Of a stretch of 64,000 nt of DNA, positions 1-64,000 are shown piece by piece. This DNA is from Nitrospira sp. (lineage in GTDB: Bacteria; Nitrospirota; Nitrospiria; Nitrospirales; Nitrospiraceae). The stretch's first letter is position 1; the number at the start of each line of letters is the position of its first letter. The notes below the pieces were generated by a model. The model searched no databases and was not told the origin of the DNA. It worked only from the letters and a program-made list of their open reading frames with translations. Location: NCBI GenBank assembly GCA_029194665.1, contig JARFXO010000003.1, forward strand, positions 620,001 to 684,000. The letters run 5' to 3'. The position numbers and the translations under genes were made by a program.

Positions 1-276
1 TGCGCCGATGTGGACGACGAAGGAATCGCCTACTACGAGAGCATGGCGGTGGCCGATTGCTATCATCCACAAACGATTCTGGCCTATGAGTTAAATGACG
101 CGCCATTGGATATTCCACATGGTGCCCCGCTCCGTCTCCGATTCGAGCAACAGCTCGGGTATAAGCAGGCGAAATATGTGATGAAGATCGAACTGGTCGA
201 CTCCCTTGCCGGCATCGGTGGCGGGAAGGGAGGCTATTGGGAGGATCAGGGGTATGAGTGGTATGCCGGTATATAG
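1..276 (+). CDS. Molybdopterin-dependent oxidoreductase, C-terminal fragment (5' end outside window)
   Basis: The frame is open from base 1 (Cys-Ala-Asp-Val-Asp...) to a stop at 274-276, so only the last 91 or so residues are visible. The segment HPQTILAYELNDAPL, then HGAPLRLRFE, then LGYKQAKYVMKIELV matches the end of the molybdopterin-binding domain of the sulfite oxidase/YedY-like superfamily. In that superfamily 'hPqtlLAYELNg.pL...HGaPLRL' and 'GYK.aK...rIE' are typical, and proteins often finish with a GYWE...GY.WYAGI tail like this one. The catalytic cysteine and most cofactor contacts lie upstream of the window, so substrate and export route cannot be judged. A hairpin follows the stop. 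It is unrelated in position to the SoxC-like gene at 44 kb, although both belong to the same broad superfamily. Confidence 0.75.
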   Translation, partial: CADVDDEGIAYYESMAVADCYHPQTILAYELNDAPLDIPHGAPLRLRFEQQLGYKQAKYVMKIELVDSLAGIGGGKGGYWEDQGYEWYAGI

Positions 277-279
277 GGT

Positions 280-298
280 GCTGAAACAGACTTTCAGC
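280..298 (+). terminator. Hairpin just after the molybdopterin oxidoreductase
   Basis: GCTGAAA, loop CAGAC, TTTCAGC form a perfect 7-bp stem starting 3 bases after the stop codon. It is followed by a pyrimidine-rich but not strictly poly-T stretch (TCTGTTCTCGCTCCTTCTG). Position and structure fit an intrinsic terminator of modest strength. Confidence 0.45.
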
Positions 299-475
299 TC
301 TGTTCTCGCTCCTTCTGACCTTGCGACATATACGAGTTGTATGCCTTGATTGCGGAAGCCCTCGTAAAGTCCCTTGCCGAGAAACCATTGCTCCCTATTA
401 ACCTCCTGGGAGATACTAGCGTGCGATGGAAGGAAGTCGCATGTCGCTGGGATGGTCGGTAAATGCGGAGGGGAC

Positions 476-1204
476 ATGAAAGAGAAGAATGGGAAGAGAA
501 GGGGAGAAGACACAAGCCAGACGCCTGAGGTACGCGGGGGAAGCGATCCTTTTCAGCGTCTGCTCGGGCTGATGTTCAAGGCGCATCCGTGGCACGGTGT
601 GTCTATCGGGGAGGAAGCCCCGGACGTGGTGACGGCCTACATCGAAATCGTCCCGACCGATACAGTCAAGTATGAAGTGGACAAGAGCAGCGGCTTTCTC
701 AAGGTGGACCGGCCGCAGCGGTTTTCCAATTTCTGCCCGGTCTATTACGGGCTGATTCCGCAGACGTACTCCGGAAGCCAGGTGGCGGGCATCTTCGCCA
801 AGCGAGCGCGTCGCAAGGACATGATCGGGGACGGCGATCCCCTCGACATCTGCGTGTTGTCGGAAAAGAGCATTCCGCACAGCGATATCCTCCTGACGGC
901 GCTGCCGATCGGTGGGTTGAGCCTGGCCGATGGCGGGGAAGCCGACGATAAGATCATCGCCGTGATGCGGGACGATGCGGTGTATGGCAACTTCACGGAT
1001 GTTTCACAATGTCCGAAGGCGCTCATGGATCGATTGCAACACTATTTTCTGACCTATAAGAGTGCGCCGGGCACGATTCATCACAAGGTGGAGATCACGA
1101 GCGTGTATGGACGGGAGGAAGCGCTGAAAGTCATCCGCGCTAGCCACGCCGACTATCGCGCGAAGTATCCGGAGCTGAGTTCCTTGTGGCCAAAGAATCT
1201 GTAG
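476..1204 (+). CDS. ppa: Inorganic pyrophosphatase (family I)
   Basis: This enzyme hydrolyses cytoplasmic pyrophosphate to phosphate and so pulls biosynthetic reactions forward. The product shows the family I signature: FCPVYYGLIPQTYSG (substrate pocket), then GDGDPLDICVL with the metal-binding aspartates of the DxDPxD type. The ending YKSAPGTIHHKVEITSVYGREEAL resembles the eukaryote/chlamydia-like branch. The frame stays open back to 374, but ATG 476 is preferred because GGAGG lies 4 bases upstream; this gives 242 aa. A later ATG (MFKAHPWHG, base 572) would match the core of many homologues and remains possible. The gene stands alone, between a terminator-like hairpin and a dead transposase. 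Confidence 0.9.
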   Translation: MKEKNGKRRGEDTSQTPEVRGGSDPFQRLLGLMFKAHPWHGVSIGEEAPDVVTAYIEIVPTDTVKYEVDKSSGFLKVDRPQRFSNFCPVYYGLIPQTYSGSQVAGIFAKRARRKDMIGDGDPLDICVLSEKSIPHSDILLTALPIGGLSLADGGEADDKIIAVMRDDAVYGNFTDVSQCPKALMDRLQHYFLTYKSAPGTIHHKVEITSVYGREEALKVIRASHADYRAKYPELSSLWPKNL

Positions 1205-1219
1205 GGCATGCGATGGCGT

Positions 1220-1528
1220 TCATGCATGGCTCAGGAACCCAGCCCTTCTTATGTGGTGGGCGCGCCAATGTTGAGTATGCGTGACGATGATCCAGCGCAA
1301 GATTTTGGAGACTTCCCCATTCTGCCGAGGCGAGAGAAGGAGCTGTCAGTGATTGGGCATCAGGCAACAGACAGCGATACAGGCGCGAGAGTTTGAATGC
1401 GCTTCCGTCAAAATCTTGTCGAAAGCGACATGGTCGGTTCGTGTTCCAAACAGCGACAGTCGTCTGACGCGGCGGTTCAGGACGTGGTAGGCGAGGTCAT
1501 CAGCAGCGAGACGCGGACGGCGTGGTAT
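1220..1528 (-). pseudogene. Decayed REP-associated tyrosine transposase (RAYT), truncated copy
   Basis: Read on the minus strand this matches the first ~100 codons of the intact RAYT at 6207-6878 (PRRPRLAA.DLAYHVLNRRV.RLSLF.TRTD.VAF.KIL.EAH). Three lesions are visible. The native start is ATA instead of ATG (1526-1528). The tryptophan of the HxH catalytic motif (MPNH-W-H in the intact copy) is a TGA stop at 1346-1348. The reading frame then continues with recognisable homology (LLLSPRQNGEVSKILRW, VTHTQ.W) only to a stop at 1220-1222, with the C-terminal half and the catalytic tyrosine absent. Upstream flanking sequence is also shared with the intact copy, so this was once a complete element. 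It cannot encode an active transposase. Confidence 0.85.
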
Positions 1529-1586
1529 GACGGAGGTTGTATCTGATCCCAAGGGTTCAAGTCAATAAATTACCCCCGACCCCTTT
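1529..1586. repeat. RAYT flanking repeat, copy A
   Basis: This is 58 bp immediately upstream of the dead RAYT, sharing TTGTATCTGATCCC, then TCAAGTCAA, then CCCGACCCCTTT with the same position next to the intact RAYT (6879-6936). It probably contains the shared transposase promoter and/or the end of the mobile unit. Confidence 0.7.
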
Positions 1587-1929
1587 TCTCATATACAGCC
1601 AGTTTACACCCTTATTTGTTCCCGAGCCAAGACCACCACCGCACATCATGTACTAAACTGTTAAATCTGTAGGCAGGCGCGTACATTGTCTATCTTCCAG
1701 GAAACATTGCGTTTAGCTTGCAATCGGTCACAAGACCCTGTGTTCTGCGTACACAGCACCAGTGATCTTCATGTCAGCACTACTGATATTCCGAGATTTT
1801 TTCTACTCACCTTCGTAGCCCAGCGGCTCACATCTTGCTTAGCTGTCACCCTGACGTGGTGAACGATTCTGCTCTCCAGCCTCTTCTCGGCTGGCCACGT
1901 CAGTTAAACAAGTCGTCATAGGTTCCTGC
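1587..1929. other. Intergenic stretch, nothing recognised
   Basis: About 340 bp with stops in all frames at short intervals. I see no homology, no RNA gene and no repeat in it beyond the flanking elements described separately. Confidence 0.6.
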
Positions 1930-1953
1930 ACATGAGATGTTCGCATCTCGTGA
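1930..1953 (+). promoter_or_regulatory. UUCG-capped hairpin in the leader region of the secreted repeat protein
   Basis: GAGATG, TTCG, CATCTC make a perfect 6-bp stem closed by the very stable UUCG tetraloop, with some extra flanking complementarity (CA...TG). It lies about 60 bp before the start codon at 2011. It could be a terminator of upstream transcription or a leader structure. No T-run follows. Confidence 0.35.
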
Positions 1954-1966
1954 GGGGAGCTTGTTG

Positions 1967-1981
1967 TAGTATAACATACTA
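1967..1981. promoter_or_regulatory. Perfect inverted repeat TAGTAT-AAC-ATACTA upstream of base 2011
   Basis: A 6+3+6 palindrome sits 30 bases before the ATG in an AT-rich patch. It overlaps what could be a -10 region (TATAAC). It looks like an operator for a dimeric regulator, but no regulator is encoded next to it. Confidence 0.3.
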
Positions 1982-2010
1982 AGTATTAGTTATGTGGAAG
2001 GGGTATCTAG

Positions 2011-3252
2011 ATGAGTTGGATAAAGGCAATCACTACTGTTCTTGTGCTGTGGTCCGGTACTGCATGGGGTGCCACCTTGACGTGGGACGCGAGCAGTGGG
2101 CCGAACCTAGCGGGATATCGCGTCTATAACTGCAGTCAGCTACCATGCTCACCATCGGCTGCCACAGCGACGCTGCTCGCTACACTAGGGACTGGCACCA
2201 GTTTCAATATTGGAACACCGGGCGTCGTTCAATACTATGTGGTTACCGCGTACAACTCTGCAAACATCGAGTCGAGCCCGAGCAGCGTCGCCACCTATAC
2301 CCCATCCGGGACTTCAACATCCCCTCCGACGGTGACACTGACCGTTCTGGGATCGCCGGCTCAGGGGCAGCCCTGGACCGTGCAGGCGTACCCGGCCAAC
2401 GTGACGGGAACCGTTTCAGTGGAATTTTGGATCAACAACGACCTTGATCACATTCAGGATGCCGCCCCCTATTGCGCGTTCGCCGGCGCGGACAGCGCGA
2501 ATTGCCGTACGGCCTTGAGGCCATTCGGGTCCTACACTATTGAGGCGCGTGTGCGGAGCAATGGGATCGAGGTCACTCGTCAGGCCATTACAGTTCAAGC
2601 ATCCGCAACTCCCTCGGGAATTCCTCCGGCTCCTCCAGCTCCTCCGGCAACTTCTGGTCCAACGGTGACGCTGACCGTTCTGGGATCGCCGACTCAGGGG
2701 CAGCCCTGGACCGTGCAGGCGTACCCGGCCAACGTGGCGGGAACCGTTTCAGTGGAATACTGGATCAACAACGACCTTGATCACATTGAACAGTACGCCC
2801 CCTATTGCGCGTTCGTCGGTGCGGACGGCGCGAATTGCCGTACGGCCTTGAGGCCATTTGGGTCCTACACTATTGAGGCGCGTGTGCGGAGCAATGGGAT
2901 AGAAGTCGTTCGCCAGGCCGTTACAGTCCAGGCATCTACAACGCCCTCGGCAACTTCTGGTCCAACGGTGACGCTGACTGTTCTCGGATCACCGACTCAG
3001 GGGCAGCCCTGGACCGTGCAGGCGTACCTCGCCAACGCGACGGGAACCGTTTCAGTGCAATTCTGGATCAACAACACCGTGAATCGCGTCGAAGGTTTTG
3101 CCCCCTATTGCCCGTTCGATGGTGCTGACGACGGCGTGCATTGCCTTGCGAAATTGAGGCCCTTCGGGTTTTACACCATTGAGGCGCGTGTGGTAAGCAA
3201 TGGGACTGAAGTCACTCGCCAGGTCATTGTAGTTAAAGCAGGTAGCCAGTGA
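2011..3252 (+). CDS. Secreted protein: fibronectin-III-like domain plus three tandem ~95-aa repeats
   Basis: The first ~20 residues (MSWIKAITTVLVLWSGTAWG|A) form a Sec signal peptide with an AWGA-type cleavage site. Residues ~21-95 resemble a fibronectin type III domain (LTWDAS...LAGYRVY...YYVVTAYNSA..ES). Three repeats follow at about 105-198, 217-310 and 318-411, each with VTLTVLGSP.QGQPWTVQAY, SVE.WINN, APYC.F.GAD..NC and LRPFGSYTIEARV. Each repeat carries two cysteines that could form a disulfide, and proline-rich linkers separate repeats 1 and 2. Repeats 1 and 2 are nearly identical at the DNA level, which suggests recent duplication. A GGAAGGGG Shine-Dalgarno lies 7 bases before the ATG. 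The repeats look like Ig-fold surface domains. Function is unknown; adhesion or an extracellular role is inference. It is flanked by transposase and antitoxin remnants. Confidence 0.8.
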   Translation: MSWIKAITTVLVLWSGTAWGATLTWDASSGPNLAGYRVYNCSQLPCSPSAATATLLATLGTGTSFNIGTPGVVQYYVVTAYNSANIESSPSSVATYTPSGTSTSPPTVTLTVLGSPAQGQPWTVQAYPANVTGTVSVEFWINNDLDHIQDAAPYCAFAGADSANCRTALRPFGSYTIEARVRSNGIEVTRQAITVQASATPSGIPPAPPAPPATSGPTVTLTVLGSPTQGQPWTVQAYPANVAGTVSVEYWINNDLDHIEQYAPYCAFVGADGANCRTALRPFGSYTIEARVRSNGIEVVRQAVTVQASTTPSATSGPTVTLTVLGSPTQGQPWTVQAYLANATGTVSVQFWINNTVNRVEGFAPYCPFDGADDGVHCLAKLRPFGFYTIEARVVSNGTEVTRQVIVVKAGSQ

Positions 3253-3551
3253 TCCTGGAATTGGCCCTTCGATCAGAACAAAAAAATGGGGTACCCATCG
3301 TGAAGACTTAGGTCAGGGAGCACACGATACTTCACGTCGGTTACGGTTGATCCTGACACGTCGTGCGCCGTGGGAGGAGCTACAGACGTTGGGTCGAAGT
3401 CAGAAAGCGGAGCGGAAAGCCCAATGGCGGCCCACGGTAGCCGCCCGACAGAGCGATTAAGCTCGGATTCCAAAATGCAAAGGGGCCGGGGGTCTTATTT
3501 ACAGTGTCCAAAGGCTCTCACGAGAATGGAGTCTGCCCCAGAGTCGTCGGT
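3253..3551. other. Intergenic stretch, nothing recognised
   Basis: About 300 bp. Short open frames exist on both strands, but none has a ribosome-binding site or a family I recognise. Confidence 0.5.
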
Positions 3552-3843
3552 TTAAGCAGGTGCCGAGACATTTGTGACGCGCCGGACCTTGATCTTCCAA
3601 GCTCGTTTTTCTGCTCGTGCAAGATCAGAGGCGGCCTGCATTCACAACCAGGTCTCCGCGCCGCCCCCGTATGCTTTTCCCAGACAGAATGCCATCTCTG
3701 CTGAAATTCCGGCTCTTCCGCTGACCAAGTTATTCATAGCCTGTCGCGTAACGTCCAGCACCTTAGCTCTCTCCGCGATGGAAAACTCAGCTGCTCAAGG
3801 CCATCATGTCGGACTGACATTCGGTGTGCGATGGGTGCTTCAT
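3552..3843 (-). pseudogene. higA: Decayed HigA-type antitoxin (XRE family)
   Basis: The minus-strand reading from ATG at 3843 gives MKHPSH..., then after a shift of frame FSIAERAKVLDVTRQAMNN and LVSGRAGISAEMAFCLGKAY. These are followed by GGGAETWL, an in-frame TGA where family members have Arg (WLRMQAA.DLA), and MQAASDLARAEKRAWKIKVRRV to a final TAA at 3552-3554. This is the classic HigA helix-turn-helix antitoxin pattern (VTRQALSNLVNGRAGIS). At least one frameshift near 3795-3810 and one nonsense mutation disable it. A HigB-type toxin would be expected just upstream (above 3843), but none is present. Instead a MITE-like element begins about 75 bp away. Confidence 0.75.
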
Positions 3844-3916
3844 GCGCAGCGGCTAGGCTAGACGATACCCCCTACACCGCCAAAAAGGAGAGGCACTGTA
3901 AGTGTTTCTCATCTTT

Positions 3917-4053
3917 AGCAGGTTGCGGGAAAACCCTCCGTTCATCGTTCGAGAGCCTCAGGACGAACGGAGCGCTGGTTGAATGTACTGAGGTTTTCCG
4001 TTCGTGCTGAGACCTGTCGAAGCACAAAAATCGAGTTTTTCAGCAGCCTGTTA
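3917..4053. mobile_element. MITE-like interspersed repeat, copy 1 (~137 bp)
   Basis: The same ~135-bp sequence occurs, inverted, at 30512-30648. The ends are imperfect terminal inverted repeats: here AGCAGGTTGCGGGAAAA at the left and the complement of TTTTTCAGCAGCCTGTTA at the right. The consensus is CAGGCTGCGGAAAAA. Inside are two smaller imperfect palindromes (CTTCGAGAGCCTCAGGACGA and CGTTCGTGCTGAGACC...GTCGAAGCAC). No coding capacity is present, so it must be moved, if at all, by a transposase in trans. It lies beside the higA remnant. Confidence 0.75.
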
Positions 4054-4209
4054 GCTCTATTCCAGGGGGAGGTCCCCGCCCGAAAGGGCGTGGAATCTAC
4101 CGTAGGTCACTCGCCCAGTTCTATGGATTCTCAGGCTACGTGCGAACAGAAGAGGGTTCTGTAGAAGGTGAGCAAGTCGTCGAAGCGGAAGAACCCGTGA
4201 ACGTATCGA

Positions 4210-5235
4210 TCAGAAGCTCATCGCCTCCACGATGCTTACGGCTGATTCCGTGGGTACAACCTTCGTCAGTCGAAGATCGGCCTTGTCAAGGAGCGCGCGA
4301 TACTCGGGGATTGTCCGTTCTTGTCCGCCGGGGCCGACGAGCATCATCATGTCCAGCATTTTTCCCGGGTGCGGCGCGTTGCCTTCCGGTAGGACCATCT
4401 CGATCACCAACACACGACCGGCTGGTGCGAGGGCTCGCCGGCAATGCCCCAGAATCCTCAGGCACTGGGCCTCGGTCCAATCGTGAATGATGTGCGAGAG
4501 CAGGTACGCATCGTGGCCGCTGGGTACACGATCGAAGAAACTGCCGGACTCAATCGTCACCCGATCGGCCACGCCGTGAGACCGGAGCAGTGTCGGAGCG
4601 TCGCGGATAACATGGGGAAGATCGTACAGGATACCGCGCGGCTTGGGATGTCGGCTCAGAATAGTGGCCAACAGATTGCCCGTCGCCCCGCCGACGTCCA
4701 CGATCGTGCGCATGCCGGAGAAGTCGTACGCAGCGGCCACGGCGGACGGTTCCGCTCCATGGAAACTCACCATGGTCTCGCTGAAGAGGGAGGCTTCTTC
4801 GGGATGCTGAGCCAGCCACTCAAAGATGGGCATGCCCATCGCCTGCTCCAAGCCGGGTTTTCCTGACTGGACTGACTCAAGCAGACGTCCCCATCCTTGC
4901 GTCATGATCGGGCTCGCCAGCGTCAGGATCGCTGCGCGAGCCGAACCAGGGGCGCCAGTCTTCAGAGCCGCACCAAGAGTGGTCAACATGAAGCGGCCTG
5001 CGCTGTCCTCGGTTACGAGGCCAAGATATCCGAGCGTCCGCAGGAAACGGCCAAGGGAAGGGGGATGGGTGTTCGTCACAGCGGCCAGATCATCCACAGG
5101 GGTCGGTCCCTTGCCCAGATGGTCTGCCAGGCTCAACTTTGCGGCGACGTAGAGGATGTGCGACACCCAATGCGCAGTGCCCATTTGAACGAGTCGTGCA
5201 TGAGGGGGAAGAGCGCTGATATCGGGTTCGGGCAT
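4210..5235 (-). CDS. SAM-dependent O-methyltransferase (acetylserotonin/hydroxyneurosporene type)
   Basis: 341 aa from ATG 5235, chosen because GGAGG lies 8 bases upstream and the frame above it is low-complexity. Residues ~10-95 form the winged-helix dimerisation domain (HWVSHILYVAAKLSLADHL, LGRFLRTLGYLGLV). The SAM-binding motif I is DVGGATG at 180-186. HIIHDW at ~248-253 holds the histidine used as catalytic base in plant-type O-methyltransferases, followed by CRRALAPAGRVLVIE. Family members methylate hydroxyl groups of small aromatic or isoprenoid molecules; the substrate here is unknown. It is divergent from the thiopurine methyltransferase gene at 5479, with a shared ~240-bp promoter region. 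Confidence 0.85.
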   Translation of the reverse strand: MPEPDISALPPHARLVQMGTAHWVSHILYVAAKLSLADHLGKGPTPVDDLAAVTNTHPPSLGRFLRTLGYLGLVTEDSAGRFMLTTLGAALKTGAPGSARAAILTLASPIMTQGWGRLLESVQSGKPGLEQAMGMPIFEWLAQHPEEASLFSETMVSFHGAEPSAVAAAYDFSGMRTIVDVGGATGNLLATILSRHPKPRGILYDLPHVIRDAPTLLRSHGVADRVTIESGSFFDRVPSGHDAYLLSHIIHDWTEAQCLRILGHCRRALAPAGRVLVIEMVLPEGNAPHPGKMLDMMMLVGPGGQERTIPEYRALLDKADLRLTKVVPTESAVSIVEAMSF

Positions 5236-5478
5236 CGGGTGGCCTCCGGGATCAAGGCGTGTCGTGTGACGCGGAGGAGTGTACCGCAATGAAGGAGGTG
5301 TATGCACTATTGAAGTGAGAAAACCGGAAAGGTGATCGAGAGGTAACTCACTCATGCAGAGCTGGATGCCGCTTGACAATTGATGAAACAACATCAAATA
5401 TCTCGCGTCGGCGCGGAACTTGACGGTAGATATGATGCTGATCAGTTTCCCAATAGGTCATGTGTAAAGGGGATTGAC

Positions 5479-6126
5479 ATGGACCCAAATTTTTGGCAAC
5501 AACGGTGGGAGAAGAATGAAATTGGCTTCCACGAAGACAACGCCAATCCACTCCTGGTCAACCATTTCCATGAGCTGTCGGTAGCCAAAGGCTGTCGGAT
5601 CTTTGTCCCCTTGTGTGGAAAGACGCTGGATATTTCTTGGCTACTGTCCCATGGCTATCGTGTGGCTGGAGCTGAATTGAGTCGACTCGCCATCGAGCAA
5701 TTATTTATGGGACTCGGCATGAAACCGGAAATCGCGACCGTCGGCGGCATCGAGCAGTGGAGCGCGAACAATCTCGACATCTTTGTCGGCGATATCTTCG
5801 AGCTGTCTGGAAAGATGCTCGGCCCAGTTGATGCCGTCTATGACCGGGCCGCATTGGTGGCGCTTCCCGCAGAAATGCGCAAGCGATATACAGCACACCT
5901 CACGGAGATAACCGGCAAGGCGCCACAGCTACTGATTACCTATGACTACAACCAGAGCCTGATGGAAGGTCCTCCGTTTTCAGTGAGTAATGAAGAGGTT
6001 CACCGGCACTACGCCACGACGTATGATCTCAGGCTCATTGCCGGCACGCAGGTTGCCGGCGGGTTGAAGGGAAAGGCACCTGCCAAAGAGAATGTCTGGC
6101 TGCTGAAAGGGTCGGGGAGAAGCTGA
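5479..6126 (+). CDS. tpm: Thiopurine S-methyltransferase family protein
   Basis: 215 aa from ATG 5479, which has AAAGGGG about 6 bases upstream and gives the standard family start MDPNFWQQRWEKNEIGFHE. Bacterial TPMTs use SAM to methylate thiols and related chalcogen compounds such as selenium or tellurium species. Visible family blocks are VPLCGKTLDISWLLSHGYRVAGAELS (SAM pocket), VDAVYDRAALVALP, and near the end ENVWLLKG. Length is normal for the family (about 215-220 aa). The open frame extends to 5380, but that extension has no ribosome-binding site and overlaps the divergent promoter. It is divergently arranged with an O-methyltransferase; the physiological substrate is unknown. Confidence 0.9.
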   Translation: MDPNFWQQRWEKNEIGFHEDNANPLLVNHFHELSVAKGCRIFVPLCGKTLDISWLLSHGYRVAGAELSRLAIEQLFMGLGMKPEIATVGGIEQWSANNLDIFVGDIFELSGKMLGPVDAVYDRAALVALPAEMRKRYTAHLTEITGKAPQLLITYDYNQSLMEGPPFSVSNEEVHRHYATTYDLRLIAGTQVAGGLKGKAPAKENVWLLKGSGRS

Positions 6127-6206
6127 ACATCGAGCTCGCTCATATTGTGCTTTCCTGTAGCAAGGTCATCAACCACAAGAAGTCGTAAAGGATCGGCAGA
6201 CTGTGT

Positions 6207-6878
6207 TTACGAGCCTTTCGGACGTCCACGTGGCCGCAATGTGGATTCCATTCCGAATCGTCTAGTCATCCGTTTCACCCAGGCTTCTTCGCCAAAGGGA
6301 CGGCCACGTTGCACACTCACCCGAAGGGCCTCCAGTTCCTCGCCGGTTTCAGGACGATTCACCCGCGCCACCCAATTCCGTGGGCGGTCTATCGGCCAGT
6401 CGCTCAGCCATGTGGTCAGCTTCGGGTCCCCCTGCGTTCGGCGCCATAAGCTGGACCATTGCCAATTTTCGGCTTGCCTAACCAGCCTCGCCCGCAACGC
6501 ATTGCGCTCCACATAGCGAGCAACCGCGAGGAAGGGCTCATTCATTTGCACCGGAAATGACTTGAATCGGCCCTGGTAGACCGGACCAGTGCCGGCTGTT
6601 TGATGGTGAACGTGCCAACGTTGGGTATGCGTCACGGTGATCCAGCGGACCACTTCGGAAAGTTCTCCATCGCGTTTCGGCCAGAGGAGCAGATGCCAGT
6701 GATTCGGCATCAGACAATAGGCGGCGATACGAATCCGAGAGTGTGCATGCGCTTCCGCCAAAATCTTTTCGAAGGCGACATAGTCGGTCCGTGTCTCAAA
6801 CAGCGACAGGCGTCCGACACGGCGATTGAGGACATGGTAGGCAAGGTCTCCGGCTGCGAGGCGCGGACGGCGTGGCAT
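6207..6878 (-). CDS. REP-associated tyrosine transposase (RAYT), apparently intact
   Basis: 223 aa of the Y1/HUH transposase superfamily (IS200/IS605-like, RAYT branch). These enzymes process single-stranded REP palindromes. The catalytic HxH is H60-W61-H62 in MPNHWHLLLWP, and the candidate nucleophile is Y122 in RYVERNALRA. VYQGRFKSFPV is also typical. No frameshift or internal stop is visible. A truncated and mutated copy lies at 1220-1528, and both share the 58-bp upstream flank. The gene has its own promoter region and no partner gene. In the upstream flank (6924-6985) CTCCCGAC..C.TT.TAGTTTT occurs twice in tandem and may belong to the cognate repeat. Confidence 0.9.
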   Translation of the reverse strand: MPRRPRLAAGDLAYHVLNRRVGRLSLFETRTDYVAFEKILAEAHAHSRIRIAAYCLMPNHWHLLLWPKRDGELSEVVRWITVTHTQRWHVHHQTAGTGPVYQGRFKSFPVQMNEPFLAVARYVERNALRARLVRQAENWQWSSLWRRTQGDPKLTTWLSDWPIDRPRNWVARVNRPETGEELEALRVSVQRGRPFGEEAWVKRMTRRFGMESTLRPRGRPKGS

Positions 6879-6936
6879 GACGCATGTTGTATCTGATCCC
6901 GGATGGTCAAGTCAAGGAACGACTCCCGACCCCTTT
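6879..6936. repeat. RAYT flanking repeat, copy B
   Basis: 58 bp adjoining the start of the intact RAYT, shared with 1529-1586. A related short segment (ACTCCCGACTCC..TATAGTTTT) repeats just downstream at about 6964-6987. Confidence 0.7.
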
Positions 6937-7041
6937 GTAGTTTTCAGAGGTTTTCTACAGTGCACTCCCGACTCCGTTATAGTTTTGCGAGCCCGCCTGC
7001 GATTCCTTTTCGACAACCAATTGCGTTGCAAGTGACGGTTG

Positions 7042-7527
7042 TCACTGGAGCCTGCGTTCAATCAGCCTGGCTTCAACCTCCAAATGCTTACTCTCCAGCT
7101 GGTGCCGCTGTTGACGAAGGTTCTCCAATGCCTTCACGTACTGTCGGCGGTGCAGTTGCCATTGATTAAGCAATTGTGCTTTCTCCTCTTGACTCCGCTG
7201 AACCCGTTCAAGGGTGTCGCGCGTCAGAACGAGATGATCGCGCCGTAACACCCATTGCTGCTGGTGAAGCTGCCAGCCGGACAAGTCCAGCGCCTGCAGT
7301 TCCTGCAGGGCCGGATCGGTTCCTACCGACTCCTGCTGAACATCGTTGATGCGCCTCGGCACCGTATCGATGTTGACGCTCAGTTGCGTGATGCCTTTGC
7401 CCAAGAGGTCGATGACTGGATCATCGGTAACGGCAGGTTCGCGCTGTGCCGAGCCGGAGCCGACACAAGCTGCGGCGCTGAGAGCAAGTACAGTTCCGAC
7501 AAGCATCCATAGTTCAGATCGGTTCAT
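7042..7527 (-). CDS. Putative lipoprotein with coiled-coil tail
   Basis: 161 aa from ATG 7527, chosen for the GGGAGG 6-7 bases upstream. The N-terminus MNRSELWMLVGTVLALSAAAC is a lipoprotein signal with lipobox SAAC. The rest is charged and helical, ending in a long heptad-rich stretch (RQQRHQLESKHLEVEARLIERRLQ region), consistent with a periplasmic coiled coil. No named family is recognised. It lies downstream of, and on the same strand as, the glycine/tyrosine-rich lipoprotein and the RND pump. It has its own ribosome-binding site and a 134-bp gap, so co-transcription is uncertain. Confidence 0.7.
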   Translation of the reverse strand: MNRSELWMLVGTVLALSAAACVGSGSAQREPAVTDDPVIDLLGKGITQLSVNIDTVPRRINDVQQESVGTDPALQELQALDLSGWQLHQQQWVLRRDHLVLTRDTLERVQRSQEEKAQLLNQWQLHRRQYVKALENLRQQRHQLESKHLEVEARLIERRLQ

Positions 7528-7661
7528 ATGTCCTCCCGCATGAAAGCCCCATGACATCGTTCCGATTACACATGTTCTGTCGAATCCTCCTCCGGTCACG
7601 TGAACGATCTACTTTCCATGTCTGATACCTTCGCGGGCCAAGATCGTCCCATCTTCTACGC

Positions 7662-8414
7662 CTACGGTGAAAACTGCTCCCTTCCGCTATTCTCCGAGGT
7701 AATGTCCCGTGGCCCTGATTTGTCGGATGTATGGTCGTTCTCCAGGTTGACCGCACCGGAATAACGGATGGCCGCTCCCATGAGGATTCGCTTGGTTTCA
7801 TCATACTCATACGGGACCGCCATGCTGCCGATCGGGAGTCCGCCCCCAGGACCCCAACCCCCATAAGGACCACCATACATGCCATATCCCCAGGAGTTGC
7901 CGTAGTACGGGCTGTTGTAGCCCCACGGGCCATAGAGGGGTGGATAGGACTCTCTGCGTATCGTCTGAGTTTGTGGCTGTGCAAACACCACGGCATCGGC
8001 GCCAAGGGCAGCCGCTCGATTCAAGAACTTGCGTTGCAGGCTTCCGAAACTGAGCCGCCTGTCGCTGATCCGTAACTCCGCGAGGTCGCGATGAGGCCTC
8101 GTCGGAGTTTGTCTCAACACAGCGACCTCTTCCCCAGACGTCTTGGGAGGAAAGCTGTCATTGGTGAGCAAGATGGTATCCACGCTTGCGCATGCAGAGA
8201 AGCATAGGCAGAGGCCGATGATGATCGGACTGACCGTTAAGTACCGCTCCTTGCGACAGGCCTGGATGACCTTGAGCGACCCTCGTTTATCGGCGACGCA
8301 GCCTACTGCGGAGGTACAAAAACGGGGCAGGACTTGCGTTGCGACTTTCGAAGCGCTAGACCCTGCCCCATGTCCCGTCCCCTGTGAATCGGATTTCTTG
8401 ACGCGCCCTACCAC
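7662..8414 (-). CDS. Putative lipoprotein with Gly/Tyr-rich tail (start uncertain)
   Basis: The open frame runs from a GTG at 8414, but the lipoprotein signal (VSPIIIGLCLCFSACAS, lipobox FSAC) begins only around residue 60. No ATG, GTG or TTG lies at a sensible distance before it, so either a rare start codon is used or the start needs revision. After the cysteine comes a ~70-aa domain (VAVLRQTP..RPHRDLAELRI, LNRAAALGADAVVF). It resembles the small lipoprotein/YbjQ-like domains with an 'AAxLGADAVV' motif. A stretch rich in Gly, Tyr, Trp and Pro follows, then a charged tail. The location is presumably the outer membrane or periplasm. Function is not known. Confidence 0.6.
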   Translation of the reverse strand: MVGRVKKSDSQGTGHGAGSSASKVATQVLPRFCTSAVGCVADKRGSLKVIQACRKERYLTVSPIIIGLCLCFSACASVDTILLTNDSFPPKTSGEEVAVLRQTPTRPHRDLAELRISDRRLSFGSLQRKFLNRAAALGADAVVFAQPQTQTIRRESYPPLYGPWGYNSPYYGNSWGYGMYGGPYGGWGPGGGLPIGSMAVPYEYDETKRILMGAAIRYSGAVNLENDHTSDKSGPRDITSENSGREQFSP

Positions 8415-8531
8415 GTCACCACAAGTTGAAGCAGTTCACAGTCGGTCGACAGATTGCCGTGCTGCAACCCGGTCTTATTGATACAAGACCTTTATTTTGT
8501 GGAGCCTATTCCCCGTCATGGGATCTTCCTA

Positions 8532-9713
8532 TCATGTGGTCGTTTCCTCTGGGTTGAGGTCGTATCCGAGCTCCGGCGTCACGATGCGCACTTTGGAGCC
8601 TTCGAGCAACGCTGCGCTGGGGTTGTTCACGATGCGGTCGTTCGGGCCGATCCCCTCTGAGACTTGGATGATGTTGTCGAAGAGTTTGTCCACAGTGATT
8701 GGTTGCAAGCGCAGATGGTCATCCTCCTTCACCACGGCCACTTGTGTGCCATGTTCCTTATAGATCAATACGGAGGACGGCAGAATGAAGGCTTCTTGAT
8801 CGATCGGCGTCGTCATGTGGACTTGGGCATAGGTGCCGGGCCAGAGCGCACGGTCCTCGTTCTCGATCGTGAAAATAGTGGTGGCCGTGCGTGTGCCTAT
8901 TTCAAATCCCTTGGCGACGGTCAGAAACTGGAAGTTGAAATGCCGGTGAGGCAGCGGCGCCACGGTCACGTCGGCCGTCAAGCCTGGACGGAGAAACGGC
9001 CCGAACGTCTGTGGCACATTGACGAAGAGACGCAATTTATCGACGACGGCGACTGTAAACAGGTTCGATTTTGCATTGGGGGTGTTGAGGTTGCCCTCCT
9101 TACTGACCAAGTCGCCGACGTTGATGTTACGTTGGATGACGACACCGTCAAAGGGCGCGATGATCTTTTTAAATCCAATGAACGCCTCGATGTTCTTGAC
9201 CTTTTGCTCCGCGGCCCTGACCACCGCGGCCTGAGATTTCAAGTTTTGTTCTTGCACCGTGATCGACTGCTCGGACACCGCATGATTGGGACGCAGCGCG
9301 ATCCAGCGATTCGCGGTCACGTCGGCGAGTTTGTACTTGGCGCGCTCTGATGCCAAATCCGCCTGAGCCTGTAGATATTCGGCGTCGAGATCCGGCGTAC
9401 TGATTTCGGCGAGGAGATCGCCCTTTTTCACTTCGTCGCCGTAGCGCTTGTACCACATTTTCACATAGCCCGTGACGCGCGCGTAGATCGGCGCTTCGTA
9501 CCAGCCGACGATAGTGCCGGGAAGCACAATGGACTCGGACTTCGGAGTCGGCTTGGGAGAAACGACCGCGACCGTGGGGACGGCCTCTTCGAGCGTCCTG
9601 TCGCGCAGCGAAGCGGCCTCGCTTTGGGACTCATATATCCGATAGCCGAGATAGAATCCGCACAGAACAATGGCTGCAATGGCGATACGTGATCGAACAA
9701 GTGTCGCGATCAT
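8532..9713 (-). CDS. RND efflux periplasmic adaptor subunit (membrane fusion protein)
   Basis: 393 aa. An N-terminal membrane anchor (residues ~9-25, IAIAAIVLCGFYLGYRI) is followed by the lipoyl-like half (ARVTGYVKMWYKRYGDEVKKGDLLAEI). A coiled-coil hairpin (~110-175), the second lipoyl half (KKIIAPFDGVVIQRNINVGDLVS) and the beta-barrel and membrane-proximal domains (FVNVPQTFGPFLRPGL, ALWPGTYAQVHM) come next. This is the standard HlyD/AcrA-type layout. Its ATG overlaps the stop of the permease gene (ATGA, 9710-9713), so the two are translationally coupled. The adaptor links the inner-membrane pump to an outer-membrane TolC-like channel; no such channel gene is in the window. Substrates cannot be deduced. 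Confidence 0.92.
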   Translation of the reverse strand: MIATLVRSRIAIAAIVLCGFYLGYRIYESQSEAASLRDRTLEEAVPTVAVVSPKPTPKSESIVLPGTIVGWYEAPIYARVTGYVKMWYKRYGDEVKKGDLLAEISTPDLDAEYLQAQADLASERAKYKLADVTANRWIALRPNHAVSEQSITVQEQNLKSQAAVVRAAEQKVKNIEAFIGFKKIIAPFDGVVIQRNINVGDLVSKEGNLNTPNAKSNLFTVAVVDKLRLFVNVPQTFGPFLRPGLTADVTVAPLPHRHFNFQFLTVAKGFEIGTRTATTIFTIENEDRALWPGTYAQVHMTTPIDQEAFILPSSVLIYKEHGTQVAVVKEDDHLRLQPITVDKLFDNIIQVSEGIGPNDRIVNNPSAALLEGSKVRIVTPELGYDLNPEETTT

Positions 9714-12700
9714 ATGATCTCCTTCGGTAGCTTAGCCGTACGCCGGCTGTAAACGATGGCATACACACAGGGTACGAAAAGCAGAGTGAAGAGCGTGGCC
9801 ATGAGCAAGCCGCCGATGACGGCGCGGCCCAGCGGCGCGTTCTGTGAATAGCCCGTCGCCATGGGGACCATCCCGAAAATCATGGCTGCGGCGGTCATGA
9901 GCACGGGACGGAAGCGGGTCGTTCCTGCTTCGATCGCGGCTCGCAGCGCGTCGCCGTGCTCTTGAAGCATCTCGCGCGCATAGGACACCACGAGGATTGA
10001 ATTGGCGGTCGCCGTGCCCATGCACATGATGGCGCCGGTCAGCGCCGGCTCCGACAGACGCGTATGGGTGAGAAACAAGGCCCAGGCGATGCCCGCCAGC
10101 GCGCCGGGCAAGGCGGTAATGATGATGAAGGGATCGAGCCAGGATTGGAAATTGACGACGATCAACAGATAAATCAGCATGATCGCGACGAGTAGCCCGA
10201 AAATCAACTCGGCATAGGCGTCGTACATCAATGAGGCTTGGCCGTGGATTTCGACCTCCGCGCTGCGCGGCTTCTGGTCCTCCATGCTCTTGGCGACTTT
10301 CTGTACATCCGCCAACACCCCGCCGAGGTCGCGATCTTCAACGGAGACATAGATGTCGAAGAGCGGCATGATGTTGCCGTGTGTGATGACGCCCGGCGTC
10401 CCCTCCGGTATCAAGTCGGACAAATTGCCGAGCAACTGGACATCACCCCTCAGGTCGTTTGAGGAATCGACCGGAACGGTCTTGAGACTATTGACACTAT
10501 TGATGAACGGCTGCGGCGTATAGACATTGATCAGGTACGACATGCCGGTACTGGGGTCGAGCCAATAGATCTGATCGATTTGTTGACTGCCGGCGGTGGT
10601 CATGAGGAGATTTTCGGCCATGTCCCTCTCGGTTCTGTCGACGTTAAGCCCGAACGTACGATTTCCTTCGACCATCATGGTCGGCGTACGCATCGTCTGG
10701 TGAACCACCACGTCTTTCGCCCCGGGGATTTTGCGAAACTCGTCGGCCAATTTGAGAGTGTATTCGTAGCTAGGGTACGTATCCGGGCCGTTGACCTGCA
10801 CGTCGATCGGCGCTGGCGCACCGAAGTTGAGAATCTTGGCGGTCAGATCGGATGGCTGAAACGTGAATTCGGTCCCCGGGTACCGCTCTTTCAAGCCCTT
10901 GCGGAGCGTCTTTCGGATGTCCCACACAGGCGATTTTTCATTATGCAGGAGAATCGTCATGTCACAATCCTGAGAACCAATCGTCGGCGTCGGAATGAAC
11001 GCGAGATTGTGCGGTCCGACCGGCAGACCGCAGTTGCTGACGATGTTTTCGACTTGATTGGGCAGTAACTCCTCGATGCTGTGGGCGACGAGCGTGGTAA
11101 TGCGGCCTGACACCTCGATACGCGTCCCGAGCGGAGCCCGCATGTGCATCTGAATGACCCCAGACCGGATCTCCGGGAAATAGTCGCGACCGAGGAAGAA
11201 AAACAGGCCCATCGAGCCGACCGCGACGGCGAGCGAAACGGTGACGAAGGCACGGCGACGAGCGATCATCCGTTTGAGCAACACCTCGTAGCTGTCGCGG
11301 AACCGGTTGAAGCGGCGTTCGAACCCCTGCTGAAAACGGACGAAGACGTTCCGCGACGGCTCCGCAGCCGGCTGTCCGTGAGGTTGGTGTTCATGCGGTT
11401 GCTCATGGTGACTCTTCATCATGTATTTCGCCATGGTCGGCACCAGCGTGCGCGAGAAGATGAAGGAGGCGATCATCGCGATCATGACGGCCTCCGCCAT
11501 CGGTTTAAACAGATAGCCGGCGACGCCGCTGAGATCGAAGAGCGGGAACCAGGCGATCGCGATGCACAGGGTGGCAACGAGGGTCGGCACGACGATCTGA
11601 TTAGCGGCGTCGATGATGGCCTGTTCCAGCGGCTTGCCCATCTCGAGATGGCGGTCGATATTCTCAATCATCACGGTGGCATCATCGACCAGAATGCCGA
11701 CGGCCAGCGCCAGACCGCCCAAGGTCATGACGTTGATCGTCTCCTCGAGCCAATGCAGGCCGATGATGGCGGTCATGATAGACAGCGGGATCGAGACCCA
11801 GACGATGACCGTGGCACGCCAGGAGCCGAGCAGCAGCAGCACAATGAGGCCGACCAGCGCGCCGGCGGTCAGCATTTCGTGGAGCACGTCGGAGATCGAA
11901 TCTTTCACGAAGGTTGAGGCGTCGTCGAGGAGCCGGATCCTCACGCCCTCCGGAGAGACTCGTTCGGCGCGCGGGATCATCTTTTTGATCCCCTCGACCA
12001 CGTCGAGCGTCGAGGCCTCCGTACTCTTCATCGCAACGAGGATGACGGTTTGCTTGCCCTTCACCAGCACCATGTTCTGTTGCACCCGGCCCATGAGGCG
12101 CACCGACGCCACGTCGCGCAGGTAGACGTAGGCGTTGCCCTCCCGCTTGATCGGAATATTCGAAAAATCATCGATCTTCAACGGTGACGCGTTCGTCAAG
12201 ACGACCCAGTCGGTCTGCTTGATCTTGATATCGCCGGACGGCAACACGAGATATTGCTTCATCAGAACATCGTGAATATCCGACGGGGTGAGGTGACGAG
12301 CGAGCATTTTCTGGGGATCAAGGTTGACCATGACCTGCATGTCCTGCCCCCCGTATGGGTGTGGGAGGACGATCCCCGGTACGGTGACCATCAGCGGGCG
12401 GATTCGCATGTAGGTGAGATTGTAGAGCTCTGCGGGCGTCAGATCCTCGGAGCTGATTTCAAGCATGGCCACCGGGATGGAGGAAGGCGCAAGACGCATG
12501 ACCATGGGCGGAGAAATATCGGGCGGTAGAGCCTTGACGACATTTTGCGCGATACCCACGATATCCGCTTCGGCCCTGCCCACGTCGATTCCGTCCTGGA
12601 GAAAGATGTTGGTGATGCTGCTGCCGTAATAAGAATGACTATGAATATACTTGATGCCTTCGACCGTCGAGGTCAAAAAGCGTTCGAACATGTACGTGAT

Positions 12701-12889
12701 GCGCCCTTCCACCTGTGGTGGGATCATGCCGGAGTAGATCCAGACCACGGAGGTGACGGGAATTGTGATATTCGGAAAGACGTCGGTCGGCATGTGACGG
12801 ATCGTCTTGGTCCCTAAAAACAAGATGAGAATGGACATGACGACGAAGGTGTACGGTCTGCGGAGTGCAATGAGGACAAGCTGATTCAT
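9710..12889 (-). CDS. RND efflux permease, HAE1/AcrB-like
   Basis: 1059 aa, the usual length for a proton-driven RND pump. TM1 is near residue 14-30 (FVVMSILILFLGTKTI), a first large periplasmic loop follows, and TM2-6 begin near ~335. GILVDDATVMIENIDRH at about 396-412 carries the paired aspartates of the proton relay in TM4. A second periplasmic loop (~555-860) and a second TM bundle (~870-1045) follow. The paired Asp points to a hydrophobe/amphiphile-type (HAE) or broad pump rather than a CusA-type copper pump, but substrate is inference. A His-rich linker (HHEQPHEHQPHG) in the central cytoplasmic loop is unusual. It is first in a two-gene operon with the adaptor and lies 283 bp downstream of a NarL-type two-component system on the same strand. 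Confidence 0.93.
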   Translation of the reverse strand: MNQLVLIALRRPYTFVVMSILILFLGTKTIRHMPTDVFPNITIPVTSVVWIYSGMIPPQVEGRITYMFERFLTSTVEGIKYIHSHSYYGSSITNIFLQDGIDVGRAEADIVGIAQNVVKALPPDISPPMVMRLAPSSIPVAMLEISSEDLTPAELYNLTYMRIRPLMVTVPGIVLPHPYGGQDMQVMVNLDPQKMLARHLTPSDIHDVLMKQYLVLPSGDIKIKQTDWVVLTNASPLKIDDFSNIPIKREGNAYVYLRDVASVRLMGRVQQNMVLVKGKQTVILVAMKSTEASTLDVVEGIKKMIPRAERVSPEGVRIRLLDDASTFVKDSISDVLHEMLTAGALVGLIVLLLLGSWRATVIVWVSIPLSIMTAIIGLHWLEETINVMTLGGLALAVGILVDDATVMIENIDRHLEMGKPLEQAIIDAANQIVVPTLVATLCIAIAWFPLFDLSGVAGYLFKPMAEAVMIAMIASFIFSRTLVPTMAKYMMKSHHEQPHEHQPHGQPAAEPSRNVFVRFQQGFERRFNRFRDSYEVLLKRMIARRRAFVTVSLAVAVGSMGLFFFLGRDYFPEIRSGVIQMHMRAPLGTRIEVSGRITTLVAHSIEELLPNQVENIVSNCGLPVGPHNLAFIPTPTIGSQDCDMTILLHNEKSPVWDIRKTLRKGLKERYPGTEFTFQPSDLTAKILNFGAPAPIDVQVNGPDTYPSYEYTLKLADEFRKIPGAKDVVVHQTMRTPTMMVEGNRTFGLNVDRTERDMAENLLMTTAGSQQIDQIYWLDPSTGMSYLINVYTPQPFINSVNSLKTVPVDSSNDLRGDVQLLGNLSDLIPEGTPGVITHGNIMPLFDIYVSVEDRDLGGVLADVQKVAKSMEDQKPRSAEVEIHGQASLMYDAYAELIFGLLVAIMLIYLLIVVNFQSWLDPFIIITALPGALAGIAWALFLTHTRLSEPALTGAIMCMGTATANSILVVSYAREMLQEHGDALRAAIEAGTTRFRPVLMTAAAMIFGMVPMATGYSQNAPLGRAVIGGLLMATLFTLLFVPCVYAIVYSRRTAKLPKEII

Positions 12890-13172
12890 ACGTCTGCCTC
12901 CTCTACGGCTACTTTTCTATATCTGGTCTACCCCTGAGAGAAATGACAGTCCACTCGTTGCGATGGCCCTAGTGCAGAATCTGATCCATGATCGCTGACA
13001 TTCTTCTTCCCCGTTACAAGAAACCCTCGCACACGAAACCCTCGGTGTTTCACTTGCATCTTATATAGCGTTATACCGAACAGCCCCGATGGGAGGAACT
13101 CGGGAATTCCGAAGGGGACAGGGAAAATATTACGAGGTCAGGTAAAAATGACAGTACATGAACGGCCGTCAT

Positions 13173-13817
13173 CTATGAGGTAGACATGATTCCGTGGGTG
13201 AGAGCGTATTTGATTAGATCGGCGGTGGTCTGGAGATTGAGCTGCGTCAAAATCTGGCTCTTATGAAACTCAACCGTCCGTGAAGAGATGTTCAAGATAT
13301 TCGCAATTTCCTTTGCCGTCCGCCCCTCGGCCAACAGTTGCAGAACTTCGCGCTGACGCGTGGTGAGGCGCTGCGTCTCACCCGGCGTGTCCGATGCTGT
13401 TGAGAGAAAGACATCGAGCATGTCTTTGGTAATCAACGGGGTAATATAGGAATGTCCCGCAACCGCCGCCCGAATAGCTTGGTCCAATTCATCCACCGCC
13501 GAACGCTTGAGCACGTAGGCCGATGCTCCCGCCTCGAAGGCGGACCGGATGTATTCCCTGTCGGCGTGCATGGTGACGATGATGATTTTGGTACCGGGGC
13601 AGATCTTCTTCAGTTGGGCCGCCGCATCGATACCGTTCAGCAGCGGCATGGACACATCGAGAATCACAATATCTGGCTGAAGCTTCTCTGCGGCATCCAA
13701 GAGTGCGCGCCCGTCTTCGACGGCGCCGACCAACTCATACTGCCCTTCGAGAATTCGTCGAAACCCCTCCAAGACCAGGAGATGATCGTCCGCCAACAGC
13801 ACGCGCGGCTTAGACAT
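13173..13817 (-). CDS. NarL/FixJ-family response regulator
   Basis: 214 aa. The receiver domain (residues 1-~120) has the acidic pair D10-D11, phospho-acceptor D54 in DIVILDVSMP, and K104 in YVLKRSA. The LuxR-type helix-turn-helix is at ~150-210 (LTTRQREVLQLLAEGRTAKEIANIL, SSRTVEFHKSQI). It overlaps the kinase gene upstream by 8 bp, so the pair is one transcription unit. The most likely DNA target is nearby; the RND operon 283 bp downstream on the same strand is an obvious candidate, but nothing in the sequence proves it. Confidence 0.93.
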   Translation of the reverse strand: MSKPRVLLADDHLLVLEGFRRILEGQYELVGAVEDGRALLDAAEKLQPDIVILDVSMPLLNGIDAAAQLKKICPGTKIIIVTMHADREYIRSAFEAGASAYVLKRSAVDELDQAIRAAVAGHSYITPLITKDMLDVFLSTASDTPGETQRLTTRQREVLQLLAEGRTAKEIANILNISSRTVEFHKSQILTQLNLQTTADLIKYALTHGIMSTS

Positions 13818-14979
13818 GTCGTCCTCCTTGAATCAGCGGGATGGCAACTCGGATATGGGTGCCGCGTCCTGGTCTCGACTCCACCTCCAACGTGCCCTGT
13901 GCCAAGCGTACGCGTTCCTTCATGCTCAGTAATCCCAGGTGTCCACCGAGCTTGCTGGACTGTCCGAGGTCAAACCCAACTCCATTGTCCCGAATGGACA
14001 GGTCGATCGTCTCATCGTCGCACATCACCTCCACTTCGACCTGTGAAGCCTGGGCATGCCGGACGACGTTGCTGAGACTTTCTTGCACGATCCGATAGAT
14101 GCAGATGGTGACTTCGTCCGGCAGTGCCGCGATCGGATCATTGTGCACATAGGTGCTCTGGATACCTGTATGGGTTGAAAAGTCATCGACAAGGCCGCGC
14201 ACCGCTTTTATTAGGCCCAAATCATCCAAGATGGATGGATGAAAGCGATAGGCCATTTGACGCACATCGTCGGAAATGAGGGTGAGACATTCGGACACCC
14301 GGCGAATCTCATCCCGTAGATGGTCATGATCGGTAAACATGCCTTTCTCTATCTGTCGCAGATCCATCGACAGCATCGCAAGCCGTTGATTGATATGGTC
14401 GTGCAAGTCGCGGGAAATCCTCCGACGATCTTCTTCCTGCGCCGTGAGAAGCTGTCCGGCCAGCGCCCGCAACTCCTCTCGATTCTGCTGAAGTTGCCGC
14501 TCCCTGGCTTGAAGCGCGGCTTCGCTGGCGCGCAGCGACTGTTCGGTTTCTTTGCGGTCGGCAATCTCGGTGATCAAGGATTGATTGAGCGTGGCCAATT
14601 GTTGTGTCCGGGCTTGCACCCGTGCCTCGAGTTCGTCGTGCGCTTGCCGAAGTTCGTCCTCGGCTCTGCGGCGATGTAAAAAAAACAGCAACGGTAGCCA
14701 GAGAGCCGTGAGGCTGAACAGACGATTGACCACACCCATCCAATGCGGTACGCCGACGATGGTCAAGCCGAGATCGGTACCGGCCAAGTCAAGCACGGAA
14801 CAGACTGCCGCAGCAATGAGTGGGCCTTTTCGGTACGGCAGCAGAAATGAGAGGATAACCAGTCCGCCGTAGAGCACCCCGGTACTGATGCCGCTTGGTA
14901 GATACAGATCGAGGCAGAACAGACCAGCACCGATGCCGATGATGAGGGAGAGCAAGGCTCTGTTGGTGCCATAGGTCAT
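13810..14979 (-). CDS. NarX-type sensor histidine kinase (HisKA_3)
   Basis: 389 aa. The N-terminal ~105 residues hold four or so hydrophobic segments (MASE-like membrane sensor; ALLSLIIGIGAGLFCLDLYL, VLYGGLVILSFLLPY, LFSLTALWLPLLFFL) ending in HRRRAEDELRQ. A coiled coil follows (~105-180), then the HisKA_3 motif RRISRDLHDHINQRL with the phospho-histidine near residue 193. The ATPase domain has VQESLSNVVRHAQAS (N-box), IRDNGVGFD and GGHLGLLSMKERV. No extracytoplasmic sensing loop of any size is visible, so the signal may be in or at the membrane. It is the first gene of the unit and overlaps the regulator by 8 bp. Confidence 0.92.
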   Translation of the reverse strand: MTYGTNRALLSLIIGIGAGLFCLDLYLPSGISTGVLYGGLVILSFLLPYRKGPLIAAAVCSVLDLAGTDLGLTIVGVPHWMGVVNRLFSLTALWLPLLFFLHRRRAEDELRQAHDELEARVQARTQQLATLNQSLITEIADRKETEQSLRASEAALQARERQLQQNREELRALAGQLLTAQEEDRRRISRDLHDHINQRLAMLSMDLRQIEKGMFTDHDHLRDEIRRVSECLTLISDDVRQMAYRFHPSILDDLGLIKAVRGLVDDFSTHTGIQSTYVHNDPIAALPDEVTICIYRIVQESLSNVVRHAQASQVEVEVMCDDETIDLSIRDNGVGFDLGQSSKLGGHLGLLSMKERVRLAQGTLEVESRPGRGTHIRVAIPLIQGGRHV

Positions 14980-15850
14980 GACGTGAGCCTCACGTAATGG
15001 AACGAAACTCTAGAATCTATTTAACAATTCTTAACACTTCATCACACTATGAGCATCCCTGGTGGCTCGTAGAACACTTCTGCACTTGGATCGACTCCTC
15101 CGGTGGAAGCGGCGTTTGCTGATCCGTTAGGAGTATTCTGCCACAAACTTCCTGGGGTTTGTGCGGATCGTCTGCATCAGCCTGCTGCTGAAACAGTAGA
15201 TGTCAGGCTTGCAAATTAGTGAACTCACGAAACGAAAGCCACTGAGGAAATCAACAGGTCCTTGCTCGGTAAGTTACGAGGTTTCCGAGGTGCCCACCTA
15301 CCATTGATCCTGCGAATCCTATTGAAGTGCTCTGCTCGGTGAGGGCAGGGGTGAAAGCAAGATCCGGCGAAGCTGACGTTGACCCCATTCCGAGATAACT
15401 CTTAACAGAGTGCAGGGCTTTTTCGAGGTTCGGGGGTGCCCGAGGTTGGTCGACGAACTCGCTCGACGTTAGGTGCCCGAATGAACGGTGTGGGCGGGTC
15501 TGTCGCTCACGGGTCAGACGTCGATGATCAGCTGCGTCTCCGTGAGCGAAGCAAACTGGAAGACACGCAAGAACTCACCGTGTAATCGACCATCCAATGA
15601 TTCAATTAAGGGCTTCTCCACTGAGTTTGCCAGGAGCGGGTCGGACTGTTGGTTCCCGCCATCGCTTATCGGGCCTTTCGGCACATCGAAAATGAAGGTC
15701 CGATTGGATCTACTCGACAGGGGCATCTTACAGGATTGCCTATTTGAAGAAAACGAGTAGAGTTCTCCCTCCAGGATCATCAGACTTTCGCCGAGGCCGT
15801 CTATGACCACACGCAGAGGAGACGTTGATAACCCGTCATGCACGAATAAG
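14980..15850. other. Long intergenic region (~870 bp), no convincing gene
   Basis: This lies between the kinase start and the small membrane protein. A 109-codon minus-strand frame (15514-15843, GTG start) and an overlapping 90-codon plus-strand frame (15488-15760) exist. Neither has a ribosome-binding site or a family I recognise. The first ~100 bp next to 14979 presumably holds the kinase promoter. Confidence 0.5.
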
Positions 15851-15918
15851 GAGGCGTGCAGACGTTCTGCCTAGCTGTCGAACCCATTCGGACACCTGAC
15901 ATGATTAAGGAGGCGAAG

Positions 15919-16191
15919 ATGACAACTCTAATCTATTCGCTGATGACTGTTGGAATGGTGCTGGCGCTCGGGGGCGTTATGGCCGTCTTCGACTTCCACC
16001 AGCCTTCGGACATGTTTTCTATGGCCTGGTGGATGATCGTCGGTGGATGGTGTCTTGCATTGACAGGCATGGGGATAGACATCATGCACTTGTTCAGGAT
16101 CGTCAAACGCGAACCAGCCTACTTGTTCCCAGCAGGAGACGAATCCGTCAAAAAGAGTCGAGAGAGAGGTCGCTCGAATCTGATGATCTGA
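15919..16191 (+). CDS. Small two-TM membrane protein, unknown function
   Basis: 90 aa from ATG 15919, which is preceded by AAGGAGG at ideal spacing. The frame is open further upstream, where another ATG lies at 15901. Two hydrophobic segments are present: residues ~3-23 (TLIYSLMTVGMVLALGGVMAV) and ~35-56 (AWWMIVGGWCLALTGMGIDIM). A basic tail follows (KKSRERGRSN). No named family is recognised. The gene stands alone and is followed by a clear hairpin terminator 76 bp after its stop. Confidence 0.65.
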   Translation: MTTLIYSLMTVGMVLALGGVMAVFDFHQPSDMFSMAWWMIVGGWCLALTGMGIDIMHLFRIVKREPAYLFPAGDESVKKSRERGRSNLMI

Positions 16192-16267
16192 GAGAGAGCA
16201 CGTCACTCTGCTCGGCTCTACAGGGACAAGCTAGGCGAAGCAATGGTTTGATTGGTTGATTATCGCG

Positions 16268-16303
16268 AAGGCCCGCCCTGATCAGGTGGGCCTTCTTGTT
16301 TGT
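16268..16303 (+). terminator. Rho-independent terminator after the two-TM protein
   Basis: AAGGCCCGCC paired with GGTGGGCCTT around the loop CTGATCA, followed by the T-rich TCTTGTTTGTT. It has a strong GC stem and a T-tract on the plus strand. Confidence 0.8.
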
Positions 16304-16319
16304 TCATACTCCGCTCCTG

Positions 16320-16475
16320 CATCACCAATTCCCAGACTTCTTCGTGTCGGTCATACTGCGACACGTATCGCTGAGCGTCGCTTGCGCGGATGTGAAAGCA
16401 GCTATGCGACTCGGGGGACCGGTGACCGAGAATCTCATCTACGGATAAGCGGACCGACCGAGTGTGAATGCGCGG
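16320..16475 (-). pseudogene. Possible C-terminal scrap of a tyrosine recombinase (weak)
   Basis: The minus strand is open without a start codon and reads DEILGHRSPESHSCFHIRAS, then DAQRYVSQYDRHEEVWELVM. 'iLGHrS...' followed by a 'Y.Hi..s' block is the box II/nucleophile region of phage-type integrases (LGHRS..tT..Y.H). Here the nucleophile position appears to be Cys or Phe and nothing upstream is preserved. It could be chance. Confidence 0.25.
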
Positions 16476-16628
16476 GGCATTTCTTCACCTGATCCAGCTA
16501 TAGCCTGCGTAGGGCTCGACCGTGACATGCGGAAGAGTCATGGAGGCATGCCCTTGTGAAAGTCGCCGAGCTGAGTTTATCATGACGCGCGCAAGGAGTG
16601 AGCACCTCTTACACATGGAGCACCGTGC

Positions 16629-18065
16629 ATGAAACAGGATCAGAATAAGCCGTCGTCAACGACTCGAATTGAGCGAGATACCATGGGGGAACTGGCTGTT
16701 CCTGCCGAGGCCTACTATGGTGTACAGACTGCCCGCGCCATCGAGAATTTTCCGATCAGCTCGCTACGGATGCCGCGGTCGATCATTCGGGCTATGGGGA
16801 TGATCAAGCGTGCTGCGGCCACCGTGAATCACTCTCTTGGTTTGCTGGAAAAGAAACCATCGGAGGCCATCAAGCAAGCAGCGACTGAAGTGGTCGATGG
16901 TAAATTAGATGCTGAGTTTCCTGTCGATCTTTTCCAGACTGGGTCCGGTACGTCGACCAACATGAACACCAATGAGGTCATCTCCAATCGTGCCACGGAG
17001 CTGCTCGGTGGCGCACGCGGCAGCAAATTGATCCATCCGAACGACCATGTGAATCTTGGGCAGTCGAGCAACGACGTGATTCCGACCGCCATTCACATCG
17101 CCGCGTCAGAGATGATGCAGAAACAGCTCTTGCCGGCGCTGACTCGATTGCACAAGGCGCTGAAGATCAAGGCCAAGGAGTTCGATAAGGTCGTGAAGAT
17201 CGGACGTACGCACCTTCAAGATGCAACACCGGTTCGGCTTGGCCAAGAATTCGGAGGGTACGCCAGACAAATTGAACTCGGTATCCAGCGGGTCAAACAG
17301 GCGCAGGAGGCTCTGAGCGAAGTGGCATTGGGCGGAACTGCCGTCGGCACCGGCTTGAACTGCCATCCGAGATTTTCGGCCAAGGTCATGGCCATCATCT
17401 CCAAAGAGACCGGCTGCTCGTTCAAGGAAGCAAAGAATCACTTTGAAGCACAATCGGCGCAAGACTCTCTTGTTGCGGCGAGCGGACATCTCCGGACTCT
17501 TGCAGTCAGTCTCATGAAGATTGCCAACGATATTCGCTGGCTTGGGTCCGGGCCACGGTGCGGGCTCGGCGAAATCAATTTACCCGAGACGCAGCCTGGG
17601 TCGTCGATCATGCCGGGCAAGGTCAATCCGGTCATCGCCGAATCCGTGACGATGGTCTGTGCGCAGGTCATCGGCAACGACGTCACGGTCACGGTCGGCG
17701 GCCAGGCGGCAAATTTTGAACTCATCGTGATGATGCCGGTCATGGCCTACAATCTTCTCCAGTCCATCGAGCTTCTCGCAACAGCCTCCAACAATTTCTC
17801 CGTCAAGTGCATCGAAGGGATCCAGGCGAACGAAGAACGTTGTAAGAGCCTTATCGAAGAGAGCTTGGCGATGTGTACGGCCCTTGCTCCGGAGATCGGC
17901 TATGAAGCAGCGGCAAAATTGGCCAAGGAAGCGTATAAATCAGGAAAGACGGTGAGACAGGTCGCCAAAGAACAAAAAGTATTACCCGACCGAAGGCTCG
18001 CTGAACTTCTCGATCCATGGCGCATGACTGAACCAGGCGGGCCAGTGGGGAGCGCGGGAGGATAG
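16629..18065 (+). CDS. fumC: Class II fumarate hydratase
   Basis: 478 aa. It catalyses reversible hydration of fumarate to malate in the TCA cycle (oxidative or reductive). Superfamily landmarks are TGSGTSTNMNTNEV (~105-118), GRTHLQDATPV (~190) and the signature GSSIMPGKVNPV (~323-334). The signature is followed by AESVTMVCAQVIGND, which is closer to fumarases (NP...E.lTMVc.qV.Gn) than to aspartases. Aspartate ammonia-lyase shares this fold and is the main alternative. A short GGAG lies about 9 bases before the ATG. The C-terminal ~15 residues (Gly/Pro-rich) exceed the usual length. It is single-gene, downstream of a terminator. Confidence 0.85.
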   Translation: MKQDQNKPSSTTRIERDTMGELAVPAEAYYGVQTARAIENFPISSLRMPRSIIRAMGMIKRAAATVNHSLGLLEKKPSEAIKQAATEVVDGKLDAEFPVDLFQTGSGTSTNMNTNEVISNRATELLGGARGSKLIHPNDHVNLGQSSNDVIPTAIHIAASEMMQKQLLPALTRLHKALKIKAKEFDKVVKIGRTHLQDATPVRLGQEFGGYARQIELGIQRVKQAQEALSEVALGGTAVGTGLNCHPRFSAKVMAIISKETGCSFKEAKNHFEAQSAQDSLVAASGHLRTLAVSLMKIANDIRWLGSGPRCGLGEINLPETQPGSSIMPGKVNPVIAESVTMVCAQVIGNDVTVTVGGQAANFELIVMMPVMAYNLLQSIELLATASNNFSVKCIEGIQANEERCKSLIEESLAMCTALAPEIGYEAAAKLAKEAYKSGKTVRQVAKEQKVLPDRRLAELLDPWRMTEPGGPVGSAGG

Positions 18066-18120
18066 CTGAACGACACCTAGGTATTGTCTTATCGCGCTCG
18101 GGCTGTATACTGAAAGCACC

Positions 18121-18831
18121 ATGCGTTCAGCCTGCCAGAGTCACTCGTTCATGATCGGCCTTTTGGCCTTGCTGGTTTCAGGCCTGCTCTCTGGCTGTGC
18201 CGCGACTGGACGTTCCTCGGTACAAGATGAGAGGAACGTGACTCCCACCGTGGGCACGCGCGGGGCGCATTGCTGCATCATGGCCAAGGCAGTTCCGCAA
18301 CAGACGGCGCTGGCGAAGACAGCCGTGCGATTTGTCGGGCAATCCCGCATTCAGGTTGGTGGTCGGAGCTACGCTCCCGATTGTTCCGGGTTCGTTCGAG
18401 GCGTGTACGCCACGCAGCGTGTGGACTTGTATGGTGGGCTGGGCGAACTGGATGGAGGTAACGGCGTCGGGCGTATCTTTACCCACGTAGTGGAGCATGG
18501 CCGGATTCACTACGGCCCAACCGTCCATCCAGGTGATCTGGTCTTTTTCCACAATACCTGGGATTTCAACCGCGACGGATTGCCGAACGACCCGCTCACA
18601 CACGTCGGCGTCGTCGAGAAAGTGGACCGTGATGGGACCGTCCTGTTCGTCAGTTCGGTTTCAGAGGGAATTAAACGGTACAGGATGAACCTCAGTCATC
18701 CCGATAGGCACAAGGATGCTGATGGACGAGTCTTGAACGACTTCTTACGACGCAGGCATGTGGGAGACGCTCAAGGAACCTATTATCTTACCGGGCGATT
18801 GTTCGCTGCTTTTGGAACGCTTGCTCACTAA
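18121..18831 (+). CDS. NlpC/P60-like cell-wall hydrolase lipoprotein
   Basis: 236 aa. A lipoprotein signal (MIGLLALLVSGLLSGC, lipobox LSGC) is followed by a catalytic-domain pattern of the NlpC/P60/CHAP cysteine peptidase fold. This comprises YAPDCSGFVRGVYA (candidate nucleophile Cys), HPGDLVFFHNTWD, and DPLTHVGVVEKVD (candidate His) with a glycine-poor strand after it. Such enzymes cleave peptide stems of peptidoglycan; activity here is inferred from motif order only. It begins 55 bp after fumC, but the two have no obvious functional link. ATG 18121 has only a weak ribosome-binding site (GAAAG). Confidence 0.75.
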   Translation: MRSACQSHSFMIGLLALLVSGLLSGCAATGRSSVQDERNVTPTVGTRGAHCCIMAKAVPQQTALAKTAVRFVGQSRIQVGGRSYAPDCSGFVRGVYATQRVDLYGGLGELDGGNGVGRIFTHVVEHGRIHYGPTVHPGDLVFFHNTWDFNRDGLPNDPLTHVGVVEKVDRDGTVLFVSSVSEGIKRYRMNLSHPDRHKDADGRVLNDFLRRRHVGDAQGTYYLTGRLFAAFGTLAH

Positions 18832-18969
18832 CCTGACCTTGTCCACGAACTTCCTGTCATGTCCTCCTGAGTTCGAACAGCCTGTCCTTCTCACGTTGGC
18901 TTTCTCATTTTCTAACTTTTAGAGAGCGTGAGCTGATGGCGCGCTCGGAAACGTAGGCGATCAATACCG

Positions 18970-21372
18970 ATGAGAACTGAAACGACTCAGACTTCAACAG
19001 ACGCGACTCAGCTCAGGATTGTACCTCTCCTTGCCAAGGAGCTCGGCGTCGGTGCTCCTCAAGTGGCTGCCGCAGTGACACTGCTCGACGGAGGGGCCAC
19101 GGTCCCATTCATCGCGCGGTATCGTAAGGAAGCAACCGGTAACTTGGATGACACGCAACTCCGTTCACTGGAAGATCGCCTGCGCTACCTGCGCGAACTG
19201 GAAGAGCGGCGGACCGCCGTGCTCGCCTCGATTGCGGAGCAAGGCAAGCTCACGGATGCGTTGCGCACGACCATCGAGGCCGCCACGACCAAGCAAGCCC
19301 TCGAAGACCTGTACTTGCCCTTCAAACCGAAGCGACGCACGCGTGCCCAGATCGCGCGAGCGGCGGGACTGGAGCCGTTGGCCGAGGGTCTGTTGGCCGA
19401 TCCCATGCTGAATCCAGAGCAGGAAGCGCTCAAGTACCTCCGCCTCGTGCCAGCTGCTGAGGGGGTAGAGGCGATCAATGTGCCCGATGCTAAAACCGCG
19501 CTGGAAGGGGCACGAGATATTCTCATGGAGCGGTTCGCTGAAACGGCCGACTTATTGGCCATGCTTCGGACGCGGCTGTGGGACCAAGGCATTGTGACCT
19601 CGACTGTGATGAAAAACAAGGAAACGGCCGAAGCGGAAAAGTTTCGAGACTATTACGCCTATTCTGAGCCGATCAAGACTATTCCGTCGCATCGGGCACT
19701 CGCATTGTTCCGAGGTCGTACGCTCGGGGTGTTGAAGCTGGAGTTAGGTTTGGGAGAGGCGCTTGAGACGGTTGTCCCCCATCCCTGCGTCGCGATGATC
19801 GCGGTTCAGGTGGGCATCGAAGATCGCGGCCGACCGGCAGACAAATGGCTGGCCGGCGTATGCGAATGGACATGGCGTGTCAAGCTTCACCTGACGCTCA
19901 GTACCGAACTGTTCGTACAGCTGCGCGATGTGGCCGAGGCCGAGGCAATCAAGATTTTTGCCAGGAATCTCCATGAATTGTTGTTGGCGGCGCCGGCCGG
20001 CCCAAAGGCCATCCTCGGCCTGGACCCCGGCATTCGCACCGGTTGCAAAGTGGCGGTGGTCGATGGGACGGGAAAATTATTGGAAACGGAGACCATCTTT
20101 CCGCATCAGCCTCGCAACGACTGGCAGGGAGCCTTGGAGACGCTGGCACGTCTGGTCATTCGCCTTGACGTGGAATTGCTGGCGATCGGCAACGGCACGG
20201 CGAGTCGGGAGACGGATAAGTTGGTGGGTGAGGTGATCAAACTGATTACGACTCAGAAGTCTGAGCACGAGGTGGCGAAAATTGTGGTCAGTGAAGCAGG
20301 AGCGTCGGTCTATTCTGCCTCTGCCTCTGCCGCGGCAGAGTTTCCCGAGTTGGATGTCAGCCTACGAGGCGCGGTGTCCATTGCCCGGCGTGTTCAGGAT
20401 CCGCTGGCCGAGCTGGTCAAGATTGAACCCAAAGCGATCGGAGTCGGACAATATCAACATGATGTCGATCAGCGGGCCTTGGCTCGGTCGCTCGATGCCA
20501 CGGTCGAAGATTGCGTGAACGCCGTCGGCGTGAACGTCAATACTGCGTCGGTGCCCTTGCTGGAACGGGTCTCCGGCCTCAACAAGGCGTCGGCCAGAAA
20601 TATTGTGGACTATCGAGATGCGAACGGACCGTTCTCAAACCGCGCTGCGATCCGCAAGGTGCCGCGTCTTGGCGAAAAAACTTTCGAACAGGCGGCGGGC
20701 TTCCTGCGCATCCCTGACGGCGACAATCCCTTGGATCGGTCCGCTGTGCACCCGGAGGCCTATCCGGTGGTCGAACGTATTCTGACGCGGTTGGAAACCG
20801 GGATTGCCGAGCTGATGCGCCGCCCGGCTGTCTTGAAAGAGTTGTCACCCAGTGACTTTACCGATGAACAGTTTGGTTTACCGACGGTGCGGGATATTTT
20901 TGCCGAATTGGAAAAACCAGGCCGCGATCCACGTCCTGAATTCAAGACTGCAACGTTTCGTGAGGGAGTCGAATCTGTGAGTGACTTACAGCTCGGCATG
21001 GTGTTGGAGGGAGTCGTCACGAATGTGGCGGCATTCGGCGCTTTTATCGACATTGGTGTGCACCAAGACGGGCTCGTGCACGTGTCCGCGCTGGCCAACA
21101 AATTCATCAAGGACCCGCACGAGGTGGTCAAACCGGGGCAGGTGGTCAAGGTGAAGGTGATCGATGTCGATCTGAAGCGCCAGCGTATTGCCTTAACCAT
21201 GCGTCTGGAAGATTCCGCGAGCCGCCCATTTGGTCCGACACAATCTGGTGGTGAGGCAACGCGTGACTCGCGCGGACGTGGACCGTCGGCATCCGGCCAG
21301 GCAGCTGCACGAGCTTCACAACCGATCGGTGCCATGGCTCGGGCACTGGCCAAGGCCAGGCAGAAGTCGTAG
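18970..21372 (+). CDS. tex: Tex family RNA-binding transcription accessory protein
   Basis: 800 aa, typical for Tex. Order of domains: the N-terminal helical Tex domain ([20 protein letters not shown] near residue 37), the YqgF/RNase H-like domain ([20 protein letters not shown], ~347), and two helix-hairpin-helix motifs (~523-580; [37 protein letters not shown]). An S1 RNA-binding domain follows at ~674-745 ([28 protein letters not shown]), then a basic low-complexity tail. Tex proteins bind nucleic acids and influence transcription in the cytoplasm. It stands alone, with a small ORF following 48 bp later. Confidence 0.95.
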
Positions 21373-21420
21373 AGAATTGGTACTGCGTAAAGGAAACCGC
21401 CTTACAGGGACCTTGCACGA

Positions 21421-21603
21421 ATGGCAATCGATACTCTTAAGCAAGAGATTCTGCAGGTGGTGGAAGGGTTTCCAAACACGGTCACATTTAAGGATGCGAT
21501 CGAACGGCTCTGTTTTCTGGCAAAGGTTGAAGCGGGGATTCGTCAGTCTGATAGCGGCGAAACTATAGCCCATGTAGATGCAGTTCGTCAGCTCCTTAAA
21601 TGA
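21421..21603 (+). CDS. Small antitoxin-like protein, 60 aa
   Basis: The sequence has the pattern FKDAIERLCFLAKVEAGIRQ, then SDSGETIAHVDAVRQLLK. This 'A.eRL.fL.Ki..Gl....G....HeeV...l' layout is common in antitoxins of the addiction-module/RelB-like kind. No toxin is adjacent: the next gene is tenA on the other strand. It may be an orphan antitoxin or a small regulator. The ribosome-binding site is weak (AGGGAC, 11 bases away). Confidence 0.6.
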   Translation: MAIDTLKQEILQVVEGFPNTVTFKDAIERLCFLAKVEAGIRQSDSGETIAHVDAVRQLLK

Positions 21604-21693
21604 CTGGTCTGATCTGGAACCGCCTAAGCCGCTTGTAATGTGAGCCTGGAGTGAGATGCCGTAGCACGTGGGCGTCGAACGAATGCCGTCTGT

Positions 21694-22362
21694 TCACACC
21701 GGCCACTGTTCCTCGTTCCACGCCATCTCCCAGAACATCCACTCGTACCGTGAGCTGATGATGAAGGAGTCCTCCATCCGCTGTTTTTCTGCTTTACCGG
21801 CGGTCTTGGCCCACTGATCGACTTTCTTTCTCATCCAGAGTTGGACTTCGGCAAATTCCGGCGAGGCATAGAGCATCAGCCACTCGCGGTAGGGATGACT
21901 CTTCGCAGGAGAGCCTTTCCGTAACAAGTGTTGTCCGACGACACAGTAGACCCAGGCGCAGGGTAGGGCAACGACCGTGATCTCCGCCGCAGTGCCTGAA
22001 GCCGCGACAGCCAGCATATGTCTGGTATAGGCATAGTTCGTCGGTGCCATCGGCACGGATGTCATCTGTTTGGCCGTCAGCCCCCATTTCTTTCCATAGT
22101 TCTCATGCAGGCTCCGTTCGACGACAATCGTTTCCTCGGCCAACTTGTTGAACCGCAAAGCCGATTCTGAATCAGGGGCCTTCAGTGCGGCGGCGGACAA
22201 CACACGAGCCAGATCGCCAAGAAATCTCGCATCCTGCAGAATGTAATGTTTGAACTTATGTTCAGGCAGTGTTCCGTCACCGAGAGCCACGACAAAGGGA
22301 TGGTGTAGTTGGGCATCCCAGATCGACGTGGCGAGCTTGCGTAGATGGCTTGAATAGGACAT
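21694..22362 (-). CDS. tenA: TenA family protein (aminopyrimidine aminohydrolase/thiaminase II-like)
   Basis: 222 aa, normal for TenA. TenA proteins hydrolyse aminopyrimidine products of thiamine breakdown so the HMP moiety can be salvaged. Visible features: FKHYILQDARFLGDLARVL near the start, ALPCAWVYCVVGQHL (~135-150) including a cysteine at the position of the catalytic Cys, and SSRYEWMFWEMAWNEEQWP at the end, matching the conserved YE..FW..A block. AGGAAGG lies about 6 bases before ATG 22362. No other thiamine gene or TPP riboswitch is visible nearby, so it is probably a stand-alone salvage gene. Confidence 0.9.
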   Translation of the reverse strand: MSYSSHLRKLATSIWDAQLHHPFVVALGDGTLPEHKFKHYILQDARFLGDLARVLSAAALKAPDSESALRFNKLAEETIVVERSLHENYGKKWGLTAKQMTSVPMAPTNYAYTRHMLAVAASGTAAEITVVALPCAWVYCVVGQHLLRKGSPAKSHPYREWLMLYASPEFAEVQLWMRKKVDQWAKTAGKAEKQRMEDSFIISSRYEWMFWEMAWNEEQWPV

Positions 22363-22609
22363 ACAGGCCTTCCTAGAGATCTTCGCCTCTGGTGTGTGGT
22401 CACGACATATGCAGTGTTTAGTTTCAAGTTTTTACGGTTGAGTTTCAACTCAAAATTCAATACTCATAGCTCAAGGTAATCAGAGCGGAACGTACCTGTT
22501 CCTTCGTTACATAATGCTCCTTTTGTCATAGCTGCGTCCTTTCCTGAGGTCCTTCGTCCATAGGGGTGAGTGCGGAATGACCCGTAGCTCGATAACGAGG
22601 AGGTTTTCC

Positions 22610-23053
22610 ATGCGTCCCCATATTTCGCTTGATGTCCGCGATGTGTCCAGATCGGTGGTCTTCTATGAAAAAGTGTTTGGGGTGTCGCCACAGAAACAGG
22701 TGATGGACTATGCCAAGTTTGACTTGCAGGCTCCGGCGCTGAACTTCTCTCTGGTTTCCTCCACCGGAGATGTGAGTGCCGTGGATCATTTGGGAATCGA
22801 GGTCGAGACGGTCGAGGAAATCGCGGAGTGGAAGACCCGTTTGCAACATGAAGGAATACTTGAAAGAGTAGAGGATAACATCGCTTGTTGTTTTGCCAGA
22901 CAGGATAAGCTCTGGTTTACCGACCCGGACGGGAATGCCTGGGAGATCTTTACGGTTCATGAGCAATTGAAGGTCACAGGACGACTGAGTCAAACAGGGT
23001 GCTGCGTGCCAAAGAAGGCCGGTGCTTCAGAGCCGGTTACTTGCGGAGCCTAA
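22610..23053 (+). CDS. arsI: ArsI/CadI-type glyoxalase-fold protein (putative C-As lyase)
   Basis: 147 aa from ATG 22610, which has GAGGAGG 7 bases upstream. It is a VOC-fold protein with metal-ligand candidates H5, H60 and E112. It has the vicinal cysteine pair C93-C94 (NIACCFARQDKLWFTDPDGN) that in ArsI binds trivalent methylarsenicals before the carbon-arsenic bond is cleaved. A C-terminal tail adds C131-C132 and C145. The CadI/ArsI family is arsenic- or cadmium-induced. The next gene is the ECF sigma factor SigZ, 43 bp downstream on the same strand, so they probably share a transcript. The substrate is inferred from the cysteine pair; other VOC enzymes lack it. Confidence 0.8.
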   Translation: MRPHISLDVRDVSRSVVFYEKVFGVSPQKQVMDYAKFDLQAPALNFSLVSSTGDVSAVDHLGIEVETVEEIAEWKTRLQHEGILERVEDNIACCFARQDKLWFTDPDGNAWEIFTVHEQLKVTGRLSQTGCCVPKKAGASEPVTCGA

Positions 23054-23096
23054 GCCGGAACAGTACCGGATGGATGCGAAGGGTGGAGAGGCCATC

Positions 23097-23723
23097 ATGA
23101 TAAAGACGACGGAAGAACTCTGGCAACTTGTTCGTGATGGCCTCCGTGCCTTCATCGCCAAACGTATCAACGATAAGGGGCATGTCGACGATATTCTGCA
23201 AGACGTGTTCGTGCGAGTCCATCGACGTCTGGATACGGTAAACGATCCTCACCGGATCGTCTCATGGATCTATCAAGTTACTCGTCATGCGATCATCGAT
23301 CATTACCGGAAACCAGGAAGACAGCGAGAGGTCCCGGCTGGATTGAGCTCAGAACTTGAAGTGTTGAACGAAGTTCTCTCGATGTCAGACATGACACCTG
23401 ATGGCGATGCAGGTGAGCTTCGGGCCGAACTCGCCGGTTGCCTTCGCCCGATGATCGAGCGATTGTCACAAGACTATCGAGACGCGATCACCCTTGTGGA
23501 GATCGAGGGACTGACGCAACAAGCGGCTGCCAAACAGCTGGGCATCTCACTATCCGGCATGAAATCCAGGGTCCAGCGAGGGCGCAAACAGCTCAGACAG
23601 ATGCTCGACGACTGCTGTGTGATCGAGCTGGATCGCCGGAAAGGCGTGGTCGAGTATCGTTCTCGCAAAACCGAGTGTGATGTCTGCGTAGCTGAGAAGA
23701 AGCCACCCGAACCGAAACTCTGA
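23097..23723 (+). CDS. sigZ: ECF RNA polymerase sigma factor, SigZ family
   Basis: 208 aa from ATG 23097 (GGTGGAG upstream; family start TTEELWQLVRDGL). Region 2 is DDILQDVFVRVHRRLD with SWIYQVTRHAIIDHYRK (~35-75). Region 4 is LSQDYRDAITLVEIEGLTQQ with GISLSGMKSRVQRGRKQLRQ (~120-170). The C-terminal extension DDCCVIELDRRKGVVEYRSR with a later CDVC holds four cysteines and is characteristic of SigZ-type factors. No anti-sigma gene is adjacent. Together with the ArsI-like gene before it, this suggests a metal/metalloid-responsive regulon in which the Cys-rich tail could act as sensor. That role is inference. Confidence 0.88.
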   Translation: MIKTTEELWQLVRDGLRAFIAKRINDKGHVDDILQDVFVRVHRRLDTVNDPHRIVSWIYQVTRHAIIDHYRKPGRQREVPAGLSSELEVLNEVLSMSDMTPDGDAGELRAELAGCLRPMIERLSQDYRDAITLVEIEGLTQQAAAKQLGISLSGMKSRVQRGRKQLRQMLDDCCVIELDRRKGVVEYRSRKTECDVCVAEKKPPEPKL

Positions 23724-23733
23724 ACGTAGATGA

Positions 23734-23765
23734 GTTGGGTACCCTCTGCCGAGAGGGTACCCAAC
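23734..23765. terminator. Perfect 14-bp hairpin between convergent sigZ and peroxidase genes
   Basis: GTTGGGTACCCTCT, loop GCCG, AGAGGGTACCCAAC. It is fully symmetric and sits 11 bases after the sigZ stop and 20 bases after the peroxidase stop, so it probably terminates both. No T-run is present on either side. Confidence 0.75.
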
Positions 23766-23784
23766 AGGATAAGGCAGGATCTAT

Positions 23785-25407
23785 CTAGTTTAAGGGGGGA
23801 ACCACACCGGCGAACATCAGCAAGTCGGTGATCTCGAAATCGCCGGATTTTGCCGACGGCAAGGTCGGTTTCCAGTTCTTATCGACGCCTAGGTAGGAGT
23901 CTTTATCGGCTTTGAGTAAACCTATGAACACTTCCCCGACAATACGGCCTCCAACCGGTCCCAATCGCATACCATTCTCGAAAACCTCCGCCTCTTTCAG
24001 AATGTAGTACCAGAGCGGGGTACTCCGGTCCATGCCGAAGGGAGCAAGTTCTGCAAGTTGTACCGGAGTCAAAACCTGAGCTCCCATCACCCGTGCAATC
24101 GTTTGTCCCGACGGAATGCCGAAGTTCACATGGCGCATGAGATTACGCGAGGCCAGCGACTGGACTCCGTCATTCGGTAAACCGGGAGCGGGACCGCGTG
24201 ATCCTGGCAGAAGCATCAGTGGGGTTGAGAGCTTGCTGTCGATCCGCTTGTTGGGCTTGAAGTTCTCGTCCAACTTAAAGAACGTCTGCCAGTCGATGTA
24301 CCGACGTGCAGCTCGCTTGCCGCCGCGCATGTCGTTGGGATCGGGATCGTTCGGATCGGCCGAATCATCGAAGATGAAGGCGAAGAACTCGCTGCCGGGA
24401 GCTGCTCCGAAATTGAGCCGATAGCTGGGACGAACTTGCGAATGGCCAAAGCGATAGGCACCCACGGCGAACTCCACTGGGATCAACGGCTCTCGTCTCG
24501 GGCTGCGGAATCGCGAGTCTTGAGTTCGATCGTGAACCCTATAGAACAGCGGCCCGTTCCGCAAGATCTCATCCGTCCGATCTTGTCCGATGGTCATCGG
24601 CAAGAACTCGTTGACGATGATCCATTGGTAGTGCCAAGTCACCTGACGGCGCGCCTCTCTAAAAATATCCCTAGCCGAACGATGCTGCTGGGCCGGATCG
24701 GCGCGCAACCGATCGACCACCGCGTTGTGAAACTTTAACATGGCCAGGTGAAATTGACTGATGACAAGATTCTCATCGTTCCGGCTATCTGCGATAATCG
24801 CGTTGTTGTTGTGATCACGCGGAAGGTCATATCGCGTTGCCCCCTTTCGAGACACTTGCTCGGAACTGGGAATGGCTTCGATGCGGAATTTGATGTCTCC
24901 TGAACTGCTGTCGTACAGTTCCGGTGACCCGTCGGGACCGTCGCCATACACACTGTCGAGATCGAACTCGGCGGTCCGGAAATTGGTGGTCCGTCGGGGA
25001 AGGGTGGGTTCTGTCAGCGGCGCCTTCAACGCGAGGGTCAGATCGTGATCCAGAAACTGCCCAAAGAACGTCACCCCGGCCGTCATATTCGGATTATCAG
25101 GGTTGTTCGGACCAGGATTCACAATCGACTCTTTCGGATCCGTGAGGAGATCCAAAGCGTCGATGACTCCACCTTTGACGCCAAGCTTTTTCGCCAGCTC
25201 TCGCGCTTCATCGGTCGCGGGGGCATAGGGCGGCAAGCCAGGAAACATGCGGCTAAAGACATCATCCGGAAAGCGGGGACGATTGGGTTTGGTCACATGT
25301 AGATTATTTTTCTCCGATAGATCTTCGGCAGCTCCCGCCGGTTCAGTCGTGCCGGATAACAGTCCGGCCAGACCAACCGCTACAACATATGCCGCTCGAA
25401 CGCGCAT
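23785..25407 (-). CDS. Secreted animal-type haem peroxidase
   Basis: 540 aa from ATG 25407 (GGAGG 7 bases upstream). A signal peptide covers residues ~1-27 (VVAVGLAGLLSGTTEPAGAA). The distal haem region is GVTFFGQFLDHDLTLAL, with the Gln-His pair, and a calcium-site-like DLDSVYGDGPDG segment follows. The proximal histidine lies in FAVGAYRFGHSQVRPSYRLN. These are hallmarks of the peroxidase-cyclooxygenase (animal peroxidase) superfamily, bacterial peroxinectin-like branch. Export suggests oxidation of halides, phenols or similar substrates outside the cytoplasm; the actual substrate is unknown. It is monocistronic, convergent with sigZ and divergent from the flavoprotein gene. Confidence 0.9.
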   Translation of the reverse strand: MRVRAAYVVAVGLAGLLSGTTEPAGAAEDLSEKNNLHVTKPNRPRFPDDVFSRMFPGLPPYAPATDEARELAKKLGVKGGVIDALDLLTDPKESIVNPGPNNPDNPNMTAGVTFFGQFLDHDLTLALKAPLTEPTLPRRTTNFRTAEFDLDSVYGDGPDGSPELYDSSSGDIKFRIEAIPSSEQVSRKGATRYDLPRDHNNNAIIADSRNDENLVISQFHLAMLKFHNAVVDRLRADPAQQHRSARDIFREARRQVTWHYQWIIVNEFLPMTIGQDRTDEILRNGPLFYRVHDRTQDSRFRSPRREPLIPVEFAVGAYRFGHSQVRPSYRLNFGAAPGSEFFAFIFDDSADPNDPDPNDMRGGKRAARRYIDWQTFFKLDENFKPNKRIDSKLSTPLMLLPGSRGPAPGLPNDGVQSLASRNLMRHVNFGIPSGQTIARVMGAQVLTPVQLAELAPFGMDRSTPLWYYILKEAEVFENGMRLGPVGGRIVGEVFIGLLKADKDSYLGVDKNWKPTLPSAKSGDFEITDLLMFAGVVPPLN

Positions 25408-25698
25408 GAGGAATCCTCCTACGTTTGAGTGTGAACACAAAAGCATCCATCCTTTCCTCACCGCGATGGCCATCGCTGTGGAGTTGTTGCATACCAGCAA
25501 GAGTCAGGCCATGATGGAATCAATGCAAAATCTCGAAAAACGCCCATCACAGGCTACGAACGTGTTCAGTTATGTTCGAACAGGGCGTAGTAGTGTAGTT
25601 GTGTTCATGCGTAGCTGAATTCCTACGGTTAACGACCTTCACTGAATGCATGTAGGTGAATTGGTCAACATTTCTCCTCACAAAGTATTGAGAGTTGG

Positions 25699-26940
25699 AT
25701 GTCTAGAATTGTGGTTGTCGGCGGCGGTCCCGCCGGGCTCATGGCGGCAGAAGCGGCAGTGAGTACGGGCTGCACCGTCGAGCTGTACGATGCCATGCCG
25801 TCGGTGGGCCGAAAGTTCCTGTTGGCAGGGAAAGGCGGCTTGAATCTCTCTCATTCGGAACCGATGGAGTCCTTCCTTTCGCGCTATGGCACTCGCCGGG
25901 CGTTGATCGAACCAGCGATCAGATCTTTCCCCCCTGCGGCTCTGAGGGCTTGGGCTCACGAGCTTGGCGTGGAAACATTCGTCGGTACGTCCGGACGGAT
26001 CTTTCCAACTGATCTGAAGGCTGCACCGCTCCTGCGCGCCTGGTTGCGCCGGTTGCGAAACGCCAACGTACAGCTCCATGTCAGGCATCGATGGTGTGGG
26101 TGGGATCAAGAGGGGAATCTTTTGTTCACCAGCCCAGGAGGGCCGCAGAGCGTTGAGGCGGACGCTGTCGTATTGGCGCTGGGCGGAGGCAGTTGGCCGC
26201 ATCTCGGTTCCGATGCCGCATGGGTTCGTATTCTGACCGAACAAAATATATTGATCGCTCCTCTGAAGCCGGCGAATTGTGGATTTGACGTGCGATGGAG
26301 CGAGTATTTTCGGACAAGGTTCGCGGGGCATCCGATGAAGACCGTCGAAATCACCGTGAAGACCGCGGATGGCAGCGAGGTTCATCGACTGGGAGAGTTT
26401 ATGATCACGGAGACCGGTGTGGAAGGAGGGATTATCTATACGGTCTCAAGCCATGTCCGTGATGCCATCGAACAGACCGGCACGGCTACGGTGTCTCTCG
26501 ATCTCGTACCTGATCGACCACTGAAGCGACTCACACAAGATCTTTCGAAGCCGCGTGGTAAACGTACGGTCGCGACGCATCTCAAACGACGAGCCGGTAT
26601 TATGGGAGTCAAGGCGGGTCTCCTCCGCGAGGTGATACCCCAAGAGGTCTTCACGGACCCTGCTCGCCTGACCACGGTACTCAAGTCCCTGCCGCTGACA
26701 CTGGTGGCCCCGCGCCCGCTGGAAGAGGCCATCAGCACGGCCGGCGGCGTCTCGTTTGAGGCGCTTGATGTGAGGCTGATGCTTCGTTCGCTCCCCGGCG
26801 TCTTTTGCGCAGGCGAAATGCTGGACTGGGAGGCACCGACCGGCGGGTATCTCCTGACGACATGTTTGGCTACGGGGCGTCTTGCCGGCAGCGGAGCGGT
26901 GATGTGGATGACAGAAAATGGAAGATCGCGAGCCGAATAA
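25699..26940 (+). CDS. FAD-dependent flavoprotein, HI0933/YhiN-like (TIGR03862 type)
   Basis: 413 aa. The N-terminal dinucleotide-binding motif VVVGGGPAGLMAAEAAVSTG is at residues ~4-22, followed by GRKFLLAGKGGLNLSHSE (family-specific FAD contact). VVLALGGGSWPHLGSD lies mid-protein, and GVFCAGEMLDWEAPTGGYLL closes the FAD site near residue 375. Members of this family are predicted NAD(P)/FAD oxidoreductases or dehydrogenases of unknown substrate. A weak ribosome-binding site (GAGAG) precedes the ATG. It is a single gene, divergent from the haem peroxidase with about 290 bp between the starts. Confidence 0.88.
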   Translation: MSRIVVVGGGPAGLMAAEAAVSTGCTVELYDAMPSVGRKFLLAGKGGLNLSHSEPMESFLSRYGTRRALIEPAIRSFPPAALRAWAHELGVETFVGTSGRIFPTDLKAAPLLRAWLRRLRNANVQLHVRHRWCGWDQEGNLLFTSPGGPQSVEADAVVLALGGGSWPHLGSDAAWVRILTEQNILIAPLKPANCGFDVRWSEYFRTRFAGHPMKTVEITVKTADGSEVHRLGEFMITETGVEGGIIYTVSSHVRDAIEQTGTATVSLDLVPDRPLKRLTQDLSKPRGKRTVATHLKRRAGIMGVKAGLLREVIPQEVFTDPARLTTVLKSLPLTLVAPRPLEEAISTAGGVSFEALDVRLMLRSLPGVFCAGEMLDWEAPTGGYLLTTCLATGRLAGSGAVMWMTENGRSRAE

Positions 26941-27125
26941 ACATCGCCCCTTCACCGGCTCAGTCGACACATCTGCATCAATCGACCTCCATAGTCTCTT
27001 GTAAGCAAACAGCGACTCCATGCAGTTGCTTCTCCCCGGAGCGGTGCATATATAATTTGGGGCGACTTCCTTAATCTGAGACGCCACAGCAACTGAAGGA
27101 AATTGATCCTTGTTAGAGGGCAACA

Positions 27126-28034
27126 ATGCCGACTACTGTTCCAGGGACTAAGGTGCAGCTTGAGAAAGAACGGCCGACGGGTTCGTTGATCAAGCCGCAT
27201 CTCAAAAATCTTTCCGGGAGTGGAACGAAGCTGGACGGCCTGATCATTGAGCGGGATTTGGAGCAGCCGAATTCCGGCATATACCGTCCGACCGGACATA
27301 CTCCCAAACACATTGTGGTCCTGCATTCAGCTCATCCAGCCACACTGGAATGGCGAATCAATGGCAAGCAAAAGGAAGCTTTCTTTTCAGCAGGTGAGGC
27401 CATTATCAATCCAGCCGGATTGTTCGTGGCCCCTCGTTGGAAGGCCCCAGTGGAGCTGCTCTTGATGGCCATCCATCCAGGTCTGGTGAATCAGATCGCG
27501 AGGGAGATGGGTTCGGGCAGGCCAGTGGAACTGGAGCCGCGATTTCACTTTCGCGACGAGTTAGTGGAGCAGTTGGCCAAGAGTCTGATTGCCGAGTTCG
27601 AGCAGGCATCGTCAGCAGATGGGGTCTACGCCGATTCATTGACCCATACGCTCATCGTCCACCTGATCAAAAAGTACTCAGGGACGTGCATCCGTCCGCA
27701 GACCGCCAGACATGGTCTTCCTCAACGCACCTTAGCAAGAGTCGTCGAATTCATCGACACACATCTCGGCGAGGACCTCTCATTGAGAGCGATCGCACAT
27801 GTCGCCGAAATGAGTCCGTCGTATTTCTTGACGTTGTTCAAACGATCGACCGGCCTCGCCCCTCATCAGTATCTGATGGCAAAACGTATCGAAAGAGCCA
27901 GGGCGTTGCTCGCACAGACCAAGCTACCTATCGTCGAAATTGCCGCTCAAGCCGGTTTTGCCGATCAAAGTCATTTGACGAGGCTCATGCGTCGCCATAC
28001 GGGCCTCACGCCTCGCCTTGTGCGCGGCACATGA
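27126..28034 (+). CDS. AraC-family transcriptional regulator
   Basis: 302 aa. The N-terminal ~190 residues look like a cupin-type ligand domain (HIVVLHSAHPATLEWRING, AGEAIINPAGLFVAPRW). The C-terminal ~100 residues are a clear double helix-turn-helix: LSLRAIAHVAEMSPSYFLTLFK, then LPIVEIAAQAGFADQSHLTRL with the conserved GF.DQSHLTR.mRRHtG.TP. It lies 142 bp upstream of an SDR dehydrogenase on the same strand, the usual arrangement of an AraC activator and its target. AGAGGGC lies 5 bases before the ATG. Confidence 0.9.
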   Translation: MPTTVPGTKVQLEKERPTGSLIKPHLKNLSGSGTKLDGLIIERDLEQPNSGIYRPTGHTPKHIVVLHSAHPATLEWRINGKQKEAFFSAGEAIINPAGLFVAPRWKAPVELLLMAIHPGLVNQIAREMGSGRPVELEPRFHFRDELVEQLAKSLIAEFEQASSADGVYADSLTHTLIVHLIKKYSGTCIRPQTARHGLPQRTLARVVEFIDTHLGEDLSLRAIAHVAEMSPSYFLTLFKRSTGLAPHQYLMAKRIERARALLAQTKLPIVEIAAQAGFADQSHLTRLMRRHTGLTPRLVRGT

Positions 28035-28176
28035 TTCGATTTCTCATCGAGAACCGTGAGAATATTCCAACCGCAGTGATTGTGTTCAAGATTTCTTCCT
28101 GACACACTACCTATTCTGCCGTAAACAGCTTCTCGATAAGCGGGAAAAACATTACTCTTACCAATGGAGGTCAGAT

Positions 28177-28932
28177 ATGGCGGATAACATGTTGCGAGGA
28201 AAGGTGGTGGTTGTCGGAGCCGGAGCCAAGAATCTCGGTGGACTCATCAGTAGGACGCTCGGCGGAGACGGCGCATCGGTCGTGGTTCACTACCACAGTG
28301 AATCGACAAAAGCGCCGGCTGATGAGACTGTACGGGCTGTGGAAGCATCTGGAGGGAAAGCATTTGCCATCCAAGGCGACCTTACGAAAGTCGGCCATGT
28401 TGTGAAACTGTTCGACGAGGCGATCACACGGTATGGACGACTTGACATCGCGGTCAACACGGTCGGCAAGGTACTCAAGAAGCCGTTTGTCGAGACGACC
28501 GAGAAGGACTACGACGAGATGTTTGCCATCAACGCAAAAGCCGCATATTTTTTCATACAGGAAGCCGGCAAGCGGATGAGCGATGGTGGAAAGATCATCA
28601 CGATCTTGACCTCACTACTGGCTGCCTTTACCGGGCTCTATTCCACCTACGCCGGCTCCAAGGCCTCTGTGGAACACTTTACCCGTGCAGCTGCCAAAGA
28701 GTTCGGCCCGCGCGGCATCTCCGTGGCGAGCGTGGCACCAGGCCCGATGGATACGCCGTTTTTCTATCCTGCCGAATCACCGGAAGCCGTGGCCTACCAC
28801 AAGTCCCAAGGCATGAACGGCAAACTCACCGACATTTCGGACATCGTGCCGATCGTGAAATTTCTGGCGACAGACGGCTGGTGGATTACCGGACAGACCA
28901 TCTTCGCCAACGGCGGCTACACAACACGATAG
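28177..28932 (+). CDS. Short-chain dehydrogenase/reductase (SDR)
   Basis: 251 aa. The Rossmann motif is slightly atypical: VVVGAGAKNLGGLISRTLGG instead of TGxxxGIG. Other landmarks are GDLTKVGHV (Asp contact), VNTVGKV in place of NNAG, and an active-site pair in YAGSKAS (Tyr and Lys). SVAPGPMDTPFFYP matches the usual cofactor-loop sequence, and WWITGQTIFANGGYTTR is a typical SDR ending. The altered NNAG and glycine motifs resemble fabG-like SDRs of unknown specificity. AATGGAGG lies about 8 bases before the ATG. It is probably controlled by the AraC regulator upstream. Confidence 0.88.
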   Translation: MADNMLRGKVVVVGAGAKNLGGLISRTLGGDGASVVVHYHSESTKAPADETVRAVEASGGKAFAIQGDLTKVGHVVKLFDEAITRYGRLDIAVNTVGKVLKKPFVETTEKDYDEMFAINAKAAYFFIQEAGKRMSDGGKIITILTSLLAAFTGLYSTYAGSKASVEHFTRAAAKEFGPRGISVASVAPGPMDTPFFYPAESPEAVAYHKSQGMNGKLTDISDIVPIVKFLATDGWWITGQTIFANGGYTTR

Positions 28933-28946
28933 GTTCGAGAATCTCT

Positions 28947-29006
28947 GGGAACACCGTTAATGTGCCTCGTGCGCAAGATATTTCCGTGGCATAACGGAGC
29001 GTTCCC
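28947..29006. terminator. Imperfect long hairpin between convergent genes
   Basis: GGGAACACCGTTAATG pairs imperfectly with CATAACGGAGCGTTCCC around a ~27-base loop. It lies between the stop of the SDR gene (+) and the stop of the coiled-coil lipoprotein (-) and may serve both. Confidence 0.4.
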
Positions 29007-29033
29007 TGAAGCGATGGACGGCCGATGAGGTCT

Positions 29034-29750
29034 TTAGCCGAACAGCCAATTCCAGAATTTGAAGAACCAGCTCATGATCATTCCGATCCACGAGTCGTCG
29101 TTTGCCGAAGGTGGGTCAACCTTCACGGAAGGTGAGGATACCGTCGGTGTGACAGGAGATGGGTTTGGAGGAGTCGGATCGGCTTGTTCCATGTGTGGTG
29201 ATGTCGCGCCTGAATCGGTCGGTACCGCAGAGGGACTCGGTTCCATGACGGGGGGCTGAGGTACGGACGGCCTGTTCGCGTTTGATGCCATCAACGAGGA
29301 CGATTGGGCCTGTTTCATTTCCTCCTTGCACTGAGCCACCTTGGTTTGCAACGAGGTACTCTCCTGCCGAATGTCCACGATCTTGCGCGCTAAATCCCAA
29401 CTTTGATTCATTAAGGTTGCCACCTGTGTTTTGAGCGACGCGAAGGTGTCCTCCGCCCCCTGTCTCAGGATCGGCAACTGTTCTTCTTCCCGCTGAATGG
29501 CAGCCTGCAGCTCGGACCTGACGGCCTCTTCTCGTCGATTCGAGGCCTGCAATTTCACGATCTCCTGGTCCAGCTCTCTGACGTCCTCTCGTACCGCTTC
29601 CAAGGCTTGGGTCTGCTCCAAGGTCTCCGCCTTGACTCTATCGTACGTTTGCCGACTGACACAGCCGACTTCCAAGAGCAAGGTCACGACGAGCACAGAG
29701 AGAACAACCTGTTGAGCGGCCAGGGACGTTGCACCGCTAGGACCTGTCAT
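29034..29750 (-). CDS. Coiled-coil lipoprotein with proline-rich linker and hydrophobic C-terminus
   Basis: 238 aa. The signal with lipobox LLEVGC ends near residue 30. Residues ~35-150 are a continuous coiled coil (ETLEQTQALEAVREDVRELD, EIVKLQASNRREEAV). About 60 residues rich in Pro, Ser and Thr follow, then a short aromatic hydrophobic tail (SWIGMIMSWFFKFWNWLFG) that could insert in a membrane. The design, a lipid anchor, rod, flexible spacer and amphipathic or hydrophobic end, suggests a periplasm-spanning tether, but no family is recognised and this is inference. Confidence 0.7.
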   Translation of the reverse strand: MTGPSGATSLAAQQVVLSVLVVTLLLEVGCVSRQTYDRVKAETLEQTQALEAVREDVRELDQEIVKLQASNRREEAVRSELQAAIQREEEQLPILRQGAEDTFASLKTQVATLMNQSWDLARKIVDIRQESTSLQTKVAQCKEEMKQAQSSSLMASNANRPSVPQPPVMEPSPSAVPTDSGATSPHMEQADPTPPNPSPVTPTVSSPSVKVDPPSANDDSWIGMIMSWFFKFWNWLFG

Positions 29751-29926
29751 AGCTGTTGCCTCATGGGTTGACTAAATCGAAACCCCTTGTGCCGGAGTCG
29801 GCAGTCGGTCCGGTGAGTAGCTGCGCGTAAGATGTACACAGATGATGGGGATCAGTCAACCCTCCGCAACCTCTCCTCCAAGACAGCTTGGACAATCAGC
29901 CGGAGTATGCGTACTATGGCGCGATC

Positions 29927-30514
29927 ATGTCGTCCGACGCAGCTACGGTCATTCGACTCCCACCGGCGTGCGAGACCGCTCTATTGGAACGGTTTCTCAA
30001 AGCCGAGGCCATGGCGCTTTGGACGGTACGGTCGGCACGTTTACAACAAGATGTTCCTCCGAACGTCTATGCCTTTCTCCGAAAACACGAGGAAGATGAG
30101 CAGCAACATCTGGCACAATTTGAAAACATGATTGGTCGCCGGCCTCGCGAACGGGAACGGCTTCCCTCCGTCCCAAGACAATGGCCCGCGTTGGCCGTTC
30201 AGCTCTACGGGTATGAGTCTCTGGGACTTGAACTCGCGACGTTACTCGTCACGCTACGGCCGGACTTAGCCTCGATCCGGGAGGACGAACTTGTCCATGT
30301 GGAATTTTTTGAACAAGAGATTCACCGACTGCTCAGAGGCGAGGCTACTGGTGCCGAACAAGCCAGGATCTCCGCGCTTGCATGGTGGCGGAAATTACCG
30401 CGAACGGTCGATCGCTATCTCGATGCGGCGGTGCTCGATCCCCATCGGAAGGCACTGGCAATGCAGATTCTGGCTGCTATCGAACAGCGCTTTCGTGGAA
30501 CAGGACTTCTCTAG
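29927..30514 (+). CDS. Ferritin-like four-helix protein
   Basis: 195 aa from ATG 29927; an upstream TTG at 29888 would add 13 residues. Candidate diiron ligands appear in two sets. The first is E27 (LKAEAMALWTVRS) with E58xxH61 (HEEDEQQHLAQFE). The second comes from GYESLGLELATLL and REDELVHVEFFEQEIH (ExxH again). This spacing fits the ferritin/rubrerythrin-like superfamily with a metal-binding four-helix bundle; the exact family and function are unknown. The stop codon TAG (30512-30514) is the first three bases of the MITE-like element that follows, so the element defines the present C-terminus. Confidence 0.65.
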   Translation: MSSDAATVIRLPPACETALLERFLKAEAMALWTVRSARLQQDVPPNVYAFLRKHEEDEQQHLAQFENMIGRRPRERERLPSVPRQWPALAVQLYGYESLGLELATLLVTLRPDLASIREDELVHVEFFEQEIHRLLRGEATGAEQARISALAWWRKLPRTVDRYLDAAVLDPHRKALAMQILAAIEQRFRGTGLL

Positions 30515-30648
30515 CAGACTGCGGAAAAACTCGATTTGCGTGCTTCGACGGGCTCAGCACGAACGAAAAACTTCAGCAAACTCAATGACCGATCCGTACC
30601 TCCTGAGGCTCTCGAAGGATGAGCGGAGGGTTTTTCCGCAGCCTGTTA
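30512..30648. mobile_element. MITE-like interspersed repeat, copy 2 (~137 bp)
   Basis: This is the inverted copy of 3917-4053. Ends: TAGCAGACTGCGGAAAAAC and the complement of TTTTTCCGCAGCCTGTTA, a 15-bp imperfect terminal inverted repeat. The same two inner palindromes are present (GCTTCGACGGGCTCAGCACG; CCTGAGGCTCTCGAAGGATG). It sits between the ferritin-like gene, whose stop codon it supplies, and accA. Confidence 0.8.
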
Positions 30649-30684
30649 CCTGTTAGAGGAAGGAAACGACGATGATGCCGCCGG

Positions 30685-31656
30685 TCAGGCTTGATGTTGG
30701 AGAAGACCCGTGACGGACCCCATCTTTCGGTATTTCCGATCCCGCTGAGCAAGGAGTTGTTCGACGGGAAGATCAAGCAGATCGAATAGTTGGTTGGTCA
30801 GCGCCTTTCCCACCAGGCTGCAGACGGCTCGCGGCTCGCGATGGGCACCACCCAGCGGTTCGGCAACAATGGTGTCGATCACTCCGAGCGCCATCAGATC
30901 CTGTGCGGTCATTTTCAATGCAGAGGCGGCATCGGGAACCTTCTCCGGGCTGTCCCAAAGAATCGCAGCACAGCCTTCAGGTGAAATGACCGAATAGACC
31001 GCATGTTCCAGCATCAGGATGCGGTCGGCGACGCCGAGGGCTAAGGCCCCTCCGCTTCCCCCTTCACCGATGACCACGGAGATAATCGGCACGGTCAATC
31101 GAGACATGACAAACAGATTGCGGGCGATGGCTTCGGCTTGTCCACGTTCTTCGGCACCAATACCAGGATAGGCACCAGGCGTATCAATAAAGGTCATGAT
31201 CGGGCGGTTGAACTTTTCCGCCATTTTCATGAGCCTCAGCGCCTTTCGATACCCTTCCGGGTTGGGCATGCCGAAGTTCCGTTGCATGCGCTCTTTGAGA
31301 GTTTTGCCTTTTTGATGACCGATAATCATCACGGGGCGGTCGTTGAATCGGGCAAACCCTCCCACGATGGCCCGATCGTCTCCAAACACACGGTCGCCAT
31401 GAAATTCAAGAAAGTCTCTCGTCAGTTCATTGATATAGTCCAGCGTGCTTGGGCGTTGAGGGTGTCGGGCCAGTTGGGTTCTTTGCCAGGGGGTCAGAGT
31501 TTTGTAGAGTTCGTGTTCGGTTTGCGCAAGCTTTGCACGAAGCTTGCGGATGTCATTTTGGATGGACGATTTCCCGCTGGTGGCTGTGTCAGAAAGTTTC
31601 TCAATCTTCTCTTCGATCTCTCGGATCGGCTTTTCAAATTCGAGGTAATCGCGCAT
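30685..31656 (-). CDS. accA: Acetyl-CoA carboxylase carboxyltransferase subunit alpha
   Basis: 323 aa from ATG 31656, the usual family start MRDYLEFEKPIREIEEKI; a GTG at 31698 is less likely. It transfers carboxyl from biotin to acetyl-CoA, the committed step of fatty acid synthesis, with AccD. Family blocks: LTRDFLEFHGDRVFGDD, MIIGHQKGKTLKERMQRNFG, FIDTPGAYPGIGAEERGQAE and IGEGGSGGALALGVADRILM. The gene follows dnaE by 52 bp on the same strand, the order also known in enterobacteria. accD is not in the window. Confidence 0.95.
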   Translation of the reverse strand: MRDYLEFEKPIREIEEKIEKLSDTATSGKSSIQNDIRKLRAKLAQTEHELYKTLTPWQRTQLARHPQRPSTLDYINELTRDFLEFHGDRVFGDDRAIVGGFARFNDRPVMIIGHQKGKTLKERMQRNFGMPNPEGYRKALRLMKMAEKFNRPIMTFIDTPGAYPGIGAEERGQAEAIARNLFVMSRLTVPIISVVIGEGGSGGALALGVADRILMLEHAVYSVISPEGCAAILWDSPEKVPDAASALKMTAQDLMALGVIDTIVAEPLGGAHREPRAVCSLVGKALTNQLFDLLDLPVEQLLAQRDRKYRKMGSVTGLLQHQA

Positions 31657-31708
31657 AGTCCTGTTCAACTCCGTACCACGATCGGCCACATTGACCAACT
31701 GGAGCCTT

Positions 31709-34700
31709 TTAAGATAGCAAAGAGAGGGTCCCTTTGCCTAGCACTTCCTCAACATCCGACATAAAATGGTCGCTGGCGCACACGGTGAGATGAGGGAGGG
31801 GAGCGGTCTCGGCTTCCAAGGTGCCGTCGGTTCGAAACAACATCGAGATCGAGGTACTACCGGGATGCCGTCGAAAGATGTCCAACAATCGAGGCAACTG
31901 CTCACGGACCTCCGGACAATCACTGAGGCGGATACGGATCCGTTTGATGGACTGCGCTTGGACCTCAGCGAGCGGTTCGATCTTACTGCCCCGAATTTTC
32001 GTACCCTTGTCTCCTCGATCGATGGTGCCGGTGATGCGGACAATCCGTTCGGGTGCGATCAGCTCACCTGCCGTCCTGAACAAATCGGGAAACACGATCA
32101 CTTCAATGGTGCCTTGCAGATCTTCCACCGTGAGATAGGCCATTCGATCGCCCTTCTTCGTCAGCATCGATTTGACCGTGGCGATAATGCCGCAGATCTT
32201 CACCTCGCCGCCGTCAGGGCATTCCTTCAATCCCACTGTCGTGGTGGTCGATAAGGCGCTCAGGGTCGCTTCGTAGCGGGCAAGGGGATGGGCGGAAATA
32301 TAGAACCCGGTCAGCTCCCGTTCATACTTCAATCGTTGCGCTTGATCCCATTCCTCAAGCGAGGGCAGCGGGGGAGTCGGCAAGGCGGTTGAGGTGGGGT
32401 GCCCATTCACCTCTTCGCCGAAAATGCTGATCTGCCCGAGCTCCCGCTCGCGTTGGGCCGCCGCGCCTTCTTCCACGGCTTGATCGAGCACCGCCATCAA
32501 TTGCGCACGCTTGGCACCAGTGGAATCGAAAGCGCCAGACTTGATGAGGCCTTCCAACATACGCTTATTTACTTTATGGAGATCGACCCGCCGGCAGAAG
32601 TCGAATAACGATCCGAAGGGGCCACCCTGAATCCGCACCTCCAGGACCGACTCCACGGCCCCCTCGCCGACGTTCTTGATTGCGGCCAAACCGAACCGGA
32701 TGGCCCCACCGGCGACGGCAAAGTGCGTGTGGCTGGCGTTCACGTCCGGACCCAGCACTTTGATGCCCAGATCACGACATTCGGTGAAATAGCCAACCAG
32801 CTTGTCCTGGTTGCCCATGTCGGTCGTCATCAGGGACGCCATAAACTCGGTCGGGTAGTGGGCCTTCAAATAGGCCGTTTGGTAACAGACAACAGCATAG
32901 GCGGCGGCGTGTGATTTATTGAAGCCGTATCCGGCGAATTTTTGAATCAACTCGTAGAGTTTTTCGGCTTTCTTCTCAGGAATCTTTTTCTGCTTCGCGC
33001 CATCGAGGAACTTGGCGCGCAACTTTTCCATCTCTTCCGGCTTCTTTTTGCCCATCGCACGACGAAGAATATCGGCTTGGCCCAACGAGAACCCGGCCAT
33101 CTTGTTGGCAATCGCCATGGCCTGTTCCTGATAGACGATGACACCATAGGTCTCCTTGAGGAGCGGCTCCAATTCTGAAACCTCATAGGTAATCGGTACC
33201 TTACCCTGCTTTCGCTTGATGAAATCAGGAATGAGGTCCATCGGTCCGGGGCGATAGAGCGCGATAATGGCGATGATGTCTTCGAATCGATCGGGCTTCA
33301 GTCCGGTGAGGAGATCCCGCATGCCTGAGCTTTCCAGCTGGAACAGTCCCGTTGTTTTTCCGGAGCTCAACAGCGCGAATGTGGCCGGGTCGTCGAACGG
33401 CACCTGATCGATCACGAGCTGCGGCGCCTCGGGATGCGTGTCGTTGATCAAGGTTTCGGCACGCCTGATCATCGTGAGGGTCTTGAGACCGAGAAAGTCG
33501 AATTTGACCAACCCGATTTTCTCGACGTCCCCCATCGAGTACTGGGTCACAATTTCGTCGTTGGCACCCTTATAAAGGGGCACGTGGTCGGTGAGCGGTC
33601 CTTCGGAAATCACGACGCCCGCTGCATGGGTCGAAGCATGGCGAGCCAGGCCTTCGAGGGATTGCGCATTGGTCATGAGCTCTTTGACCTTGGGGTCCGT
33701 CTCCACCAGCTCGCGTAAGCGAGGCTCTGTGTCCAATGCCTGCTGCAGCGTGATGTTCAATTGATTGGGGACCAGCTTCGCAACTTTATCCGCGTCGGCG
33801 TAGGGCATTTCCAACACGCGCCCCACGTCGCGAATCGCAGCCTTCGCGCCGAGTGTGCCGAACGTAATAATTTGAGCGACATGGTCGGTTCCATACTTGT
33901 CCACCACGTAATTGATCACTTCCCCACGACGATCCATGCAGAAATCCATATCGATATCAGGAAGCGAGACGCGCTCGGGGTTCAAGAAACGCTCGAACAA
34001 TAGGGTATAGACGAGTGGATCGAGATCGGTAATGCGCAGGGCATAGGCCACAAGGCTACCGGCGGCAGAACCCCGCCCAGGCCCTACCGGGATCCCCTTT
34101 GAACGAGCGAAGCGGATGATGTCCCACACGATGAGAAAGTAGCCTGCAAACCCCATCGAGCAGATCACCATCAATTCTTCCCTGAGGCGCTGATCATAGG
34201 CAGCAGAAGCCACCCGACTGGGCCTTTCTTTTAGTCGTTCCTTCAAACCGGCGAGGGCGAGATGTTCCAAATAGGACTCACGATCCTTGAATTCATCTGG
34301 GACCCGATATTGTGGAAGATGAGTCTTGTTCAGCGGGAGGTCGAGTTCGCAATGGTCGGCGATGCGGCAGGTGTTCGTCACGGCGCCGGGAAACTCCGCG
34401 AACGCGGGAGCGATTTCCTCCGTTGATTTGACGTACAGTTGATCCGTGTCGAACTTCATCCGGTTGGGATCGCTGACCGTCTTTCCTGTCTGCAGGCACA
34501 GCATCAGCTCATGCGGCCGCGCGTCTTCCTTGTTCAAGTAATGACAATCATTCGTGCCAGCCAGCGGAATCCCGAGCTTCTTATGAATGTCCATCAAGCC
34601 GGCATTGGCCACCCGCTGATGATCGAGTCCGTTCGCCTGCACCTCGAGGTAGAAGTGATCCTTCCCAAAGATCTCCTGAAATTCACCGGCGACCGCCATG

Positions 34701-35173
34701 GCTCCCTGCATATCTTGCTGGCCGATGAGATAGGGAATCTCGCCGCTCAGGCAGCCTGAAAGGGCGATGATGCCATCATGATGTGACTTCAACAGTTCCT
34801 TATCGATTCGAGGCTTATAATAGAATCCTTCAAGATATCCTTTACTGACGAGCTTAATGAGGTTCTGATAACCGGTCAGATTTCTCGCGAGGAGAATCAG
34901 ATGATAGTAATCATTATGCGCGAGGCCGCTGTCTTTCTTGGCATGTCGACTGCCAAGCGCCATGTAGGCTTCGCAGCCGATGATCGGCTTGACGCCCACC
35001 TCTTTGGCTTTGCGATAAAACTCGATCGCGCCGAACATGTTGCCATGGTCCGTCATCGCCACAGCCGGCTGATTGAACGACTTGATCTGCCGAACCAGCG
35101 GCTCAATCTGATTGGCGCCGTCGAGGAGACTGAATTGGGTGTGGAGATGCAGGTGCACGAAGGATGAAGCCAT
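31709..35173 (-). CDS. dnaE: DNA polymerase III subunit alpha
   Basis: 1154 aa. It is the replicative polymerase catalytic subunit. The N-terminal PHP domain (FVHLHLHTQFSLLDGA, MTDHGNMFG) is followed by the palm. Its metal-binding aspartates are in PDIDMDFCMDRR at ~401-403 and LVKFDFLGLKTLTMI at ~556. ILRRAMGKKKPEEM lies in the fingers. A tandem HhH region, an OB fold (VKICGIIATVKSMLTKKGDR) and a C-terminal tau-binding-like region close the protein. Length and order match DnaE1. It is probably first in a dnaE-accA operon. Confidence 0.96.
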   Translation of the reverse strand: MASSFVHLHLHTQFSLLDGANQIEPLVRQIKSFNQPAVAMTDHGNMFGAIEFYRKAKEVGVKPIIGCEAYMALGSRHAKKDSGLAHNDYYHLILLARNLTGYQNLIKLVSKGYLEGFYYKPRIDKELLKSHHDGIIALSGCLSGEIPYLIGQQDMQGAMAVAGEFQEIFGKDHFYLEVQANGLDHQRVANAGLMDIHKKLGIPLAGTNDCHYLNKEDARPHELMLCLQTGKTVSDPNRMKFDTDQLYVKSTEEIAPAFAEFPGAVTNTCRIADHCELDLPLNKTHLPQYRVPDEFKDRESYLEHLALAGLKERLKERPSRVASAAYDQRLREELMVICSMGFAGYFLIVWDIIRFARSKGIPVGPGRGSAAGSLVAYALRITDLDPLVYTLLFERFLNPERVSLPDIDMDFCMDRRGEVINYVVDKYGTDHVAQIITFGTLGAKAAIRDVGRVLEMPYADADKVAKLVPNQLNITLQQALDTEPRLRELVETDPKVKELMTNAQSLEGLARHASTHAAGVVISEGPLTDHVPLYKGANDEIVTQYSMGDVEKIGLVKFDFLGLKTLTMIRRAETLINDTHPEAPQLVIDQVPFDDPATFALLSSGKTTGLFQLESSGMRDLLTGLKPDRFEDIIAIIALYRPGPMDLIPDFIKRKQGKVPITYEVSELEPLLKETYGVIVYQEQAMAIANKMAGFSLGQADILRRAMGKKKPEEMEKLRAKFLDGAKQKKIPEKKAEKLYELIQKFAGYGFNKSHAAAYAVVCYQTAYLKAHYPTEFMASLMTTDMGNQDKLVGYFTECRDLGIKVLGPDVNASHTHFAVAGGAIRFGLAAIKNVGEGAVESVLEVRIQGGPFGSLFDFCRRVDLHKVNKRMLEGLIKSGAFDSTGAKRAQLMAVLDQAVEEGAAAQRERELGQISIFGEEVNGHPTSTALPTPPLPSLEEWDQAQRLKYERELTGFYISAHPLARYEATLSALSTTTTVGLKECPDGGEVKICGIIATVKSMLTKKGDRMAYLTVEDLQGTIEVIVFPDLFRTAGELIAPERIVRITGTIDRGDKGTKIRGSKIEPLAEVQAQSIKRIRIRLSDCPEVREQLPRLLDIFRRHPGSTSISMLFRTDGTLEAETAPLPHLTVCASDHFMSDVEEVLGKGTLSLLS

Positions 35174-35600
35174 GGCGAGCGATTCTATGGAGATGGGGAG
35201 GGGAAGTCAAACGTTGGAGGATGCGGTGTGGCTAAGAGGCACTTGACGGAGTCGACGAATCGTCTGAGAATGTGCCGCGCCAGGACATTTGTGTGAGTGT
35301 CGCGGGCTATGATCTACGCATGTGTTGCATCAAGAGCCAGCGGGGTGTCCGCAGTCCGCCGGACGGGATGTGAACCCATTCCAGGAGATGTTTAGGCCGA
35401 TCCACATAAGGACCCGTGATAAGTGACCGAACGAGGAGGAAGCCATTGAGGAGAAAAGAGTTCTTAGTCTCTCGGCAGGAAAACACGCGGCGTGTTCTAC
35501 GGACAGAAACTCGAAGATCTGCGACATATGTGGGTACAGCTAATTATTATTAGCCCGACCAGGGGGATCTGAGAGCCAGTCAGGACGAACTGGATGTTGA
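35174..35600. other. Intergenic region (~430 bp) between dnaE and the tandem-TIR gene
   Basis: It should hold the divergent promoters. An AT-rich hairpin GCTAAT-TATT-ATTAGC lies ~50 bp upstream of the TIR gene (about 35538-35553). No gene is recognised in the rest. Confidence 0.5.
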
Positions 35601-36614
35601 ATGCGAATATTCCTGTCGTTCTCCTTCCGTGAGGAAGATCACGACCTGGTGAATGTCGTCGAGCGAATACTCGCCAGTCACGGTGCGCGCATCGTATCCG
35701 GCCAAACCCTTGCGGGTGAAAACATCTCAGAAGCGATTAAGCGGTGCTTACAGGAAACAGATGCTCTTGTTGCACTGTTTACGAGGCGCGACCTGCTCGC
35801 AGACGGCACCTGGACCACCCACGCCTGGGTCCGTGATGAATATGTCTATGTCAGGAGCATCAACAAACCGGCCTTGGCTCTAGTGGAAGATGGCGTTGAG
35901 GGCGGCGGAGCTACTGAAGGGACAGAATTCATTACCTTAGACCGGAAAGCGCCTCTTCCCACGCTTCTAGCACTGTCTGAAGTTCTCGGACGCTGGAGGG
36001 GAGAATTTAGCCCACGACATCAAGACGTTACGCCACCAGCACGCGAACGACTCCGTTCTAGTCAGAGACAGACTAGCAAGACGGCTAAGCGGAAAGCCGG
36101 GCTGCAAAGTGCAAAGCGCGAGCAAGCGCCAAGGATCTTTGTAAACTATCGCCGCGAGAATGCTCAGGGGCGCGGCGGTCGACTTGCGGACAACCTGAGA
36201 CTTTTTCTTGGCGACCGGAATGTATTCTTCGACCAAGACGACATTCCCCCGGGGGTCGACTTTGTCGCGGAGAGTTTGCGTGCTGTTGCCGACTCCTGCC
36301 TCCTCCTTGCAGTGATCGGCAAGGACTGGGCTTTCGCTAAGGATGATTTCGGCAGTCACCGTCTAACGAACCCTGCAGACTTGGTTCGGCGAGAGCTGGA
36401 AACCGCGATTGAGCACAATCTTCCCATTATCCCAGTACTGATCGATGGTGCTGCAATGCCACGCGAAGATCAACTTCCAACAGAACTTCAGGGCGTCGCT
36501 CGGAGAAACGCCATGGAGATCCGAGATACACGGTGGACTTACGACATTCGTTATGTTGCGGAGAAACTCGCCGAGCAGCTCGGCGTGGAACCGCGTTTTA
36601 AGCGCGAGGGCTAA
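35601..36614 (+). CDS. Protein with two TIR domains in tandem
   Basis: 337 aa. Domain 1 (residues 1-~135) starts RIFLSFSFREEDHDLVNVVE and includes VSGQTLAGENISEAIKRCLQ and ALVALFTRRD. Its helix WTTHAWVRDEYVYVRSINKP places a candidate catalytic Glu at E80. A basic linker (~140-175) follows. Domain 2 (~177-330) is RIFVNYRRENAQGRGGRLAD, VFFDQDDIPPGVDFVAESL, LLLAVIGKDWA and LVRRELETAIEHNLPIIPVL, with candidate Glu at E265. Bacterial TIR domains are often NAD-cleaving or cyclic-ADP-ribose-producing effectors of anti-phage systems, or signalling modules. No SAVED, Argonaute, Thoeris ThsA or NLR partner is adjacent, so the role is open. It heads the accessory zone 35.6-46.8 kb. Confidence 0.85.
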   Translation: MRIFLSFSFREEDHDLVNVVERILASHGARIVSGQTLAGENISEAIKRCLQETDALVALFTRRDLLADGTWTTHAWVRDEYVYVRSINKPALALVEDGVEGGGATEGTEFITLDRKAPLPTLLALSEVLGRWRGEFSPRHQDVTPPARERLRSSQRQTSKTAKRKAGLQSAKREQAPRIFVNYRRENAQGRGGRLADNLRLFLGDRNVFFDQDDIPPGVDFVAESLRAVADSCLLLAVIGKDWAFAKDDFGSHRLTNPADLVRRELETAIEHNLPIIPVLIDGAAMPREDQLPTELQGVARRNAMEIRDTRWTYDIRYVAEKLAEQLGVEPRFKREG

Positions 36615-37051
36615 TCGGTCAGGGCGTTTGCGAGAGCTTCGTACTTATATTTATCCCGAATCCGGCGTGAAAAATGAGAGCGTCACAGTTTCAGGGTCTC
36701 AATCTCCTGCAGGGCATAGCGCTATGCGGCTTCTCGGGGACCACTCGCAGGCAAGGTCAAGCTGGGGCGGTTTTCGACACAGCGCAACTGTGCCGGCATC
36801 AGGAGGATTTTGTGAGCCACGAAAGAGGGTTGGGAAGTCGGGAAACTGTTTGTCATTGCCTGAGGTCAAGAAAGAAGTTGAGGGTCGGATCTTGAATCGT
36901 GCATAGTGTAGAAAAATATATTCGATCGCGCCACCGAATACTTCAGCATACGTCACGTTTGTCAGCCACGATTCCCTTCAGTGAGCCGTAAATCCCCCAC
37001 ATTACAAAGTCAGATCTTGTTTTATGCAACGGGTGAGTTACTTTATGCCCC
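36615..37051. other. Intergenic region (~435 bp) after the tandem-TIR gene
   Basis: Open frames of 70-150 codons exist on both strands (for example 36674-36895 plus, 36699-36956 minus). None has a good ribosome-binding site or a recognisable family. The adjacent transposase and TA scraps make this a likely scar region. Confidence 0.45.
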
Positions 37052-37204
37052 ATAGCTCGCCCATTGCATATCGAATTCCCTGGCGCTCTCTCCCACGTCA
37101 CTGTCTGGGTCAACGCCCGACAAACCATCTTCACGGACGATAAGGGCCGACAGCCATACCTTGAGGTACTCGATCGCGTCGTCGCCACCGTTAGCTTCCA
37201 GCAG
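37052..37204 (+). pseudogene. N-terminal scrap of a Y1 (IS200/REP-type) transposase
   Basis: From an ATA codon at 37052 the frame reads (I/M)ARPLHIEFPGALSHVTVWVN, then ARQTIFTDDKGRQPYLEVLDRVV. It matches the near-universal start MARPLRIEFPGALYHVT.RGN..Q.IF.DD.DR..FLE.L of one Y1-transposase branch, different from the RAYT at 6.2 kb. The ATG is lost, homology ends after about 50 codons, and the catalytic HxH and Tyr regions are missing. Confidence 0.75.
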
Positions 37205-37229
37205 CCGCTTGCTGCTAAACTGATATGTT

Positions 37230-37708
37230 ATGGCATTTTCAGTGTACGTAGAAACGCCCGTAATCAGCCACTACGCCGCCAGACCGAGTCGAGATATTGT
37301 GACTGCGGCTCGGCAAACCATCACTCAGGAGTGGTGGAATGAGGCGAGAGGGCATATGAGATCTACATTTCCGTCCTGGTCGTGGAGGAAGCCAAAGCGG
37401 GTGATGCCGCCGCAGCGCAGAGGCGATCTGATGCTCTGGGTGGGCTGCCGATTCTGGAGATGAACGATGCCGCTGAGTCAGTGGCCGGACATTTGATTGA
37501 TGGGGGACTGATTCCCGAATCCAGCGTTGAAGATGCGTTACATATCGCGTTGGCGACGGTCCATGGAATGGATTTCCTCTTGACCTGGAATTTCCGCCAC
37601 ATCAACAACGCGGAGGCGAAAGCGCGGATTGGATCTGCTATTGAGGCGCTAGGCTACGAGTGTCTCATCATCTGCTCACCGGAAGAACTGGGAGGTATCG
37701 AGTCATGA
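37230..37708 (+). pseudogene. PIN-domain toxin, disrupted by a one-base frameshift
   Basis: The N-terminal part from ATG 37230 reads MAFSVYVETPVISHYAARPS, RDIVTAARQTITQEWWNEAR. Homology then jumps to another frame near 37350-37357: YEIYISVLVVEEAKAGDAAA, ..DALHIALATVHGMDFLLTWN, FRHINNAE. Joined, they form a VapC-like PIN ribonuclease whose acidic residues (early Asp/Glu in VYVET, the Glu of VVEEA, the Asp of EDALHIA and the D/N near WNFRH) are intact. The lesion looks like loss of one A from GGGCAATATGAG. It overlaps the partner ORF by 4 bp (ATGA at 37705). Either a dead gene or an assembly error. Confidence 0.75.
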
Positions 37709-37882
37709 AACCCGATCCAATTGTGGATGAAGTGCGCAAGACACGAGAAGCGCATGCAGCAAAATTTAATTATGACCTCTTTGCGATCTGCAGTGACCTA
37801 AGAAAGAAAGAAAGAAAAAGAATCTGGTCATCCTGTTGTGTCGAGACAACCAAGATTGCGGCTAAAACCAACCGGAAGCTAA
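37705..37882 (+). pseudogene. Partner (antitoxin-like) ORF of the PIN toxin, frameshifted in a GAAA tract
   Basis: MKPDPIVDEVRKTREAHAAK, FNYDLFAICSDLRKKE is the start of the small protein that normally accompanies this type of PIN gene. In an AAGAAAGAAAGAAAAAG tract (37803-37820) the frame shifts by one. Skipping one base restores the expected ending KESGHPVVSRQPRLRLKPTG and a stop at 37880-37882; without the skip translation runs on in a nonsense frame to ~37998. The repeat tract could be a slippage site. Confidence 0.65.
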
Positions 37883-37998
37883 CTCGGTGCTGGAAGAACG
37901 GTGTAGCACTCCTTGCCGGTAGTGCCGGAGGAACCGGTCAGAGCCCCTCTGCAGTGGGAAGCTGTGCTTCTCTTAGCGCCGCCGCAAACTTTCTTTAG

Positions 37999-39627
37999 TC
38001 AGAGCCGTTCCCCGTACTTTCGGTAGTGTTGCTTCTTGGCGTCGGCAATCCAATTATCCCGTTTAATGCGCTCAGGATCGGTCTCAAGCTTCTTTGCGAT
38101 CTTCGCGATATCTTCCGGTTTCCAACGAGCAATTTGGATAAACGTGCGGGTGCCCATCTTATTGAGGGTCTGTGCGACGGCAGGTCCGATCCCAGAGATC
38201 TTTTTGAGATCGTCTCCCTGACCGTCTTTACTCACTTTTGACTGTCCTATCGGGGAATCAGGCTCGGCTCCATTCTGTCGGCTCTGACGAGACGCTACGG
38301 CGGCTGGGGATGCTTTACCGCGAAATGCCGCCCGCGTCTCTTTGAGGCGTTTTTGCAGGCGATCGATCTGCTCATCTTTCTCTGGAATACCCTGCACCGC
38401 TCTCCATAGATCTTGACGCTCCGCTTGAAGGTCTTGCAACTGACGGCGAAGACCCCCAATCTGTTCGTCCCGATCATGCAACAGTTGTTCATCACGCAAA
38501 TGTTGTGCACGGAGCTCGCCTTGTGCAACACATTGTTTTTGGAGTTTCGCCACCTCCACGTCATGTTGATGACCGGTGCGTGCGGATGTTCTTTCCCATT
38601 CTTTGAGCTCTGATTCCTTCTCGCGAAGGAGATGAGTCACCGGCACAAGCTCCTCAATTCGCCGGTCCCGCTCAGCAATGGATTGTTCGAGGTGCTGGAT
38701 TGTGCCCCGATGGGCGGCTTCCCGATCGCTCAGTTCGACCTCCAGCTGATGAATGCGGTCTTGCGCCGATTCCAGCTTCTTGACTTGGGCTCGGAGTCGG
38801 TCCCGATCGACGAGGCCTTCGTTGAGTTGGGCGATATGCTCTCGCAGCACCCGGATTTCCTCCTCCATAACCTCGCGGGCTTGGTCGGTGGTCCGACAGG
38901 CTTGTTGGGCCGCACGCAGTTCTTCAGTCTGGGCGGTCGCGATCGCATCGAACTCGCTGATCTGTTGGTCGCGTTCAGCGATGGACCGTTCGAGCTGCTG
39001 GATCCCGCCCCGATGGGCGGCCTCCCGATCACTCAGTTCCACCTCCAGTTGATGGATGCGGTCTTGCGCCGATCTCAGCTTCGCAACCTGAGTTCGGAGT
39101 CGGTCCCGATCGACGAGGCCTTCGTTGAGTTGGGCGATATGCTCCCGCAGGACCAGGACTTCCTGCTCCATGACCTCGCGGGCTTGGTCGGCCGTACGAC
39201 TGGCCTGTTGGGCCGCGCGGAGTTCCTCATCGTGGGCAGCCGCGATCGTATTGACCTCACTCACCTGTTGGCGTGCAGCGACTCCCTCAGCCTCCAAGTC
39301 CGTCAGTCGTCTTGATCGTACAGCCAATTCTGCTTCGAGCGCCTTCACCCGTTCGCCGCGCGCGGTGAGCTCACGTTGGGCTGAGGAGTACAACATCTCG
39401 GATGACATGAGTTTCTGTTCGAACACTTGCATCGCCGAGGTCTTTACCTTCAAATCGTGCGACATCGTCTCCAGCGCCTGTTCCTTGGTTCTCAATTGTT
39501 TGGCGAGATCCCCGTATGGTTGCTCAATCGAACGTTTTGGGAGGCCACGCAACAACCAGCCGACCGCGAGACCGATTCCAGCGGCGACGAGGAGACATCC
39601 GACCATCTGACTCATGAGTGTGATCAT
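37999..39627 (-). CDS. Membrane-anchored coiled-coil protein with C-terminal helix-hairpin-helix domain (two-repeat paralogue)
   Basis: 542 aa. One N-terminal TM segment (residues ~9-27, VGCLLVAAGIGLAVGWLL) precedes ~430 residues of coiled coil. Two 101-residue units (303 bp apart) contain LREHIAQLNEGLVDRDRLR and RIHQLEVELSDREAAHRG. The end (~470-542) is a compact domain, DDLKKISGIGPAVAQTLNKM, ARWKPEDIAKIAKKL, NWIADAKKQHYRKYGERL, of the helix-hairpin-helix type seen in several bacterial proteins of unknown function. It starts 14 bases after the OmpA-like gene on the same strand, so the two form an operon. A larger paralogue lies upstream at 40807-43290. Confidence 0.8.
   Translation of the reverse strand: MITLMSQMVGCLLVAAGIGLAVGWLLRGLPKRSIEQPYGDLAKQLRTKEQALETMSHDLKVKTSAMQVFEQKLMSSEMLYSSAQRELTARGERVKALEAELAVRSRRLTDLEAEGVAARQQVSEVNTIAAAHDEELRAAQQASRTADQAREVMEQEVLVLREHIAQLNEGLVDRDRLRTQVAKLRSAQDRIHQLEVELSDREAAHRGGIQQLERSIAERDQQISEFDAIATAQTEELRAAQQACRTTDQAREVMEEEIRVLREHIAQLNEGLVDRDRLRAQVKKLESAQDRIHQLEVELSDREAAHRGTIQHLEQSIAERDRRIEELVPVTHLLREKESELKEWERTSARTGHQHDVEVAKLQKQCVAQGELRAQHLRDEQLLHDRDEQIGGLRRQLQDLQAERQDLWRAVQGIPEKDEQIDRLQKRLKETRAAFRGKASPAAVASRQSRQNGAEPDSPIGQSKVSKDGQGDDLKKISGIGPAVAQTLNKMGTRTFIQIARWKPEDIAKIAKKLETDPERIKRDNWIADAKKQHYRKYGERL
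38630..39240. repeat. Two 303-bp tandem coding repeats
   Basis: The landmark encoding IAQLNEGLVDRD recurs at a spacing of exactly 303 bp (about 38818 and 39121). These are the two coiled-coil units of the 542-aa protein and are diverged from each other more than the units of the larger paralogue. Confidence 0.8.
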
Positions 39628-39641
39628 AGGTCATTCCGTCC

Positions 39642-40502
39642 TTACATCAGTATTTCTATCCGTTCATTCTGTTGGAGGCCCAGTTGCTGGCTCCCATGGG
39701 TGAGAGGGCGTGTCGAACCATAGCCGATGGTAGTAAACGGATTCGTGAGCCCATGACTGGTCAAGTATTGCTTTACCGCTTCGGCACGTCGCCGGCTCAA
39801 CTGCATATTGTACTCCGCCTCACCAACGGTATCGGTATGGCCCCCGATTTCAATCGGCGTGTCCGGAGTTCTTCGCAAGAGAACGATGATTTGGTCCAGC
39901 ACGAGCTGTCCTTTGGTCGTGATCGTGGCACTCTTCGGCTCAAATTCGATCGAGGATTTCGCCAGGACCTGATTCAGCAACAGCTGTAATGCCGACAGGG
40001 GAACAGTGGTGGAGGTCGATGCTGTCGTCGGCACGACCACCACACGGTCTTCAATTCGTAAGCCCGCCCGTATCGCCGGAGCCATGGCCTGTAGTACCTC
40101 AGCCTTTTCGCGATGTCCGGGAACCTGACCGGTCACGACCAGCGAGCGCCCATCGATGATGATGGAACCCCGCTTGACCATCAAACCCAAGATCGGCAAG
40201 AGTTGCGGAACCTGGTCCACCCACACAGCCGCTTTGACCTGCTTATCGACGATGAACTGGTCGATCACACGCATTCGCGTTTTCGCAGAGAGTGTATGAG
40301 CCTGATCAAGAATGGTCAGCTTGCTGCGTTCATTGGGCAACGAACCTCGAAGCACCAAACTGCCTTGTTCGAGGCTGGCGTGAAAGGTGGCAGGAATCAA
40401 GGCCGTGGGCTGTGATGGCGAGGAGAGATGTCTTGGGATGCACACCAGGGCGAGGACTATCAGCGCCACCACACCGCCGATGAGGATCCCCGTACGGCTC
40501 AT
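39642..40502 (-). CDS. OmpA-family protein (BON-like region plus OmpA C-terminal domain)
   Basis: 286 aa. An N-terminal TM anchor (MSRTGILIGGVVALIVLALVC) is followed by ~130 residues with two BON-like half repeats (LEQGSLVLRGSLPNERSKLT, VKRGSIIIDGRSLVVTGQVP). The C-terminal OmpA domain (~175-286) has LAKSSIEFEPKSATITTKGQ, IEIGGHTDTVGEAEYNMQLS, RRRAEAVKQYL and TTIGYGSTRP, which bind peptidoglycan. The layout resembles ArfA-type OmpA proteins. It is followed after 14 bases by the two-repeat coiled-coil gene. The ~120 bp upstream (40503-40623) are homologous to 43523-43640, upstream of the deleted copy, showing that promoter and gene pair were duplicated together. Confidence 0.87.
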   Translation of the reverse strand: MSRTGILIGGVVALIVLALVCIPRHLSSPSQPTALIPATFHASLEQGSLVLRGSLPNERSKLTILDQAHTLSAKTRMRVIDQFIVDKQVKAAVWVDQVPQLLPILGLMVKRGSIIIDGRSLVVTGQVPGHREKAEVLQAMAPAIRAGLRIEDRVVVVPTTASTSTTVPLSALQLLLNQVLAKSSIEFEPKSATITTKGQLVLDQIIVLLRRTPDTPIEIGGHTDTVGEAEYNMQLSRRRAEAVKQYLTSHGLTNPFTTIGYGSTRPLTHGSQQLGLQQNERIEILM

Positions 40503-40806
40503 GAGATCAGCCCGTTGTAGACAAGATGACTATCGGGGTGCGACGCGGCACGGTACCATAATTGATGATCTGCGGGCTAGGGTGAGATTCGACCAGTCAA
40601 GCAGACTCAGCAGAAGGGCGCACAGGTTCTCTTTGCTGCCCGGTCAGGGCTGATCCATTGAGAGGTTAGACGATGAAGCCATCCACGTGAAATGTGTTGC
40701 CATGGTCGTCATTGGCCCAGCCGGTTGGTTGAGGGATTTGGCCTGGCAGGCCAGACAGAGGATCATCTCACAGATGACCGGGAAAAAACCGTGCAATGAA
40801 GTGCTT

Positions 40807-43290
40807 CTAGACCCGTTCCCCGTATTTTCGGTAGTGTTGCTTCTTGGCGTCCGCGATCCAATTCTCCCGTTTAATGCGCTCTGGATCGGCATCGAGCTTC
40901 CTTGCGATTTTTTCGATATCTTCCGGTTTCCAACGAGCGATTTGGACAAATGTGCGGGTGCCCATTTTATGGAGGCTGTCAGCGAGGACCGGTCCGATCC
41001 CGCAGATCTTTTTAAGATCGTCTTCCTGAACATTTTTACTGACTTTGGGCTGTTTGCCTTGAGCATTCGACCCAGCTCCATTCTGGCTTGACTGGCGAGG
41101 CGCTGCGGTTGTTGGAGCTGCGTTCGCACGATGTGCCGTTCGCAGTTCCCTGAGTCGTTTTTGCAGACGATCGATCTGCTCATCTTTCCCTGGGATGCTC
41201 TGTACCTCTTGTACTAGATTGTGATGCTCCGCTTGAAGGTCCTGTAACTGACGGTGGAGACTTGCAATTTGCTCGTCTCGTTCATGGAGCTGTTGCTCAT
41301 TGAGGAGAAGTTGCTCGCGGAGTTGGTCCTGTGCCGCGCATTGCTCTTGGAGCTTTGTCATTTCTGTCTTGTGTTCTTGAACAGTGCGCGCGTATTTTTT
41401 ATCCCATTCTTTGAGCTCTACTCCCTTCTCGCGAAGCAGGTGGGTGACAGGCATCAGCTCTTCGATCCGTCGGTCTCGCTCCGCAATCACCCCTTCGAAC
41501 TGCTGAAGCACTCCCCGATGGGTGGCTTCCCGATCGCTCAGCTCCACCTCCAACTGATGGACGCGGCCTTGCATCGACTCCAACTTCTTGACCTGGGCAC
41601 GGAGTCGGTCCCGGTCGGCGAGCCCCTCGTTGAGTTGAGCGATATGCTCCCGCAGGACCCGGATTTCCTCCTTCAAGACCTCGTGACTTTGCTCGGCAGT
41701 CCGATAAGCCTGTTGAGCCCCGTGCAGTTCGTCTCTCTGGGCGGCCGCAGTCGCCTCGACCTCACTAATCCGCCGGTCTCGCTCCGCAATCACCCCTTCG
41801 AACTGCTGAAGCACTCCCCGATGGGCGACTTCCCGATCGCTCAGCTCCACCTCCAACTGATGGACGCGGTCTTGCATCGACGCCAACTTCTTGACCTGGG
41901 CACGGAGTCGGTCGCGGTCGGCGAGCCCCTCGTTGAGTTGGGCGATATGCTCTCGTAGGATGCGGATTTCCTCCTTCAAGACCTCGTGGGTCTGTTCGGC
42001 AGCCCGACAGGCCTGCTGCGCTCCCTGCAGTTCGTCTCTCTGGGCGGCCGCAGTCGCCTCGACCTCACTAATCCGCCGGTCTCGCTCCGCAATGGCCCCT
42101 TCGAACTGCTGGAGCGTGTTCCGATGGGCGGCTTCCCGATCACTCAGCTCCACCTCCAACTGATGGACGCGGCCTTGCATCGACTCCAACTTCTTGACCT
42201 GGGCACGGAGTCGGTCGCGGTCGGCGAGCCCCTCGTTGAGTTGGGCGATATGCTCTCGTAGAACGCGGATTTCCTCCTTCAAGACCTCGTGGGTCTGTTC
42301 GGCAGCCCGACAGGCCTGCTGCGCTCCCTGCAGTTCGTCTCTCTGGGCGGCCGCAGTCGCCTCGACCTCACTAATCCGCCGGTCTCGCTCCACGACGACT
42401 CCTTCGAACTGCTGGAGTGTCCTGCGATGGGCGACTTCCCGGTCACTCAGTTCGACCTCCAACTGATGAACACGGTCTTGCATGGACTCCAGCCTCTCGA
42501 CCTGGGTACGGAGTCGGTCGCGGTCGGCGAGCCCCTCGTTGAGTTGAGCGATATGCTCTCGTAGAACGCGGATTTCCTCCTTCAAGACCTCGTGGGTCTG
42601 TTCGGCAATCCGACAGGCCTGCTGCGCTCCCTGCAGTTCGTCTCTCTGGGCGGCCGCAGTCGCCTCGACCTCACTAATCCGCCGGTCTCGCTCCACGACG
42701 ACTCCTTCGAACTGCTGGAGTGTCCTGCGATGGGCGACTTCCCGGTCACTCAGTTCGACCTCCAACTGATGAACACGGTCTTGCATGGACTCCAGCCTCT
42801 CGACCTGGGTACGGAGTCGGTCGCGGTCGGCGAGCCCCTCGTTGAGTTGAGCGATATGCTCTCGTAGAACGCGGATTTCCTCCTTCAAGACCTCGTGGGT
42901 CTGTTCGGCAGCCTGACAAGCCTGTTGAGCCCCGCGAAGTTCGTTGACCAGGGCGGCAATGGTCGAATTGAGCTCACTCACGCGTTGGCGTGCCGCAACT
43001 CCTTCAGCTTCCACGTCCGTCAGCCGTTTCGACCGTACAGACGCTTCTGTTTCGAGCGTTTTCAGTTGCTCGCCACGGGCGGTCAGCTCCCGTTGGGCTG
43101 AGGAGAACTGTGTTTCGGACGACATGATCTTTTGTTCGAGAACCTGCAAGGCTGCGGTCTTCACCTTCAAATCGTGTGACGTCGTCTCCAATACCCGTTC
43201 CTTAGCCCGCAACAGATTGGCAAGCTCCTGGTATTGTTGCTCGAGAGAATCCTTGGGGGGAGGCTGCAACCATCTGCCTAGTGTGCTCAT
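40807..43290 (-). CDS. Soluble coiled-coil protein with five 101-aa repeats and helix-hairpin-helix domain (expanded paralogue)
   Basis: 827 aa, paralogous to the 542-aa protein over its whole length. Five coiled-coil units each carry LREHIAQLNEGLADRDRLR, VHQLEVELSDRE and ERDRRISEVEATAAAQRDEL. The last ~70 residues are the same HhH-like domain (DDLKKICGIGPVLADSLHKM, NWIADAKKQHYRKYGERV). The start MSTLGRWLQPPPKDSLEQQ aligns with both edges of the anchor region of the paralogue, but the TM codons between CAGATGG and TGGTTG are gone. This protein is therefore predicted to be cytoplasmic. Length difference 285 = three extra units (303) minus the lost anchor (18). No function is known. It lies downstream of an OmpA remnant. 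Confidence 0.82.
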   Translation of the reverse strand: MSTLGRWLQPPPKDSLEQQYQELANLLRAKERVLETTSHDLKVKTAALQVLEQKIMSSETQFSSAQRELTARGEQLKTLETEASVRSKRLTDVEAEGVAARQRVSELNSTIAALVNELRGAQQACQAAEQTHEVLKEEIRVLREHIAQLNEGLADRDRLRTQVERLESMQDRVHQLEVELSDREVAHRRTLQQFEGVVVERDRRISEVEATAAAQRDELQGAQQACRIAEQTHEVLKEEIRVLREHIAQLNEGLADRDRLRTQVERLESMQDRVHQLEVELSDREVAHRRTLQQFEGVVVERDRRISEVEATAAAQRDELQGAQQACRAAEQTHEVLKEEIRVLREHIAQLNEGLADRDRLRAQVKKLESMQGRVHQLEVELSDREAAHRNTLQQFEGAIAERDRRISEVEATAAAQRDELQGAQQACRAAEQTHEVLKEEIRILREHIAQLNEGLADRDRLRAQVKKLASMQDRVHQLEVELSDREVAHRGVLQQFEGVIAERDRRISEVEATAAAQRDELHGAQQAYRTAEQSHEVLKEEIRVLREHIAQLNEGLADRDRLRAQVKKLESMQGRVHQLEVELSDREATHRGVLQQFEGVIAERDRRIEELMPVTHLLREKGVELKEWDKKYARTVQEHKTEMTKLQEQCAAQDQLREQLLLNEQQLHERDEQIASLHRQLQDLQAEHHNLVQEVQSIPGKDEQIDRLQKRLRELRTAHRANAAPTTAAPRQSSQNGAGSNAQGKQPKVSKNVQEDDLKKICGIGPVLADSLHKMGTRTFVQIARWKPEDIEKIARKLDADPERIKRENWIADAKKQHYRKYGERV
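41430..42944. repeat. Five 303-bp tandem coding repeats
   Basis: The landmark GGCGAGCCCCTCGTTGAGTT recurs at 303-bp steps (about 41620, 41923, 42226, 42529, 42832). The two units nearest the 5' end of the gene (42.3-42.9 kb) are almost identical at the DNA level, pointing to recent unequal crossing-over. All units stay in frame. Confidence 0.9.
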
Positions 43291-43318
43291 AGTGTATTCA
43301 GTCCTTGCATCAACAATT

Positions 43319-43522
43319 TTACGTGATGGTTCCTTTGAAGGCTTGCGTGGGGTCTCCCATATGATGGGGACCTGTCGAATTATGACTCGTGGTGATCAAC
43401 GGATTCGTGAACCTGTGACTGGTCATGTACAGCTTGATAGGTTCGGCGGGAGGTGGGATGCACACGACGGCGAGAAGTATCAGGGCAACGACACCGCCGG
43501 TGAGAATCCCCGCACGCCTCAT
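43319..43522 (-). pseudogene. Internally deleted copy of the OmpA-family gene
   Basis: 67 codons. The start MRRAGILTGGVVALILLAVV CIP matches the anchor of the OmpA protein at 39642-40502. It is then fused directly to the distal end (AEPIKLYMTSHRFTNPLITT versus AEAVKQYLTSHGLTNPFTTI). The whole periplasmic region and the OmpA core are missing (about 620 bp deleted). The frame is open, so a short membrane peptide could still be made, but it keeps no functional domain. It lies 28 bases upstream of the expanded coiled-coil gene, in the position the intact OmpA gene holds in the other cassette. Confidence 0.85.
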
Positions 43523-43832
43523 GAGCTCGTTCCACTGTGGATGATGTGACGACTAGGGTGCGAGGCGTCACGGTACCACATTTGATAATAAATGTACTAG
43601 GCTAAGATTTGCCACTCAAGCAGGCGGCTGCACAGACTCTGGTGAGGGAAAGGACCTCTATCATTCATCCGAGAGGATTACGAATGGTCACTGTATGGGG
43701 TTCAATGCGGAGGATCCTGGTAGGGCACCGGTACAGCGCGTATCTCTTTACACATCTCGGTCGATCGGAAGGACAGAACAACCGGGGAATTCATCAGCTT
43801 CATCATGGACGTAGGAACGATATGCTCTTCTG

Positions 43833-44035
43833 ATGGTACCGCCTGCCATCCTACACGAAGATGAGCTGGAACGACTTCCTCTGCTCTGGTGGGCGATCAT
43901 GCTCCGTGGGTTGCTCGGCATTCTCCTCGGCATCATTGCGTGCTTCATGCCGGTTGCCGCCTTGCTCGCGCTCGTCTATCTGTTCGGGCCTATGCCTTCT
44001 TTGACGGAGTCTTCAACCGCTTGTCTCAATTTTCT
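43833..44035 (+). pseudogene. Truncated and frameshifted HdeD-family (DUF308) membrane protein
   Basis: ELERLPLLWWAIMLRGLLGI, LLGIIACFMPVAALLALVYL FG is the first two-helix unit of an HdeD-type protein. The expected continuation AYAFFDGVFNRL is found one base out of frame (GGGGCC reduced to GGGCC near 43989). Homology stops there, after roughly a third of a normal gene. In the original frame translation runs on into the NUDIX scrap. Confidence 0.65.
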
Positions 44036-44072
44036 CACTGGAATTGTGAACCCATTCGGCGTAAGCCAAGAC

Positions 44073-44309
44073 ATGGTGAGGAAGCAGAGTGCGGGAATCC
44101 TGCTCTATCGATTACGCACCCGCACGATCCAAGCACTGCTGGTCCATCCCGGCGGCCCGTTCGGGGCGAGGAAGGATGATGGAGTCTGGTCAATTCCGAA
44201 GGGCGAGTATGAGAATGAGGCGAACGGTTTCGTGGTTTCACCGGACGGCAAGATCCGATTGCCTAGCGAAGGTGCCTTCTGTCACACAAAGATGGAACGA
44301 CTGAGGTGA
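44073..44309 (+). pseudogene. N-terminal scrap of a NUDIX hydrolase
   Basis: From ATG 44073: MVRKQSAGILLYRLRTRTIQ, ALLVHPGGPFGARKDDGVWS, IPKGEYENEAN. This is the usual beginning of one NUDIX subfamily (KQSAG.LLYR...e.LLVHPGGPFW..KDDGaWSIPKGEy). The NUDIX box (Gx5Ex7REUxEExGU) that should follow is absent; the remaining 30 residues are unrelated. In frame with the HdeD scrap, so a 158-codon chimera is open from 43833, but it has no complete domain. Confidence 0.65.
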
Positions 44310-44374
44310 CCGGGCGGATAACGGTCGGGTAATAAGTCATACACCAGCATAAACGGGTGGCGGAGCGTTGCTTG

Positions 44375-45631
44375 ATGAGCAAAGACAGGCGGTATGACAA
44401 CCAGGTATCGAATAGAGCGCCGGCCTCGCTATTAAACCGGCGTCAGTTCCTTGCCGGCGGCGCTTCGTTGTTGATGATCAGCGCGTCGGCGGCGCTGACT
44501 GGTGTGCAAGCCGAGGAACGAAGCGAAGCGATCGATCCCACGCGCGTGCCGGGAGCCTCACCCAGGCCCTATGGTGAGCGTTCGCCTTTTGAAGAACAGA
44601 CGCGCTTAGTCGCCAGGTCCTCTTCCACCACTCCGCTCCAGGACCTGCAGGGAAACATGACACCCTCCGCTCTCCATTTCGAACGGCACCATAATGGTGT
44701 GCCAGCCATCGATCCGGCCCGCCATCGCCTGCTGGTGCATGGCCTGGTGGGCAGTCCGATGATCTTCACGGTCGAGGAGCTGAAGCGATTTCCGTCGGTC
44801 TCCCGCTTTGCCTTCGTTGAATGTTCGGGCAACAGCCGAGATGGGTGGGATGAGGCGGAGAATTTGACTGTCCAGCAACTGCATGGCTTAACGAGCACCA
44901 GTGAGTGGACCGGCATCAAACTCTCGACCTTGTTGGAAGCGGCAGAGATGCAGCGAGAGGCGACATGGATGTTGGCTGAAGGGGGAGATGCGGCCGCACT
45001 CGCCCGCAGTGTGCCGTTGACCGATGAGGTCCTGAACGAGGCGATGGTGTGTTATGGGCAAAATGGCGAAGCGCTCCGGCCTGAGCAGGGCTACCCGCTC
45101 CGCCTGTTGTTGCCCGGCTTCGAGGGTAACATCAATGTGAAGTGGCTGAGGCGGTTGAAGCTGGGATCGGCGCCGTTCATGACCAGATGGGAGACCGCGA
45201 CCTACACCGATCTTATGCCGGACGGGAAAGCCTATCAATTCAGTCTCGTTATGGAGGCCAAGTCCGTGATCACGAGACCGTCCGGACAACAGCAACTACG
45301 CCCGGGTTTCCACGAAATTCAGGGGCTCGCCTGGAGCGGACGAGGATGCATCACGACCGTGGAAGTCACGGTTGACGCTGGTAGGACCTGGCAGGCAGCA
45401 CGCCTGCAAGAACCTGTGTTACCCAAGTGTCATACCCGCTTCCGTCTCCCTTGGAGATGGGATGGTCAAGAGGCCATCATCCAGAGTCGTTGCACCGATG
45501 ATACGGGATACCTGCAGCCGTCGCGTGATGCCCTCATCAAGGTGCGAGGCACCCATTCGAGCTACCATTACAACGGCATTCAGAGTTGGAAGATCGGACG
45601 AGATGGTGTTGTGACGAACGTCTATGAATAG
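44375..45631 (+). CDS. soxC: SoxC-type sulfite dehydrogenase, molybdopterin subunit
   Basis: 418 aa from ATG 44375 (GGAG 9 bases upstream; a GTG at 44357 is the alternative). A twin-arginine signal (LNRRQFLAGGASLLMISASA) indicates folded export to the periplasm. The molybdenum ligand cysteine lies in FAFVECSGNSRDG. Further SoxC/sulfite oxidase landmarks are GYPLRLLLPGFEGNINVKWL, RPGFHEIQGLAWSGRG and VEVTVDAGRTWQ (dimerisation domain). SoxC partners with the dihaem cytochrome SoxD to oxidise sulfite-level sulfur. The soxD gene directly after it is broken, so this enzyme must use another electron acceptor or be non-functional. No soxXYZAB genes are in the window. Confidence 0.88.
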   Translation: MSKDRRYDNQVSNRAPASLLNRRQFLAGGASLLMISASAALTGVQAEERSEAIDPTRVPGASPRPYGERSPFEEQTRLVARSSSTTPLQDLQGNMTPSALHFERHHNGVPAIDPARHRLLVHGLVGSPMIFTVEELKRFPSVSRFAFVECSGNSRDGWDEAENLTVQQLHGLTSTSEWTGIKLSTLLEAAEMQREATWMLAEGGDAAALARSVPLTDEVLNEAMVCYGQNGEALRPEQGYPLRLLLPGFEGNINVKWLRRLKLGSAPFMTRWETATYTDLMPDGKAYQFSLVMEAKSVITRPSGQQQLRPGFHEIQGLAWSGRGCITTVEVTVDAGRTWQAARLQEPVLPKCHTRFRLPWRWDGQEAIIQSRCTDDTGYLQPSRDALIKVRGTHSSYHYNGIQSWKIGRDGVVTNVYE

Positions 45632-46014
45632 CTCTTCGCCAGTCTTTCCGCTCCCTTCATGGGTTTCGCGTTCTCGATCGCCTCGGCGGTCTGGGCTGCT
45701 GATCAGCAAGAACCGGGTTATAGACATGGGCGCCCTGCGACGATCCCAGACATCCAAGCTTGGAATATCGATGTCTCGCCGGACGACAAGGATTGCCGCC
45801 GGAACGGGGCACGGGCAAAGAGGGAGCACAGGGCCATGCCACGAAATGCACCGGCTGCCAAGGAGATAGAGGAAAAGAAGGACCGAATGATGTACTAGTG
45901 GCCGGACACAACAGTCTGGAAACATCCGAGCCGCTCAAGACGATCGGGAGCTATTTGTCCGGGGAGAGGCCTGTGACGCTCATGGCCTTTTCACACCACA
46001 GAATCTTGAAATAG
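45624..46014 (+). pseudogene. soxD: Decayed soxD (cytochrome c subunit of sulfite dehydrogenase)
   Basis: The start overlaps the soxC stop. Piecing frames together gives a signal-like MGFAFSIASAVWAADQQ, then GRPATIPDIQAWNIDVSPDD. After a one-base loss near 45790 it continues GLPPERGTGKEGAQGHATKC, TGCQGDRGKEGPNDVLVAGH, NSLETSEPLKTIGSYL. This is the order of a SoxD N-terminal cytochrome domain, but the haem motif CxxCH has become CTGCQ (His to Gln). The distal part (second domain and Met ligand) is missing. Three independent lesions make a functional cytochrome impossible. Confidence 0.8.
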
Positions 46015-46048
46015 CATGTCCGCTTTCATGTTAAGCATGAGGAACCAC

Positions 46049-46768
46049 ATGTCACGACTCAAGGACAAAGTTGCAATTGTTACGGGAAGCAGCAGCGGCA
46101 TCGGCAAGGCCATTGCGCTTCGGTTCGGCCAGGAAGGGGCGAAGGTCGTCGTAACTGCGAGACGGTTGCCTTTGTGTGAGCAGACCGTTTCACAAATCAA
46201 GAAGCAGGGTGGGGAAGCCTGGCCGATCCAGACCGATGTCGCCGACGAGCGACAGGTCGAACGATTGATTGCTGACACAGTGGTCCGCTATGGCCGGATC
46301 GATATTCTTGTGAACAATGCTGGGATCGGCGGTGGGGGGCGTTTGGCTGACACAAGCACCGAGGCCTTCGATCGGGTGATGAACGTCAATTTGCGAGGCA
46401 CCTTCTTCTGCTGCCGGGCCGGCTTCCGGCAGATGAAGCAGCAGGGCGGCGGCGTGATTATCAACATGTCGAGCGTGGCCGGGCTGCAAGCCTGGGCTGG
46501 CACCGGAACCTACAGCGCCTCAAAACACGGCATTATGGCATTGACCAAATCATTGGCCGATGAAGGCCGACCCTATCACATCAAAGTCAGCGCCATCTGT
46601 CCAGGCGGCGTTGCAGACGAGCTGGTAGACGCATCTCCAGCGGACATCGAGCGCAGCGAAAAGATCGGCCCGTTCGATGTGGCTGAAGCTGCGGTGTTCC
46701 TCTCGACGCTGGGAAAGTATGCTGTGGTACATCAGATTGTTATTGATCGGTTAGGCGCTGAGTGGTGA
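46049..46768 (+). CDS. Short-chain dehydrogenase/reductase (SDR)
   Basis: 239 aa from ATG 46049 (GAGGAAC 5 bases upstream; the frame is open to 46016). A classical SDR: cofactor motif VTGSSSGIGKAIALRFG, TDVADERQV, VNNAGIGGGG, the serine of IINMSSVAGL, active-site YSASKHG, and AICPGGVADELVD. The residue after the second beta strand is Arg (ARR), which favours NADPH. The C-terminus VHQIVIDRLGAEW is short. The substrate is unknown. It starts just after the dead soxD and is probably independent of it. Confidence 0.9.
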   Translation: MSRLKDKVAIVTGSSSGIGKAIALRFGQEGAKVVVTARRLPLCEQTVSQIKKQGGEAWPIQTDVADERQVERLIADTVVRYGRIDILVNNAGIGGGGRLADTSTEAFDRVMNVNLRGTFFCCRAGFRQMKQQGGGVIINMSSVAGLQAWAGTGTYSASKHGIMALTKSLADEGRPYHIKVSAICPGGVADELVDASPADIERSEKIGPFDVAEAAVFLSTLGKYAVVHQIVIDRLGAEW

Positions 46769-46932
46769 AGGGGCTCAAACGAGAACGAGACTTCTCTGTC
46801 CTGATGGCAATGACGGGCTACAGGAGGTCGCCATCACTGGGAGAACAGCTCGGTTGAGATAGGTATGGGCTCACCCTTCAAGCAGCGAGCCCGTCGGTGT
46901 GGTGATAACACGAATTTCGCTCGAGCAGAACC

Positions 46933-47418
46933 TTACGTGCGCACTTTCTGATGATCGTCCCTCCGTCTGCGAAGGTTCGTTCCGATGCGGGCCCGCTCTG
47001 TTTCATACCCGAGGGCCGTATAGTACAGCGTACGATCAAAAAACTGACTGAGCACCTGCATGAGTTCCAACTCACCGTGCAACTCGACAGCGCTGTCGGA
47101 CAACCCTTCGCGCCTGACAAAGGCCACCATGTGCTCCCTGGTCGCGGTGATCGCCCAGAGGAAATGGCTGTAGGCAACACCTTGCGAGGCCCGACGGGCG
47201 CCCAGCTCTGTGTAGCGGCGCTCGATTTCGGCCTCCGTCATATCCATCAACCAATTATTCAAGTTCTGGTAGATCTCACGGGTGCGCGCTTGGAGTTCGT
47301 TTGGTGGAACCTTGCGCAGATCGCTACAGCGGTGAGAGCTCCACACTTTCTCGCTGAGCTCGCGAGCAAGCTGTTCGGAGTTTTTCTCGATCAGTTTCAC
47401 CAGCCGGCCAGCCAGCAT
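46933..47418 (-). CDS. RsbRD N-terminal-domain protein (non-haem globin-like sensor)
   Basis: 161 aa. The all-helical sequence matches the RsbT co-antagonist RsbRD N-terminal family: LVKLIEKNSEQLARELSEKV, IYQNLNNWLMDMTEAEIERR, YTELGARRASQGVAYSHFLW. In stressosome proteins this domain senses signals and is followed by a STAS domain. Here no STAS domain follows, so the protein is a free-standing sensor module. ATG 47418 has GGAGG 6 bases upstream. Convergent with the SDR gene; no other stress-cascade gene is near. Confidence 0.75.
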   Translation of the reverse strand: MLAGRLVKLIEKNSEQLARELSEKVWSSHRCSDLRKVPPNELQARTREIYQNLNNWLMDMTEAEIERRYTELGARRASQGVAYSHFLWAITATREHMVAFVRREGLSDSAVELHGELELMQVLSQFFDRTLYYTALGYETERARIGTNLRRRRDDHQKVRT

Positions 47419-47762
47419 AACGTACCTCCATGGTGCGTGGTTATGTAATGGAATGCGTGGGGATTCCTCATCGCCGAGGAAACATTACTTGAATGATAGC
47501 ACCAACGTCAATGACACGTTTGCCGGGGTTGAGACTCGTAAATGCCCTATTCCCGCCTCGATGTACGAGGACCTGCGATGTGAGGGAAACACCAGCTTCG
47601 ACCGGCTCCGGCGACCCCATCCTGACATAAGGAGTTCCATTCAGATAGGGCAGCCGGCCACAGGTCGCCTTGAACTTACCCCACCCATTTGCTATCCTTC
47701 GCTCACCATTCGTAGCCGACGGATCTCTTCCACATCACACACGATTCTGAAGGAGTACTCAC
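47419..47762. other. Promoter-bearing intergenic region before purH (~340 bp)
   Basis: It separates the divergent RsbRD-N and purH genes. No gene, no purine riboswitch pattern and no repeat was recognised. Confidence 0.5.
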
Positions 47763-49316
47763 ATGGCCGGCATCAAGCGGGCGTTGATCAGTGTTTCAGA
47801 TAAGACCGGAGTCATCGAGATGGCCAAGGGGCTGGAAGCGCTTGGCGCGGAAATTTTGTCCACGGGAGGAACGGCCAAAGCGTTGCGCGACGCGGGAGTG
47901 AACGTCACGGATGTCGCGGCCTATACGGGATCACCGGAAATTCTCGATGGTCGGGTGAAAACGTTACACCCCAAGATTCATGGCGGTTTGCTGGGACGCC
48001 GGTCGCTTCCGGCGCATGTCGAGCAGATGAATCGACATGGGATCGGCCCGATCGATGTGGTGGTAGTCAACCTCTACCCCTTCGAAGCCACCATCGCCAA
48101 ACCAGATTGCCGTTTCGAGGACGCCATCGAAAATATCGATATCGGCGGCCCGTCCATGTTGCGGTCGGCAGCCAAGAATCATGACGATGTGTTGGTCGTC
48201 GTCGATCCAGCCGATTATTCTCGGGTGTTGGAGGCGGTGAACAGCAAGACGGTGACACCGGCGTTGCGCCGTGAGTTGGCGATGAAAGTCTTCCAACATA
48301 CGTCACGCTATGATGGATTGATCGCGGGTTATTTGGAGCAACATGCGAAAGGCGGGGAGGTCAAGTTCCCGAAAGTGTTGTCGCTTCAGTTTGAGTTGGC
48401 TGAGTCCCTCCGCTACGGGGAGAATCCTCACCAGCAAGGCGCGTTCTACCGAGAATTGGACAGCAAGGAGCCTTCTGTTTCTCGTGGGAAGATCTTGCAC
48501 GGCAAGGCGATGTCCTACAATAACTTCCTCGATGCGAATTCCGCACTCGAGTTGGTGAAGGAGTATGAAGAGACGGCGGTCGCGATCATCAAGCACAATA
48601 ATCCCTGTGGGGTGGCGCTCGGTGGGACACCGGTGGAGGCCTACGTCAAGGCCAGGGAGACAGATCCCGTGTCTGCCTTCGGCGGTGTGATTGCCTTCAA
48701 CCGACCCGTGGATTTGGCAACTGCCAAAGAAATCACCTCCACGTTTGTTGAGGTCGTGATTGCTCCAGGGTTTGCTGAAGAGGCATTGGCCGAATTGAGG
48801 CGAAAGAAGGATCTGCGTTTGTTGGATGTGGGCCCGTTGACGAAGGTGAAGCAGGAAGGGTTCGATCTGAAAAAACTTGTCGGCGGGCTCATCGTACAGG
48901 ATCGGGACCTCGGTGTCTTGTCGGATCTTCGGACGCTCGCCGTGCCGACCATCCGGAAACCGACGGATGACGAATATGCCGCTTGTGCGTTTGCCTGGAA
49001 AGTTTGTAAACACGTCAAGTCCAATGCCATCATCTATGCCAAGCCTGGCCAGACCGTCGGCATCGGGGCCGGACAGATGAGTCGCGTGGATTCCGTGAAG
49101 CTGGCGGCCATGAAAGCGCAAATACCGGTCAAGGACTGTGTCATGGCTTCGGATGCGTTCTTTCCGTTCCGCGATGGCCTGGATGCCGCAGCCGAAGTCG
49201 GCGTGACGGCCGTCATTCAACCGGGCGGATCGATCCGAGACGCAGAAGTGGTCAAAGCTGCGGATGAACATGGGATGGCGATGATTCTCACCGGCATGCG
49301 CCATTTCCGCCATTGA
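47763..49316 (+). CDS. purH: Bifunctional AICAR formyltransferase / IMP cyclohydrolase
   Basis: 517 aa, standard length. It performs the last two steps of de novo IMP synthesis. The N-terminal methylglyoxal-synthase-like cyclohydrolase domain (~1-150) has LISVSDKTGVIEMAKGL, STGGTAKALRDAGV, GRVKTLHPKIHGGLLGRR and NIDIGGPSMLRSAAKN. The transformylase domain follows with LRYGENPHQQGAFY, IIKHNNPCGVALG (Lys-His active site) and VGIGAGQMSRVDSVKLA. GAAGGAG lies 9 bases before the ATG. purD follows 151 bp later on the same strand. Confidence 0.97.
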   Translation: MAGIKRALISVSDKTGVIEMAKGLEALGAEILSTGGTAKALRDAGVNVTDVAAYTGSPEILDGRVKTLHPKIHGGLLGRRSLPAHVEQMNRHGIGPIDVVVVNLYPFEATIAKPDCRFEDAIENIDIGGPSMLRSAAKNHDDVLVVVDPADYSRVLEAVNSKTVTPALRRELAMKVFQHTSRYDGLIAGYLEQHAKGGEVKFPKVLSLQFELAESLRYGENPHQQGAFYRELDSKEPSVSRGKILHGKAMSYNNFLDANSALELVKEYEETAVAIIKHNNPCGVALGGTPVEAYVKARETDPVSAFGGVIAFNRPVDLATAKEITSTFVEVVIAPGFAEEALAELRRKKDLRLLDVGPLTKVKQEGFDLKKLVGGLIVQDRDLGVLSDLRTLAVPTIRKPTDDEYAACAFAWKVCKHVKSNAIIYAKPGQTVGIGAGQMSRVDSVKLAAMKAQIPVKDCVMASDAFFPFRDGLDAAAEVGVTAVIQPGGSIRDAEVVKAADEHGMAMILTGMRHFRH

Positions 49317-49467
49317 TCGGCAGCTGACAATGGCCTCCCGCTGCATTCTCGGTCGCCCGTCCACCTCAACGTGCCAGAAAACGTACGCCTCGGTGCCCGA
49401 GCTTCCTGCGGGCTTGCGACAGGCCATTTTGAGCAACCTCCTTATCTTTCCTACCTAAAGAAAATCT

Positions 49468-50742
49468 ATGAAAATACTCGTGGTCGGCGGCGGAGGACGT
49501 GAGCATGCGATGGTATGGAAACTCGCGCAGAGTCCCCGCAGGCCGGTCCTTTTCTGTGCCCCCGGCAATGCGGGAATTGCGTCATTGGCGGAATGCATCC
49601 CAATTAAGTCGGACGACGTTGCAGGTCTGAAAGACTTCGCCCTTCGAAAACAGATTGATCTGACGGTAATTGGGCCTGAAGCACCGCTTGCGTTGGGGAT
49701 CGTTGACGAATTTCGCAAAGCTCGGCTTAGAGTGTTTGGGCCGACCAGGAACGCCGCTCGTTTGGAAGCCAGCAAGATCTTCTCGAAGGAGATCATGGCA
49801 CAAGCGAAGATCCGGACGGCCCACGCCAAGAGTTTCGAAAAGCTCGCGAACGCACTTGCCTATGTCGAAGGGCAGGAATTACCGATCGTCATCAAAGCGG
49901 ATGGGCTGGCTCAAGGGAAAGGCGTAATCATTGCGACCACACACCAACAGGCACAGCAGGCGATCGTGGATTCGATGCAGAAGGCCCTGTTCGGTCAAGC
50001 CGGTAAACAGGTGTTGGTCGAGCAGTATCTCGACGGAGAGGAACTGACGATCATGGCGTTTACCGATGGCAACACGGTCATACCGATGCCGCCCGCGCAG
50101 GATCATAAGCGGGTGAGTGATGGTGACACGGGCCTGAACACCGGAGGGATGGGAGCCTATTGCCCGGCGCCGTTGGGAACTCCCGAGCTCCAAGATCGAG
50201 TCCGTCGCGAGGTCTTACAGCCGGTGGTGGATGCCATGGCGCGTCTTGGCTCTCCGTTTCAGGGAGTTCTCTACGCCGGATTGATGGTGGTGAGAGGAAC
50301 ACCCTACGTGCTCGAATTTAACGCTCGCATGGGCGATCCTGAAGCACAAGTTGTGCTACCCTTGCTCAAGACCGATTTTCTCGACATCATCGAATCGGTG
50401 GTCGAACATCGGCTGGACCAACTTTCCGTTGAGTGGCATCCCACCGCGACGGTCTGCGTGGTGATGGCATCGGGCGGCTATCCAGGCTCCTATCAGCAAG
50501 GAATGCCACTCTCCGGACTCCCTCCGACACCCATTTCATCGGACTCTTCGGTGGTCTTTCACGCAGGAACGGCACAGCAGGGGGATGGGGTTGTGACAGC
50601 CGGAGGCCGCGTCCTCGGCGTTCTCGGTCGAGGAGGCACCTTATCTGAGGCACAACGCGAAGCCTACCGAGTCGTCAAGATGATCTCCTTTGAAGGTTGT
50701 CACTTCCGGACGGACATCGCACACCGGGCTCTCACGATATAA
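49468..50742 (+). CDS. purD: Phosphoribosylamine--glycine ligase
   Basis: 424 aa. It joins phosphoribosylamine and glycine with ATP in the second step of purine synthesis. The N-domain is ILVVGGGGREHAMVWKLAQS. The ATP-grasp part has IVIKADGLAQGKGVIIATTH and VEQYLDGEELTIMAFTDGNT. GGMGAYCPAP and VLYAGLMVVRGTPYVLEFNA RMGDPE (metal site) follow. AATGTTGTTACCGGGGRVL-type ends are represented by VVTAGGRVLGVLGRGGTLSE. All landmark motifs are intact. It follows purH on the same strand with a 151-bp gap and a weak ribosome-binding site, so coupling is possible but not tight. Confidence 0.96.
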   Translation: MKILVVGGGGREHAMVWKLAQSPRRPVLFCAPGNAGIASLAECIPIKSDDVAGLKDFALRKQIDLTVIGPEAPLALGIVDEFRKARLRVFGPTRNAARLEASKIFSKEIMAQAKIRTAHAKSFEKLANALAYVEGQELPIVIKADGLAQGKGVIIATTHQQAQQAIVDSMQKALFGQAGKQVLVEQYLDGEELTIMAFTDGNTVIPMPPAQDHKRVSDGDTGLNTGGMGAYCPAPLGTPELQDRVRREVLQPVVDAMARLGSPFQGVLYAGLMVVRGTPYVLEFNARMGDPEAQVVLPLLKTDFLDIIESVVEHRLDQLSVEWHPTATVCVVMASGGYPGSYQQGMPLSGLPPTPISSDSSVVFHAGTAQQGDGVVTAGGRVLGVLGRGGTLSEAQREAYRVVKMISFEGCHFRTDIAHRALTI

Positions 50743-50961
50743 GCACGGACAGTCCACCATTCTCGAACGACCGATTCAGCGATGACGTCGATCGCGTCCC
50801 ATCGGCTGCCAACATAGAGCTACTTATCCCAGCACACCTAGATCCAAACAGCCTGGGCCGTTCTTTTTCTTAGCCAATTCATATGATCTGTTAGAATACC
50901 CTCCCACGACGATACCAACACGTTGTGTGGAGTGATCATTTCTGATGAAATGGGAGGGGCC

Positions 50962-51399
50962 ATGAAATGCCAGCTGATGCGGTTGATCCAAACAGTTGTC
51001 GGTTTCAGCTTCGCCCTAGGCCTTGTGGGATGCGATTATTGGCCTCCAGCCTTGCAAGCCGAGATCGAACAATTGCGTTCTGAGATCCAAACCCTGACGA
51101 TGGAGACGACTCAGCTTCAGGCTCAGGTCGCCGACTTGTCCAAGATCAAACAGGAACTGCAGGGGCAGGTCGATGAACTGAGTCGCATCAACCGGGAGAA
51201 AACCGGAATGATCACCAGTCTTCAAAATCAGTTGGATGCGACTCGCGCGAGGGCGTTGAAAGCGATGGCTCCGAAGACATCGCCCCATAAAAAACCAGCA
51301 AAACCCGCTGCGAAGGCCGCAGCCAGACCGGCTTCCAAAACGGCGCCCAAGGCACCGGCCAACAAAAGTCCGGCTCCAAAGGCAGTCGGCATCCGATAA
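50962..51399 (+). CDS. Lipoprotein with coiled coil and Lys/Ala/Pro-rich tail
   Basis: 145 aa from ATG 50962 (GGGAGGGG 2-3 bases upstream; the frame is open to 50923). Signal and lipobox are VVGFSFALGLVGC. A ~65-residue coiled coil (LQAEIEQLRSEIQTLTMETT, QLQAQVADLSKIKQELQGQV) follows. A basic tail of PAKPAAKAAARPASK type closes the protein, like histone-H1/TonB-linker sequences. It may act as a periplasmic rod with a peptidoglycan- or nucleic-acid-like polyanion-binding tail; this is inference. No family is recognised. Convergent with fmdB, only 19 bp apart. Confidence 0.7.
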   Translation: MKCQLMRLIQTVVGFSFALGLVGCDYWPPALQAEIEQLRSEIQTLTMETTQLQAQVADLSKIKQELQGQVDELSRINREKTGMITSLQNQLDATRARALKAMAPKTSPHKKPAKPAAKAAARPASKTAPKAPANKSPAPKAVGIR

Positions 51400-51418
51400 C
51401 AGCCCTCGATCCTCCTTC

Positions 51419-51778
51419 CTATTGTGAAGAGGAAGACGTCGTCGTATTGGATGTGGATGATGACGAGCCGGCCGATGCCGCCGGCGTCGCAGCTGGAGCT
51501 GAAGATGTTGTGGGTGCGGGCGCTGAAGGGGCCGACTCCTTCTTCTCTTCCGTCTTCGTCGTACCGGTTTCATTACCTGAGATCGACGGCGGTTTGAGTT
51601 TATCGGAGTAGTCGGTGACGTACCAGCCACTTCCTTTAAACATGATTCCAGGCGATGAAATCAGCCGCCTGACCGTCTTTCCACACCGCTCACATATTGA
51701 GAGCGGATCGTCCTTGATGCTCTGCTTCACTTCAAAACGATACGAACAGCCGTCACACTGATATTCGTAAATCGGCAC
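51419..51778 (-). CDS. FmdB-family zinc ribbon protein
   Basis: 119 aa from a GTG start at 51778 with GGGAGGGAAG 3-4 bases upstream. The first 45 residues are the FmdB/CxxC-CxxC regulatory domain: MPIYEYQCDGCSYRFEVKQS then CERCGKTVRRLISSPG, giving four zinc-ligand cysteines. The remaining tail is Ser/Ala/Thr/Pro-rich and probably unstructured, longer than in many homologues. The family is linked to regulation of small-molecule metabolism but function is mostly unproven. Confidence 0.88.
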   Translation of the reverse strand: MPIYEYQCDGCSYRFEVKQSIKDDPLSICERCGKTVRRLISSPGIMFKGSGWYVTDYSDKLKPPSISGNETGTTKTEEKKESAPSAPAPTTSSAPAATPAASAGSSSSTSNTTTSSSSQ

Positions 51779-51828
51779 TGCTTCCCTCCCTCTTGGCTTT
51801 GCATAGCGCGAGATAACCCAGTCCTCAC

Positions 51829-53022
51829 TTACCCTAACTTCGCGAACGCTTGCTCCAGTCGCTCAAGTCCTCGGGTAATGTTCGTCATGCTGGTAGCATA
51901 GGACAGCCGGAGATGCTCCGGACTTCCAAAGGGTTCACCCGGAACGACCGCAATCCGGGAATCATTCAAGAGATAATGAGCCACATCATTGGGAGTCTTG
52001 AGTACACCCGAGGGACCGCGCTTCCCCAATATACCCTTGATATTCGGGAAAGCATAAAAAGCCCCGCTCGGCATTCGACAGGACACTCCCGGAATCTTGT
52101 TCAATCCTTTCACAATGGTGATTCGGCGACGGGAAAATTCTTCCACCATGTTGCGAGTGAAGGATTCCCCAAGACGCAAGGCAGCGACCGCGGCCTTCTG
52201 TGAGATCGAGCAGGGATTCGAGGTGCTCTGACTCTGGATATTGGCCATCGCCGTGATCAGATCTTTGGGACCAGCCGCGTATCCGATTCGCCACCCTGTC
52301 ATGGCATACGATTTCGATACCCCGTTGATAATGACCGTTCGCGCAGCAATCTCCGATCCCAATGATGCAATACTGAGATGCGTGGCTCCATCGTAGAGCA
52401 CCTTTTCATAAATCTCATCCGAAATGACAAGAAGGTCATGCCGGACCGCGGCTGACGCGATCTGCTCCAGCGCCGCCCGATCATAGGTTGCGCCGGTAGG
52501 GTTGCACGGGCTATTCACGATGATGGCTTTCGTTCTCGGTGTAATGAGTCGTTCCAACTCTGATGCATGGACTGCGTAACCGTCCTCCTCCTTAGTCGGC
52601 AACAGGACCGGTGTGGCATCGTTGAGAAGTGCCTGATCCGAATAGGAAACCCAGTAGGGGATCGGGATGATGATCTCGTCACCTGCTTCGAGCAAGGCTT
52701 CTGCTAAATTGTAGAGCGAATGCTTCGCCCCGCAGGAGACGAGGATTTGAGATTTTTCATACCGAAGAGCCAGTTCAGCCTGGAGCTTGTCGATAATCGC
52801 TCCTCGCAGTTCATCGATCCCGGACGACGGGGTGTACTTGGTAAACCCCTCGCGCATGGCCGCTTCTGCTGCGGCCTTCACCGGTTCCGGCGTGTCAAAA
52901 TCCGGTTCTCCGGCAGAAAAGTCGATGACGTCCAGCCCTTGCGCGGCCATGGCCTTGGCGGTTGCAGCCATCGCCAACGTCGGAGAGGGTGCAATACGAC
53001 CCACACGTGCTGCCAATCTCAT
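51829..53022 (-). CDS. Class I/II PLP-dependent aminotransferase (aspartate aminotransferase-like)
   Basis: 397 aa. Fold type I aminotransferase with the PLP lysine in SKSYAMTGWRIGYAAGP, NSPCNPTGATYDRAAL (substrate/PLP contact), and VISDEIYEKVLYDG. The C-terminal Arg is in HLRLSYATSMTNI. The length and the start VGRIAPSPTLAMAATAKAMA are those of the AspC-like Iγ subgroup, which transaminates aspartate and sometimes prephenate. Its start overlaps the coaD stop by 4 bp (53019-53022), so it is the third gene of the rsmD-coaD-aminotransferase unit. Confidence 0.92.
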   Translation of the reverse strand: MRLAARVGRIAPSPTLAMAATAKAMAAQGLDVIDFSAGEPDFDTPEPVKAAAEAAMREGFTKYTPSSGIDELRGAIIDKLQAELALRYEKSQILVSCGAKHSLYNLAEALLEAGDEIIIPIPYWVSYSDQALLNDATPVLLPTKEEDGYAVHASELERLITPRTKAIIVNSPCNPTGATYDRAALEQIASAAVRHDLLVISDEIYEKVLYDGATHLSIASLGSEIAARTVIINGVSKSYAMTGWRIGYAAGPKDLITAMANIQSQSTSNPCSISQKAAVAALRLGESFTRNMVEEFSRRRITIVKGLNKIPGVSCRMPSGAFYAFPNIKGILGKRGPSGVLKTPNDVAHYLLNDSRIAVVPGEPFGSPEHLRLSYATSMTNITRGLERLEQAFAKLG

Positions 53023-53507
53023 GGTTTGAGACTCCTGATACGAGCTTGTAGGCGCCGAGCTACTTCCGGATGAAGAAAGTGCATTAAACTTCCATCGTGT
53101 TGTGCCACGTCTTTGATGATGGTCGAGGACAAGTACGAGTACTCTTCGCTGGGCATTAAGAACACGGTCTCCACCGTCTTGGCAAGCTTTCGGTTGACGA
53201 GCGCCATCTGAAACTCATGTTCAAAGTCGGAAATGGCACGCAGGCCACGGATGATCGCATGGGCACCTGAACGCTCGACATAGTCGACGAGCAATCCGTC
53301 GAACGGTGTCACCTCGACATGTCCTACATCCTTCACGACCAGCTTTACCATATCAAGGCGTTCCGCCAAATTGAAGAGTGGATGTTTGGAAGGATTCGGA
53401 GCGACAGCGACCACCACCTTGTCGAACACTCGGAGGCTGCGTGTGATGATGTCCGTGTGACCATGTGTAATGGGATCAAATGTCCCTGGATAAATACCGA
53501 TTTTCAT
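53019..53507 (-). CDS. coaD: Pantetheine-phosphate adenylyltransferase
   Basis: 162 aa, normal length. It adenylylates 4'-phosphopantetheine to dephospho-CoA. Nucleotidyltransferase motifs are intact: GIYPGTFDPITHGHTDII (T/HxGH) at ~4-21 and YSYLSSTIIKDVAQHDG (ISST..R-like region, here with Lys) near residue 125. It overlaps rsmD by 4 bp at its start and the aminotransferase by 4 bp at its end. The rsmD-coaD order is widespread. Confidence 0.97.
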   Translation of the reverse strand: MKIGIYPGTFDPITHGHTDIITRSLRVFDKVVVAVAPNPSKHPLFNLAERLDMVKLVVKDVGHVEVTPFDGLLVDYVERSGAHAIIRGLRAISDFEHEFQMALVNRKLAKTVETVFLMPSEEYSYLSSTIIKDVAQHDGSLMHFLHPEVARRLQARIRSLKP

Positions 53508-54076
53508 GCCTGCACAGCGTGGAGGTACGAGTAGAGAGACAAGGCGGTATCACCGTAGCGATAGAGTCGCAAAAACGTGGTGCATCCTAGCGGCGTGGGT
53601 AAGGCGATCTTCGCAGTGTGTTCGATGACCAGCCATGAGTCCAGGGCAAACAGCTCATCGGTCCTGGACTCAGCAAATAATGATGGGAGCGCCGACGCCT
53701 CGTCATAGGGTGGGTCGGCAAAGACAAGATCATAGGGACCGTTCCACTCTTCGGGGCGATTCAGGAATTGTTGGACAGTGCAACCCAGCACGGCTATTTT
53801 ATCACCACCAATATGGCAGAGCTCCAGATTTTTCCGCAGCAGGTTCAGTGCATCCCGGTTCGACTCGACGGAGGTCACGTGCTTGGCACCACGGCTAACG
53901 GCTTCAATTCCCACGGCTCCGGTCCCCGCATACAGGTCCAAGAGCCGGCTGTTCGTAAGCCGATTACCGAGAATTGAAAACAGGGCCTCCCGAACCCGGT
54001 CGGAGGTTGGACGAAGAGCCAATTTTCGAGGCCCGTAGAGTCGATGACCTCGGAGGGTCCCGGCGATTACACGCAT
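53504..54076 (-). CDS. rsmD: 16S rRNA (guanine(966)-N2)-methyltransferase
   Basis: 190 aa from ATG 54076 (family start MRVIAGTLRGHRL); an ATG at 54088 would add MLSS, and neither has a clear ribosome-binding site. SAM-binding motif LLDLYAGTGAVGIEAVSRGA and catalytic motif VFADPPYDEA (DPPY) mark it as an N2-guanine methyltransferase. R.TSDRVREALFSIL is also diagnostic. It is the first gene of a translationally coupled unit with coaD and the aminotransferase. Confidence 0.95.
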   Translation of the reverse strand: MRVIAGTLRGHRLYGPRKLALRPTSDRVREALFSILGNRLTNSRLLDLYAGTGAVGIEAVSRGAKHVTSVESNRDALNLLRKNLELCHIGGDKIAVLGCTVQQFLNRPEEWNGPYDLVFADPPYDEASALPSLFAESRTDELFALDSWLVIEHTAKIALPTPLGCTTFLRLYRYGDTALSLYSYLHAVQA

Positions 54077-54327
54077 GGAAGACAACATCGTCGTGAGCGT
54101 CAGACTCTAACATAGCGTTTTTGCAGGGGTCAAGAAATGCGGAAGGGATGGCTGTCGGAGTGAGCCACGACTGATTCCAGGAGGATCAGCGGTACTCTTT
54201 TGACCGTCTGCTTACGGAAGACTATAATGCGATCGTTCTCTCCTGGTAGATCAAAGAGAACATGATTGACCTGCGAGTCCCTGCCGGCCCTCAGCGAGGG
54301 CCAGGGTTCATGGTACGAAGTGTAAAT

Positions 54328-54501
54328 TCACCGAGCCGCGACACTCTGAGATTCGCGGGCGGCGAGACTCTTTCTACGGTTGTTAGAGATCGTGCGATCA
54401 ATAATGGCACCGCAATTGATACATTTCCATGCATAGAACACAAGAAAGAAATCAGAGAACCGTTCCAACATCATCATCCCCTTGCACTTTGGACATTCCA
54501 T
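54328..54501 (-). CDS. Small zinc-ribbon protein, 57 aa
   Basis: The minus strand from ATG 54501 reads MECPKCKGMMMLERFSDFFL, VFYAWKCINCGAIIDRTISN, NRRKSLAARESQSVAAR to TGA at 54328-54330. Two CxxC pairs (C3/C6 and C27/C30) form a rubredoxin-like zinc knuckle, and a basic tail follows. GGGAGGG lies 4-5 bases upstream of the ATG. I recall near-identical small proteins from Nitrospira-like genomes but cannot verify. It could bind nucleic acid or act as a regulator. It stands alone between rsmD (same strand, downstream) and radC (divergent). Confidence 0.8.
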   Translation of the reverse strand: MECPKCKGMMMLERFSDFFLVFYAWKCINCGAIIDRTISNNRRKSLAARESQSVAAR

Positions 54502-54686
54502 TGATCCCTCCCAAGGTGACTACGTTCACAGCTGTTGGCAAAGTTAAGCAAGAGCTGCACCAATTTGTCGTGTTTCAATATTTCAACGAGTTATGAATTA
54601 CGTATTTGCCGCAGGCAGGTAATTTTCACTGATTTGTCGGTACAAAAGAGTCCGGACCGTCAATTTTTTGTCACCTGAGGGTTTTT

Positions 54687-55412
54687 GTGGCAGACACGGG
54701 ACCGAGAAAAAGCATTGCCTACTGGCCAAAAACCGAACGTCCACGTGAGCGTCTTCTTGCCAAGGGACCTGAGGCCTTATCGGACGCCCATCTTCTCGCC
54801 ATCCTCCTGAGAACCGGCCGTCGCGATTCATCCGCCGTGCAAGTAGCCATCGAACTCCTTGAGCGGGTAGGTGGGCTGGGAGGATTGGCGGCCTGCGGCA
54901 CTAAAGAACTCTGCGCCATCCCCGGTGTTGGTCCCGCCAAGGCCGCCCAACTCAAGGCTGCGTTGGCATTAGGGCGACGGTCGTTGGCCGTTCCAATGTC
55001 TACCGGCACTCGTATTGCCTCAAGTGCGGATCTGTTCAAACATTTTCACCCTGCACTCCGCGATGTAAAACACGAGCTTTTCAAAGTCGTGCTACTGGAC
55101 GCAAAAAATATGGTGATCAGAGAGACCACGATCTCAGAGGGAAGCCTCACACTCAGTATCGTGCATCCACGTGAAGTCTTTGCGCTCGCGGTGCGTGAAT
55201 CGGCCGCCGCCGTCATTTTTCTTCACAATCATCCCAGCGGAGATCCGACTCCAAGCCCCGAGGATCGACGATTGACCGATCGACTCGCAACGGCGGGCAA
55301 ACTGTTGGGGATCCGCGTATTGGACCATCTGATTATTGGAGATGGTCGGTACGTGAGCTTCGCTGACGAAGGATGGATGACAGGACAAAGCAACGAGTAC
55401 GAGCGCCCCTGA
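54687..55412 (+). CDS. radC: RadC-family JAB/MPN-domain protein
   Basis: 241 aa from a GTG at 54687. N-terminal UPF0758 helical region (RPRERLLAKGPEALSDAHLL) with a helix-hairpin-helix-like stretch (LCAIPGVGPAKAAQLKAAL), then the JAMM metal motif HNHPSGDPTPSPEDRRLTDR with the preceding ETTISEGSLTLSIVHPREVF. All predicted zinc ligands (His, His, Asp) are present. Despite the name, a role in DNA repair is not established for the family; it is best called a putative metallo-hydrolase. Followed 81 bp later by the EF-G-like gene. Confidence 0.93.
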   Translation: MADTGPRKSIAYWPKTERPRERLLAKGPEALSDAHLLAILLRTGRRDSSAVQVAIELLERVGGLGGLAACGTKELCAIPGVGPAKAAQLKAALALGRRSLAVPMSTGTRIASSADLFKHFHPALRDVKHELFKVVLLDAKNMVIRETTISEGSLTLSIVHPREVFALAVRESAAAVIFLHNHPSGDPTPSPEDRRLTDRLATAGKLLGIRVLDHLIIGDGRYVSFADEGWMTGQSNEYERP

Positions 55413-55493
55413 AATCATGTTGGCTGAAACAACGGCCCGAGGAATATGAGGAAGCGAATGGCCTAAACCCCGACTTAGCAAGGAGGGTAGACT

Positions 55494-57596
55494 ATGGAAA
55501 CAGCCCGTCTGGAGCCCATCAGAAACGTGGCGATCGTATCCAGTGCCGGCGCGGGAAAGACCTCGCTCAGTGAGGCCCTACTCTATACCGGTGGAGCGAT
55601 TCCCATGCTTGGTTCTGTGACACAGGGTACTACCGTTTCTGATTTCGAACCGGAGGAGCTTCGTCATCGTAATTCGACCAGTACCAGTCTCCTGCAGTTT
55701 TCGTGGAATCACGCCAGCATCAATTTACTTGACCCTCCGGGTGCCCTCGATCTTCTTGGAGAATCGCTTGCCGCCCTGCAGGCCGTTGATGCGGTCATTC
55801 TTCTTCTGAGCGGAAACATGGGGGTGAGGACGGAGCTGACACGGCTGTGGGCAAGAATCAAAGCCTTGGATCTTCCCTGTCTCGTGTTCGTGAACGGACT
55901 TGATAAGGAAGGCGCCTCATTCGAGAACGTTCTGGAGATCTGCCGCCAGCAGCTCGGTCGTCCTCCCATCCCGATGACGGTGCCGGTCAGCCCCGGCGTG
56001 AATTTATACGGCGTCATTGATGTGCGGCATGAGAAGCTTGTACGGTCTGGACCGAGTTCCGCGCACGTCGAGCAGCTCCCGATTTCAAGTGACCTGGAAG
56101 GAATTCTTAGCGGAACGCGCAAGCAGCTCGTGGAGGCAGTCGCGGAGAGCGGAGAAACTTTATTGGAGACCTACTTAACTCAGGGCGATTTAAACCAGGA
56201 AGATCTGTTACAAGGACTCCGTCGCGACATCCACACGCAGCAATTTCTTCCCGTGTACGCCGGCTCCGCAACCCAGAATGTCGGAGTCTGGTCCCTGCTG
56301 GATGCCATTGTGACCTTATTGCCGGCACCCTCCGAGCGTGGTCTGGCCCGTCCATGGCAAGGGATCCACCCAGAGACTCATGAAGTGTGTGAACGGAAGG
56401 GGAGTCAGCAGGAACCGTTTTCAGCCTATGTCTTCAAAACGATCATCGACCCATTCATCGGTCGGTTGTCCTATTGCCGGGTCTTGTCGGGAACAATCCA
56501 TACCGATGCGACGGTGCTGAATGCTTCAAAACATGTGAGGGAGAAGCTCGGCCATTTCTACAGGGTCCTGGGCAAACGTCACACGGCCATCGACTCTGCA
56601 AGAGGGGGAGAGATCGTGGCCATCGCAAAACTCAAAGATACACATACCGGTGACACGTTGTGTCAAGAAAATGCTCCCATCTGCTACCCTATGCTGAGCC
56701 TACCAAAGCCGATCTTGTCGTTCGCGATCGAAGCCAAGTCCAAGACCGACATCGATAAAGTGAGTCTTGGCCTTCACAAACTCATCGAAGAAGATCCGAC
56801 GCTGGAATTTGCGCGCAATGCCGAAACCAAGGAAATGGTGCTCAGCGGCATGGGGCAGTTCCACATCGATTTGGCGCTCGAGAAGCTCCATCGAAAGTTC
56901 GGAGCGGATGTCGTCCTACACACTCCGAAGGTCCCGTACCGAGAAACGCTCAAGACGAAATCACAGGCACAGGGCAAGTACAAGAAGCAAACCGGCGGGC
57001 ACGGGCAATACGGCGATTGTTGGATTGAAGTGGCGCCGCTCCCGCGCGGTAACGGGTATGCATTTGAGAATCGCGTGGTAGGAGGAGCGATTCCTCGAAA
57101 TTTCATTCCCGCCGTTGAAAAAGGGGTCATCGAAGCCATGCAGGATGGACCGTTGAGCGGCTTTCCGGTCGTCGATGTGCGGGTAGCCGTCTATGACGGA
57201 TCCTATCATGTGGTTGATTCATCTGAGATGTCGTTCAAGATCGCGGGATCGATGGCGTTCAAGAAAGCGATCGAGACGGCGCATCCGGTGTTACTTGAGC
57301 CTGTCATGACGATCGAAATCGATACACCGACCGACGCGGTTGGAGCTGTCATGGGCGACTTGAGCGCCCGACGGGGTCGGATCGTGACTGTGAACGCGCA
57401 AGACCATGCGGAACAGATTACGGCGTTGGTTCCACTTGCTGAGCTCCTTCGATATGCGACGGCCCTCAACGCCATGACCGGAGGACGGGGCAGCTATGTC
57501 ATGGATTTCGCGCAGTATGATGAAGTGCCACGAGAGTTGGCTGTACGGGTCATCGAGCGACATAAGGCAGAAGGGCAAGCCGCCACGGCCCATTGA
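55494..57596 (+). CDS. Elongation factor G-like GTPase (FusA2 type)
   Basis: 700 aa with the five-domain EF-G layout. The G domain has P-loop SSAGAGKTSLSEALLYTGG, switch region LRHRNSTSTSLLQF, G3 LLDPPGALDL (DxxG kept, His after it absent) and G4 VNGLDKEG. In G4 the usual NKxD is NGLD, lacking the Lys. C-terminal domains IV-V are normal (KKQTGGHGQYGDCWIEVAPL, FKIAGSMAFKKAIETAHPVL LEP). These G-domain changes and the divergent sequence fit the EF-G-like paralogues of unknown role rather than the canonical translocase. GGAGGG lies ~8 bases before the ATG. Convergent with the HtrA gene, 5 bp between stops. Confidence 0.9.
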   Translation: METARLEPIRNVAIVSSAGAGKTSLSEALLYTGGAIPMLGSVTQGTTVSDFEPEELRHRNSTSTSLLQFSWNHASINLLDPPGALDLLGESLAALQAVDAVILLLSGNMGVRTELTRLWARIKALDLPCLVFVNGLDKEGASFENVLEICRQQLGRPPIPMTVPVSPGVNLYGVIDVRHEKLVRSGPSSAHVEQLPISSDLEGILSGTRKQLVEAVAESGETLLETYLTQGDLNQEDLLQGLRRDIHTQQFLPVYAGSATQNVGVWSLLDAIVTLLPAPSERGLARPWQGIHPETHEVCERKGSQQEPFSAYVFKTIIDPFIGRLSYCRVLSGTIHTDATVLNASKHVREKLGHFYRVLGKRHTAIDSARGGEIVAIAKLKDTHTGDTLCQENAPICYPMLSLPKPILSFAIEAKSKTDIDKVSLGLHKLIEEDPTLEFARNAETKEMVLSGMGQFHIDLALEKLHRKFGADVVLHTPKVPYRETLKTKSQAQGKYKKQTGGHGQYGDCWIEVAPLPRGNGYAFENRVVGGAIPRNFIPAVEKGVIEAMQDGPLSGFPVVDVRVAVYDGSYHVVDSSEMSFKIAGSMAFKKAIETAHPVLLEPVMTIEIDTPTDAVGAVMGDLSARRGRIVTVNAQDHAEQITALVPLAELLRYATALNAMTGGRGSYVMDFAQYDEVPRELAVRVIERHKAEGQAATAH

Positions 57597-57601
57597 AATC
57601 T

Positions 57602-58993
57602 TCAGTCGGAGGGTTTAAGCACGACATAAAATGCGTGGTTTTCACGAAGTACACGGAGCAACAGTGCATCGCCACGCCTGAATCGCGCAATGGCTGACCT
57701 AAATTCTCCTACGGAGGACACGTCCATACGGTTGACTTCTTTGATGAGGTCGCCCTCACGGAGACCTTCGGCTTGAGCAAGGCTGTTGGGTTCAACCTTT
57801 GCGATCAGCACACCTTTCGCCTCACCGAGCTTGAACCGCTCCGACAGGGCGGCGGTCAAGTCTTGGAGGTCAAGACCAAGCCTGACTCCTAGCTTCTCCT
57901 CTGGTTGAGGAACCGATGCAACAACAGGGGTATCTCGCCGTTCCGTGAGGGGCACGTCCATCGTCAAGCGTTTTAGATCCCGGACTATTTCTATCTTTGA
58001 CTTGGCACCTGGAGTCACCGTCGCGATGAGACGAGACAGTTTATTTGGTGAATCGACGACAACACCGTCGATCCGGACGATGACATCGCCTGGTTTGATC
58101 CCAGCCAGGGCCGCAGGGTCTTTCTCGAACACTTCGTTCACCAGTACTCCTTCGCCTTCAGCCACTCCAAATTGTTTCGCTAAGTCAGCCGTCAACGGCT
58201 GAATTCCGACTCCGAGCCAACCCCGCATGACCTTGCCCTTGGCCAGCAACTGCTCGATGACCTGCTTGGCCATATTCGAGGGAATCGCGAATCCAATTCC
58301 CTGGGCAAAATTGATGATCGCCGTATTGATACCAATCACTTCACCCCGGAGGTTAAAGAGCGGGCCTCCTGAATTTCCTGGGTTAATCGAGGCGTCAGTC
58401 TGAATGAAATTTTCATAGCGTGAAAGGTTGATGTTTTCACGACCAATGCCGCTGACCACACCGAGCGTCACGGTCTGGTCCAACCCGAACGGATTCCCGA
58501 CAGCCAACACCCATTGGCCGACCTTGACGCCGGCAGAGTCACCGAACCGAGCACTAGGCAACCGTCGATCAGTGTTTACTTTGAGCACCGCTAAATCGGT
58601 ATCCGGATCTTTGCCGATCACCTGAGCCTTGAGCATCGTCTTATCGGAAAACCGCACTTCGATTTCAGTTGCATCCCCGATCACATGGTTGTTCGTCACG
58701 ATATGGCCCTCATCGTCGACAATCAGGCCCGAACCGGAACCTGACGCATTCGGCGTACGTTCGCCAGGCCCTCCGCGGAGCCTACCGGCTCTGGTAATGG
58801 GAAACAGGTTGACGACAGAAGGCTTGGTCTGCTCCGCAAGTTCGGTAATGACGGTTTGGATCTCCTCTAGCATGCGAAGGCCGGGTGAGTCGGTCGAGAA
58901 TGCCTCGGCTCGGACGCCTCCGATGACAGCGGACAAGAGGAGAGAAACACAAGCGAGTAAAACGCATGAGCGTGGAAATGCTGCAGCTGACAT
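57602..58993 (-). CDS. degP: HtrA/DegP-family periplasmic serine protease
   Basis: 463 aa. A signal peptide (~1-29, VLLACVSLLLSAVIGGVRA) exports it. The trypsin-like domain has the triad His in HIVTNNHVIGDATE, Asp in DPDTDLAVLKVN and Ser in NPGNSGGPLFNLRGE. Two PDZ domains follow (~265-350, LGVGIQPLTADLAKQFGV; ~375-460, LGLDLQDLTAALSERFKL). It degrades or refolds misfolded envelope proteins. No sensor kinase or sigma-E genes are adjacent, so regulation is unknown. degQ/degS are alternative names; two PDZ domains argue against DegS. Confidence 0.93.
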   Translation of the reverse strand: MSAAAFPRSCVLLACVSLLLSAVIGGVRAEAFSTDSPGLRMLEEIQTVITELAEQTKPSVVNLFPITRAGRLRGGPGERTPNASGSGSGLIVDDEGHIVTNNHVIGDATEIEVRFSDKTMLKAQVIGKDPDTDLAVLKVNTDRRLPSARFGDSAGVKVGQWVLAVGNPFGLDQTVTLGVVSGIGRENINLSRYENFIQTDASINPGNSGGPLFNLRGEVIGINTAIINFAQGIGFAIPSNMAKQVIEQLLAKGKVMRGWLGVGIQPLTADLAKQFGVAEGEGVLVNEVFEKDPAALAGIKPGDVIVRIDGVVVDSPNKLSRLIATVTPGAKSKIEIVRDLKRLTMDVPLTERRDTPVVASVPQPEEKLGVRLGLDLQDLTAALSERFKLGEAKGVLIAKVEPNSLAQAEGLREGDLIKEVNRMDVSSVGEFRSAIARFRRGDALLLRVLRENHAFYVVLKPSD

Positions 58994-59048
58994 CGAGTGT
59001 TATTGTAGCCGATCTCTATCGATGTGCCTACTCTTCTACGCCGATCTT

Positions 59049-59702
59049 CTACGCCGATCTCGTGAGCGACGGTGTCAGGGGACGTTGGCCGGTAAACCAT
59101 GAGACGAGTTGATCGAGTTCGGCTTGAGCGCCAATCAAGACTACGATGTCACCGGGCCGGAAGAGGAGATCGTTGGTCGGAGCCACCAGAAAAGGTCCTC
59201 GAAACACCACGGCCACGTAAGCGGAGGAAGCGGAATAGCGTGGAAGCGCGCTGAGTGGCTGCCCGGCGGCGGCAGCGCCACGAACGATGGTCAGCCGTTC
59301 CATACCTCCCGAACGAAGCGCCAAATCACGTTGGAGGGAGAGCAGGTCCTGGCGGACCGACTCGATTTTGAGCTCACGTATCTGGGCATCAACTCCGATC
59401 AACGACCGCTTTAACTCTTGAACGCGTGAGGTGGTATCAGCAAGCATCTGATCGATCGCGCCGACAACCAAATCGGTGTGATTCTCGTACAGAAGTCGAT
59501 CAGAAACCCGCGCGACGATTTGTTGACCGACTTTTGCAGCGACATCGTCAATTTGCTGCAGCAAAATGGAAGCCTGCCAATGGAGACGAATAACCTGAAC
59601 CTTTCGGTTGACCAGCTCAGAAATAGAGAGAATAGTTTCGTAGAACGCATGTCCGGTAATTGAAAGTTCTTGATGCACACGGCCGAGAAGTTCGAAGGTC
59701 AT
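59049..59702 (-). CDS. TrkA-C (RCK_C) domain protein with helical N-terminal region
   Basis: 217 aa from ATG 59702; a frame is open to 59792 and an ATG there would add 30 residues, and neither start has a good ribosome-binding site. The N-terminal ~150 residues are helical and charged (FELLGRVHQELSITGHAFYE, LHWQASILLQQIDDVAAKVG), resembling PhoU-like helices. The C-terminal ~70 residues are an RCK_C fold: YVAVVFRGPFLVAPTNDLLF, RPGDIVVLIGAQAELDQL. Such domains bind ligands (for example c-di-AMP or nucleotides) and gate ion transporters. The transporter partner is not in the window. Located just downstream of, and co-oriented with, the minus-strand HtrA gene (upstream in transcription). Confidence 0.72.
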   Translation of the reverse strand: MTFELLGRVHQELSITGHAFYETILSISELVNRKVQVIRLHWQASILLQQIDDVAAKVGQQIVARVSDRLLYENHTDLVVGAIDQMLADTTSRVQELKRSLIGVDAQIRELKIESVRQDLLSLQRDLALRSGGMERLTIVRGAAAAGQPLSALPRYSASSAYVAVVFRGPFLVAPTNDLLFRPGDIVVLIGAQAELDQLVSWFTGQRPLTPSLTRSA

Positions 59703-59941
59703 AGTCTGATAAGTTATATTATGTAAACTTACAATTTTTTGTCCCTTACCCCCACCGACTTTTTCTAACTCCTCTCCCACCGGTATCTTCATAGCGGATC
59801 ATGATTCGGAGGTCAATCGTGCAGGAGATTTTTTATGGTTCGTGACACTGGTGCTTGCCCCATTCGATCGTTCAGCATTTTGCTTCATACCGTGGCGGTA
59901 CCGGTTTGCAATCACCCCGGCTACACCGTATGATCCGGGCG

Positions 59942-60877
59942 ATGAACTGTACGAAGTGTAAGACCAAAGCAGCCCTCAAGTTACCCCGCCACCATGCAGC
60001 ATTCTGCAAGACTTGCTTTAACAGTTTTGTATATGACCAGGTGCACAAAGCGATTCGATCTCAGAAGATGTTCGAAAAGACAGACCGTCTCCTTGTCGCT
60101 GTTTCAGGCGGCAAGGATAGTTTGGCCCTCTGGGACATTCTTCTGAAGCTAGGCTACAAGACCGATGCGCTGTATGTGAACCTTGGGATCGGAGGCTATT
60201 CCGAATCATCACGGCAGAAAGTCGTGCACTTTTCCGAGACCGTGGCCGCGGAATACGACGCCGTGCTCCATGTCCATACGGTCGACCGAGAAGAAGGCGC
60301 CGGCATTCGCGAGCTGGCCATCATAGCCAACCGTCCGACTTGCTCGACATGCGGCACGATCAAACGCTATCAATTCAACCATGCGGCAATCCGGCATGGG
60401 TATGATGTCATGGCGACGGGACATAATTTGGATGATGAAGCGGCTCGGTTGCTCGGGAATGTGTTGCATTGGCAGACCGAATACCTTGGAAAGCAAGGCC
60501 CCAGCCTGCCCGCCTCCGTCGATGGATTCGCCAAGAAGGTGAAGCCTCTGTATCGATTGACTGAGCGCGAATTGGCAGCCTATTGCGTCCTGAACAAGAT
60601 CGACTATGTGGTTGAGGAATGTCCGATGGCGCAAGGAGCACGCACGCTCCTCTACAAAGAAGTTTTGAATCGCCTGGAAACCGAGTCGCCCGGCACCAAG
60701 CAGATGTTTTACTGGGGGTTTCTTGAAAAATCTGGCACGACCGAGACATCCACGACTATCGCGGAAAAAGATCGCTCATCGCTGTACCCCTGTTCCAACT
60801 GTGGGCAGCCGACCACGGCTGAGACCTGCTCCTACTGTAAGCTGATGGCCCGGGCGAAGACTTCGCCAGCTCGCTGA
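59942..60877 (+). CDS. TtuA/Ncs6-like tRNA 2-thiouridine synthase (PP-loop ATPase)
   Basis: 311 aa from ATG 59942 (MNCTKC...); the frame is open to 59855 and ATG 59930 is an alternative. An N-terminal zinc finger (NCTKCKTKAALKLPRHHAAF, CKTCF) precedes the PP-loop VAVSGGKDSLALWDILLKLG. Cys residues CSTCGTIKRYQFN and CPMAQG are positioned like the Fe-S/catalytic cysteines of TtuA/TtcA enzymes. GHNLDDEAARLLGNVL follows, and a C-terminal zinc finger (CSNCGQPTTAETCSYC) closes it. TtuA makes 2-thioribothymidine at tRNA position 54 in thermophiles, so finding it here is notable; the exact tRNA target is inference. Confidence 0.85.
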   Translation: MNCTKCKTKAALKLPRHHAAFCKTCFNSFVYDQVHKAIRSQKMFEKTDRLLVAVSGGKDSLALWDILLKLGYKTDALYVNLGIGGYSESSRQKVVHFSETVAAEYDAVLHVHTVDREEGAGIRELAIIANRPTCSTCGTIKRYQFNHAAIRHGYDVMATGHNLDDEAARLLGNVLHWQTEYLGKQGPSLPASVDGFAKKVKPLYRLTERELAAYCVLNKIDYVVEECPMAQGARTLLYKEVLNRLETESPGTKQMFYWGFLEKSGTTETSTTIAEKDRSSLYPCSNCGQPTTAETCSYCKLMARAKTSPAR

Positions 60878-60953
60878 TCCATTCGGCCCTTGCAAACCGC
60901 TTCTACACTCCGTAAGCTGATCCTAGCATCACGTTTCCCACTCGTAATCACGT

Positions 60954-62015
60954 ATGGCCACGACCCCACGCGACTACTATCACATTCTGGGCGTGCCCCG
61001 AACCGCCTCGCCCGACGACATTAAAAAAGCTTTTCGACGCCTGGCTCGCCAGTACCATCCCGATCTCCACTCGGGTGCGAAGAAGGCAGAGATGGAAAAG
61101 AAATTTAAAGAACTCAATGAGGCACAGGAGGTTCTGACCGACCCGGAGAAGCGGAAGAAGTATGATCAGTATGGGGCCGATTGGGATCAAGCACAAGCCT
61201 TTGAGAAAGCTGCTCGTCAACAGGCTAGGACACAAGGGTTCGGCGGGCCATGGGGTTCCGAAGGAGACTACGCCGGTCAAAGCAGTAGCGGATCCGGAAA
61301 CGACCACTTCTCCGATTTTTTTGAGAACCTGTTTGGAAACCGCGGCCGCGGTGGAGCCGGACGTGCTAGTTCTGGAATGCCGGGAGAGGACATCGAGACT
61401 GACGTTCAATTGGGATTACGTGAAGTGTTGACCGGCGTCACCAAGCGCGTGAATCTGCGTGAACCCCGGACGTGTTCGACCTGCCAAGGAAGCGGTACCG
61501 CGCGTGGCGGACCTTGCGCGACCTGTCAGGGAACCGGAATGATGAGCGAATACAAAACCATAGAAGTGCGGATTCCTGCTGGAGTTCAAGACGGAACGCG
61601 CGTCAGAGTCGCCGGAAAGGGCCAGCCTGGAACAAATGGCGGAAAACGCGGGGACCTCTATCTCCACGTGGTCATTCTCTCCGATCCCATCTTTCGTCGG
61701 CAAGGTTCGGACTTACATGTCACCCTGCCCGTCTATCCTTGGGAAGCCATCCTAGGAGCAGAGGTCACCACTCCTACCTTAGCCGAACCGGTGAAAGTCA
61801 AAGTTCCACCAGGCAGCAAGGCCGACGGGAAACTCCGGCTCAAGGGGAAGGGGCTTCCCTCCGCTACAGGCGGGCATGGGGATCTTTTTCTGACGCTGCA
61901 AATTGTCCTACCCGTCGGTATCAGCGAAGATGAACGGATACTGTACGAGCGTTTGAGCAAGGAACGACATCCGGATCCGCGAACGGAGCTTCTCTACAGT
62001 GCCCAACGGCGTTGA
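60954..62015 (+). CDS. DnaJ/CbpA-class co-chaperone with reduced zinc domain
   Basis: 353 aa. J domain (~1-70) with the HPD motif in [16 protein letters not shown]-rich linker (~85-145), then only two zinc-finger repeats [22 protein letters not shown] instead of the four CxxCxGxG of DnaJ. The C-terminal peptide-binding domains are present ([54 protein letters not shown]). It stimulates DnaK; the halved zinc domain places it with the CbpA-like or two-motif DnaJ proteins. Starts ATG 60954. It is 76 bp after the thiolase gene. Confidence 0.93.
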
Positions 62016-62122
62016 GAATACGATCGGCGTAGACAATGGTTGTGAGTCGACAGACTCGCTTGCGTTGCGCTGATTGCTATGGCAAGCTTTACCTTTGAGG
62101 TCTCTCAACCAAGGAGGAATGC

Positions 62123-62773
62123 ATGAAGTCTGCAATAAAGGCCACCGCTGCCTCTGCGGTAGTTTCAGTATGTCTGATGGTGTTGGGCGTCCCCAGCCTC
62201 TGGGCGAATGATCCCAGCTATGGTCATGGCCATGCTGGAGGAGGACATGGCTATGGAAAAGGGATGATGCACAGCGGCACCGGGCATTTGATCCGACACC
62301 TGCTCAAGCACGAAAAGGACATCGGACTCACAACCGACCAAGTCACCAAGCTGAAAGACATCCAGCTCGATCTCGACAAAACACGCATCAAGGCCGAGGC
62401 CGAGATCCAAATCGCGGAGCGTGAACTGAGAGCGCTAACCGATGAAGAGAAATCCGATCTCGCTGCGATCGAAACCAAGCTCAAGCAGAGCGAAGATTTG
62501 CAAGTCGGCCTGCGGATGACTTCCATCAAGACACGTCGTGAGGTGATGAGCCTGCTGACCCCGGAACAACGTGCGAAAGAACACTCCGAGCATGACAAAA
62601 TGATGCAGCAGCACAAAGGCTATGGAACTCCTCATGGTGGTGGAATGTCCTATGGCGCTTACCCACATGGGGGCAATCCTCATGGAAGTAATCCGTATGG
62701 TGGTAATCCGCATGGCAAGAATCCTCATGAGGCCGTACCCCCTACCACGCCCGGCAACATGTCTGTCCAGTAA
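62123..62773 (+). CDS. Spy/CpxP-like periplasmic protein with His-rich repeat tail
   Basis: 216 aa. Signal peptide ~1-28 (VVSVCLMVLGVPSLWA). The core (~55-165) has the LTxxQ motifs of Spy/CpxP-family stress proteins: GLTTDQVTKLKDIQLDLDKT and SLLTPEQRAKEHSEHDKMM. The flanks are very rich in His and Gly (YGHGHAGGGHGYGKGMMHSG at the front; tandem NPHGG-like units near residues 180-205). The repeat tail could bind nickel, copper or zinc. AAGGAGG lies 7-8 bases before the ATG. Spy-type proteins are periplasmic chaperones and metal-stress indicators; a sensor role is inference. The next gene, ilvD, starts 18 bp later but is functionally unrelated. Confidence 0.85.
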   Translation: MKSAIKATAASAVVSVCLMVLGVPSLWANDPSYGHGHAGGGHGYGKGMMHSGTGHLIRHLLKHEKDIGLTTDQVTKLKDIQLDLDKTRIKAEAEIQIAERELRALTDEEKSDLAAIETKLKQSEDLQVGLRMTSIKTRREVMSLLTPEQRAKEHSEHDKMMQQHKGYGTPHGGGMSYGAYPHGGNPHGSNPYGGNPHGKNPHEAVPPTTPGNMSVQ

Positions 62774-62791
62774 TGGGAACACAAGGACCGA

Positions 62792-64000
62792 TGAAAAAAG
62801 AAGTTCGACTTCGGAGTCATGATCTTCTGGTCGGGGCTGGTCGTGCTCCAGCGAGGGCCATGTTGAAAGCCGTCGGCTTTACGGACGACGACCTGTCGAA
62901 ACCTCTCGTTGGTGTGGCCAATACATGGATCGAGATCATGCCGTGTAATTTTCACTTGCGGCGGCTTTCCGAGAGGGTGAAAGCAGGGGTCAGAGCGGCC
63001 GGGGGTACTCCTGTTGAATACAACACCATCGCGGTATCCGATGGGATCTCGATGGGAACGGAAGGGATGAAGGCTTCCCTGATCAGTCGCGAGGTCATCG
63101 CGGATTCGATCGAGCTCGTTGCGCGTGGACATTTGTTTGATGCCGTCGTCGCCCTGTCGGGTTGCGACAAAACGATTCCCGGGACGGTCATGGCCCTTGC
63201 TCGATTGAACGTGCCGTCGCTCATGCTCTACGGCGGCTCGATCCTGCCGGGACAGTTTCAGGGACATGACGTGACCATTCAGGATGTCTTTGAAGCAGTC
63301 GGCAAACATGCGTCGGGAAAGATGACCGACGCCGAGCTGAAGGACTTGGAAGATCACGCGTGCCCTGGGCCTGGAGCTTGCGGAGGCCAGTTCACGGCCA
63401 ATACCATGGCCATTGCGTTTGAGTTCCTGGGCATTTCACCGATGGGTCGCAATGGGGTTCCCGCCATGGATGGTCGGAAAGACGATGTTGCCTTTGAATG
63501 CGGCAAGATGGTGATGGAGCTTGTGAAGCAGGATCTGCGCCCGCGTCAGATTATCACCCGAAGGTCGCTGGAGAACGCCATTGCTGCCGTCGCCACGACC
63601 GGAGGTTCAACGAACGCCGTATTGCATCTCCTTGCCATTGCCCGTGAGTCCGGAATCAAGCTGACCATCGACGACTTCGACAAGATCAACCGCAAGGTCC
63701 CTCTACTCGCCGACCTCAAGCCGGGGGGCCGCTTCGCCGCAGCCGATCTCTATGCGGCAGGCGGCACAACTCTAGTGGCGAAGCGATTGCTGGAGGCAGG
63801 CCTCCTCCATCAGAATCAGCCCACCGTCACAGGTCGAACAATTGGTGAAGAGGCATCACAGGCTCGTGAAACGCCTGGGCAACAAGTCTTGCGTCCCCTG
63901 GCCCACCCCATCAAACCAACAGGGGGGCTTGTCATACTAAAGGGCAATTTGGCACCGGAAGGTTGCGTAGTGAAGGTTGCCGGTCATTCGATGACCAAAT
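62792..64000 (+). CDS. ilvD: Dihydroxy-acid dehydratase (3' end outside window)
   Basis: 403 codons are visible from ATG 62792 (SD ACAAGGACC about 5 bases upstream) and the frame is open at base 64000; family length is 550-570 aa, so ~70% is present. It dehydrates 2,3-dihydroxy acids in valine/isoleucine/leucine synthesis. Fe-S and Mg sites are clear: MPCNFHLRRLSERVK, SDGISMGTEGMKASLISREV, SGCDKTIPGTVMAL and CPGPGACGGQFTANTMA. The start LRSHDLLVGAGRAPARAML is typical. Not an operon with the Spy-like gene in any functional sense. Confidence 0.96.

Follow-up and report, generated by a model that had tools for sequence, protein, structure and literature searches.

The window, by which we mean the whole 64,000-nucleotide stretch of Nitrospira DNA analysed here, carries on its minus strand two neighbouring genes for long coiled-coil proteins, one of which encodes a membrane anchor and follows a complete OmpA gene, and one of which has neither the anchor nor an intact OmpA gene before it. 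The question raised by this locus is how the two forms are related, which of them came first, and what the joint loss of anchor and OmpA suggests about the function of the proteins.

Organization of the two cassettes

A reading made from the letters alone (hereafter the sequence-only reading) had described two cassettes lying head to tail on the minus strand, and this arrangement is borne out by the open reading frames and by DNA alignment, which show the cassettes to be paralogous. The proximal cassette consists of an OmpA gene (286 aa) followed, after a 14-bp gap, by a gene here called T (542 aa), and the distal cassette of an OmpA relic (67 aa) followed by a gene here called S (827 aa). Their features, in window positions, are listed below with the evidence for each.

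37999-39627, minus strand: T, TM-anchored coiled-coil protein with a C-terminal HhH tail, 542 aa (ORF, hydropathy, orthologues)
39544-39612, minus strand: TM anchor of T, residues 6-28, with conserved Cys11 (hydropathy; Cys kept in 48/48 pairs)
38656-39261, minus strand: coiled-coil units of T, two of 303 bp (101 aa) (repeat comparison; hydrophobic period 3.49)
38002-38220, minus strand: HhH/H3TH tail domain of T (borderline HHH_5; AlphaFold2 model)
39642-40502, minus strand: OmpA gene with N-terminal anchor, BON-like region and OmpA domain, 286 aa (PF00691, 1.3e-20)
40503-40589, minus strand: leader/promoter region of the OmpA-T cassette (75% identity to the S leader)
40807-43290, minus strand: S, soluble coiled-coil protein with an HhH tail and no TM segment, 827 aa (ORF; S heads in 39 genomes; dN/dS)
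41464-42978, minus strand: coiled-coil units of S, five of 303 bp (101 aa) (repeat comparison; period 3.48 = 101/29)
40810-41028, minus strand: HhH/H3TH tail domain of S (alignment with the T tail and outgroups)
43319-43522, minus strand: OmpA relic of 67 aa, in which the anchor is joined to about the last 45 residues (DNA homology to the OmpA gene)
43454-43609, minus strand: S promoter and 5' leader, including the old OmpA start codon (homology to the OmpA-T leader; conservation in relatives)

When the cassettes are aligned outside the coiled coil, homology is clear in the leaders (40434-40589 against 43454-43609, 75% identity), at the 3' end of OmpA (39706-39785 against 43368-43447, 73%) and in the tails (38001-38245 against 40809-41053, 86%), and the proposal of a duplication thus survives the comparison. 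KD19 hydropathy finds one TM segment in T (2.28 at residue 8) and none across the full length of S (maximum 0.51). The genome from which the window comes is 4.8 Mb.

Distribution and ancestry of the cassettes

Most named relatives of the gene family are MAGs of Nitrospira, and matches to T occur in 44 of the 79 genomes of the genus. In the 40 genomic stretches that were read, S repeatedly lies upstream of OmpA and T; S is found in 39 genomes, T in about 32 and both together in 29, all of these being lower bounds owing to contig ends. At least eight genomes carry S without T and OmpA, and S therefore does not need either of them. Many species of the genus and of the order lack the cassette, which implies that its function is dispensable.

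Other Nitrospiraceae genera carry a single cassette, in which the gene directly downstream of OmpA encodes a TM-anchored protein of 440-450 aa that has one coiled-coil unit. Where both flanks were read (L105, L106, L111, L112 and L113), this cassette lies between purH and dnaE, an old adjacency that also persists without the cassette. Because the outgroup genera have single cassettes of this kind, the anchored, OmpA-partnered, one-unit form is ancestral. In a phylogeny of the 92-aa head, S forms a monophyletic group (39 copies, support 99/84), as does T (30 copies, 95/77), with the outgroup apart, and these separate clades argue for a single duplication. When it took place with respect to the deepest branches is less certain. 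In the deep genomes G061 and G012 only S is present, adjoining dnaK-dnaJ-rsmE and not between purH and dnaE, so that S may have been transferred or relocated there, and no relic was seen in the purH-dnaE interval of deep genomes that lack the cassette.

Taken together, these data make it very probable that an ancestral module, an OmpA gene followed by a TM-anchored coiled-coil-HhH gene, was duplicated once in Nitrospira, that OmpA and the TM segment disappeared from the upstream copy, and that the coil of this copy later expanded by units of 101 residues. The outgroup cassettes and the head phylogeny accordingly confirm the earlier suggestion that the soluble form arose from a membrane-anchored, OmpA-partnered ancestor. 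Relatives with only the soluble form, which had been named as grounds for abandoning a duplication, do exist in some genomes; since the outgroups show the anchored form to be ancestral, the duplication nevertheless stands. What changes is its scale, for the paralogy holds but the event was not local: it is old and genus-wide, and the expansion of units came after the loss of the anchor.

Loss of the anchor, turnover of coiled-coil units and selection

The sequence-only reading held that S had lost exactly the codons of the TM segment, with deletion edges at short matches (CAGATGG / TGGTTG). The absence of the segment is clear, but its exactness is not: when genus-wide consensus heads of S and T are compared, S is short of about 17 codons and is also shifted by 1 nt relative to T. 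The event is too old for its present edges to be read as scars, and the short matches were not borne out in that role.

Likewise, the two units of T and the five of S were counted correctly, although the supposed direction, an expansion from two to five, does not hold, as there is one unit both in the outgroups and in the deepest S copy, and S and T each gained units afterwards. Units are present in whole or nearly whole numbers: every outgroup copy has a single unit, as does G061, T has one to four, and crown S has approximately three to seven, with the numbers in S and T varying independently. The hydrophobic period of 3.48 positions equals 101/29, and gain or loss of whole units therefore keeps the coiled-coil register. 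Units within the window S resemble each other as much as they resemble the same-numbered units of G055, from which it follows that the array turns over. Membership in GAS (PF13851) and BAR (PF03114), whose scores lie above the cut-offs but on the repeated coil, was judged to be compositional; GAS matches five stretches of S, beside fragments of many unrelated coiled-coil families. Matches to SMC and Rad50 were similarly attributed to coiled-coil composition.

By the Nei-Gojobori method, dN/dS of S is 0.12-0.16 over five comparisons (0.16 against G055), compared with 0.16-0.24 for T and 0.30-0.34 for OmpA. S is under purifying selection, and this selection is firmer than that on its anchored sister T.

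These observations bear on two simpler histories. The distal cassette could be a pseudogene in progress, as might be supposed from an OmpA relic that is broken differently in each lineage; however, S is intact in most genomes and its dN/dS lies below that of T, which rules out a decaying S and leaves random decay of the cassette with almost no probability. The adjacent head-to-tail copies might also be expected of a recent duplication private to the lineage of the window, but both copies occur in approximately 30 genomes and their heads are reciprocally monophyletic, so that such an event is ruled out by the head phylogeny and can be given next to no weight. The earlier proposal of a change in cellular location instead of decay is partly supported by the joint loss of OmpA and anchor and by the purifying selection on S, although the OmpA relic itself does decay freely.

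The OmpA partner and the membrane anchors

The OmpA gene of the window (39642-40502) scores 74.0 bits against PF00691, for which the gathering cut-off is 27.2, and its product contains the GHTD and LSxxRA motifs; as judged from the OmpA family alone, its OmpA domain would bind peptidoglycan. It thus shares the full OmpA domain of PF00691 proteins, but differs from the usual members in having an N-terminal anchor with a Cys outside a normal lipobox and, as its operon partner, an HhH protein with a predicted cytoplasmic orientation. In mycobacteria, ArfA/OmpATb combines BON and OmpA domains and is encoded in an operon with small membrane proteins. The order of anchor, BON-like region and OmpA domain is common to both, whereas the partner gene in Nitrospira bears a coiled coil and an HhH tail; the window protein matches the ArfA/OmpATb N-terminal model NF051434 weakly, at 38.8 bits, below its cut-off of 81. 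Crescentin and ZapG/YhcB are long cytoplasmic coiled coils with or without an N-terminal anchor, and T and S are like them by architecture alone, the 101-aa unit and the HhH tail being distinct here.

Every copy examined has either both OmpA and the TM segment or neither. A second, independent cassette in another genus (L107, L109, L116 and L117) displays the reverse loss: OmpA (348-361 aa) is accompanied by a protein of 114-166 aa that keeps the TM segment and the start of the coil and lacks the HhH tail.

A Cys is present in both anchors, that of OmpA and that of its TM partner, in 48 of the 48 pairs read. The OmpA Cys sits at the periplasmic end of the helix (VC[IVL]PRH), and the residue before it is V, L, F or I, which makes a lipobox unlikely. 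The Cys of the partner is close to the N-terminal end (GCL) and, by the positive-inside rule, should also be on the periplasmic side. Among other OmpA-HhH families, a Cys is found in both proteins in 14 cases, in neither in 10, in OmpA only in 4 and in the partner only in 1 (Fisher p = 0.0005, uncorrected for kinship and with two truncated OmpA frames dropped). The correlation is weak in Flavobacteriaceae alone (p = 0.057), and the Cys pairs of some Gammaproteobacteria are placed close to the cytoplasmic face, a position that makes a disulfide unlikely. This conserved pair suggests contact between the anchors of OmpA and T, and we infer that these anchors pair within the membrane, possibly through a disulfide.

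Recurrence of the gene pair

The combination of an OmpA gene with a downstream TM-HhH gene is not confined to these cassettes. A second Nitrospira family (L241-L248) joins an OmpA protein of approximately 190 aa to proteins with two or three tails. In Flavobacteriaceae, 19 of 21 TM-HhH genes are preceded by an OmpA gene at a spacing of -13 to +38 bp, and the same search found no OmpA gene before the 10 longer, mostly NrfD-type tail proteins. OmpA is directly upstream of 8 of 13 TM-anchored tail genes in a gammaproteobacterial order, in which two more tail genes are preceded by a TM protein resembling the BON-like part; gammaproteobacterial L21, S2 and other tail proteins showed no OmpA upstream. 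Single cases of the pair are present in Gemmatimonadetes (Gemmatimonadota), where most matches have no OmpA neighbour, and in Acidimicrobiales (Actinomycetota). The T gene of the window belongs to this two-gene module, having OmpA upstream on the same strand (14-bp gap) and a TM anchor; S, which has no TM anchor, is a derivative and not a member. No paper on the OmpA and TM-HhH pair was found in the open-access literature.

The HhH tail domain

The tails match HHH_5 (PF14520) at the margin of its gathering cut-off of 27 bits: the whole proteins score 22.8 (T) and 16.2 (S), and the isolated T tail 27.0. An AlphaFold2 model of the T tail is a small domain of four helices, with pLDDT of 76-91 by blocks over the folded part. 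A fold search with this model gave no match below E 0.1, the weak likenesses being to RadA/Rad51 N-terminal domains, polymerase HhH regions and NusA AR2. Among solved structures, the chains closest to the tail in sequence are a 41-kDa subunit of complex I and, from the RC-LH1 complex of D. shibae, protein-O. The C-terminal domain of protein-O is similar to the termini of NuoE, of an ATP synthase subunit and of an endonuclease, and its function has been called obscure (PMC12079452). NCBIfam models for NuoE, PhaH, L21 and S2 share the tail, and a Flavobacteriaceae NrfD-type protein also carries it. The same C-terminal domain thus ends subunits of other complexes in protein-O, NuoE, L21 and PhaH, but here ends a coiled-coil rod paired with OmpA. 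A general docking role for the tail appears more likely than DNA binding. A hint of shared docking, sought in the joint occurrence of NrfD-size tail proteins and the TM-HhH pair in Flavobacteriaceae, was rejected, as the two showed no association (12/21 against 37/79, p = 0.47, with classes assigned by frame length).

In a phylogeny of the tails, S and T intermix: well-supported branches force at least four changes of label, and no bootstrap tree separates S from T. As judged from the trees alone, tails appear to have been exchanged between the paralogues while the heads stayed apart. Recent gene conversion between the tails of S and T was not seen in the window, where they are 68% identical and each is nearer to its own kind in relatives.

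A possible tether and its alternatives

The binding of peptidoglycan and of a partner, the pairing of the anchors, the topology and any role of the module in the cell are inferred as follows. The OmpA domain would bind peptidoglycan, the anchors of OmpA and T would pair in the inner membrane with the conserved Cys residues near the same periplasmic face, and the coiled-coil rod and HhH tail of T would point into the cytoplasm, so that OmpA and T together would tie the partner of the tail to the cell wall. If the TM segment of T serves chiefly to meet OmpA, the joint loss or retention of the two is explained. S would then be the freed cytoplasmic half, a rod with the same kind of tail that probably binds a similar kind of partner at a distance from the envelope, and its number of whole units would determine how far it reaches. 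This tether as a whole is tentative, falling somewhat short of even odds, while the duplication history and the tether mechanism, taken together, are given a probability of roughly 0.5. A broader proposal, that OmpA and TM-HhH form a widespread and undescribed transenvelope module of several phyla, with Cys-paired anchors and a general docking tail and with S as a free ruler of variable length, is doubtful.

Other functions were weighed against the tether. If the tails bind DNA, T would tether the chromosome to the envelope and S would be a free DNA-bridging rod. The resemblance of the tail model to RadA/Rad51 N-terminal domains and polymerase HhH regions, the weak HHH_5 and IMS_HHH matches and the proximity of dnaE are consistent with this; however, no fold match passes E 0.1, the same tail occurs on the NuoE, PhaH, L21 and S2 models, the complex I subunit, protein-O and the NrfD-type protein, and the purH-dnaE neighbourhood is old synteny present without the cassette. 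DNA binding is thus an unlikely role, and the bridge between envelope and DNA offered by the sequence-only reading is unsupported, the tail being a promiscuous domain of several proteins without a known DNA role. It is also improbable that S and T co-assemble through matching repeats, with S lengthening or capping a membrane-tethered filament: the shared unit length and register and the intermixing of tails, with its four or more forced exchanges, would fit, but some genomes have S without T and OmpA, and the unit numbers vary independently. Finally, S could still be bound to the membrane by a short amphipathic N-terminal helix (MSTLxRWLQ) in place of the TM segment. The start M-x-x-L-x-[KR]-W-L is conserved in most S copies and has a hydrophobic moment of 0.48-0.67 over nine residues, yet its mean hydrophobicity is near zero, Pro residues follow in many copies, and the peptide may be the leftover edges of the deletion, which together make such binding a poor prospect.

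If the tether holds, the locus offers a natural experiment in the construction of a cell-wall tether, as two genera have divided the module at the membrane boundary with opposite outcomes; these splits predict one unit made of OmpA and the anchor and a second made of the coil and HhH tail. The analysis further exposes a recurrent gene pair in Nitrospirota, Bacteroidota and Gammaproteobacteria, would tie the orphan HhH domain of NuoE, L21 and the reaction centre to the envelope, and describes a candidate coiled-coil ruler that differs in length among related species by steps of 101 residues.

The OmpA relic and the S leader

The reduction of OmpA to its anchor and last residues is true of the window, where 67 aa are left, but as a frame it is not conserved in relatives, which keep different pieces of OmpA, several of them frameshifted. 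The relics of the window and of G021 consist of the anchor plus the 3' end of OmpA, those of G034, G052 and G077 of approximately the first 55 codons, and those of G006, G015, G016 and G017 of a 16-aa OmpA start. With frames that differ or are broken among relatives, the relic is ruled out as a conserved small protein; it is, by these comparisons, debris, and S is not.

Three parts of the S leader stay conserved: a block resembling a promoter, the region of the old OmpA start, and the Shine-Dalgarno sequence of S. The old OmpA start codon and its flanking bases are kept in the 15 crown S leaders displayed, and the middle decays. This start codon persists in S leaders despite the absence of any lasting frame behind it.

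Leader, position and neighbourhood in Nitrospira

Upstream of the gene for the soluble, TM-less paralogue, both in the window (43490-43530) and in the leaders of the same gene in relatives, the former start codon of OmpA has been retained, along with roughly the first 25 bases downstream of it. The OmpA frame behind this start codon is broken or very short, and it is possible that the retained region functions as a leader. In the deep-branching genomes G061 and G012 (L072 and L121), the soluble gene comes after dnaK-dnaJ-rsmE and is not near purH-dnaE, a position suggesting that it was relocated or transferred. It should also be noted that runs of N, either assembly gaps or masked stretches, fall within the repeat arrays of several relatives (L039, L040, L050 and L052), and hence some counts of the 303-bp unit there are unreliable. 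One further gene of the window lies between dnaE and the gene for the TM-anchored protein:

35601-36614, TIR-domain protein with two TIR_2 stretches

Other OmpA pairs and HhH tails

An independent second cassette (L107, L109, L116, and L117) encodes an OmpA protein of 348-361 aa together with a shortened partner in which the TM segment is retained and the HhH tail is gone, the mirror image of the soluble paralogue. A distinct second pair, comprising OmpA and a TM protein with two or three HhH tails, was absent from the window's genome at the search threshold applied and is present in:

L241-L248, Nitrospira genomes G035, G058, G001, G005, G007, G032, G072, and G060

In Flavobacteriaceae (L274, L278, L279, L282-L286, L288, and L289-L291), the same HhH tail as in the two coiled-coil paralogues forms the C-terminal end of NrfD-type membrane subunits (an assignment Pfam-checked in L282) and of L21-like proteins, the latter starting MYAIVEIAG. 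In Gammaproteobacteria (L315, L320, L328, L330, and L334), the anchors of both OmpA and its partner carry a Cys near the cytoplasmic, not the periplasmic, face, and these residues perhaps constitute a shared metal site.
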